Virus record (IMG/VR): IMGVR_UViG_3300025732_000161
Location: 1-32,460 of that record
Origin: a virus
Reading direction: 5' to 3' (one strand)
Length of the DNA: 32,460 nucleotides
The translations under genes were made by a program, and so were the position numbers. Of the stretch, positions 1-32,460 are shown piece by piece. The notes under the pieces are model-generated. The model saw nothing but the letters and a program-made list of their open reading frames with translations, was not told where the DNA came from and ran no database searches. Numbering within the stretch: the stretch's first letter is position 1; every line of letters begins with the position of its first letter.

Positions 1-2162
1 CCAGAACCTCCAGAACTTATACCGATTGAACCAATGGTGTAATAAAGACGTTCAAAATAAACAACTTGCCCATCAAAAGGTCTTGTAACATTAATCTTTG
101 CAGTCCCTCCTCCATAATAAGTATGTGGAAGTGTAGAAGTTCCAACATAAACACTAAATGTAGTGCTTGCAATAGAAACTGAAGGAAGTGTATTTACTCC
201 TATTATATTTCCAGCACCTAAACGAGTTGTAATAATACCAACAAGATTATCAATAAACGATTGAACATCAGAACAAGAAGCAGGATCTGTATTAAATCCT
301 GTTACTGGATCCACTGCAATAGATAAATTCTTATTTGTAAGATTATTTGCAATTGCAAGTTTCATTAAGTCTCTTGCAGAACTAAATCCAACGATCGTTT
401 GTGGAACTTCACTTGAAATACCTGTAATTAAAGCAGATCCATCATACTTAAAGTATGCTCTAGCAGCTTCAATTGAACTTCTGCTTGTAAAATCTCTTAC
501 ATCAAGAGATACTGCATCAACAATATATCCAATATCTCTCTTACATTTATCTGGACTTGGATTTACAAATCCAGGATACGCAGAAGTAATTCCTGCATAA
601 GCAGTATCAATAATTTCTTGGCGATTTGCTTGTATTAAATTATATGCATCATAGTATCGACCTGGCGCAACAGCAACAGGTTCAAAAATATAACCTTTAT
701 TTCCAGATGGATATGTAACAATTCCTGGACCAGAAGGACAAGTGAATCCAAGTCCAACAAGGGAAACGCCCATTCCAACAGCAAATTTATGAGCAACATC
801 AGTTGTTGCAGTTAATATTCCAGTATTATGATCGTATCTTGCGCTTGTGATATTTAATGTTGGAACATTTAAATCTAGAACAAATGTATCTGAATTAGCA
901 CTAGATGCTGTAGTAACAATACCAGTGTATCTAAGTGGACCAACTCCGTCAGCAACTAGAGCATAATTACCAAATGAAGAGTTTGAGTTAGTAAGATCAC
1001 AAGCAGCACCAGTTCCACAATAAACAGCAATATCATCACAGATAGTAAAGAGAGAAACTAACTGGGCATATCCCTCATTCGTAATTGAAACTCCAATACC
1101 ACCTTGATTGTATTGAGTATAAGAGTCAAGAACCATTGATTTTAATGGTCCAATGCACTTGGATCCATCAATCTTTAATCCAATGCTATTGGGAATAAAG
1201 TTTGTGCAATTTTGAATATATGGCGACTGACTTGAGAAACCAATTTGATTTGGATTGAATGCAAAAATTGCTTTACCTGAATTTAAAGAACCAGTAAAGG
1301 ACATTTCCGCAACATAGTTTCCTTCTAAAACATAGAAGAAATCTTCATTTGAATTCTGTGGAGATACTGATACCTCTCTTAAACTATCCCCAACAATTGA
1401 AACTTGTTTTGGAATAATTAATGGGTTATTTTCTACATAAGATCCAGCAGAAACTTTAATAGTTGTTCCTGTTGTTGCTGCGGTGAGAGCTGCTCCGATT
1501 GTTCGTTTTGCGTCTCCAAGTTTGAGTCCTGAGTTTGTGTCTGATCCATTTTCTGTAACATAAAGAATATTTTTAACTATTGGTCCTAGATCTGTTCCCT
1601 GATCTCCCTGGACACCTTGTATTCCTTGAATACCTTGAATGCCTTGGATACCCTGAATTCCTTGAATACCTTGGATACCTTGAATGCCTTGAGTACCTCC
1701 AGTTCCTTGCACTGAAGAACCCTGAATACCCTGAATACCCTGAATTCCTTGAGATCCTCCAGTACCTTGTACTGAAGCTCCTTGAATACCTTGAATTCCC
1801 TGGATACCCTGGATACCTTGAATTCCCTGGATACCCTGAACATTAGCACCAGATCCTTGAATACCTTGAACGCCCTGAATACCTTGAGTACCTTGAGTAC
1901 CTTGAATACCCTGAATACCCTGAATTCCTTGAACATTCGCGTTTGATCCCTGAATTCCTTGTATTCCTTGAATACCTTGAATCCCTTGTATTCCCTGAAT
2001 TCCCTGAATTCCTTGGAGACTATATGCTTCTCTTGTTAACTTAAGAGAAGGCGTATAACCAGCAGTTACATTATATCCTTCGGCACCTACTGTTACAGAA
2101 GATCCCCCAGAAGAACTTGTAACTACATTATAACTAGTACTTCCAATTGATACTGAAGGCAT
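1..2162 (-). CDS. Collagen-like / beta-helix tail-fibre protein (partial, C-terminus outside window)
   Basis: This frame is open from an ATG at 2160-2162 to the left edge, giving about 720 visible codons, so the C-terminus is missing. The start overlaps the TAA of the 110-aa gene by one base (TAATG), which suggests translational coupling. After about 45 N-terminal residues comes a Gly-X-Gln collagen-like region (DNA about 1600-2015) interrupted by SNANV/SGANV and SVQGTGG spacers. Next is a parallel beta-helix-like region beginning [10 protein letters not shown]. It contains SYTQYNQGG, then NSNSSFG, motifs also present in the 908-aa protein encoded at 7880-10606, and an FERLYY segment near the edge. 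I infer a trimeric tail-fibre or adhesin subunit that acts in host recognition on the virion. Whether it ends in an S74 chaperone, like three neighbouring genes, cannot be seen here. The exact receptor and position in the tail are unknown. Confidence 0.85.
1600..2015 (-). repeat. Collagen-like coding repeat (Gly-X-Gln)
   Basis: Short 9-base-unit repeats encode runs of Q-G-I-Q-G. The units vary at synonymous positions (CAA/CAG, GGA/GGT/GGG). The same repeat type fills most of the 1178-aa gene, so the two genes share sequence through which they could recombine. Confidence 0.85.
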
Positions 2163-2494
2163 TAAATTGACTCACTAGGGTTTACGAGGACCATACCATC
2201 AACGACTTTACTCTTTTTTCCGACAGTTGAAGTTACAATTACATCATAATAATATCTACCTGCTTTTAAATTTGCAGTTGTTGTATTTGCAAGTGATACT
2301 ACAACTTGACCTGCTGCAGAAACAATGCCGACAGTAAAAGGAGTAGACGTAAGAGAATCTGGAAACTTACGTATTTTTGCAGTTCCAGTATGCCCAGATA
2401 AATCTAAAGGACTTCCATCTGGATTATTAACAGTAAAAACTTCTTGATAATCTGTTCCCTGTTCTATAACAATATTAACTGCAGCGACAGCCAT
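2162..2494 (-). CDS. Small structural protein, 110 aa, probable tail/baseplate accessory
   Basis: This 110-residue beta-rich protein begins [16 protein letters not shown] and contains an [14 protein letters not shown] segment followed by short beta-strand-like stretches ([19 protein letters not shown]). That pattern resembles the small immunoglobulin-like or BppU-like accessory domains encoded beside phage fibre genes, but I cannot name a family with certainty. There is no signal peptide or membrane segment. It sits between two fibre genes and its stop overlaps the start of the downstream collagen/beta-helix fibre by one base. A T4-type late promoter box (CATAAATA) lies about 20 bases before the ATG, so it is probably made late with the virion proteins. 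A fibre-attachment or adaptor role is inference from context. Confidence 0.75.
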
Positions 2495-2516
2495 TTGCTT
2501 CTAACCATTTTCAAAT

Positions 2517-2524
2517 TATTTATG
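2517..2524 (-). promoter_or_regulatory. Late promoter box CATAAATA
   Basis: On the minus strand this reads CATAAATA, one base from the T4 late consensus TATAAATA. It lies in the short gap between the 477-aa and 110-aa genes, 22 bases before the ATG, which is a sensible distance for a short leader. Confidence 0.6.
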
Positions 2525-2549
2525 ATTCAATCACAAATAAGTCTTATAT

Positions 2550-3983
2550 TTATTGAACTTTTTTCTTGAGTTCTTCTACTTCGGAAGATAATTCTTTAAC
2601 TGCTTCAATTAAAAATCCAATTAAACCATTGTAGTTTACAGATTTATTTTGTCCTTCATTTACAAGATTGGGCAAAACCGCTTCAAGTTCTTGTGCGATC
2701 ACGCCATAAGAAGATTTACCACTTTCTTTCCAATCAAAAGAAACTCCTCTTAAAGATTTGATTGTTTCTAATGAATTTTCAACTGTTTTAATATTTGTTT
2801 TTAATGTTTCGTCAGAAGTTGAATTGAAATTAGTTGCAGTTATAGTTCCAGCAGTAAAATCTCCAGAAGAATCACGAGCAACAATTGGGAAGTTTGCAGG
2901 ATCGTCATTTAAAGAACTTGCATTAACATTTATTGTTCTTGCAGTAGATCCATTATAAGTTGTGCCGCTATCAAGACTAAGATATGAACCAACTGTTAAA
3001 GAATTTAAATTAGATCCAAGAGAAACTCCAGAAATAGTAGAGTTTGCAAGATTTGCATTTGTAATTCCAGCAGTTCCAGATAAATTAGAATTTGTAAGAC
3101 CACTGATAGTATTAAATCCAGCAGCAATTGTTTTATTCGTAAGAGTATCTGTCGTATTTCTTGCTACTAAAGTATCAGTTGCTGCAGGTAACGTTAAAGT
3201 ACCAGATGCAGTTGCAGATGCGCGTAAATTTGTAGTTCCTGAAGTAGAACCACTAAAATTAGCACCACCACCTCCAATTGTTGGAGTTGTTAATGTTGCA
3301 GAATTTATTGTTGGAGAAGTTAAAGTTTTATTTGTTAATGTTTGAGATGCATCAGTCGAAACAATATCTCCTGCTGAATTTCCTCCTAATATTTTTCCTC
3401 TTAAGAAATCTGCATTTAAATTCGTAACAACAGTATTTGAAGATACCACAAAAGGAGATGTTCCTGTCGTTACCGTAGAAATAAAACGACTTGCAGAAGC
3501 ATTTCCAATTATTGATAATCTTTCAGATGGAAAACTTGTTCCTATTCCAACATTTCCATTCAATCGATAAATTGAACTACCAGTGCTAACTAACCAAGTT
3601 TGAAGTATCGGGTCAACTAATGGAGTTTCATTTAAATAAAATGCACTTGCGGTAATAATTCCCGAAGTATATAAATTTGAAGTTGATACAATACCAGAAG
3701 TTAGTGTAGATAAACCAGAAATTATTGCATAATTTGCAGAAATTGCATTCGTTGCAACGCCAGAAACAGAAGAATAATTAGATGCCTCAACTGTTCCTAA
3801 AAAAGTTCCATAAAAAGAATTTGCAGTTACATCTCCATTAACTGTTAATTTAGAAGTAGGATTTACCGTTCCTATTCCAACAAATGGAAGACTGTTGGTA
3901 GCAATTCCAATATTTTGAGTTGTATTATCAATATAAAGAAAAGATCCAAATTGTGAAAGTTCTCTATTTCTTATGATAGACAT
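2550..3983 (-). CDS. Tail-fibre protein with C-terminal S74 intramolecular chaperone
   Basis: This 477-residue protein has fibre-type repeats: an N-terminal NIGIATNSLPFVGIGT stretch, a middle rich in Thr/Ser/Asn with LTNKTL-type repeats (for example DTLTNKTI), and GSTARTINV near residue 345. About the last 92 residues form a peptidase S74 (endosialidase-type) chaperone. It opens with NSTSDETLKTNI, containing the expected Ser and Lys of the self-cleavage dyad, then GVIAQELEAVLP and VNYNGLIGFLIEAV, and ends in a coiled coil (ELSSEVEELKKK). In this family the chaperone trimerises the fibre and is then released by self-cleavage. The start has a strong ribosome site, AAGGAG, six bases before the ATG, and an upstream TCTAAATA box. 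It follows the collagen-like fibre gene by a few bases. The receptor is unknown. Confidence 0.88.
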   Translation of the reverse strand: MSIIRNRELSQFGSFLYIDNTTQNIGIATNSLPFVGIGTVNPTSKLTVNGDVTANSFYGTFLGTVEASNYSSVSGVATNAISANYAIISGLSTLTSGIVSTSNLYTSGIITASAFYLNETPLVDPILQTWLVSTGSSIYRLNGNVGIGTSFPSERLSIIGNASASRFISTVTTGTSPFVVSSNTVVTNLNADFLRGKILGGNSAGDIVSTDASQTLTNKTLTSPTINSATLTTPTIGGGGANFSGSTSGTTNLRASATASGTLTLPAATDTLVARNTTDTLTNKTIAAGFNTISGLTNSNLSGTAGITNANLANSTISGVSLGSNLNSLTVGSYLSLDSGTTYNGSTARTINVNASSLNDDPANFPIVARDSSGDFTAGTITATNFNSTSDETLKTNIKTVENSLETIKSLRGVSFDWKESGKSSYGVIAQELEAVLPNLVNEGQNKSVNYNGLIGFLIEAVKELSSEVEELKKKVQ

Positions 3984-3998
3984 TGCCTTCTCCTTATA

Positions 3999-6900
3999 TT
4001 AATATTTAGAATTTGCTTCAAGAACTTTCACTTTTTCTGTTAATTCTTTAATCGCTTCAATTAATAAAGAAGTAATTTTTCCATAAGCAACAGTTTTAGT
4101 TCCCTCACTATCTTCAGATACTAATTCTGGAACTATTGCTTCAATTTCTTGGGCAATTACGCCGACTTGGTGCTTATTATTCAAATCAACTCTATCAAAT
4201 TCAACTCCTCTCATCGAAAGAACTTTATTTAAAGAATTTGTTAATGTTTGAATATTTGTTTTTAATTTAATATCAGATGTTGAATTTACATCAACACAAG
4301 TAATAACATTTGCACTAAAGTTTCCAGAAGCATCTCTTGCAACAATTGTTGATACTGTGTTTGTTGATGCAGAATCAAGTCCATCAAGTAAGTCAGCATT
4401 CAAATTAGTTACTTTAGTTGTAGAAGAAACCGTAAGTGGTGCTGTTCCTGTTGCAACTGTTGAAGTTAAAGTTGTTCCTTCAATAGCTCCACCTGTTGTT
4501 AATTTTTGAGTTCCTGGATTAAATGTAAATGGAGTAGAAGCTGCAGTTCTTATTAATGGGGATGAAGATGTTCCAGTAACAAAAACAGGATAATAATCTG
4601 CAGAAGTAGTTGTTGCAGTTGAACTTAATAAGTTTGCAGGTCCACTATTTCCTTGAATACCTTGAGATCCAGCACCTTGAATTCCCTGAATACCTTGTCT
4701 TCCTTGTGTACCCTGAATACCTTGAGATCCCTGGATACCTTGAGAACCAAGTCCATCATTTCCTTTTATACCCTGAGTTCCCTGACCTCCTTGAATTCCC
4801 TGAATTCCTTGTCTACCTTGAGTACCTTGATCACCCTGAATACCCTGAACATTAGCACCAGATCCCTGAATTCCTTGCGTACCCTGAATTCCTTGCGAAC
4901 CTTGAGTTCCTTGAGGTCCTTGAGCACCTTGGATACCTTGAGTTCCTTGATTACCACCAGTACCTTGAACAGAACTTCCTTGAGTGCCCTGAATACCTTG
5001 AGTGCCTTGAGGTCCTTGAGCACCTTGAATACCTTGAATGCCTTGAATACCCTGGATACCTTGTCTTCCTTGAATGCCTTGAGGTCCTTGAGAACCTTGA
5101 GTTCCCTGAATACCCTGATTTCCTCCAGTACCCTGAACAGAACTTCCTTGAGTACCTTGAATACCCTGTGTTCCTTGAGGTCCTTGAGCACCTTGTATCG
5201 AAACACCTTGAATACCTTGTGTACCTTGAATACCTTGTGCTCCCTGAGTACCTCCTGTTCCCTGAGCAGCACTACCCTGAATACCCTGAGAACCTTGAAC
5301 TGAAGTACCTTGAGTGCCCTGAATACCTTGCGAACCTTGAGGTCCCTGAATACCTTGAGTACCCTGAATACCTTGTGAACCTCCAGTACCTTGTACTGAA
5401 GTTCCTTGAGTACCTTGAATTCCCTGTATTCCTTGAATTCCTTGAATTCCTTGTCTTCCTTGAATACCTTGAGAACCTTGTGGTCCCTGAATACCTTGAG
5501 TGCCTTGAATGCCTTGATTACCACCAGTACCTTGTACTGAACTTCCCTGAGTACCTTGAATTCCTTGAGATCCCTGAATTCCTTGAGCGCCTTGAGGTCC
5601 CTGAGTGCCTTGAATTCCTTGAATACCCTGAGATCCTTGAATACCTTGATTACCGCCAGTACCCTGAACGGAACTTCCTTGAGTACCTTGAATTCCCTGA
5701 GAACCTTGAACTGAAGTACCTTGAGTGCCCTGAATACCTTGCGAACCTTGAGGTCCCTGAGTACCTTGAGTACCCTGAATACCTTGAGAACCTTGAGGTC
5801 CCTGAGTACCTTGAGTACCCTGAATACCCTGAATACCCTGATTACCACCAGTACCTTGGACAGAAATTCCTTGAATACCTTGAATTCCTTGTCTTCCTTG
5901 AGTACCTTGTGCTCCTTGAATTCCTTGTGATCCTTGTACAGAAATTCCCTGAGATCCCTGAATACCTTGAGGTCCTACAATTTTTCCTACATCAGACCAA
6001 GTGCCAGTTGGCATTGTTCCTGAATAAACCCACAAGTTTCCAGTATCTTGAGCAATTACTCCATTACCAGAAGATGGAGGATACCAAGGATAAATTGTGT
6101 CATTAGCAGTTAAAGTTGTTGCTCCAGCACCAGTTGTTTTTGAAGGAATTGATCCAACAATGGTAACAGAAGTTCCCGTAGCTCCTTGAATTGAAAAACC
6201 TTGAATACCCTGAGAACCTTGAGTTCCACCAGTTCCTTGAACTGAAATTCCCTGAATACCTTGAGAACCTTGAACTGAAGTGCCCTGAGTACCTTGAATT
6301 CCCTGAATACCTTGATTACCACCAGTACCTTGTACTGAAGTTCCTTGAGTACCCTGAATACCTTGAGATCCCTGGACTGAAGTTCCTTGAGTACCTTGAA
6401 TTCCCTGAGATCCTTGAGCACCCTGGATTCCTTGAATTCCTTGTGAACCTCCAGTTCCTTGAACTGAAATTCCTTGAATACCTTGAATACCCTGGATACC
6501 CTGTATGCCTTGTCTTCCTTGAATACCTTGAGATCCCTGAGCACCCTGAGCACCTTGAATACCCTGAGATCCTTGAATACCCTGATTACCGCCAGTACCT
6601 TGAACAGAAGTTCCTTGAGAACCTTGAATTCCTTGAGTACCTTGAGAACCTTGAATTCCCTGAATACCCTGATTACCCCCAGTTCCTTGAACAGAAGTGC
6701 CTTGAGTTCCTTGAATTCCCTGAGATCCTTGAATACCTTGAGTTCCTTGAGTACCTTGAGATCCCTGAATACCTTGAGATCCTTGAGCACCTTGAACTGA
6801 AGTTCCTTGCGTACCTTGTATTCCCTGAACACCAAGTCCCTGAGAACCCTGAATCCCCTGGTTTCCTCCAGTTCCTTGAATAGAAGTACCCTGAATTCCT

Positions 6901-7535
6901 TGAGTACCTTGAGTACCCTGAATCCCTTGATTACCTCCAGTACCCTGTACCGAACTTCCTTGAATACCTTGAATACCTTGAATACCCTGTCTACCTTGAG
7001 TGCCTTGAGTACCCTGAATTCCTTGATTACCACCAGTTCCTTGAACTGAACCTCCTTGAATACCCTGAATACCTTGAGAACCTTCAGTTCCCTGAGCTCC
7101 TTGAGCTCCTTGAGTTCCTTGCTGTCCTTGTTGTCCTTGAATACCTTGAGATCCTTGAACAGAAATTCCTTGAGTTCCTTGAGTTCCTTGTATCCCCTGA
7201 ATTCCTTGAATTCCCTGTCCACCACCAGTTCCTTGAACTGAAGATCCTTGGATACCTTGAATTCCCTGATTTCCTTGAGTACCTTGAGGTCCCTGAGTAC
7301 CTTGAATAGAAACTCCCTGAATACCTTGATTACCCTGAATTCCAAAGATACCCTGGATTCCCTGAACTCCTTGAGTACCTTGAGCTCCGTTATCAGTCCA
7401 ATATCTTGTTCCGTCAGTTAAAGATGCTAATACTTGCCCACTAGTACTAGGTATACCAAGATATCTCTCTGTCTGTTCAAGAGAGATAAATTGACCGTCT
7501 GCACCTATAACCTGACCGCTATTTAAAGTTGCCAT
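3999..7535 (-). CDS. Giant collagen-like (Gly-X-Gln) tail-fibre protein with S74 chaperone
   Basis: This is a 1178-residue protein. The first 50 residues are a non-repetitive attachment region (SGQVLASLTDGTRYWTDNG). Residues about 51-448 and 521-965 are collagen-like Gly-X-Gln triplets, mostly QGIQGTQG, broken at intervals by SVQGTGGNQ spacers. A globular insert at about 449-520 separates the two collagen blocks. After the second block come ordinary fibre repeats (LLDGLDSASTNTVS), then an S74 intramolecular chaperone over about the last 95 residues (NSTSDIKLKTNI, GVIAQEIEAIVPEL, coiled-coil tail). Collagen-like repeats in phage fibres form long trimeric rods, and S74 domains trimerise and then self-cleave. 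Gln at nearly every third triplet position instead of Pro is notable. It lies a few bases after the 111-aa gene, in the same late operon. It is probably a long host-recognition fibre, by inference. Confidence 0.9.
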   Translation of the reverse strand: MATLNSGQVIGADGQFISLEQTERYLGIPSTSGQVLASLTDGTRYWTDNGAQGTQGVQGIQGIFGIQGNQGIQGVSIQGTQGPQGTQGNQGIQGIQGSSVQGTGGGQGIQGIQGIQGTQGTQGISVQGSQGIQGQQGQQGTQGAQGAQGTEGSQGIQGIQGGSVQGTGGNQGIQGTQGTQGRQGIQGIQGIQGSSVQGTGGNQGIQGTQGTQGIQGTSIQGTGGNQGIQGSQGLGVQGIQGTQGTSVQGAQGSQGIQGSQGTQGTQGIQGSQGIQGTQGTSVQGTGGNQGIQGIQGSQGTQGIQGSQGTSVQGTGGNQGIQGSQGIQGAQGAQGSQGIQGRQGIQGIQGIQGIQGISVQGTGGSQGIQGIQGAQGSQGIQGTQGTSVQGSQGIQGTQGTSVQGTGGNQGIQGIQGTQGTSVQGSQGIQGISVQGTGGTQGSQGIQGFSIQGATGTSVTIVGSIPSKTTGAGATTLTANDTIYPWYPPSSGNGVIAQDTGNLWVYSGTMPTGTWSDVGKIVGPQGIQGSQGISVQGSQGIQGAQGTQGRQGIQGIQGISVQGTGGNQGIQGIQGTQGTQGPQGSQGIQGTQGTQGPQGSQGIQGTQGTSVQGSQGIQGTQGSSVQGTGGNQGIQGSQGIQGIQGTQGPQGAQGIQGSQGIQGTQGSSVQGTGGNQGIQGTQGIQGPQGSQGIQGRQGIQGIQGIQGIQGTQGTSVQGTGGSQGIQGTQGIQGPQGSQGIQGTQGTSVQGSQGIQGSAAQGTGGTQGAQGIQGTQGIQGVSIQGAQGPQGTQGIQGTQGSSVQGTGGNQGIQGTQGSQGPQGIQGRQGIQGIQGIQGIQGAQGPQGTQGIQGTQGSSVQGTGGNQGTQGIQGAQGPQGTQGSQGIQGTQGIQGSGANVQGIQGDQGTQGRQGIQGIQGGQGTQGIKGNDGLGSQGIQGSQGIQGTQGRQGIQGIQGAGSQGIQGNSGPANLLSSTATTTSADYYPVFVTGTSSSPLIRTAASTPFTFNPGTQKLTTGGAIEGTTLTSTVATGTAPLTVSSTTKVTNLNADLLDGLDSASTNTVSTIVARDASGNFSANVITCVDVNSTSDIKLKTNIQTLTNSLNKVLSMRGVEFDRVDLNNKHQVGVIAQEIEAIVPELVSEDSEGTKTVAYGKITSLLIEAIKELTEKVKVLEANSKY
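4003..4010 (-). promoter_or_regulatory. Possible late promoter box TCTAAATA
   Basis: TCTAAATA on the minus strand overlaps the last codons of the collagen-like gene and precedes the 477-aa fibre start by about 20 bases. It matches the core AAATA of the T4 late box but differs at the 5' bases, so it may be weak. Confidence 0.4.
4650..5972 (-). repeat. Collagen-like coding repeat, C-terminal block
   Basis: Tandem degenerate 9-base units encode Gly-X-Gln triplets (about 440 residues). Larger units recur, each consisting of an SVQGTGGNQ spacer followed by a run of QGIQG. The low-complexity sequence keeps several other frames open on both strands, producing long spurious reading frames. Confidence 0.9.
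6180..7390 (-). repeat. Collagen-like coding repeat, N-terminal block
   Basis: This is the same Gly-X-Gln unit as the C-terminal block of the gene, with the same SVQGTGG spacers (about 400 residues). A globular insert encoded at about 5973-6180 separates the two blocks. Confidence 0.9.
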
Positions 7536-7540
7536 TTAAC

Positions 7541-7876
7541 TTACTTTGCTGATTCAAGAATACTGATCACAAAATTCATTGTGCTATCTGAAGCTCCCTG
7601 AACTTCAATTCTATCACCAACTTCAAGAACAAGACTCCCAGTAATTGGAGTTAAAGCATCAGTCGTAGGAATTTTTGCATTTTTAACCAGTTCAAATCTA
7701 CTTCCAGATCGATTATGATAAACAGTTACCGTTGCAACTCCAGAGGAAATATTTGATACTACAGAATATAAATGAATGGAAGCAACTCCATTAGGGACAG
7801 TATAAGCAGTAGTTATACCAGTCGTCACTCCAGTTCTATAAGTCTTATATGTGTTAAGTGCTAGTGCTCCAGCCAT
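7541..7876 (-). CDS. Small conserved-type structural protein, 111 aa
   Basis: This 111-residue protein starts MAGALALNTYKTYRTG and is nearly all beta-strand by composition (YTVPNGVASIHLYSVV, VATVTVYHNRSG, GSLVLEVGDRIEVQG). The pattern of hydrophobic strands with a GDRIEV turn suggests a small beta-sandwich or jelly-roll, as seen in fibre or capsid-decoration proteins. I do not recognise the family. There is no signal peptide and no membrane segment. It lies four bases after the 908-aa beta-helix gene and five bases before the collagen-like fibre, so it is surely co-transcribed with them. An AGGGG stretch about a dozen bases before the ATG may serve as ribosome site. A fibre connector or accessory role is inferred from position only. 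Confidence 0.75.
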   Translation of the reverse strand: MAGALALNTYKTYRTGVTTGITTAYTVPNGVASIHLYSVVSNISSGVATVTVYHNRSGSRFELVKNAKIPTTDALTPITGSLVLEVGDRIEVQGASDSTMNFVISILESAK

Positions 7877-7879
7877 TTT

Positions 7880-10606
7880 TTATTTTGCCCCTAATGCGAT
7901 AATAAATGGTGTTACTGTATTTAGAAGACTACGTTCAAACGATCTTCCGCGAATAGTTCCTGTCGCCTGATCAATGACTAAATCTTCACCAATTGCAAAG
8001 TTTCCATCTTGGTCCGTGCTTGTATAGACAACCTCGCCACCATTATTTTTAACAACTTCATTTGCTTGAATCGTCACACCACCTTTAGATGGTCTTGCAT
8101 TTTCAATTGCATTACCAGCTCCAATATATTCAAATGAATGTGAAGAAACAATTTGTAAACTTTGACGGAATATAAACGCTGTCGTACCTATTCCAACATC
8201 ATTATTTAACCTTTGAGCAAGAGTTACTGTAGAAACTCCAGAAACAGGTGCAGTTGCAGAACGAACCTGATAATAAAGAGGTCTTGTAACAACTTGACCA
8301 TAAGCAGTATTCCCAACACCAGTTGGTGGATCAAAAGTTACGAAAACACCATCAGAAGAACGATAATTTCTACCATTACCAATTATATTAACTGCAGTTA
8401 CTTTTCCATTTTCAATTGTAGCAAATGCTTCTGCTTTAATTGGAGAAGGACCTCCTGGAATTCCATTGGCAGGATCAGCTACTGTTGGGAAATTAACTAA
8501 AGGAGCTTCGGTGTATCCAGATCCAGGATCAGTAATCGTTACATCAAAAACTTCATAATATAACTCACCAAAATACATTGCTTGTCCAGAATATGGTCTT
8601 TCATTTCCAATTCCACTAATTGTAATAGTTAAATCATCTTCTAAAGCATTAGCATTCACTGTGCCTGTATAATGATATCCAGAGTCAGTATCTGGAGTAC
8701 TCAATCCATTAGAAACCAATCCATAAGTTCCAAAAGAAGAGTTTGAGTTTGTAATATCACATTGACCACCACTTTCTGTTACAATAGCTTCATTACAACA
8801 AATTGTAAAGATAGATACCAATTGAGCATATGCACCATTACAAACTTTAACTCCAACCCCACCTTGATTATATTGAGTGTAAGAATCAACACTCATCATA
8901 CCCGTGATTCCCATATCATCTTTATCACCAGGTTCAGCGTGGAACCCATCAACCTTCATTCCAATACTATCTGGAATAAAATTAGTACAGTTACGGATAT
9001 ATGGACCTTTTGTTACATTACCAACACCAGGAGAATAAGAAGGATCATTTGGATCAGTAGTTCCAATTCCAGCATTTCCTGGATATGTCAAATTAAATAA
9101 AGTTCCAACCGCAGTTGTACCAACTCCAATAATAGTAGTAACAACTCCAACGCAAGAATAAATTGCAGAAACTACATTTGCACAACTATTAATGTTTTGA
9201 TTTCCATATCCGCCATCAGGTTGCATACTCAAATCTTTAATTTGAGTAAAATGAGTTTGATAATTACCATTCCAAGAAACATTATTAATACAAGATTTTG
9301 CAATCCCTGCAGCATAATAAATGGTATCAATAGTTTCTGTTCTCACCCCAACAATATGCTGAAGAACTCCTCCATTATAATAAGAAAGACCAGCACCTAC
9401 ACACTTTGAATTTCCACCTCTCGTAATATCGTGACAAACTGCTCTAAAAATATCTTTAATATCGTCTTTACAAGAAGTATAATCACCACTTGTTAAACTG
9501 AAAGGACCGTTTGGATAATCAACACTCGTTAAAAATCCTACTGCTTCTGATGCAATAAAGTCTAAATTATAACGAATCATTCTTGCCGCATCAAAAAATC
9601 TATCTGATGCAACCCCAACAAGAGGTTTGAATGCAACTACTGCAGCACCACTAGTTGCTGCTTGCCCTTGGAAAGATAAGTCTGTAATATGATTTCCATT
9701 TGATACCCAAAATAAATCAGAAGTATTATCAACAGGTCTTACAATACAATTTCTTAATTCTGCTCCTTCAATTGCTACATCTTCTGCAAGAACAAGTGGA
9801 TTATTTTCGTCATAAACACCTGGCGAAACCTTTACTGTATCACCAGCAGTTGCAATAGATAATGCAGATTCTATGGTTTGTTTTGCATAATCTAAAGTTA
9901 ATCCATCATTAAGATCACTACCATTTTTAGCAACATAAATTGTTTTTCCTGGAGGATTAGTAACACCATTAATTGCTACATCAACCCCAAAAGGACCAGA
10001 ACTTGTTACGGTTACTCCAGCACCAGTAAAATTAACTATAGAAATAGAACCGGCAGTTCCTACAACAGCCCCTTCATCTTTAACTGTTAATCCTACTCCT
10101 ATTATGGGAGGACCTTCTGCAACAGGTACAGTTTGATTTGCAAGAATCTCAACAATTTCTCCACCAAAACAAGAATCATTTAAAACAACGGTTGATCCAT
10201 CAATAGCTACAAATTCATTAGGTGCTAACCTAACGCCGTTTACATAAACTTCTACTGTTCCAATTTCATATGTTAAGTAAAATGTGGTCTGTCCAGCAAA
10301 TGCTTCGGAATAGACGGAGTTTCTTGAAAGAGCTGACCAAGAAACACCAGCACCAGTAGAAATTAAAACATAATTTTGTTTTCCTGTAGTACCACCAATA
10401 TTTACAGATCCATCAAGCCTTAAATTATTAAAAGTAGCAATACCAGTTACTTTTAAATGTGTAGCTCCAATTCCACCATTTACGTGGAGAGTGTATTGTG
10501 AATTAGTAGTACCGACACCAACTCTATTAGTATCGGCATCTGCTACTAATAGACTATTATCTACCTCTAAACCGTTCTTTACGACGAAATTCTTATTAAT
10601 CGCCAT
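7880..10606 (-). CDS. Beta-helix tail structural protein (adhesin-like), 908 aa
   Basis: The N-terminus (residues 1-75) has trimeric-fibre features (NRVGVGTTNSQYTLHVNGG). Residues about 100-165 form a beta-rich domain with TVEVYVNGVRLAPNEF. From about 222 a pectate-lyase-like right-handed beta-helix begins (IYVAKNGSDLNDGLT, AGDTVKVSPGVYDENNP) and runs to about 650, including [12 protein letters not shown] and [21 protein letters not shown] module and a HSFEYIGAG segment follow. The protein ends with a fibre-type C-terminus (YTSTDQDGNFAIGE) and lacks an S74 chaperone. Several of these blocks recur in the partial gene at the left edge and in the 1933-aa protein. Beta-helix proteins of this type serve as adhesins or glycan-binding and glycan-cleaving tailspikes, but I see no clear catalytic residues. 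The perfect late box TATAAATA lies upstream. Confidence 0.85.
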   Translation of the reverse strand: MAINKNFVVKNGLEVDNSLLVADADTNRVGVGTTNSQYTLHVNGGIGATHLKVTGIATFNNLRLDGSVNIGGTTGKQNYVLISTGAGVSWSALSRNSVYSEAFAGQTTFYLTYEIGTVEVYVNGVRLAPNEFVAIDGSTVVLNDSCFGGEIVEILANQTVPVAEGPPIIGVGLTVKDEGAVVGTAGSISIVNFTGAGVTVTSSGPFGVDVAINGVTNPPGKTIYVAKNGSDLNDGLTLDYAKQTIESALSIATAGDTVKVSPGVYDENNPLVLAEDVAIEGAELRNCIVRPVDNTSDLFWVSNGNHITDLSFQGQAATSGAAVVAFKPLVGVASDRFFDAARMIRYNLDFIASEAVGFLTSVDYPNGPFSLTSGDYTSCKDDIKDIFRAVCHDITRGGNSKCVGAGLSYYNGGVLQHIVGVRTETIDTIYYAAGIAKSCINNVSWNGNYQTHFTQIKDLSMQPDGGYGNQNINSCANVVSAIYSCVGVVTTIIGVGTTAVGTLFNLTYPGNAGIGTTDPNDPSYSPGVGNVTKGPYIRNCTNFIPDSIGMKVDGFHAEPGDKDDMGITGMMSVDSYTQYNQGGVGVKVCNGAYAQLVSIFTICCNEAIVTESGGQCDITNSNSSFGTYGLVSNGLSTPDTDSGYHYTGTVNANALEDDLTITISGIGNERPYSGQAMYFGELYYEVFDVTITDPGSGYTEAPLVNFPTVADPANGIPGGPSPIKAEAFATIENGKVTAVNIIGNGRNYRSSDGVFVTFDPPTGVGNTAYGQVVTRPLYYQVRSATAPVSGVSTVTLAQRLNNDVGIGTTAFIFRQSLQIVSSHSFEYIGAGNAIENARPSKGGVTIQANEVVKNNGGEVVYTSTDQDGNFAIGEDLVIDQATGTIRGRSFERSLLNTVTPFIIALGAK

Positions 10607-10640
10607 CGGGTTTCACTCTCCACCCTTTTTTATTATTAGT

Positions 10641-10648
10641 TATTTATA
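10641..10648 (-). promoter_or_regulatory. Late promoter box TATAAATA (exact consensus)
   Basis: This is an exact T4-type late promoter sequence on the minus strand, lying right after the stop of the 1933-aa gene and about 35 bases before the 908-aa start. It would start a new late transcript covering the distal fibre genes. Confidence 0.7.
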
Positions 10649-10649
10649 A

Positions 10650-13600
10650 TTAATTCAATTTCTTTTTTAACTCATCAATTTGTTCTTGTTGCTCACGAAT
10701 TGCTTCAATCAATACTCCAATTAATCCATTATAATTTACAGTTTTATTTTCACTGGTGCTTACAAGTTCTGGGAAGATTTTTTCAACCTCTTGAGCAATT
10801 ACGCCCATAGACTGTTTATGAGTATCTTTCCATTCAAAATTAACTCCACGAATTTGAAGAATTTTATCAATTGGATTTTGTATTTGGATAATATTTGTCT
10901 TCAGATTAATATCAGAATTTGAATTGAAGTCTGAAGCAGTTACAATTCCGGTATAATTACCATTTAAAGCAGAAATAGTTCCCGTAGTTGCACTTATATT
11001 TCCATTAGCACTTATGTTTCCAGTAGCACTTATGTTTCCAGTAACACTAATTCCAGAAGAGGTTGTAGAAAGTTTTGAAGAATTATTAAAGAATAAAGAA
11101 ACTCCACCATCTCTTTGTAAAGTGATAGCATTATGAAAATCTGCATCGTTCTTTAAAAGTCTTAAATATACAACTTCATTAGCATTTGTATAGAATTCAA
11201 GATAGTGATCAGATGCAGGAGTAAAGTTAAGTTCTCCACTATTTCCAATAGTTAATGATCCAGAAGTCTGAAGAACCCCGTTAGAACTATTATCAAGTCT
11301 ATAAGTATAATCTGAAGTATCTGTTGCGGTGTTATGGAAATCAATATATCTACCAATTTCGATAACACCATCAGAAGAAACAATAGGATCAATATTCCAG
11401 CGATTTCCTGAAGAACTACCAGTAGTTCCAAGTCCAACAAATGATAAAGTTGTAATTCCAGTCTTAGAGTCGTACTGAGAATTAATTGAAATGTTTGTTC
11501 CGACAAATTTTATTAAACTAGAAAATCCAACATATCCACTACTAGTTGATACATTAACACCAGTTTGTGCAGCACCAACAGTATATCCACCAATCGCACC
11601 AAATAATTCCCATTGATTATTTGTGGTATAAACCCAACCTATAGTTCCTCCACTTGTTGGATTTGCATCATATTGAATATCTCCTGGGTTTCCAGCGAGA
11701 ATTGGAGTAGAAATTCCAACAGTGTACTTTCTAGAAACATCAACATTTCCTTGTAAGAATAAAGAACTTGCCTCAATACCCTTAATTGATGTTGATGTAA
11801 CTTTATCTCCAAATATTACAGGTCCATTAAATTCAGAAATAGCATTTCCTCCAGATCCTCCTTCAACTTTAATCGAACGACTAAAGTTTCCTTCAACTAG
11901 ATTAATAACATTCAGTGCTGGTTCATTACCAATATCTTCACCAGTTACAGTCTGAATTGGAGTATCAAAGATCTCTTCTTGTCCAGTAACTGTGCTTAAC
12001 TTCTTATTACCAGAGTATGAGATACCCTTATCATTCATACCAGTATAGAAGTTAATTCCACCTTCTCTTCTGGTCGATTGTGCAAGAAGTTCTTCCTGTG
12101 CAGAAATCTGACGATCTTGCTTATCTGGGAATGCGGTTGAATAATTACCAGGACCAAATCCAACATATTCAAAAGTATGTCCAGATGCACGAATGATAGA
12201 ATGTCTTCTCAATTCAACTGGAAGTGGATTAACTCTTCTTACGGTAGCACCTAAAGAATGAGTACTTGCCTTAGTTCCAAGAACTCCACGGAAAACTTTA
12301 ATTGGATCACCACTAACAATAGAACCAGAAACAGTTGTTTTGACTCTTACTAATTCATCTTCAATCTGCAAATAATCGCCAATTTTAATATCAAGTTTAT
12401 CAATTCCTGTAATTGTAATATCTTCCGTAGTTTCATCACCAACATTATAAAGTAAAGTTGTACTGATTCCAGCATAACTTACATTCATTCTTCCAGAAAT
12501 ATTTTCATAATTGGAAGAAATAGAACCATCATTTGAAGTAACACCCTCAGGATATGCATAAATTGTTCCAGATACTGAAGGAATAGTATTAGAAACTCCA
12601 ACATTAAGAATAAATGTTTTTAATCCAAGTTTTTGTTTTACAACAAAATCACCATTATAAAAACTTTGGGTGGATCCTGTAATTCTAATCTTATTATCTA
12701 CAGAGAATCCGTGGTTATCAATTGTCGTAACAGTTGCCAATCCAGTAACATTATTGTAAGTAATATTACTTACACGAATTGATTTGCCTGTAAGATACGC
12801 ATACGCATTTTGAGAAAGAGTTGATCCAACACCAACTGTCGAGAATCCAGAAATTGAATTTGAGGACGTAACTGTAAAACTCTTAGCAGCACCAACTACA
12901 ATATTTGTAATTCTATAAAGATCATTATACCCTTGTAAACTTTCCGAAGAAACACCAGAAACTCTTACGACATCACTAACGTTATTATAAATTTCAGCAA
13001 CTTGTACAATTGCTCTTATAAATCCAGTTGTTGTAGCAATACCTGTTACTGTAAGAGTATTACCAATTCCATATGCGCTACCTCCATCCATTATACGGAT
13101 ATCAGTAATATTACCAGAAGGATTAACTGCAACTCTTGCAGTTGCGTGATATCCTGTTGTTGATCCAGCAAATCCAACTAATCGTGCATTATAATAAGTC
13201 CCTCCAGATCCTTCACCATATCCAACACCACCATAAACAATATTGAGTTTTGTAATACGGTTTAATCCGTGATCAATTGTTGTGTGTACAGTATGAGTTG
13301 TTGAACTAGTAGAAACAATATTTGTAATTCCTACGCCAATGTTAGTATCAGATAGTATTTTAGATACAGTTTCTTTAGTGATACTATTGCGAACATCATT
13401 TACAACAACTTCTCCAATTAAAGAAGAAGATGCGAAAGATTTTGCCTCTTTTGGATCAGATACTGGATTATCACGGTTTGTTTGTGGATATAACTCTTTA
13501 ACAGGTTGAGAATAACTTTCTCCCGTAAAGGGTTGTACTACAGGAGTATTTGATGAGTTAACTATAGTTAAATAGTAAACACCATCTTGCTTTCCTGGAA

Positions 13601-16451
13601 CATATTTTTGTACTTCTTGATTCCTGTAGATATAATAAATGTTATTGTATCTCTTTCTCTTAAAATAAGGTAAAGAAGTAGTTCTAGATGACGTATTATT
13701 AGCAAATGTTCCTGGGTTTGTATTTAATCCAACAGAAAATTCTTTAGCACTACTAATTCCAGAAACAACATAAGTTCTATTAAATCCAGAATCTCCTATT
13801 CCAGTTGTATTAAATGTACTCTTAACATTTACAAGTTCAACCTGAGATCCTACTTTTAGATTATGAGGAAGTTCAGTGGTAATTTTTGCAGTACTAGACC
13901 CATCCCAAGAAGCATTTGCAATAAATTTGAAGTTTCTCTGTTCATCAAATTCCGTAAATGTCCCACTGTTAAAGTATTTTTGAATTTCAGTATCTGATGC
14001 TCCAGTAGTATCATTAGATTCTTGAAGAATAAATCCATCACTTGGCGGTCTTGCATACTTTTCAGATGTTCCTTTAGGAATTACATAACGAAGTCTATAA
14101 ATTGTATCTGATGCGTTTCTATTATACTTCTTACGTTTAATATAAGTTCTTGGTGTTGCTTCTCCAAGTCCACCAGTTCCAAGACTTACAATAATTGGTC
14201 TAATCGTATTATCTGTAGAAGATGTCGATACTTTTACATACCATTGACCAACAGTAGTATCATATTGAATCGGATGTCCAATATCTCCAGGAACTTTATC
14301 AGATACTCTACTTACAACTTTTAAAGAACCACCTTTATTGTTAAGGGTTATTTCTGATGCATCTTTAGCATCATTCAAAGTTTTTGCTATCTTAATAAGT
14401 GAAGTATCACCCGAAGTAAATCCACTACCAACATTTGTATTTGTAATAGCATAATAAACGGTATTTTGAATTATTCCCTCTGGTAGTTGTCCAGTTTCAC
14501 TTATAACACGAATAGATTCTCCATTCTCAAATGTATGTGGAGAAGTTAAAGTAATAATATTAGATGTAATGCTATTAATACCAATAGAACTTCTACCAAC
14601 ATTAAAAGACTTCTCAGAACTTGTCTGAGAATTAGGCATTACGATACGTGAACTATATTCGTTAGTTATTCCGCCACTTGAGATTAAAATTCGAATCGTA
14701 TCATTTTCTCTTGCACCAATTCTATACCCCTCAATAACGTGATTTGGAGAAACATCACGATTTTTTTCATTATACAAATATAACCTTTCATTTGTAGAGA
14801 CTCCTACAGTAGAAGAAACATCTATAGCACCAAATTCAATTGATATCTCTTCATTTGAAATTTCTTTTGGAGGGATAATATGAGTAATATATCCACGATC
14901 ATCTTGTGGGAATGCATTCTTTCTAAATCCAGAAGCAACAAGTGATTTTGATCCGAAGTTTGAGTTTGAGTTTGTAACAGATTGATCACCACCACTTTCT
15001 ACAGAAAAATGTTCCGCATATCCAATTGCAAATATAGAAACGTTCTGAATAAATGCATCATTAATACACTTAATATGGAAGTTTCTATATGAAGGTTTAT
15101 ATATTGCTCTTGAATTTGAACTTATAGTTTCATTTCCGGCAAAAGTATTATCTTTATATGTTCCCGTTGTTTCATCATAAAGAACAAATGCATTATTGTC
15201 TTTTTGAAGCCCAATTCCAGTGAATTGAGCAATGACCATAGATTTAAATCCAGAAGCCTTATCACCATCAGCAAGAACACCACACATACCATAAACAGAT
15301 CTCAATGAGAGGTTGAAAATGTACGGTGACGCTGAAGTTACAGTATCAGAAGATAATGATAACACAGATCCTATTGCAGAAGGAGCAGCAACAGTAGGTG
15401 CATTTTGCACTTTATACTTAATCTGAGTATCACTTACTTTTTCAGTTACAACAAAGTTTCCATCATATCCTTCTGCTGATATTCCTTCAATTCTAAAAGG
15501 AGTATCAACTTCCAATCCAGAAACAGCAGACTCCGTTGTTACGGTAATTGTCGTAGAAGAAGTTACTCCATCACCAGAACGAATACTTGTAATTCCTACA
15601 GATAATCCAGTAGAACCTACAATACGATATTCATCAATCTTAGGTTCAATATCAATTGAAGTTGAAGGATAATCTGGTTCAATAGAACGCCCAGATGATG
15701 CTCCATAAGCAAGACCAACTTTCTCATAATACATATCCAGATCTGTACGATCTGTAGAATATGTTTGGAATTCATCTTTAATTGATACTGGATTTACACC
15801 ATCAACATACTCAAAACAAGAAAGTTTATGGTGTGAGAAGTTTGGAACAAATAAGTTAGTAGTATAATCAATATAGCATTGTCCATTTGGATCCGCATCA
15901 AAGAGAGAAAACTGCCAGAAATAACAACCACCAGTTACTCGGAAAATAGAAGATCTTCCAATATTATCATTAATTGGATTTGGAACATACTTTGGACGAA
16001 TTTTTGTCTTTCTTAAATCTAATCCAATTAAAGAAGTTCCCCTTGGTACAATTACACCACCGTGAATACTATTAAGTTTATAAAGTGCATTACCAGGATC
16101 ACTAAGATCAAAGTTAGTTGATAATTCAAATGGAGGAAAGTTATTTGAAGTAGTACCGTTTCTTAATCTAAAATTATTAGATCCATCTGGTATCCATCCC
16201 GGACGGTTATCAATTATATGATCACCCGGATAAACTAAAATTGTAGTTTTACCAAATCTATCGTTATTCAGACCTCTCTGATATGAAAATCTTGCCGCTT
16301 CAACGAGTGCTCTTTGAATAGTTTTAAACGGACGAGTTAAACTATTTCCTTGATTTTCAATACTATCAGTAGCATCAAGACTGTTTGGATCAACATACAG
16401 AATATTACCACGAACAGACTTCAGAAAATTTTCCAGGCGTGAAAGACCCAT
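10650..16451 (-). CDS. Very large tail-fibre/adhesin protein with S74 chaperone, 1933 aa
   Basis: The N-terminus (residues about 16-75) resembles a beta-helix cap region (NILYVDPNSLDATD, SLTRPFKTIQRALVEAARF), followed by ILVYPGDHIIDNRPGW. Around 460-520 a block matches the other fibre genes (IQNVSIFAIGYAEHFSVES, NSNSNFGSKSLVASG). Several beta-rich repeats follow, including a GGVGYGEGSGGTYYNARL module and HTFEYVGFGPGNYSTAFP. The C-terminal 92 residues form an S74 intramolecular chaperone (NSNSDINLKTNI, MGVIAQEVEKIFPEL, NYNGLIGVLIEAI, then a coiled coil). I infer a trimeric virion fibre or large adhesin. It is the first gene after the accessory-island terminator and has its own late box (GATAAATA). 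No convincing Shine-Dalgarno sequence is seen directly before the ATG. Its length is exceptional, though giant fibres are common in this phage group. Confidence 0.88.
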   Translation of the reverse strand: MGLSRLENFLKSVRGNILYVDPNSLDATDSIENQGNSLTRPFKTIQRALVEAARFSYQRGLNNDRFGKTTILVYPGDHIIDNRPGWIPDGSNNFRLRNGTTSNNFPPFELSTNFDLSDPGNALYKLNSIHGGVIVPRGTSLIGLDLRKTKIRPKYVPNPINDNIGRSSIFRVTGGCYFWQFSLFDADPNGQCYIDYTTNLFVPNFSHHKLSCFEYVDGVNPVSIKDEFQTYSTDRTDLDMYYEKVGLAYGASSGRSIEPDYPSTSIDIEPKIDEYRIVGSTGLSVGITSIRSGDGVTSSTTITVTTESAVSGLEVDTPFRIEGISAEGYDGNFVVTEKVSDTQIKYKVQNAPTVAAPSAIGSVLSLSSDTVTSASPYIFNLSLRSVYGMCGVLADGDKASGFKSMVIAQFTGIGLQKDNNAFVLYDETTGTYKDNTFAGNETISSNSRAIYKPSYRNFHIKCINDAFIQNVSIFAIGYAEHFSVESGGDQSVTNSNSNFGSKSLVASGFRKNAFPQDDRGYITHIIPPKEISNEEISIEFGAIDVSSTVGVSTNERLYLYNEKNRDVSPNHVIEGYRIGARENDTIRILISSGGITNEYSSRIVMPNSQTSSEKSFNVGRSSIGINSITSNIITLTSPHTFENGESIRVISETGQLPEGIIQNTVYYAITNTNVGSGFTSGDTSLIKIAKTLNDAKDASEITLNNKGGSLKVVSRVSDKVPGDIGHPIQYDTTVGQWYVKVSTSSTDNTIRPIIVSLGTGGLGEATPRTYIKRKKYNRNASDTIYRLRYVIPKGTSEKYARPPSDGFILQESNDTTGASDTEIQKYFNSGTFTEFDEQRNFKFIANASWDGSSTAKITTELPHNLKVGSQVELVNVKSTFNTTGIGDSGFNRTYVVSGISSAKEFSVGLNTNPGTFANNTSSRTTSLPYFKRKRYNNIYYIYRNQEVQKYVPGKQDGVYYLTIVNSSNTPVVQPFTGESYSQPVKELYPQTNRDNPVSDPKEAKSFASSSLIGEVVVNDVRNSITKETVSKILSDTNIGVGITNIVSTSSTTHTVHTTIDHGLNRITKLNIVYGGVGYGEGSGGTYYNARLVGFAGSTTGYHATARVAVNPSGNITDIRIMDGGSAYGIGNTLTVTGIATTTGFIRAIVQVAEIYNNVSDVVRVSGVSSESLQGYNDLYRITNIVVGAAKSFTVTSSNSISGFSTVGVGSTLSQNAYAYLTGKSIRVSNITYNNVTGLATVTTIDNHGFSVDNKIRITGSTQSFYNGDFVVKQKLGLKTFILNVGVSNTIPSVSGTIYAYPEGVTSNDGSISSNYENISGRMNVSYAGISTTLLYNVGDETTEDITITGIDKLDIKIGDYLQIEDELVRVKTTVSGSIVSGDPIKVFRGVLGTKASTHSLGATVRRVNPLPVELRRHSIIRASGHTFEYVGFGPGNYSTAFPDKQDRQISAQEELLAQSTRREGGINFYTGMNDKGISYSGNKKLSTVTGQEEIFDTPIQTVTGEDIGNEPALNVINLVEGNFSRSIKVEGGSGGNAISEFNGPVIFGDKVTSTSIKGIEASSLFLQGNVDVSRKYTVGISTPILAGNPGDIQYDANPTSGGTIGWVYTTNNQWELFGAIGGYTVGAAQTGVNVSTSSGYVGFSSLIKFVGTNISINSQYDSKTGITTLSFVGLGTTGSSSGNRWNIDPIVSSDGVIEIGRYIDFHNTATDTSDYTYRLDNSSNGVLQTSGSLTIGNSGELNFTPASDHYLEFYTNANEVVYLRLLKNDADFHNAITLQRDGGVSLFFNNSSKLSTTSSGISVTGNISATGNISANGNISATTGTISALNGNYTGIVTASDFNSNSDINLKTNIIQIQNPIDKILQIRGVNFEWKDTHKQSMGVIAQEVEKIFPELVSTSENKTVNYNGLIGVLIEAIREQQEQIDELKKKLN

Positions 16452-16482
16452 CTTATTAATACTTATAGTTTCCGTTATAAGT

Positions 16483-16490
16483 TATTTATC
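16483..16490 (-). promoter_or_regulatory. Late promoter box GATAAATA
   Basis: GATAAATA on the minus strand differs from the T4 late consensus at one base. It lies between the island terminator and the 1933-aa gene, about 30 bases before the ATG. It would restart late transcription after the terminator. Confidence 0.6.
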
Positions 16491-16496
16491 TACAAG

Positions 16497-16521
16497 AAAA
16501 CCTCCTACAAGAGGAGGTTTT
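16497..16521 (-). terminator. Perfect hairpin terminator (probably bidirectional)
   Basis: A 10-bp perfect stem (AAAACCTCCT / AGGAGGTTTT) with a 5-base loop has a T-run on both sides. It lies 5 bases after the stop of the Mom-like gene and before the late box of the 1933-aa gene. It would end transcription of the accessory island. Confidence 0.85.
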
Positions 16522-16526
16522 ACAAG

Positions 16527-17174
16527 TCACACGGAAGGAGTTTGGTTAGTATCGCCTTGATTATTATACCACTTCTCTTCTTTCCAAGTCAAGTTTTTTT
16601 GTAGTTGTCTATCAAATACCATCAAATATCTATGTTTACGACTTCTTTCTCTCCATTCACCTTCAGAACCTTTTACTTTACCTCGTGAATGTTTAGTTCC
16701 GTCTGAATAGTAGAAATCTTTTTTTGAATCTGTAAGACCGTAATACTTAAAGTTACAAGCCCGATAAATTGTACCACTATGAAAGTCATTATCAGCATAT
16801 GAGAGGATTGCTTTGACTTCAGTATCCTTTCGCAGTTGTCTAATCGCTTTTGAAACGAACCAAGAAGTGATATTATACTCGCTCTGTTGAGTTTGCGGAT
16901 GAATACAGAGTCTTGAGAGTTCAAAGAGTCCTTGTTGCTCATTTCTTTCAAGTCCAAAAGCGCCTTTTGCAATTTCTGGAACTGGTAGTCCTGTGAAAAT
17001 CACGACCCCCTTTAATCCACCAATATTTAGAGGTGAGAACTCATTTCTTTGAAACAATCCATAATTCCAACCACTTTTGAAACTTTTTGAAATATCTTTA
17101 AGATAATGATATTGAAGTAAAAGTTCCTCTGCTTGCTTTTTGGAAACTACATCAATATAAAAATCAGATTTCAT
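16527..17174 (-). CDS. Mom-like DNA adenine-modification protein (GNAT-type fold)
   Basis: This 215-residue protein resembles phage Mu Mom, which adds a methylcarbamoyl group to adenine in phage DNA and so blocks many restriction enzymes. Visible family features in order are GLKGVVIFTGLP (residues about 53-64), FELSRLCIHP (84-93), ITSWFVSKAIRQL (102-114), ILSYADNDFHSGTIYRACNF (123-142) and the C-terminal basic KHRYLMVF (180-187). The ELSR strand, the SYAD strand and the GTIY-N motif are those I associate with the Mom family. The start overlaps the stop of the 57-aa gene (ATGA), so the two are translationally coupled. It is the last gene before a strong terminator in a sigma70-promoter cassette. 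Anti-restriction is the likely role, by inference. An unrelated GNAT-like acetyltransferase is the main alternative. Confidence 0.78.
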   Translation of the reverse strand: MKSDFYIDVVSKKQAEELLLQYHYLKDISKSFKSGWNYGLFQRNEFSPLNIGGLKGVVIFTGLPVPEIAKGAFGLERNEQQGLFELSRLCIHPQTQQSEYNITSWFVSKAIRQLRKDTEVKAILSYADNDFHSGTIYRACNFKYYGLTDSKKDFYYSDGTKHSRGKVKGSEGEWRERSRKHRYLMVFDRQLQKNLTWKEEKWYNNQGDTNQTPSV

Positions 17175-17344
17175 TCAAATTGCTTACATTCCATCATATA
17201 TTCTACAGTATTTGCTACATCATTCATAGCATCACGCAAAAATGGTTGTTGTCCTGATTCTTGCCTTACAATGGGCCTTGAATCATCAGTTAGAATCCAT
17301 CGCCACTGTTTCATAGATTCGCAGTACCAGAGTTGCACCTTCAT
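17171..17344 (-). CDS. Small hypothetical protein, 57 aa, coupled to Mom-like gene
   Basis: This is a short frame of 57 codons from ATG at 17342-17344 to TGA at 17171-17173. The protein begins MKVQLWYCESMKQWRW, continues ILTDDSRPIVRQES and ends VEYMMECKQFE. It is rich in Trp, Gln and Met. Its stop overlaps the Mom-like start (ATGA), the arrangement expected for coupled translation, and this supports it as a real gene despite its size. In phage Mu, mom is likewise preceded by an overlapping small gene (com) that controls mom translation, but this protein lacks the paired cysteines of the Com zinc finger (only two separated cysteines are seen), so homology to Com is not supported. Function unknown. 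No clear ribosome site precedes the ATG. Confidence 0.65.
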   Translation of the reverse strand: MKVQLWYCESMKQWRWILTDDSRPIVRQESGQQPFLRDAMNDVANTVEYMMECKQFE

Positions 17345-17366
17345 TTTATAGTTTTATAAGAACTAA

Positions 17367-17439
17367 AGCCCTCATTCGGAATCGAACCGAAAATCTTCCG
17401 CTTACAAGGCGGATGCAGTAACCGTTATGCTATAAGGGC
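17367..17439 (-). tRNA. tRNA-Thr(UGU)
   Basis: The cloverleaf is complete: 7-bp acceptor (GCCCTTA/TGAGGGC, one G-U), D arm GCA..TGC, 5-bp anticodon stem TCCGC/GCGGA with loop CTTGTAA (anticodon TGT), and T arm TTCGG TTCGATT CCGAA. CCA is not encoded. It begins one base after the stop of the 89-aa gene, so it is probably cut from the same transcript. It reads ACA codons, which suits this AT-rich, Thr-rich phage. Confidence 0.95.
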
Positions 17440-17440
17440 A

Positions 17441-17710
17441 TCAATCAGCAGGCATCATTTCTGGATTTTCCAGTTCAACTTCAAACATAAGAGGATGGCA
17501 TTCTTCACACATCAAATAATATGATGCCTGATAGAGATGTTCTGGTTCAAAGCGTTTTTCGTTGTCTGCTAATTCTATGAGTTCCATATCGTACATAAGA
17601 CTATCTGGAACATCATCAAAGGTAAAGGGAATATTCTGAATGAAGTACATCAGGACCAATTGAGACCCTTTATTGTACCAAACGTATCTGGCGTCTATTC
17701 TGTATTTCAT
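17441..17710 (-). CDS. Hypothetical protein, 89 aa, between two tRNA genes
   Basis: This 89-residue acidic protein begins MKYRIDARYVWYNKGSQLVL. It has an aromatic mid-part (YFIQNIPFTFDDVPDSLMYD) and a CEECHP motif near residue 70, then ends ELENPEMMPAD. The CxxC pair could bind metal, but with only one pair this is uncertain. There is no signal peptide or membrane segment. A good ribosome site (AAAGGA) lies seven bases before the ATG. It is placed between tRNA-Leu and tRNA-Thr in the accessory island, and its stop is one base from the tRNA-Thr start. I do not recognise the family. Position suggests an early or middle accessory function rather than a virion part. Confidence 0.75.
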   Translation of the reverse strand: MKYRIDARYVWYNKGSQLVLMYFIQNIPFTFDDVPDSLMYDMELIELADNEKRFEPEHLYQASYYLMCEECHPLMFEVELENPEMMPAD

Positions 17711-17736
17711 AGAATAGTCCTTTACTTTTGATTATT

Positions 17737-17757
17737 TAGAGGAGGTTAAGTCCTCTA
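17737..17757 (-). other. Hairpin just downstream of tRNA-Leu
   Basis: A 7-bp perfect stem (TAGAGGA/TCCTCTA) with a 7-base loop follows the tRNA-Leu 3' end. No T-run follows, so it is not a typical terminator. It may mark RNA processing or limit read-through into the 89-aa gene. A TCTAAATA late-like box overlaps its downstream arm (17733-17740). Confidence 0.45.
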
Positions 17758-17758
17758 A

Positions 17759-17842
17759 TAGGAGCGGGGGGAATCGAACCCCCACGGTCATACGACCAGC
17801 AGATTTTAAGTCTGATACGGCTACCAGTTACGTCACGCTCCC
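17759..17842 (-). tRNA. tRNA-Leu(UAA)
   Basis: This is a class II tRNA with acceptor GGGAGCG/CGCTCCT (first pair G-U) and A as discriminator base, which is the leucine identity base. The D arm is ACG..CGT with TGGTAG, the anticodon loop is CTTAAAA (anticodon TAA), the long variable arm has a GGTC-GTAT-GACC stem, and the T arm is GGGGG TTCGATT CCCCC. One mismatch lies at the base of the anticodon stem. CCA is not encoded. Confidence 0.93.
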
Positions 17843-17849
17843 ATAAAAA

Positions 17850-18056
17850 TCACCCTTTGTAGGTGATAGGATTATACTTGAGATACTCACGAAATGTCAA
17901 CTTCATTTCTTTTTGTGACATTCCGCAGTGTTTTGCTGCTTCAGGAAGATTCATTTTAGCATAAAACAAACCTTCATTTGATTGTTGGACATTTAGAGGA
18001 GTCGTTTTGACTGGTTCCTCTTTGAGGGATTTATAATTGATTTTGTATAAATTCAT
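17850..18056 (-). CDS. Hypothetical protein, 68 aa
   Basis: This small basic 68-residue protein begins MNLYKINYKSLKEEPVKTTP. The C-terminal half, NLPEAAKHCGMSQKEMKLTFREYLKYN, looks like a helix-turn-helix or winged-helix-like segment: AAKHCGMSQKEMK has the spacing of a DNA-binding helix pair, as in the start of a resolvase or sigma-like HTH. That is suggestive only. The stop lies seven bases from the tRNA-Leu 5' end. The start codon overlaps the arm of a palindromic hairpin (18055-18074) and has no clear Shine-Dalgarno sequence, so its translation may be regulated or weak. A small regulator is possible. Function is not established. Confidence 0.65.
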   Translation of the reverse strand: MNLYKINYKSLKEEPVKTTPLNVQQSNEGLFYAKMNLPEAAKHCGMSQKEMKLTFREYLKYNPITYKG

Positions 18057-18074
18057 ACTTTTTCAAAAAAGTAT
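18055..18074 (-). promoter_or_regulatory. Palindromic hairpin over the start of the 68-aa gene
   Basis: ATACTTTTT and AAAAAGTAT form a near-perfect 9+9 palindrome with almost no loop (8-bp stem plus 4-base loop in RNA). It overlaps the ATG region of the 68-aa gene, so it could hide the start in mRNA or bind a dimeric protein in DNA. Confidence 0.5.
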
Positions 18075-18119
18075 CGTGTGAGATTTTTACCGGGAAAATT
18101 TTTAGACCAAAAATGGAAC

Positions 18120-18302
18120 TTAAAGTGGATTTGCGTATGAGAGTGTCTCTTCATCCACCGTAGCACGAACAAAATCTAGCACATTCATAAACTCTTGAAC
18201 AGTATCACAGGACACTTGCTTTTCTGACCCTTCGCTGGAATACAGATACACTGTTCGCTTCAGAGGATCAACAACACATCGGGTCAGGTACTCATCTTGC
18301 AT
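18120..18302 (-). CDS. Hypothetical protein, 60 aa, first gene of accessory island
   Basis: This 60-residue acidic protein begins MQDEYLTRCVVDPLKRTVYLYSSEG. It then has SCDTVQEFMNVLDFVRATVDEETLSYANP, which is probably a beta-hairpin followed by a helix. It has no membrane segment or known motif. The ATG is about 26 bases after the -10 box of a sigma70-type promoter, so this is the first gene of the cassette and is probably made early using host RNA polymerase. No strong ribosome site is visible. I do not recognise the family. Small early phage proteins in such positions often act on host proteins, but nothing in the sequence shows that here. Confidence 0.68.
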   Translation of the reverse strand: MQDEYLTRCVVDPLKRTVYLYSSEGSEKQVSCDTVQEFMNVLDFVRATVDEETLSYANPL

Positions 18303-18327
18303 CAGTTCGTTTCGTGATTACCCAAGT

Positions 18328-18356
18328 ATCATAGCACGGTCAGGGGGGAAAGTCAA
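18328..18356 (-). promoter_or_regulatory. Sigma70-type promoter, TTGACT-17-TATGAT
   Basis: On the minus strand TTGACT (18351-18356) and TATGAT (18328-18333) are separated by exactly 17 bases. Each box is one base from the bacterial consensus. It lies a few bases after the stop of the alpha/beta-hydrolase gene and directs transcription into the accessory island. Neighbouring structural genes carry T4-type late boxes instead. Confidence 0.82.
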
Positions 18357-18358
18357 GG

Positions 18359-19384
18359 TCAAACAAAACCAATCCGTTTTAAATGAGTTGTTATGAAGGT
18401 ACTTATATCGACAGTTGCTGCTCCGTTTGCAATTTGACTTGGTGTTGGTAATGAATTTCCTGGCGGAATTAAACGAGGATCCCCTATGTACTCTTGAATT
18501 TGTTCATGATCATACGTATTAACACCAATATACAAACATAAAGATCTCCCTATTCCAAAAGGCTCTAATGAATCTATAAAATCTATAGCAATTTGTCTTC
18601 TTTCACTAGTACCTCTAGTACACATTAAAAATTCAGTAACAATTCCAGAAGAAACGAATAAAGTTGGAGATCCATCAGTATAAATTTCATTTTGTTGCGC
18701 TGTACTTGAAAAGTCATTAAATGCTCTACCTGAATCATACGGAACACCAAATGCATTTTTAGTCATAACTACAGTTTCAGGATTAGAGTCCACTAGACCA
18801 TCAAAAGCATTAAGACCAGCACTATCTAAAGAAACACAAGCACGTATACAAGAAGTCGCAATTCCAACATTATTGATATATGAGGTGTTAGTACAAAGTA
18901 ATGTTGCTAAATGTGCTCCTGCGCTATGACCAAAAACTGCAATTCTATCTGGATCTCCTCCATAATCTTGAATGTTATCTCTGACCCATTTTAAAGCATT
19001 TGCAACATCTTTTATATGTGTTGGGTGTTTTACTCTATTTACATCCCAACTTACATAATCATCATTTCCAGATGCAACCCAAGCTGTAGTAATTCCAAAT
19101 GGTCTACTCAATCTATAATTAATACTCACATAAATGCAGCCTAACTCATTAAAAAATTTAGGTTTATAAGCATCATATTGATTTTTGTCTCCAAGAACCC
19201 AAGCGCCGCCATGAATCATAAAAATGACTGGTTTTTTTACGGGAACGTTTGGTCCTTCATTAAAATGGTAAACATTCAAATCAATAGAAGGTTTTAATTC
19301 ATCAAAATTATTCAACCAAGATACAAAACTATAAGCAATTCCCACACTATTAGGAGTGTTACTCATTATAATTGATACCGTCAT
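18359..19384 (-). CDS. Alpha/beta-hydrolase (HSL/BD-FAE-like putative esterase) in the tail gene cluster
   Basis: This 341-residue protein has the alpha/beta-hydrolase layout of hormone-sensitive-lipase or BD-FAE type esterases: VIFMIHGGAWVLGDK with the HGGAW oxyanion motif (residues 58-62), INYRLS (88-93), DVANALKWVRDNIQDYGGDPDRIAVFGHSAGAH region with nucleophile Ser154 in GHSAG, and a C-terminal DHEQI with candidate catalytic His293. The usual acidic residue after the sixth strand is not obvious; the strand SPTLFVSSGIV is followed by Glu251 in TEFL. There is no signal peptide. The ribosome site AGGAG lies nine bases before the ATG, and the gene is one base after the fibre-like gene. I infer carbohydrate or acyl-ester removal from the host surface, perhaps on the virion. 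A metabolic esterase cannot be excluded. Confidence 0.82.
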   Translation of the reverse strand: MTVSIIMSNTPNSVGIAYSFVSWLNNFDELKPSIDLNVYHFNEGPNVPVKKPVIFMIHGGAWVLGDKNQYDAYKPKFFNELGCIYVSINYRLSRPFGITTAWVASGNDDYVSWDVNRVKHPTHIKDVANALKWVRDNIQDYGGDPDRIAVFGHSAGAHLATLLCTNTSYINNVGIATSCIRACVSLDSAGLNAFDGLVDSNPETVVMTKNAFGVPYDSGRAFNDFSSTAQQNEIYTDGSPTLFVSSGIVTEFLMCTRGTSERRQIAIDFIDSLEPFGIGRSLCLYIGVNTYDHEQIQEYIGDPRLIPPGNSLPTPSQIANGAATVDISTFITTHLKRIGFV

Positions 19385-19385
19385 A

Positions 19386-20066
19386 TTAAGTAACTCCTGC
19401 TCCAGAAATTATATAATAATTTGGTGATATGCAGAGAATTGTTGCTAGACCATATCCATTCAATCCCCTACTATTAGCAGTATCCCCAATTGATACTCTT
19501 CTCATTGTTACTCCAGTACCAACAGAAATTGACTGAGCATATTCTGAGTCATTGTAAATGGTAACAACATCACCAACATCAAATGTTGATGCATTTAAAG
19601 TTACTCCTCCAGTAGAAATTGCTACGTGTTTTCCTGCGTCTGAAGCAGTCAAAACATATGAATTTGTCCTAAGATTTTGAGGGAGTCCAACTCCATAAAA
19701 TGCAGATGCCGTTATGATTCCTGTAGTATTAATGTTGTCATTTGGTCCAATTCCGGAACCAGAACCAGATGAAGTAACAGTAACCACACCTGCTGATATT
19801 GGCGATACACTTAGATTAGAACCAAAATTAATTGCTGTTGCAGTTCCTACCAAAACATTATCATCTTTAATCACAACACCAGAACCAGATCCAACAATTC
19901 CAGTAAGTCCAGATCCGTCTCCAACAAAAGTTGTAGCGGTAACAATTCCAGCACTTATATCTGGACTTACTCCCATTCCAAAAAGATTTGCTTCATTTTG
20001 GATATTTAAAATACTGGACTGTCCTGCCGATACATTATCATAAAAAAATGTATATTGTTGAGCCAT
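19386..20066 (-). CDS. Short tail-fibre-like structural protein, 226 aa
   Basis: This 226-residue protein begins MAQQYTFFYDNVSAGQSSIL. It has fibre-type repeats with ISAGIVTATTFVGDGSGLTG (near residue 40), a Gly/Ser stretch, and INTTGIITASAFYGVG. The C-terminal 90 residues (VLTASDAGKHVAIST, VGDVVTIYND, GVTMRR, GLATILCISPNYYIISGAG) match the common phage fibre-tip fold in which a beta-sandwich ends in an isoleucine- or glycine-rich strand. Its GAGVT end is one base before the hydrolase gene. A good ribosome site (GAGGAAGT) precedes the start. I infer a short fibre or fibre-tip subunit that may position the adjacent esterase at the host surface. That partnership is inference. Confidence 0.8.
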   Translation of the reverse strand: MAQQYTFFYDNVSAGQSSILNIQNEANLFGMGVSPDISAGIVTATTFVGDGSGLTGIVGSGSGVVIKDDNVLVGTATAINFGSNLSVSPISAGVVTVTSSGSGSGIGPNDNINTTGIITASAFYGVGLPQNLRTNSYVLTASDAGKHVAISTGGVTLNASTFDVGDVVTIYNDSEYAQSISVGTGVTMRRVSIGDTANSRGLNGYGLATILCISPNYYIISGAGVT

Positions 20067-20077
20067 TGTCTACTTCC

Positions 20078-20782
20078 TCATTTATTAATACTGTAAATTG
20101 AATTATCCCCAGGATAGTCTTCTATATTTGTTCCCTCATACTCTACGATTAATTTTTCTCCATCTTTTCTCTCACCATTAACCATAAAATAACAATCAAT
20201 ATTTGCACCTGTTCCTGACTTAATAATTATTCTTTTCCCCCATTCAATTTTTTCAACAATTAAATCTTGAGAATACCCTATTTGCGTAAGGGTAACTGTA
20301 ATACTTTCTGGGTCTACAAGACCAAACCAATAACCAGGAAGATTTATTATATTAGAATCTTTGAGTCTTCCACGATAATAAACTCCAGATTCTGGGCCTT
20401 CCAAACAAACGTGGCGAAGTCTATGCCCAGTTTTTGTAGGATGTGGAATATCAAATGGTTTCCTAGATGTTAAAGTAATTCCACTAGCAGTAACCTGATT
20501 AGCAAAAACATTTCCACTAAAGTTAGTAGCATTTGCCTCCACATTAAACGTGGGAATTGGACCAGTACTTCCTTCTAAAGTAACGATAGATGTACTAGTA
20601 CCATTTAAATGCATATAAACATAATCAGCAGGAGAAGCAGTTGTGTTTGCAAGGACCATAGAGACATCATCAAGATTAAAAGACCCCTCAAAAGGTTCTA
20701 CAGAAAAATCATCATTATCTCTAAACTCAATTGGTGTACCTGGTCCAGCAAAAGTTCCATATTTTTCAAATGTAAACGCCAT
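20078..20782 (-). CDS. Tail-fibre-type protein with HPTK-G...CLEGPE domain (paralogue 1), 234 aa
   Basis: This 234-residue protein begins MAFTFEKYGTFAGPGTPIEF, has a beta-rich middle with NATNFSGNVFANQVTASGI, and a C-terminal domain (about 110-225) with DIPHPTKTGHRLRHVCLEGP, GVYYRGRL, LPGYWFGLVD, and SITVTLTQIG. I know this type of domain from the C-terminal parts of phage tail-fibre proteins, where it lies near the chaperone or fibre end. The same domain occurs in the 220-aa protein upstream, so the two are tandem paralogues. The gene starts where its neighbour ends, with the stop and start sharing a base, and only a weak AAAGGA ribosome site precedes it. A baseplate or short-fibre structural role is likely; partner and position in the tail are not known. 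Confidence 0.78.
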   Translation of the reverse strand: MAFTFEKYGTFAGPGTPIEFRDNDDFSVEPFEGSFNLDDVSMVLANTTASPADYVYMHLNGTSTSIVTLEGSTGPIPTFNVEANATNFSGNVFANQVTASGITLTSRKPFDIPHPTKTGHRLRHVCLEGPESGVYYRGRLKDSNIINLPGYWFGLVDPESITVTLTQIGYSQDLIVEKIEWGKRIIIKSGTGANIDCYFMVNGERKDGEKLIVEYEGTNIEDYPGDNSIYSINK

Positions 20783-21444
20783 TATCCTTTAATCTCCGTA
20801 ATCAATTTGGGTACATCTTTTCTAGTTCCAAAAATATGATAAAAACAATTTATAGGTATTCCTGGTTTTGCTTGCAGATAAACTTTATTATTCACAATTC
20901 TTTTTACAATAATATCTTGATGAGCACCAATAGGAGTAAGTGATACCGTTATTGAATCTGCATCTACTAAGTTTATCCAGTATTCTGGAAGTTCAATTTC
21001 AGTATTATTTAATAATCTTCCTCGAACATATACGCCGTTTTCAGGACCTTCAAGACAAGTATGAACTAATTTTTTACCTGGTTTTGTTGGATGATCAATT
21101 ACAAAATTCTTAATTGATGCTTGAAGAATTTTTGTTCTTACAACTTTTGCTTCAATATAAGTTGATTTAAGTAGCAAATCAACCCTCACAAAACTTTGAA
21201 ATCTTGAATAAAGTCTACACCATAAAGAATATAATGGAACTGTTTTAGCATCAGGATTTTTAAGTTGTCCTACCATTAAAGTTGCTTTGCAACTATTATG
21301 ATCAGTCGCTGCTCCAGTTTGAAATGGACCCTCAACAAAAGCAGACCCATTTATTTTTGCGGGACCAATTCCAAGTGCTTTGGGTGTTCCAGCACCACAC
21401 ATTATTTGCCCACCAGAAGCTACATCATCCATTAAAAATGCCAT
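20782..21444 (-). CDS. Tail-fibre-type protein with HPTK-G...CLEGPE domain (paralogue 2), 220 aa
   Basis: This 220-residue protein carries the same C-terminal domain as its downstream neighbour (FVIDHPTKPGKKLVHTCLEG, GVYVRGRL, LPEYWINLVD, SITVSLTPIGAHQD). The N-terminus differs. DVASGGQIMCGAGTPKALG and GPAKINGSAFVEGPFQTG are Gly-rich and could belong to a PAAR-like spike-tip fold, but I see no clear metal-binding triad, so this is weak. The ribosome site AAGGAG lies seven bases before the ATG. It follows directly after the needle-like beta-helix gene. If the N-terminus were PAAR-like it could cap the needle. The downstream start shares its last base. It is a structural protein of the baseplate region; the detailed role is open. 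Confidence 0.76.
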   Translation of the reverse strand: MAFLMDDVASGGQIMCGAGTPKALGIGPAKINGSAFVEGPFQTGAATDHNSCKATLMVGQLKNPDAKTVPLYSLWCRLYSRFQSFVRVDLLLKSTYIEAKVVRTKILQASIKNFVIDHPTKPGKKLVHTCLEGPENGVYVRGRLLNNTEIELPEYWINLVDADSITVSLTPIGAHQDIIVKRIVNNKVYLQAKPGIPINCFYHIFGTRKDVPKLITEIKG

Positions 21445-21455
21445 AATCTTTCTCC

Positions 21456-22124
21456 TTACTTGTTGTTTTTGCTTTGAATTGCTCTGCCACCAACTTTAGA
21501 ATCTCTATTTGCAACAGCATCACTGACCCCACGAATCAGAGATGCATAAAGAGACATTCCCCCATTCGCAGCAATCTCTGCTGTTCCAGGAGTTGCTAAT
21601 TTGTACATACTTTTTGCATTGATAAGAATTTTAGAGTCTGCATCAATTTCAATATTTGAACTTGCTTTCAATCGTATATTGCCTTTAGATCCTCCTTGCC
21701 CAACAGCAATCAATTCAATATCAGTTCCTTGAAGTCTTAACTTTCCATTTGATGCATTAATAACAATATTTCCATTGTGAGAATGTATGAATAAAGTTTC
21801 TTCAGACTCAGTTTTATCTATACCAGATTCTATTGAAATGCGACCAGGAGCAGTAATTTGAGTAGATCCCTTTCTTGGCCCATCCTTATCAAGAACAATG
21901 GATTGTCTTGAATCAGATGCCTGAATCATTACATCTGCAGTTACATCACCTTGCTTATGAATATGACCAAAATTTATTGAACCGTGATCATTTCCATACC
22001 GAACTGCCGTATAATTTTGTTTAGCAGTATTATTTCCGGAAATATTTCCGGCAAGAAGTTCTTCCCTACCTGCTTTAGGTGGAGTTGCTACTTTTGTATT
22101 ATTAATATTCTGAGCAGTCGCCAT
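21456..22124 (-). CDS. Needle/spike-like beta-helix structural protein, 222 aa
   Basis: This 222-residue protein has an N-terminal segment (KVATPPKAGREELLAG) followed by short repeated beta-strands: SINFGHIHKQGDVTADVMIQ, SRQSIVLDKDGP, TLFIHSHNGNIVINASNG, GKLRLQGTDIELIA, GNIRLKASSNIEIDADSKIL. This regular alternation of I-x-I-x-A units resembles the C-terminal beta-helix needle of T4 gp5 and VgrG proteins. The separate OB-fold gp5 is encoded just upstream (27728-25950) without such a tail, so the needle may be supplied by this protein. It lies 34 bases after the 1254-aa gene. A late-like ATTAAATA box (22147-22154) sits upstream. A membrane-piercing needle is inference from fold and context. 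Confidence 0.72.
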   Translation of the reverse strand: MATAQNINNTKVATPPKAGREELLAGNISGNNTAKQNYTAVRYGNDHGSINFGHIHKQGDVTADVMIQASDSRQSIVLDKDGPRKGSTQITAPGRISIESGIDKTESEETLFIHSHNGNIVINASNGKLRLQGTDIELIAVGQGGSKGNIRLKASSNIEIDADSKILINAKSMYKLATPGTAEIAANGGMSLYASLIRGVSDAVANRDSKVGGRAIQSKNNK

Positions 22125-22146
22125 TATTGAACAATCAATATACTAC

Positions 22147-22154
22147 TATTTAAT
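22147..22154 (-). promoter_or_regulatory. Possible late promoter box ATTAAATA
   Basis: ATTAAATA on the minus strand in the gap before the needle-like gene differs from the late consensus at two bases. It is weak by itself but its position in a gene gap fits the pattern in the rest of the window. Confidence 0.4.
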
Positions 22155-22158
22155 CAGT

Positions 22159-25100
22159 TTAAGTTTGTTCTGTTGTGGACTGAGGAGTTCCTGGAATATT
22201 AAGTCTTGGATCATTACTTCTAATATCAGTACCAGATCTCTGAATTGCGCTTGGAGGTGTAGTAACTTTCGCAGTGATACTTTCTTGAAGAGTTGCATAA
22301 ACTCTTACCTGAGTACCAGCAGTCTTATAATATCCCGCATATGGAACACCTTGATCATAGTAAACAGCACCATAATATGCTCTTCCATCAACATATCCAG
22401 TTTGCTTAAGACCAACAAGATCAGTAACTTGAATAAGTTTTTCTGGGGGAAGAAGTGGATCTCTAACAACACGAAATACTGGTCTAAACGATGCGTTTAC
22501 TCCAGTTTCAGATAAAATAGTAATTGATGGATAAACGTCAAATCCAATACCAGGATTTAGTACATTAACAGAATTAATTCTACCAAAGGAATCACAATTG
22601 TAAGAAAGTTCTGCTCCATTGCTTGGAACAATTGTTATTTGATCCTCTCCACATCTATAATTAATACCGGGATCTTCTACAATAATATCATCTAAAACAA
22701 GCGTAACTGGATATCCAGGACCAAGAGGTTGAGGAGGAAGATATCCATTACCAGGATCATTTACAACAACTTTTTCAACTACACCCTTACCTCCTATCTT
22801 TTTAGCACAAGGAGGAGGAATCAATATTGCGGAAACAGCCATTGGATTAACTGTCCAAGGAGTTTTATTTGTTTGTTCAAGAAAAATATCTTTACTAATA
22901 TAAAGTGCAACTCCTCTGGGGTTATCTTCATTACTACCACTTGGGTTTTTTACATTTTCAAGTTGAATTGAAATATCATATTTTCCAGAGGTTGCATTAA
23001 AAGTATATTGAACTTTATTTCCCACAAAATCAGATGTAGTATAAATTTCTTTCCCACCTATAGTTAATTTTGCTATATTATCTGCTTGAAAATTAAATTT
23101 ATACGTACCATCTTCAGGGAAATTTACATTTTTCCAATTTAATGTTACTGTTCCAACTTCATTTACTGGAGTTGGAGAAACTGAAAAATCATTCATAAAT
23201 GTACTCCACCTTTTATCAACATATCCAGTTAAAGGAGGTCCACTATAAGTAACACCATTTTTAGAAGAACTCTGAGATGTTGGAGGTGCAGCAGAAGATC
23301 CTTGTTTTACACCACTAATAGTAATCTGTATATTTTTATCATCACCATCAGCGTCTCTAAGTGATAATGTATTAGAACTTCCTGTAATTGGTATAGGACC
23401 TCTCGCCGCAGGATCAGCGCCTATAATTTCAATAGGTCCATATGTCTTACCTCCAGTAAAAGTTCCAGATTCTTTTATAGTTTCTTCTGTTGGGGCGCTT
23501 AATCCCAAAACTCCACCTAAACCATATTCAGTTCTTTGAAATTTAACTTTACCAGAATCTGAAGGTATTATAACCTCTTTAGCAGCCAATCCGGCAATAT
23601 AAGTAGCATCATTAATATCCATCACGAAAGACACTTCTCCGGATCCAGTTCCGTCAACCTGAAGATAATAACTAGATCCTTTTTGAATAAACTTTGCACT
23701 TATACTTGATGGGGAGGAAGAAGGAGAAGATCTCCAATCTTGAGTACTAAAAATTTTAGTATCTATTATAGTAATACCTTCTACCAATTCATTAGAAACT
23801 TCAACGGTAATTATATGTCTACCTTTTGTAAGGTATTTTTTTGTTATTTTTGGATTATTTACGCTAGATGAATCAAGTTTTGATACTTCCTGCCCATCTA
23901 TAAGTAGTCTTCCATTATTATCTCTTGTACCTTTGACTCCATAATATCCAGCATAAGGAAGATCGATTTCCCAAGAATTAGAAAATGTCGTTCCAGAACT
24001 ATCACTTCCAGGAGTATTTAAAGGAAGAACAGGTGATATTGCATACCTATTCATAAATTTACTCCAAACACTGGTTTGACTTTCAGATGAATTTGAAGAT
24101 GTCGAAAATGTTTGTAATAATGACAATGCATTGTCATTAAGTGGCAATCCTTGTCTTTGCGCTTCTTCTTGAATTTGTGTAGCGGTTAATCCATCAGCAA
24201 GTGCGTTGTTAATTGCTGTAGCCCCCAATATATCTGGATTTGTATCATTTGGACCTTGTACAAATTTATATTGAGGATATATAACGGGATACCATTTTTG
24301 GGTAGATGTAGGAAATCTGGTAGTCCAAATTGGATTTGGTGGACATTTACCTTCTTGCTCTGGTAGTTTTTCCTGAGGAACAGGCGGAATAGGTGCCTCA
24401 ATGAGCATTGAAACTCCCATAGGATTTTCATTCCAAGATTTTGGAGAAATAATCTTTTCCCCAGTTGTAGTTGTAGTTGTTGAAGATGAAGAGGAATTAA
24501 TAACAGTAATCTCAATATTTTTATCATCACCATCAGCATCTCTAAGTGCTAACTTATTAGAACTTCCAGAAATTGGTAGTGGACCTTTTGCCGCAGGATT
24601 TGCGCCTAAGATTTGAATAGGTCCATATGTCTTACCTCCAGTAAAAGTTCCAGATCCCTTATCACTATCTTTCTCTTTTGAAGGATCTCTTTTTAATGAA
24701 ATATTTCCACCATCTGATGGAATAACAACTTCTTTAGCTGCAAGTCCAGCAATATTAGGATTATCATCAACATCCATAGAAAATGATACTGTCCCACTTC
24801 CAGTTCCATCAACTTGGAGATAATATCCAGATCCTTTTTGAATAAACTTTGCACTTACATTTGAAGTTTTTGGTGCATTTTCTTCTACTGGAGAATTTAA
24901 TAAATCAACTCTAATGATATGATTTCCTTCTTGAATTGTTTTCTGAAGGGGAGAGGGGTTATCTTTAAATGATTTTAAATTTCCAACTAAATTATCATCA
25001 ATATAAACTTTAGCGGTATTGTCGCATACTCCTCTAAAAATATATTCTCCACTTATTGGAAATTGGTACTCCCATTCAATCTTAAATGTTTTTCCTGCTT

Positions 25101-25923
25101 CATCAGTACCCGTAGTATCAGATGGTTTAACTGGAGATACTGCATACAAATTCATAAATTCTCCCCATCTAGAATCAGTTACTGAATATGAATTTTGTGT
25201 AGCATATTCTTGCCCCAACACAGTAATTCTATCTGGTTGCCCCTTTCTTGTAGTCCAGAAAGGTTTTTCTAGTGCCTTTTGAAATTTTTCTATTTCCCTT
25301 CTAATTGGATCTTCACCTATTTTTGTATAAAGATCTGGTTCCCAGGGACCTAAATCTTGACCCCCTTCTCCATACTTACGTCCATAACCAACATCAGTGT
25401 CTTCGCATAATTCATATTCTTCAAAATCTTCTTCACCTTCATAAACTTCTGTTTCATCTGCAGTTTCTCCTAATACTGCATTAAGGACTGCACCATTACC
25501 AAATTGACAATCATCTTTTGCAGCGACTATAGGAGGATATTGATATCCATTACCACCAGTTACAATATCAACAGCGAGCAAAGAACCATCCTTACCAACT
25601 ACAGGATTGCCGGTAGCACCTACTCCACCTCCGCCAAAAAATTGAATCCTTGGAGGTCCACATTCTTTATACTGTTGTATTCCACCACACTCATCACTTT
25701 TCTTTGGAGAAAGATCCTGAGGTGTTAAGTTATTAACTTCGTTAATATTCAAATACTGAAGATTATTGTCACCATCCTTAAAAATAAAAGTTGTCCCTGG
25801 ATTATCTTTAACATAATCATTTGCCTGACATATAGTGACTCCATCAACATACCCCAAAGTCGGATCTATGTATCCGACTTTAATATCATCAGTAGTTGGA
25901 GTACCAAATAAATTAAAAGACAT
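22159..25923 (-). CDS. Large modular baseplate-region structural protein, 1254 aa
   Basis: The protein contains internal repeats. Three related modules begin with W-(x)2-FMN-(x)-SP signatures (residues about 253-345, 620-715, 905-1010) and contain beta-strand runs such as GEYIFRGVCDNTAKVYIDD, like PA14-type carbohydrate-binding beta-sandwiches. Two nearly identical modules (about 357-475 and 742-869) share SAKFIQKGS, YYLQVDGTGSG, IAGLAAKEV, GTFTGGKTYGPI and LRDADGDDKNI. The ends also match each other: GYVDG and GNGY-PP motifs occur near the N- and C-termini. A Ser/Thr run (about 476-487) links modules. No enzyme motif is seen. It follows gp5 by 26 bases with a late box between them, so it probably forms part of the baseplate or a fibre-attached glycan-binding arm. 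PA14-like assignment is inference from pattern only. Confidence 0.8.
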   Translation of the reverse strand: MSFNLFGTPTTDDIKVGYIDPTLGYVDGVTICQANDYVKDNPGTTFIFKDGDNNLQYLNINEVNNLTPQDLSPKKSDECGGIQQYKECGPPRIQFFGGGGVGATGNPVVGKDGSLLAVDIVTGGNGYQYPPIVAAKDDCQFGNGAVLNAVLGETADETEVYEGEEDFEEYELCEDTDVGYGRKYGEGGQDLGPWEPDLYTKIGEDPIRREIEKFQKALEKPFWTTRKGQPDRITVLGQEYATQNSYSVTDSRWGEFMNLYAVSPVKPSDTTGTDEAGKTFKIEWEYQFPISGEYIFRGVCDNTAKVYIDDNLVGNLKSFKDNPSPLQKTIQEGNHIIRVDLLNSPVEENAPKTSNVSAKFIQKGSGYYLQVDGTGSGTVSFSMDVDDNPNIAGLAAKEVVIPSDGGNISLKRDPSKEKDSDKGSGTFTGGKTYGPIQILGANPAAKGPLPISGSSNKLALRDADGDDKNIEITVINSSSSSTTTTTTGEKIISPKSWNENPMGVSMLIEAPIPPVPQEKLPEQEGKCPPNPIWTTRFPTSTQKWYPVIYPQYKFVQGPNDTNPDILGATAINNALADGLTATQIQEEAQRQGLPLNDNALSLLQTFSTSSNSSESQTSVWSKFMNRYAISPVLPLNTPGSDSSGTTFSNSWEIDLPYAGYYGVKGTRDNNGRLLIDGQEVSKLDSSSVNNPKITKKYLTKGRHIITVEVSNELVEGITIIDTKIFSTQDWRSSPSSSPSSISAKFIQKGSSYYLQVDGTGSGEVSFVMDINDATYIAGLAAKEVIIPSDSGKVKFQRTEYGLGGVLGLSAPTEETIKESGTFTGGKTYGPIEIIGADPAARGPIPITGSSNTLSLRDADGDDKNIQITISGVKQGSSAAPPTSQSSSKNGVTYSGPPLTGYVDKRWSTFMNDFSVSPTPVNEVGTVTLNWKNVNFPEDGTYKFNFQADNIAKLTIGGKEIYTTSDFVGNKVQYTFNATSGKYDISIQLENVKNPSGSNEDNPRGVALYISKDIFLEQTNKTPWTVNPMAVSAILIPPPCAKKIGGKGVVEKVVVNDPGNGYLPPQPLGPGYPVTLVLDDIIVEDPGINYRCGEDQITIVPSNGAELSYNCDSFGRINSVNVLNPGIGFDVYPSITILSETGVNASFRPVFRVVRDPLLPPEKLIQVTDLVGLKQTGYVDGRAYYGAVYYDQGVPYAGYYKTAGTQVRVYATLQESITAKVTTPPSAIQRSGTDIRSNDPRLNIPGTPQSTTEQT
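23317..23700 (-). repeat. Internal duplicated module, second copy
   Basis: This encodes residues about 742-869 of the 1254-aa protein. It is closely similar in DNA and protein to the copy at 24499-24855; long stretches such as the one encoding LRDADGDDKNI are nearly identical. It points to a recent intragenic duplication. Confidence 0.8.
24499..24855 (-). repeat. Internal duplicated module, first copy
   Basis: This encodes residues about 357-475 of the 1254-aa protein and matches the copy at 23317-23700. The second copy is slightly longer because of an insertion between IPSD and GTFTGG. Confidence 0.8.
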
Positions 25924-25943
25924 ATCCTACTTTTTATTACTGA

Positions 25944-25951
25944 TATTTATT
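25944..25951 (-). promoter_or_regulatory. Late promoter box AATAAATA
   Basis: AATAAATA on the minus strand differs from the T4 late consensus at one base. It overlaps the gp5 stop and precedes the 1254-aa start by about 20 bases. Confidence 0.6.
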
Positions 25952-27728
25952 AGTAAAGTGTAACCTGTCCACTTTCAACTGCTTGAACTGCTTCTTGTCT
26001 AGTTCCAAAATCAATATCAGGTTGATTCTGACTTGGTTGAGCAAATGGAGTTTGAGTTGTAGCAGGTGCTGTAGTTGGTTGTTGCGCTGCTTTATCAACT
26101 TCTGCAGGTCTTGGTTGCTGAGGTTCTTCAGCAGCACCGCTACCATTTTGTAATGTATAATAATCAGATGCAGGACAATTGGGTTTTAAATCACATCCAA
26201 AAATATTTAACGTAATATTTTCAAAACTTAATGCAGAAGTTATACTTCCACTAATTCCTCCAATTAAGTCTTTTGTCTCTGTAATAGATCCTATTTCAGA
26301 AAGAGTATCATTTAAAAAATTATTTACATTATCCAAAACACTATTAACTGTAGTAGTCATTTCATCCATATTGAGAGAAATAAGATCACCAGTTAATTTT
26401 TCAACAGAACATATTGGAGTAATTGGAGTTTGTGGTATTTCATTTCCCTGAGGAGTTGTCTTTTTAGGAGGTAATTCCTTTTTAAGTTGTTGATCTAATA
26501 ATCCCTGTACTTGTTCTCCTAATCCATTTACAATTTTACCAAATAAACAAGATATTAATTCAGTAATTTTTGTTTTAATATCAAAATACCTTTGCCTCAT
26601 ATTTGGAGGCATAAGTTCTACCGTTTTTGCCAGTCCTTTATTAATTTGCTTTAAAGTATACTCCATAATTTTATCAAAAACAACTTTCATATACTTAGCA
26701 ATAACACCAGAAAACTTAGAAATTAAAGTCTGAACATCAGGAAGATTACTTGAAACTGCATCAACATAACTTTCAGCAGCATTTAAAACTTTATCAATAT
26801 CTTTTGTTAAATTTTCTAATTCAGTTTGAATCGCTTTTAATGCCGATTTTGGAACATCGCAAGGAGACATTAAGACAGTTTTTCTTTGATAATAATCATT
26901 TCTTGTTACATCTGCTTTTGATTGTTCGTGAACTGCATCAACATTTTCTTTTGTTGCCCCAGGTTGAGATGGAGAAGTTGGAGAATTTGCTTCCTTACAT
27001 CTTGCCGAGATACCAGAAGAAACTGCTTGTTGAACAAAATTATCTTTTTCAGTCCCAGTTAATCCTCTTGCCTCTGCTTCAGCAAGAGCACTTTGTTGGT
27101 CTTGAAATTGAGTTGAAGTTAAAGATTTATCTGCTCTTAATCCAAACTCATTTGTCGCTACTCCAGGTGGTGGAGGAGCACATTCCTCAGATTGTTCTTT
27201 GGACTTTGGTTTATTAATTACAAGTCCATCATCAGGAACCTTTGCATTTGGATCCTTATTTCCATCTGCAGGAGTTGCATATCCACTTGTTGCAAGACTT
27301 CCTGGTTGAGTATTTGTTACACGACTATCGCCAATTTTTGTCGAAAGTTCTGTTTGGGCATTATTCCCAAGAACTCCCATAATCACAGGAACTTGTTGTT
27401 CCTGCCCATCAAGGAAGAAACCAAAGACAAACATTCCTTGCCTTAGGTTCGGAGTTGCACCTGCATTTGTTTGACCACCGCCAGCGGTCACAGGATACAT
27501 CAACTGAGCCCAAGGAAGTTGATCTGAAGGTACTTCAGTTTCTCCCTGATCGTGAAGACCTATGATGCGAACTTTATAACGACGACCCCAACCAGGAACT
27601 TGATCCTTACTTTCAAATTTTCCGGCGAGCATATTATCTCGCCAAGTTGAATCACTGGCGATTTGTCCAATCCACCAGTTAAAACTTGCACCAAGAAAAC
27701 CAGAATTAAATAAAGTACCTTCAGTCAT
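25950..27728 (-). CDS. gp5: gp5-like baseplate hub/spike protein with N-terminal OB fold
   Basis: This 592-residue protein has an N-terminal OB-fold domain typical of gp5/VgrG hubs: GWGRRYKVRIIGLHD (residues 46-60), LPWAQLMYPVTAGGG (71-85), LRQGMFVFGFFLDGQEQQVPVIMGVLG (about 95-121). No T4-type lysozyme domain is visible in the middle; instead there is a Gln/Ser/Pro-rich linker, a long helical region (LKAIQTELENLTKDIDKVLN, about 290-310, then further helices), and a Pro/Gln-rich end. T4 gp5 is 575 residues but includes a lysozyme, so the similar length here is differently spent. The start overlaps the cp12 stop by one base (TAATG). It is encoded right after the gp27-like gene and cp12. It is expected to form the central spike with the hub protein. 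Confidence 0.82.
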   Translation of the reverse strand: MTEGTLFNSGFLGASFNWWIGQIASDSTWRDNMLAGKFESKDQVPGWGRRYKVRIIGLHDQGETEVPSDQLPWAQLMYPVTAGGGQTNAGATPNLRQGMFVFGFFLDGQEQQVPVIMGVLGNNAQTELSTKIGDSRVTNTQPGSLATSGYATPADGNKDPNAKVPDDGLVINKPKSKEQSEECAPPPPGVATNEFGLRADKSLTSTQFQDQQSALAEAEARGLTGTEKDNFVQQAVSSGISARCKEANSPTSPSQPGATKENVDAVHEQSKADVTRNDYYQRKTVLMSPCDVPKSALKAIQTELENLTKDIDKVLNAAESYVDAVSSNLPDVQTLISKFSGVIAKYMKVVFDKIMEYTLKQINKGLAKTVELMPPNMRQRYFDIKTKITELISCLFGKIVNGLGEQVQGLLDQQLKKELPPKKTTPQGNEIPQTPITPICSVEKLTGDLISLNMDEMTTTVNSVLDNVNNFLNDTLSEIGSITETKDLIGGISGSITSALSFENITLNIFGCDLKPNCPASDYYTLQNGSGAAEEPQQPRPAEVDKAAQQPTTAPATTQTPFAQPSQNQPDIDFGTRQEAVQAVESGQVTLY

Positions 27729-27940
27729 TAATCGTCATACATCCTACATTCGAGTGCATTTGGATTATCATTACAATATAATTCCAAAGAAGTAGGATCG
27801 TGATGATCCTCTGGATGTGTTTCTACCCATCTTTCAAGTGCTTCCAATTCTTCTTGCGTATGTCTTCTTGCCTGGGAAGATACCAATGGATCATCAAGAA
27901 TTTTTTTGTCGTGATCAATATGCTGTTCTACGCTGTCCAT
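27728..27940 (-). CDS. cp12: CP12-like Calvin-cycle inhibitor (auxiliary metabolic gene)
   Basis: This 70-residue acidic protein ends LELYCNDNPNALECRMYDD, a match to the conserved C-terminal CP12 signature with its Cys-x(7)-Cys redox pair and terminal acidic YDD. The N-terminal half (SVEQHIDHDKKILDDP, RRHTQEELEALERWVETHPED) is like phage CP12 forms and lacks the N-terminal cysteine pair seen in plant CP12. CP12 binds GAPDH and phosphoribulokinase and shuts down the Calvin cycle in the dark. Cyanophages are thought to use it to steer carbon to the pentose phosphate pathway. The stop overlaps the gp5 start by one base, so it is in the baseplate operon rather than with other metabolic genes. A late-like GTTAAATA box lies upstream. 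No clear ribosome site is seen. Confidence 0.88.
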   Translation of the reverse strand: MDSVEQHIDHDKKILDDPLVSSQARRHTQEELEALERWVETHPEDHHDPTSLELYCNDNPNALECRMYDD

Positions 27941-27965
27941 AGTTAGCGTTATTATTTGATAATAC

Positions 27966-27973
27966 TATTTAAC
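27966..27973 (-). promoter_or_regulatory. Possible late promoter box GTTAAATA
   Basis: GTTAAATA on the minus strand lies in the gap between the gp27-like gene and cp12, about 25 bases before the cp12 ATG. It differs from the late consensus at two bases. Confidence 0.4.
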
Positions 27974-27977
27974 AACT

Positions 27978-29372
27978 TTATATTGCATTATAATTTGGAG
28001 TTCCTTTTTTGCCCAGAGAATCCCTGACTAATGTTAATTTAGTATATCCACCATTAGATAAACTTATATAATGACATAACTCCGCAATCGTATAAAATCC
28101 ACCAAACTTTTCATTAAAATCTTGAGTATCTTTATTTGATAGTTCTGGAGAATCTACAAAAATCAAATCTCCTGCGTGCAAACTAAAGTCTGCGGTAATA
28201 GTAATAGTAACCTGAGTTGAGAAGAATTGATTATATCTCATTACAGATTGGTTTAAAATATTTTTAGGATCAAAATTTTCTTCTTTTGATTTTTGAATTT
28301 GTTGTTGAGAATCTCCAGTAGGTAATGACCCTTTATCAATCAACATATATTGAGTTCTAGAAAAATCTTTATTTGCTTCTGTTCGATTAAACTCTTTATT
28401 GTATTTTGGAAGTTCTTTTCCTGCCTTTTGCAAATTACTTTCTGCACCTGGTTTTCCACTATCAGCACTTGCATTTGGAGTAATGACTTCATAATAACAA
28501 CTAAAAGGATCAAACAATATTGTTCTGGTTGAATAAGTTCCAATTTCTAATTTAGATTGAACATTTCCAGTTGCAGTATCAACATTATGTTCCAATACTT
28601 TTCCAGAATATCCAGCAGGTATTGTTGCACCTCTACCATCTGGAGTTTGGTTATTTACAAAACTTTTATATTCTTTTTTTCCACCACTGGGATCAGTTTC
28701 CGACAAAAGACCTTCTATTGATTTAAACTTAAATCCATCAGAAGTTTCAAAGAAGAAAAATCCAGCACTATTACCTTTTGCTTTTTGAGTTTTTGGTACA
28801 GACTTTTTAGCAAGCCAAAGTATTGCATAAAAAGGTCTACGATTATTTCCTATAAAATTATAATTATTTTCAGTTTCTTCTATATCTAATTTCTTTTTTG
28901 TTCCAAGATAACTTTGATCTGTTAATATCTTTTGAATATGGTCAGAAATCTTTCCATCAAATCTTGTATTTAAAACTGTTTTATAATTAAGAATTGATTC
29001 CTTGGAAACCAAATTAAGAGTTACTGCAGTTTTTTGCGTATCTTGTTTAAGAGGATTAATACTATCAATATACAAATCAACAGAAATCTCAACCCCATTT
29101 GGATCTGAAATTTTGAGTTGAGTTTTTTCAGTTCCAACTAAAGGCATACCTTCAATTAATGTTTTTAAACTCCCCTCAACATCAACACTTTTACCAGTTT
29201 CAACATAAATCAAATTAGATTTAATAGTTGGATTCAGAACACTTTCATAATAATATAAATCTGTTATAATAGTAGATATGTCTTTTTTGTTCTTACCGTC
29301 ATTAGATGTGATAAGACACTGTGCAATATTATAGTCTCTAGATTGTGCAGCAGTAATTGGAGTATTAGCCAT
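27978..29372 (-). CDS. gp27: gp27-like baseplate hub protein
   Basis: This 464-residue protein begins MANTPITAAQSRDYNIAQCL. It has features of gp27/VgrG-type tail hub proteins: DISTIITDLYYYESVLNPTI (residues about 30-50), then IDSINPLKQDTQKTAVTLNL, SDHIQKILTDQSYLG, FYAILWLAKKSV (about 180-191) and GFFFFETSDGFKFKSIEGLL. The latter two are the paired tube-like domain strands that I associate with cyanophage hub proteins. The end, FGGFYTIAELCHYISLSNGG followed by TKLTLVRDSLG, also fits the family. T4 gp27 is 391 residues, so this is longer. It is encoded between the 1003-aa virion protein and cp12/gp5, so it would form the trimeric hub that holds the gp5 spike. It lies 26 bases after the preceding gene. 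Confidence 0.78.
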   Translation of the reverse strand: MANTPITAAQSRDYNIAQCLITSNDGKNKKDISTIITDLYYYESVLNPTIKSNLIYVETGKSVDVEGSLKTLIEGMPLVGTEKTQLKISDPNGVEISVDLYIDSINPLKQDTQKTAVTLNLVSKESILNYKTVLNTRFDGKISDHIQKILTDQSYLGTKKKLDIEETENNYNFIGNNRRPFYAILWLAKKSVPKTQKAKGNSAGFFFFETSDGFKFKSIEGLLSETDPSGGKKEYKSFVNNQTPDGRGATIPAGYSGKVLEHNVDTATGNVQSKLEIGTYSTRTILFDPFSCYYEVITPNASADSGKPGAESNLQKAGKELPKYNKEFNRTEANKDFSRTQYMLIDKGSLPTGDSQQQIQKSKEENFDPKNILNQSVMRYNQFFSTQVTITITADFSLHAGDLIFVDSPELSNKDTQDFNEKFGGFYTIAELCHYISLSNGGYTKLTLVRDSLGKKGTPNYNAI

Positions 29373-29392
29373 ATCTAATTTTGTTTATATAC

Positions 29393-29400
29393 TATTTACT
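29393..29400 (-). promoter_or_regulatory. Possible late promoter box AGTAAATA
   Basis: AGTAAATA on the minus strand overlaps the end of the 1003-aa gene and precedes the gp27-like start by about 20 bases. It differs from the late consensus at two bases. Confidence 0.35.
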
Positions 29401-32400
29401 ACATATAAAGACCATCTTGAGATGGATCTTCACCAGATCCACCCATTCCAAATCCGCCACCACCTATAGGAATAATAGAAGGAGGAATTACAGTTATTGT
29501 TGATTGTTCTGGAACATAGTATGTATTATCTTCTTCTGTTTCTGGGAATCCGTCTTCAGTATATTGACTTAAAATAGAGATTAAAGATTCTGCAGCATTT
29601 TTTCTTTGGGAAATTGTCTCTACCTGATTAATAATATCATAGAATTTTATTCCAAAAAGTTTTACCGAGTCAGCATCAACAACATATTCTCCTGGATGAG
29701 TTAAGACTTTTTGAGTTTTATCTACATATCCTCCATCGTGTGCTTGTTTTAATGGGCCGGGACTAGAACCGGAAGAAGCCATATGAATAGTATATCCTTC
29801 ACCAGTCCCAAGATAATTTTTTGCAGCAACACTCAAATCAAGCATATGATTACCAGAGTGTCCGCTAACTCCAGGACCAACATCATTAACTCGTATTACT
29901 GCTTTTTTCCCATTTGGTGATGTTACTATAACATTAAAAGGAGATTTAAGAGTTCTTCCTCCAGGGAATCCTCTTGCGGGGACAGTCATTGATAATGGTA
30001 GTCTTGAAAGTAAAGGTGGAAATGCAGCAGCAGAAAAAACATTTGACCTATATCCTTCTCCAGTAGACGTTGCGGGTAATCCATCTTTTGTTTTATATCC
30101 ACTAGCATTTATTCCTCCTAAAGATGGATCATAATATGTTGTTTTAGCACCAGAAGCCAATAATTCTCCAGGTTTTCCAGTACCAGATCCACTAATAGTA
30201 GATGCATTATTTAAAACGTCTTTTTCTCTTTTTGACTTTAAATTAGTATAATCTTCATCAGTTCCGTGGAGTTTATCTTTTCCTCCTCTATAACCACCAT
30301 AGAAATAAAATCCATATTTACTTGCAAGTTGTGCAAGTTTTTCATTAATACCACCTTTTGATTTGCTATAATCATTAGCAACACCAAGAATTCTAACTCT
30401 TGCTCCTATAGATTTTAAATACTTTAACTGCTCTTCAACAGAAGTATAATCACCAGTAGAGTTAGCGATACCTGTTGATAGATCAACCAAAGCACCCTTT
30501 AGTGCATCACCTCTTGCTTTTAATATTGCAAGAACAGCAGCAGAACTTCTACCAACCATAGTATCTCCACTTTCAGATCCATTACCAGACCTTCCAGCAA
30601 ATCCGTGAGCAATACTATCACCAATTACAAACTGCGCTTCCCCACCAAACTGTGCTAATGGATTTTCGCCACCAGAAGTTCCACCGGAAGATGGTTTTGA
30701 TTCTTTTTCTCCTGAAGAAGTGCTCTTCTTTAACTTTAATTGATTAACTAAATCGGATAAAATTGAATTTATAGGACTCATAAGAGAGTCTTTTGCTAAA
30801 CGAGATGCCCAATTGGTTATATCAACAGGTCCAGTTTTATCACTAATAACACTATCAGTTCCAGGAATTTTAATCGTATCCAACATATCATTAATAAAAT
30901 TATTCATTCCTACACCAACTGCTTTAAAATCACTCTCTGCAGGTTTATCTCCAAATAAACTTTTAATACTTATCTCCAGTAATGGATGCAAAAATTTAGA
31001 GTCAGAAGCAATATCATATGAAGACTTTAAGTACTCATATGAGTTTAAAAATTGAGGATCAAATGGATTGGGATAAAAGGTTTGAATTTTTGGTACTTTA
31101 CTTCCCTCATAAGGTATAAGTCCGCCCACATCAGATCCAGGTTGTAGTGGTGCAGTTGGAATAGCAACAACTCTTTTTGCTTTTACTCTTTTTCCAACAG
31201 TTCGGGTTGCTGCTCCAACATATTCACCACCACGGGTCACAGCACCCCCAGAAGCATACCCCATAGACTTTACTGCTTGATTACCAAACAAACTTCCAAA
31301 AGATCCTTGTTGTTTTGCAAGCATCCCAAAACTCAGGGTATTTACAATCTGCCTTAACTGTTCTCTTATTCTTGCATCAAGTTTTCCAAGATTTTCTCTT
31401 TGGTTTTTTATCCCTTCACTATCACCGGTCAAAGACATTATACCAAAATTAATTAACTCTACTGCGTATCTAAATGGTGCTCCAATAATATCAAGTAAAG
31501 TTCCAACACCAGTAGATAAGAAGTTGTAAAACCTTAATCCAGGAATAGCAATTGTATTATAAAATCCAACTTTCAAAAATCTCATAAAGGGGTTTGGATC
31601 TTTCTGTGCTTCTGCTAGTCCAGCATATGCATCACGCTCCACCTTCGTTGTAAATTTACGAAGTTGGAACATCCCCTCGCCCAACGCAGAAGATATAAGA
31701 CCAACGCCAGCAACAACTCCTGCTGCAGCACGAGCACTAATTTGACCAGCGGTTCTTAATGCCGCTTGCTGTACTGCTCTTTGTGCTCCTTGTTGAACTA
31801 CCCTATCTTTTACGACATCAACCGCTTCCATTTGAACATTTGATCTAGAATCGCTTTCAAGTAAATCAGAAAACAACATACCAGCAATAAACATAGAGTT
31901 CATTACTTTGTTTGCTAGATCCAAAGTTCTATCATAATTTTTTAAACCAGCATCACCACCTAAAAGTTTTGCTTGCTGTTTTCCAAAATCAACAACTTGG
32001 TATACCCTATCTACAAAAGTAACAAAAGAATTCAATAACATTCCAGAGAAGTTTAATATAAAATCACTAAACTTCATCGCACCAATCAATACTCCCTTGA
32101 GTTTTGGTAGGTGAGGTAATAGTTTAATTACAAAAGCACCAAATAAAACTTTAAACAAAAAGTTTTTTATAACATCCAAAAATCCAAGTTTTGGAACTGA
32201 AACTTTATTGGATACCTGCTTTTCATTCGAGTCTCCCCTATCTTCCAGTTTCTTTTCTTTTTGCTCAAATCTTTTTCTTTCCGTCAATAATTTCTGACGT
32301 TTAATTGAAACATCCTTAATTTTATATTTTTCCCCAACAAGTTTCTCTACACGAACAACTTGCTTTTTAATAATGTTTAAGTTTATAAATCTTGGTTTAA

Positions 32401-32410
32401 TATACGCCAT
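29399..32410 (-). CDS. Large virion protein with SGNH-hydrolase-like and RlpA-like domains (baseplate hub/tape-measure region)
   Basis: This is a 1003-residue protein. Residues 20-60 are a charged coiled coil; 75-135 include hydrophobic helices (FLFKVLFGAFVIKLLPHLP); 200-245 is Ala-rich. From about 590 there is an SGNH-like domain: VIGDSIAHG with candidate Ser599, GIAN, VRILGVANDY, and D712-x-x-H715 in KDKLHGTDEDY. From about 750 to 880 an RlpA-like double-psi beta-barrel follows (TTYYDPSLGG, VTSPNGKKAVIRVNDVGPG with Asp843, MLDLSVAA). The tail has GGYVDKTQKVLTHPGEYVVD, as in phage tape-measure proteins. SGNH enzymes remove acyl groups and RlpA acts on peptidoglycan, so cell-wall passage during DNA injection is a reasonable inference. 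It precedes the hub gene. The ribosome site AGAGG lies eight bases before the ATG. A tape measure proper is the main alternative name. Confidence 0.75.
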   Translation of the reverse strand: MAYIKPRFINLNIIKKQVVRVEKLVGEKYKIKDVSIKRQKLLTERKRFEQKEKKLEDRGDSNEKQVSNKVSVPKLGFLDVIKNFLFKVLFGAFVIKLLPHLPKLKGVLIGAMKFSDFILNFSGMLLNSFVTFVDRVYQVVDFGKQQAKLLGGDAGLKNYDRTLDLANKVMNSMFIAGMLFSDLLESDSRSNVQMEAVDVVKDRVVQQGAQRAVQQAALRTAGQISARAAAGVVAGVGLISSALGEGMFQLRKFTTKVERDAYAGLAEAQKDPNPFMRFLKVGFYNTIAIPGLRFYNFLSTGVGTLLDIIGAPFRYAVELINFGIMSLTGDSEGIKNQRENLGKLDARIREQLRQIVNTLSFGMLAKQQGSFGSLFGNQAVKSMGYASGGAVTRGGEYVGAATRTVGKRVKAKRVVAIPTAPLQPGSDVGGLIPYEGSKVPKIQTFYPNPFDPQFLNSYEYLKSSYDIASDSKFLHPLLEISIKSLFGDKPAESDFKAVGVGMNNFINDMLDTIKIPGTDSVISDKTGPVDITNWASRLAKDSLMSPINSILSDLVNQLKLKKSTSSGEKESKPSSGGTSGGENPLAQFGGEAQFVIGDSIAHGFAGRSGNGSESGDTMVGRSSAAVLAILKARGDALKGALVDLSTGIANSTGDYTSVEEQLKYLKSIGARVRILGVANDYSKSKGGINEKLAQLASKYGFYFYGGYRGGKDKLHGTDEDYTNLKSKREKDVLNNASTISGSGTGKPGELLASGAKTTYYDPSLGGINASGYKTKDGLPATSTGEGYRSNVFSAAAFPPLLSRLPLSMTVPARGFPGGRTLKSPFNVIVTSPNGKKAVIRVNDVGPGVSGHSGNHMLDLSVAAKNYLGTGEGYTIHMASSGSSPGPLKQAHDGGYVDKTQKVLTHPGEYVVDADSVKLFGIKFYDIINQVETISQRKNAAESLISILSQYTEDGFPETEEDNTYYVPEQSTITVIPPSIIPIGGGGFGMGGSGEDPSQDGLYM

Positions 32411-32460
32411 TTACTTATCCTCTTGCATAGCACATATCTTGCTCATAATTTGGCGTCTCT
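32411..32460 (-). CDS. C-terminal end of an upstream gene (partial)
   Basis: In the minus-strand frame ending with TAA at 32411-32413, the bases read RRQIMSKICAMQEDK, with the stop directly before the next ATG. A second frame is also open and ends with TAA a few bases earlier (ETPNYEQDMCYARG), so the true frame is not certain. Only about 15 residues are visible and no function can be given. In T4-like phages other hub assembly genes lie here. Confidence 0.45.
   Translation of the reverse strand, partial: RRQIMSKICAMQEDK

Follow-up and report, generated by a model that had tools for sequence, protein, structure and literature searches.

A stand-alone Mom-family gene at two insertion sites in T4-like cyanophage genomes

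The mom locus

The window analysed here is the whole of the IMG/VR record IMGVR_UViG_3300025732_000161 (32,460 bases), in which the Mom family of DNA-modification proteins is matched once. These enzymes, known from phage Mu, alter adenines chemically and thereby hide phage DNA from the restriction systems of bacteria. A sequence-only reading had picked out a 215-aa frame whose start is overlapped by a 57-aa frame through a shared ATGA, and both frames and the overlap are present. In the direction of transcription the features of the locus are as follows.

17367–17439, minus strand: tRNA-Thr, upstream of the small gene; relatives lacking mom in this gap share the gene order
17171–17344, minus strand: small gene upstream of mom, 57 aa, phrog_2818 (function unknown); a resident cyanophage gene, judged a bystander
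17171–17174, minus strand: ATGA start/stop overlap of the small gene and mom, probably a translational coupling; the junctions of relatives differ
16527–17174, minus strand: Mom-family gene, 215 aa, with motif residues H23, Y24, E85, R88, S104, S125, D128 and Y137
16530–16556, minus strand: final nine codons of mom (GDTNQTPSV), which resemble DNA 3' of the mom stop in loci L025 and L070; residues 206–215 are predicted to be disordered
16497–16521, minus strand: terminator-like hairpin, separating mom from the fibre gene
16481–16490, minus strand: GATAAATAAC, ahead of the fibre gene, a putative T4-late-promoter-like element
10650–16451, minus strand: large tail-fibre gene downstream of mom, the right border of mom insertion site A

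The flanks of mom are T4-like cyanophage genes (tail-fibre gene, tRNA-Thr and tRNA-Leu) in an order that matches S-SM2, Bellamy and SynMITS9220M01, and the cyanophage setting proposed from the sequence is borne out by this cyanophage-like genome. From the same gene order, the hosts of the mom-bearing phages would be cyanobacteria. No restriction endonuclease gene adjoins mom in the window, where its neighbours are the phrog_2818 small gene and the fibre gene. Elsewhere in the window, among the tail genes, lies a gene for a 341-aa carboxylesterase-like alpha/beta hydrolase (18359–19384, minus strand; COesterase E 1e-23), possibly a host-surface esterase, whose cluster was found elsewhere only in L001 among the loci compared.

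One scan returned 431 stretches related to the window Mom. The loci used from the scans were the best 80 of these 431 and the best 80 of 131, and complete Mom ORFs were obtained from 195 of 198 loci; 56 loci on genome contigs were left outside the analyses. A 66-row protein alignment holds 65 loci, taken from 84 representatives, and the window. The best 80 of the 431 are all metagenomic IMG/VR records, mostly fragments, and together with the window they place mom between the small gene and the tail-fibre gene (site A, 39 loci) or between gp32 and the baseplate wedge gene gp53 (site B, 41 loci), with one unplaced (L068). Three loci from a later scan (L210, L211 and L213) are also of the site-A kind.

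A Mom-family protein with a GNAT fold

The 215-aa protein had been assigned to the Mom family from its motifs, and that assignment is upheld by profile, fold and conserved residues. The protein matches PF25680 Mom with an E-value of 4.4e-27 (95.5 bits, the cut-off being 27.1; residues 4–200) and phrog_1384, 'Mom-like DNA modification protein', with an E-value of 1.4e-35; Mu Mom matches the same two families, scoring 253 bits against PF25680. Searches against NCBIfam and by PADLOC gave no match, and a PDB search by sequence yielded nothing beyond a weak match to thymidylate kinase, attributable to chance. The structure predicted with AlphaFold from the 66 proteins (mean pLDDT 87.7, pTM 0.83) has Mu Mom as its top PDB match (8bv8, an S124A mutant that is inactive according to its title), with a Foldseek E-value of 3.1e-11 and a VIA Z of 18.8 across 181 residues, the runner-up chain reaching 14.0.

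The motifs named in the earlier reading are all found, ELSR at residues 85–88, SYAD at 125–128 and GTIY at 134–137 with N141. H23, Y24, E85, R88, S125, D128, Y137 and K180 are identical in 66 of 66 aligned proteins, as is G134, and N141 is nearly invariant. Position S104, which aligns with Mu S124, is serine in 64 of the 66 and threonine in two. Fifteen columns are identical among eight aligned Mom proteins, Mu Mom included, and the window Mom keeps them; H23, Y24, R88, D128 and Y137 presumably correspond to residues that are important in Mu Mom. Both computational tests against the Mom identity fail to overturn it, because the best structural match is Mu Mom and no unrelated acetyltransferase, and because the key motif residues are kept in homologues and not lost. 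The 215-aa protein is a genuine Mom-family protein with a GNAT fold. That it is instead an ordinary GNAT acetyltransferase whose substrate is protein, tRNA or a small molecule, and only distantly akin to Mom, would fit the GNAT folds that fill the PDB list beneath Mu Mom, but Mu Mom comes first by both structural methods (Z 18.8 versus 14.0) and the Mom-specific Pfam and PHROG profiles cover nearly the entire protein, which makes this reading very unlikely.

Selection on the gene was estimated from hand-picked sets of 13 site-A and 12 site-B sequences, omitting pairs whose dS was undefined or at least 2.5. The median dN/dS of mom is 0.16 at site A (76 pairs) and 0.085 at site B (66 pairs), and mom is therefore under strong purifying selection. 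The C-terminal tails of the proteins vary in length and are partly made of spacer DNA, as might be expected of a functionless, decaying hitch-hiker, but with strong purifying selection and with the motif residues kept such a reading is scarcely credible. We consider it very probable that the gene encodes a stand-alone Mom-family DNA-modification enzyme of a T4-like cyanophage, including the account of its site insertion and transfer given below.

From fold, residues and family, the enzyme most likely modifies phage DNA at N6 of adenine as a protection from restriction. Mom would be made from a transcript shared by the small gene and mom, via translational coupling where the frames overlap, and would attach a group derived from acyl-CoA to the adenines of the phage DNA at N6, so that host restriction enzymes would fail to cut it. 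Other acyl groups or other substrates are also conceivable for a Mom fold.

The small upstream gene

The overlap of the two frames had been likened to the com/mom arrangement of phage Mu, with the suggestion that the 57-aa product might be a novel control protein. Mu Com is described as a 62-aa CCCC zinc finger which binds mom mRNA (PMC6483171). The 57-aa protein does lack the paired cysteines of Com, as had been remarked, C8 being the sole invariant cysteine in 20 aligned relatives. It matches phrog_2818 (E 4.4e-27) instead of the Com family PF10122, and its search against Pfam gave no match and no zinc ribbon. The Com profile has no match in the window or in 24 of 24 related records, and the same search recovers Mu Com. 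With a median dN/dS of 0.13 (73 pairs), the small ORF is a real gene. Its product is predicted to adopt a beta-beta-beta-alpha fold, for which the PDB search gave nothing usable (best E 0.24); the weak rows of that search include some dsRNA-binding domains, too weak for use.

Relatives of the small gene occur in 82 phage records, all of which are named as Synechococcus phages or cyanophages. In S-SM2, Bellamy and SynMITS9220M01 a homologue lies between the same fibre gene and tRNA-Thr, in a gap without mom, and in Synechococcus phage DSL-LC03 the homologue is about 98 kb from the Mom-like gene by record coordinates. The moms of site B have no such small gene upstream. Among 25 distinct stretches spanning the small gene and mom, drawn from 42 site-A loci with the window included, the frames overlap in 20, by 4 bases (ATGA) in twelve, 8 bases in one, 11 bases in four and 14 bases in three; the remaining junctions are gaps of 9–10 bases (three) or contain an insertion of 548 or 676 bases (two). 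No leader hairpin like that of Mu is predicted at the mom start in five site-A sequences (RNA folding z from +1.20 to -0.43).

An operon of the com/mom kind, in which the 57-aa protein would activate mom translation in the manner of Com in Mu, is consistent with the conservation of the small protein, its predicted fold and the overlap of frames in most of the distinct site-A sequences, although this overlap would also fit some benefit from coupling. Set against these are the presence of the small gene beside the fibre gene where the gap has no mom, its distance from the Mom-like gene in DSL-LC03, its absence upstream of the site-B moms, the several kinds of junction, and the lack of both a Com profile match and a predicted hairpin; a control protein of this kind is highly improbable. 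The parallel with Mu is not supported. The small gene looks like an older resident neighbour and no Com-like regulator, and we conclude that its coupling with mom is a by-product of the insertion of mom at the 3' end of a resident gene. The close packing of the frames where they overlap may help translation of mom.

Exchange of mom between phage lineages

Both sites are also found empty. Site A is without mom in S-SM2, Bellamy and SynMITS9220M01, and gp32 adjoins gp53 with no mom between them in S-SRM01, DSL-LC03, S-SKS1 and P-SSM2, as well as in all eight of the A-type records with a gp32 match (nine records searched). In a comparison of six A and nine B phages picked by hand, which would have excluded near-identical mom pairs, mean identity across A–B pairs is 82.5% for mom and 63.2% for gp32, with mom the higher in 54 of 54 pairs; the corresponding values are 85.3% and 81.2% within A (15 pairs) and 88.6% and 79.8% within B (36 pairs). 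As mom is the closer of the two across A–B pairs, it has passed between the two phage lineages and settled at unrelated, non-homologous genome sites. In the protein tree 37 of the 39 site-A rows fall in one supported set, along with L068 and three rows that are more distant; L048 and L071 lie outside it with weak support, and the minimum number of site changes is two.

At site A, mom would have arrived as cargo in the gap that separates the resident small gene from the tail-fibre gene; relatives of it lie after gp32 at site B. At the 3' border of site A, the mom of L010 ends within a spacer common to Bellamy and S-SM2, and in L025 and L070 the DNA resembling the last codons of the window mom lies past the mom stop. 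Other ORFs (146 aa in L052, 217 aa in L072) are located between the flanking gene and mom, so that cargo of various kinds can enter either gap.

In most site-B loci the mom ATG comes immediately after TATAAT, a G+C-rich hairpin and a T-run, which lie in the 40 bases ahead of mom. This hairpin was considered as a mom-specific control element like that of Mu and rejected, since a hairpin of this kind also follows the gp32 stop in S-SRM01, which has no mom at this site; the simplest view is that it is the gp32 terminator, with mom inserted behind it. Expression of site-B mom (loci among L030–L080) must then come from read-through of the gp32 terminator or start before it.

Homing endonucleases in the mom gaps

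Endonuclease genes share the gap with mom in eight of 81 loci, amounting to about five distinct arrangements since several are near-identical pairs. Genes of the GIY-YIG/NUMOD3 type are found at site A in L047 and L049 and at site B in L043, L044, L074 and L076, and HNH-type genes at site B in L040 and L050; no homing-endonuclease gene adjoining mom was found in the window. Downstream of an intact mom, L040 and L050 have the endonuclease gene and, behind it, an orphan mom 3' end (approximately codons 165–197) at the normal position ahead of gp53. This is most simply read as an endonuclease cassette that entered mom, bringing its own mom 3' end. A single endonuclease travelling with mom was considered and set aside: the GIY-YIG proteins at sites A and B share a cluster and are only 48% identical, and hence do not represent one recently moved unit.

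In T4, the homing endonuclease gene segG adjoins gene 32, between 32 and 59, and several of the homing endonuclease genes are described as promoter-less cassettes (PMC2988022). 'HEG-islands' carrying cargo genes have also been proposed (PMC10448857). Both mom gaps take up homing-endonuclease genes too, the recombination of which probably helped mom to spread, and we regard mom as cargo of exchange hot spots. The idea that the endonucleases themselves carried mom is suggestive only, because the gap is shared in just eight of the 81 loci.

The same co-location bears on what the modification is for. In a conflict between phages, it would mask a phage's own DNA against the homing endonucleases of co-infecting relatives, instead of or besides countering host restriction. 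The GIY-YIG/NUMOD3 and HNH genes in the mom gaps, the HNH scar inside mom and the matches of Mom-like segments to profiles and models of proteins named HNH or homing endonucleases are in line with this. The co-location may, however, reflect nothing more than an insertion hot spot, and in most loci the gap is free of endonucleases; we consider such a role unlikely. Still further along this line, mom may move between T4-like lineages with homing endonucleases as the immunity half of a mobile unit, marking adenines at endonuclease targets so that carriers beat co-infecting phages whose DNA is unmodified (marker exclusion) and gain protection from restriction as a by-product; this we hold to be distinctly unlikely. 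Modification against host restriction remains the preferred role.

Relation to known Mom systems

The Mom family is already known, and Mom-like genes are annotated in many phages, including one cyanophage. The window Mom shares PF25680, the GNAT-type fold and the 15 common residues with Mu Mom (PDB 8bv8; NC_000929 Mup55), but is only about 22% identical to it, has no com and lies beside the tail-fibre gene of a T4-like phage. The annotated cyanophage protein, that of DSL-LC03 (WJZ47913.1), also belongs to PF25680 (E 7.6e-35), yet is 26% identical to the window Mom, and its gene is overlapped by a preceding gene annotated as a type II restriction endonuclease, a partner which the window Mom lacks. 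The closest record in the phage collection is the gp15 region of Roseobacter phage CRP-212 (MZ892988; 54.6% identical), where, unlike in the window, the Mom domain runs on into a MazG domain and the gene context is different. A protective role has been proposed for the Mom domain of jumbo-phage Mom-REase fusions (Iyer et al. 2021, PMC7824862), whereas the window protein is single-domain and has no nuclease. The HEG-islands, in which phage genes flanked by homing endonucleases are common to distant phages, offer a partial parallel, but their cargo is described as essential (PMC10448857), while mom is an accessory modification gene whose gap contains endonucleases in only a minority of the loci.

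No paper on Mom in cyanophages was found in the limited collection of papers searched, and as far as that literature goes the new elements are the stand-alone cyanophage Mom clade with its two sites, the evidence that mom was transferred, and the homing scar. This clade of stand-alone enzymes in metagenomic T4-like cyanophages is hardly visible among the isolates searched, in which the nearest relative is the CRP-212 protein. Mobility is the interesting part of the finding: phage genomes that are otherwise conserved can gain or lose a Mom-type modification gene. This ties the evasion of restriction to gene exchange driven by homing, and the loci constitute a concrete set for testing both.

Other Mom variants were seen alongside this clade. 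A second phage Mom subtype (L089:2385-3555, L096–L175) has an overlapping upstream ORF that is a type II restriction endonuclease by the DSL-LC03 annotation; the DSL-LC03 ORF itself gives a weak EcoO109I-like match below the cut-off (E 0.0088). Of the 80 loci listed for the DSL-LC03 query, 43 have an ORF of this endonuclease cluster upstream of mom, and it overlaps mom by 38 bases in the six listed examples with such an ORF; the two genes may constitute a phage-borne restriction-modification pair based on Mom. Eleven loci among L128–L142 have a second Mom-like ORF upstream of the first, recognised by eye from HYSG, ELVRLCR and SYAD, and are possible tandem Mom genes. In CRP-212 (L084:2995-3909) Mom and a MazG nucleotide pyrophosphohydrolase domain form one fusion protein, and the deposited start falls within the Mom part. 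The record of L047 contains a second Mom match (G008:C1:137108-137704) with one in-frame internal TGA.

Follow-up and report, generated by a model that had tools for sequence, protein, structure and literature searches.

A cyanomyophage hub-region protein as a probable holder of interchangeable cell-wall enzymes

A 1003-residue protein encoded near one end of the viral sequence IMGVR_UViG_3300025732_000161 (the window, i.e. the whole stretch of DNA that was analysed, 32 460 nucleotides) is best explained, with a probability of roughly three in four, as a tool holder of the hub/tape-measure region of a cyanomyophage that carries interchangeable cell-wall enzymes for entry. The domains of this protein (X2), a slot with fixed joints, exchanges of modules within and between X2 and its paralogue X1, and the sharing of modules with cultured cyanophages were established by computation. 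X2 would be the second of two tandem paralogous virion proteins of the baseplate-hub/tape-measure region, with an N-terminal scaffold and a C-terminal domain that would hold the enzyme modules: a SGNH-like hydrolase in slot A and an exchangeable wall-degrading cassette in slot B.

The open reading frame marked by a first-pass annotation is real and intact; it is read on the minus strand, from 32410 to 29399. Full-length relatives of X2 are present in IMG/VR. The protein, its conserved parts and its neighbours are as follows.

29399–32410, minus strand: X2, 1003-residue predicted virion protein of the hub/tape-measure region (matches to PHROG 35997 and 19273)
31136–32410, minus strand: N-terminal scaffold, X2 residues 1–425, conserved and common to X1 (from HMM N and X1/X2 homology)
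29531–29734, minus strand: C-terminal domain, X2 residues 893–960, 'LTHPGEYVVDADSVKLFG...FYDIIN', conserved and also in X1 (from HMM C and the X1 alignment)
27978–29372, minus strand: tail protein, phrog_350, neighbour of X2, conserved in Kyanoviridae
25950–27728, minus strand: gp5-like hub protein with an OB domain (Gp5_OB the sole Pfam match, under the curated cut-off)

HMM N and HMM C are the profiles of the scaffold and of the C-terminal domain, respectively; HMM N matches both the X2 and the X1 open reading frames. X1 lies directly upstream of X2 in relatives, outside the window, and has the N-terminal scaffold and the C-terminal domain in common with it. Four hydrophobic segments were located in the X2 scaffold by a hydropathy scan (residues 80–98, 107–125, 224–242 and 302–320). 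The gene order in the window (X2, the phrog_350 tail protein, a small gene, gp5) matches the hub cluster of the Kyanoviridae/T4-like cyanomyophages; in cultured Kyanoviridae it is gp26–gp51–X1–X2–tail protein–gp5, some with extra small genes ahead of gp5, and isolates with this arrangement carry differing wall enzymes. Gene order and hydropathy thus support the earlier placing of the protein in a hub or tape-measure neighbourhood with N-terminal hydrophobic helices. The S-CREM1/2 counterpart of the phrog_350 protein has been called 'baseplate central spike' (PMC10665884). No lysozyme domain was detected by Pfam in the window gp5, as had been claimed for the T4-type domain. In P-SSM2 both X1 and X2 are short (529 and 516 residues, respectively) and neither has a Pfam match. 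A search of X2 against NCBIfam gave no match, and comparison of the whole X2 sequence with solved structures found nothing meaningful.

Three other minus-strand regions of the window were recorded. The first (22159–25923) encodes a 1254-residue 'virion structural protein' (phrog_32965 match), possibly a mosaic protein, with weaker matches to a family of major head proteins and to the C-terminal portion of a gp5 hub family (phrog_1922). Two adjacent paralogous proteins are encoded at 20078–21444 (phrog_28536 / phrog_17490). A 215-residue protein amid the tail genes (16527–17174) matches a family of Mom-like DNA modification proteins (1.4e-35) and has weak matches to HNH/homing endonuclease families.

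The first-pass annotation had assigned a SGNH-like and an RlpA-like domain to X2, and both assignments hold on motif conservation and confident AlphaFold models. S599, GIAN (residues 647–650), D712-x-x-H715, VNDVGP (841–846) and LDLS (857–860) all lie at the residues given by that annotation, and the invariance of the SGNH residues in eight sequences excludes chance. The SGNH-like domain comprises the following features.

30227–30655, minus strand: SGNH-like domain, X2 residues 586–728, with S599, G620, N650, D712 and H715 (from conservation, model, and fold and family matches)
30614–30616, minus strand: codon of Ser599, the predicted SGNH nucleophile, invariant in the alignments
30266–30277, minus strand: D712-x-x-H715 motif (SGNH block V), in which D712 never varies and H715 is kept outside the relatives L013/L014

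The motifs follow in the SGNH order: Ser of GDS (block I), Gly620 (block II), N650 (block III) and D712/H715 of DxxH (block V). G-D-S, G620, N650, D712 and H715 are invariant in the eight-sequence alignment, which takes in S-H38, a cultured phage, and a prophage of Helicobacter pametensis, at identities down to 39%. In an 18-sequence alignment there is no variation at S599, G620, N650 or D712 and very little at H715. L013/L014 have Asp in place of H715, and the distance from D to H is greater in L011, L017, L019, L021 and L022.

The SGNH and DPBB (see below) domains were modelled separately. For the SGNH region a confident alpha/beta model was obtained with AlphaFold2 (pLDDT 88.3, pTM 0.85), for which Foldseek returned no significant match in the PDB. 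Axe2, an SGNH esterase, had the best TM-score among the matches listed (TMq 0.56, E=0.15) but stood at rank 47, after many small GTPases whose alpha/beta topology is similar and whose rmsd is high; a Rab-like GTPase identity was rejected on the high rmsd and low TM-scores, the SGNH catalytic residues being conserved instead. In a viral library the list was headed by the homologue from S-H38, a protein annotated 'SGNH_hydrolase domain' and an 'Esterase' from a phage, with SGNH-annotated phage proteins at E=0.02 and above. Pfam Lipase_GDSL_2 matches two of the eight SGNH family members (best E=0.0026), and no SGNH family was matched by Pfam in X2 itself, where a sub-threshold DPBB_1 is the only match; the SGNH assignment is therefore based on conservation and structure. 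A sequence search with the SGNH profile against solved structures found nothing meaningful, hhalign of this profile with an approximate E. coli TesA sequence matched the GDS block alone, and no relative of the domain was found in a scan of bacterial genomes. The evidence for the predicted SGNH-like domain is good but indirect. As a guess, its substrate would be an ester on the wall or on an associated polysaccharide.

In a Mu-like prophage of H. pametensis (L032:4399–7101) the same SGNH domain and a Phage_lysozyme domain occur in one tail-region protein, which points to action on the wall. The window itself encodes a second possible esterase in its tail-gene region (18359–19384, minus strand; 341 residues, match to phrog_3341 'esterase' with E=1.9e-18).

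The domain that follows the SGNH-like domain in X2 is a barrel.

29756–30175, minus strand: RlpA-like double-psi beta-barrel (DPBB), X2 residues ~746–885 (from Pfam DPBB_1, the AlphaFold2 model, Foldseek and modules elsewhere)
29882–29884, minus strand: codon of Asp843 (in NDVGP), the putative catalytic acid of the barrel, with no variation across 11 DPBB modules

Pfam DPBB_1 matches X2 with E=7e-4 and 20.2 bits, below the curated cut-off of 28.8. The AlphaFold2 model (pLDDT 85.7, pTM 0.83) has the double-psi beta-barrel fold, and its best PDB match by Foldseek is the RlpA-like PA4485 (4avr, E=1.9e-4); kiwellins, weakly expansins, and the baseplate chain 8kea_A of cyanophage A-1(L) (E=7e-4) are also matched. 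Structure prediction thus gave the proposed fold with a solved counterpart for the barrel, and for the SGNH region a confident model with no significant one. The catalytic residues of RlpA are the Asp of ND.GP and the His of AAH. D843 falls opposite the Asp of the PA4485 motif INDRGP, and D858 is, like D843, invariant in the 11 modules; the 'AAH' histidine is absent, the barrel reading AAF or G depending on the alignment. The comparison of catalytic residues therefore upheld the SGNH set and the barrel Asp and failed for the RlpA-type histidine and for H715 in L013/L014. With the Asp kept and the His absent, the DPBB is a relative of RlpA and at most a putative RlpA enzyme. Since this histidine is missing and some SGNH domains have an altered H715 or D-to-H spacing, inactivity or a different mode of action is possible for some modules.

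Exchange was observed at the position of the barrel.

29750–30218, minus strand: exchangeable cassette slot (slot B), X2 residues ~731–887, replaced as a block between sister phages

Slot B lies between the SGNH domain and the conserved C-terminal domain; in aligned relatives the SGNH domain and the flanks are conserved and the segment after SGNH is not. Between the window and L002, DNA identity is 93.5% up to 30219; nothing in the slot can be aligned (DPBB versus Phage_lysozyme2), and from 29749 onward identity is again high, at 92.6%. The flanks of L048 and L050 are 97.4 and 93.7% identical in DNA around SLT_3 and Amidase_2, respectively, and those of L016 and L018 are 97.3 and 95.1% identical around Hydrolase_2 and Phage_lysozyme2 (the L050 and L018 types were identified through their sequence similarity to cassettes with a Pfam match). 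The joints coincide in all three sister pairs, just after SGNH and just before the C-terminal domain.

Nine module types were counted in slot B among 22 X2 proteins. Pfam recognized Phage_lysozyme2 (L002, L014), Amidase_2 (L003), SLT_3 (L005, L048), Peptidase_M15_4 (L024), Hydrolase_2 (L016, just below the cut-off) and DPBB (window, L001); other members were typed by sequence similarity. There was no Pfam match for the L008/L011/L017 module, in which M15-like metal-ligand motifs can be made out by eye, for the L021/L022 module, which is lysozyme-like by eye, or for the L061 slot-B module. Every Pfam-recognized module is of a known or probable peptidoglycan-cleaving family. The X2 family carries recognized wall-hydrolase domains both in the window (DPBB) and in relatives (the other five), and the wall-breaching role proposed in the first-pass annotation appears probable from family membership. 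On a scaffold tree built without the slot, the nine states of the 22 proteins require at least 13 changes (shuffled-label mean 15.1); cassette type thus follows descent only weakly. Exchange reaches the SGNH slot as well: L061 branches among SGNH carriers, yet has lost SGNH and has Hydrolase_2 in its place.

The modules belong to a wider pool. X1 carries further wall enzymes in relatives, so X2 is unlikely to be the sole wall cutter. The M15_4 modules of L060 X1 and L024 X2 are 74% identical, and SLT_3 modules are shared between X1 and X2 at about 60% identity. L048 and L050, 97% identical nearby, differ in the X1 module and, independently, in the X2 slot; both paralogues therefore exchange modules. 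Modules are also shared with the isolates RB11-B (DPBB, 67%), S-H38 (M15_4, 54%; SGNH, 46%) and Bellamy (M15-like, 47–57%). DPBB modules 64–80% identical were found in nine proteins without any match to the rest of X2, and further loci were seen; the L021-type cassette likewise occurs in otherwise unrelated proteins (53–71% identical). In the cultured cyanophage S-CREM1 a stand-alone 'rare lipoprotein A' gene (L092:13224–13586) adjoins gp5 and is a possible free form of such a barrel.

It is unlikely that the modules are mainly binding or structural, with a DPBB that binds carbohydrate as expansins do, a degenerate SGNH domain, and an exchange that tunes recognition of the wall or surface. The missing RlpA-type histidine, the likeness of the barrel to kiwellins and weakly to expansins, and the loss of the SGNH histidine in L013/L014 would all suit such modules, but most of the alternative cassettes are classical enzymes (SLT_3, Phage_lysozyme2, Amidase_2, M15_4, Hydrolase_2) and the two barrel aspartates are invariant. 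Moreover, the DPBB-like baseplate chain comes from A-1(L), whose hub endoglucanase domain lysed cells (PMC10966104).

Somewhat less probable again is the proposal of the first-pass annotation that the SGNH and RlpA-like domains work together as one dedicated enzyme that breaches the wall in two steps, deacylating and then cleaving glycan in place of a gp5 lysozyme. Both domains do stand in one protein with largely intact catalytic motifs, and gp5 is without lysozyme. However, eight other module types take the place of the DPBB beside the same SGNH domain, the DPBB is found without SGNH in RB11-B and other hosts, and L061 is without SGNH. The DPBB being one of nine interchangeable cassettes, the partners of SGNH also include tail lysozymes, amidases, transglycosylases and peptidases, and the proposed partnership finds no support.

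We consider it very improbable that the cassettes serve lysis from within as endolysins, or are released from the structural protein for that purpose, rather than entry. Isolate homologues are frequently annotated 'endolysin', among them the tandem ORFs 208/209 of S-CREM2, syntenic with X1/X2, which are listed under lysis proteins (PMC10665884). The same pair was nevertheless found in purified virions by mass spectrometry (73 and 71 unique peptides, respectively; PMC10665884), and the modules belong to a protein of the baseplate hub cluster, where they are joined to a scaffold that has hydrophobic segments; a free endolysin was therefore rejected. By analogy with the S-CREM2 pair, X2 would be part of the virion. 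Another S-CREM2 virion protein, the hypothetical ORF124 (2668 residues, 450 unique peptides; PMC10665884, Table 3), would fit in size as a candidate tape measure for the 418-nm tail.

Chimeric assembly, to which the mostly metagenomic contigs with conserved flanks that supply the evidence for exchange are prone through mis-joins, deserves almost no credence as the source of cassette variation, as all analysed open reading frames read through in frame, most cassette types occur in more than one contig (L048/L049, L016/L025, L013/L014, five L008-type, L001/L040) and the cultured RB11-B, S-H38, Bellamy, S-SM1 and S-CREM1 vary likewise; it was rejected because independent contigs and isolates have the same cassettes.

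Photo_RC reaction-centre genes (psbA/psbD-type) are present on three of ten tested contigs of X2 relatives and point to cyanobacterial hosts; the virus probably infects photosynthetic bacteria.

In the preferred reading, that of a holder of interchangeable wall enzymes, X1 and X2 are most likely held in the tail hub and would present their enzymes to the wall once the tail contracts. A module would then open the host wall locally for the passage of DNA, taking over the job of the lysozyme absent from gp5. In-frame recombination at the fixed joints flanking slot B would swap the cutter as a unit, so that near-identical phages come to carry wall enzymes of different chemistry; the kind of wall-cutting chemistry may not matter, and cassettes could therefore replace each other if the joints fit. 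Cleavage of the wall at entry, the identity of the substrates and the cause of the exchange are inferred. The chances appear evenly balanced that X1 and X2 are a dedicated tool-holder system, i.e. paired virion hub proteins with standard joints in which the chemistry of the entry wall cutter (glycosidase, transglycosylase, amidase, peptidase, DPBB) has repeatedly been replaced from a gene pool common to distant cyanophages, with host-wall variation or host inhibitors as the probable pressure.

Rapid diversification of phage fibres is the classic arms-race story, and the wall-cutting step is usually treated as fixed. Sister cyanophages with unrelated predicted wall-cutting chemistries in one socket make it testable whether the peptidoglycan step limits which cells a phage enters, and the slot B family is a natural catalogue of interchangeable wall-cutting modules. 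Exchange also explains the inconsistent annotation of homologous cyanophage tail genes (hypothetical, endolysin, peptidase, transglycosylase).

Wall hydrolases in tail proteins are already known, as in the tape-measure protein Tmp of mycobacteriophage TM4, which has a wall-hydrolase motif (PMC1796659), and so is domain shuffling in endolysins and fibres (Smug et al. 2023; PMC10684548). A literature search of open-licence papers turned up no account of paired hub proteins whose fixed slots take nine interchangeable module types. The X2 barrel is like the RlpA-like DPBB proteins (PA4485, P. aeruginosa RlpA) in its fold, the Asp of ND.GP and the DLS motif; it differs in lacking the AAH histidine, in an insert, in an extra conserved G-H..N-H-M and in its fusion into a phage tail protein. 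The SGNH domain has the GDS block I, block II Gly, GxxN and DxxH of the SGNH/GDSL hydrolases in order and an alpha/beta fold, but is small, has no significant PDB match and varies in D–H spacing in some relatives. Smug et al. highlight endolysins, fibres and spikes, and mention tape-measure proteins just as a class with sequence mosaicism. As in slot B, the shuffling involves enzymatic domains of phage proteins that face the host, exchanged recently and in frame, whereas the sections consulted describe no fixed slot for wall enzymes in a pair of virion hub proteins. The baseplate hub gp15 of A-1(L) has endoglucanase and peptidase domains that lyse host Anabaena cells, and mutation of conserved residues lowers lysis (PMC10966104). 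It shares with X2 the setting of a cyanomyophage baseplate hub and several wall-active domains (both predicted for X2), but is a different hub protein of another phage lineage with fixed domains, for which the sections consulted describe no slot exchange. Like the virion-associated peptidoglycan hydrolases TM4 Tmp and T4 gp5, X2 would be a structural tail protein with a predicted wall-cutting domain that acts at entry; unlike them, X1 and X2 are two tandem paralogous scaffolds with slots, nine module types and fixed joints, even between phages that are 93–97% identical.
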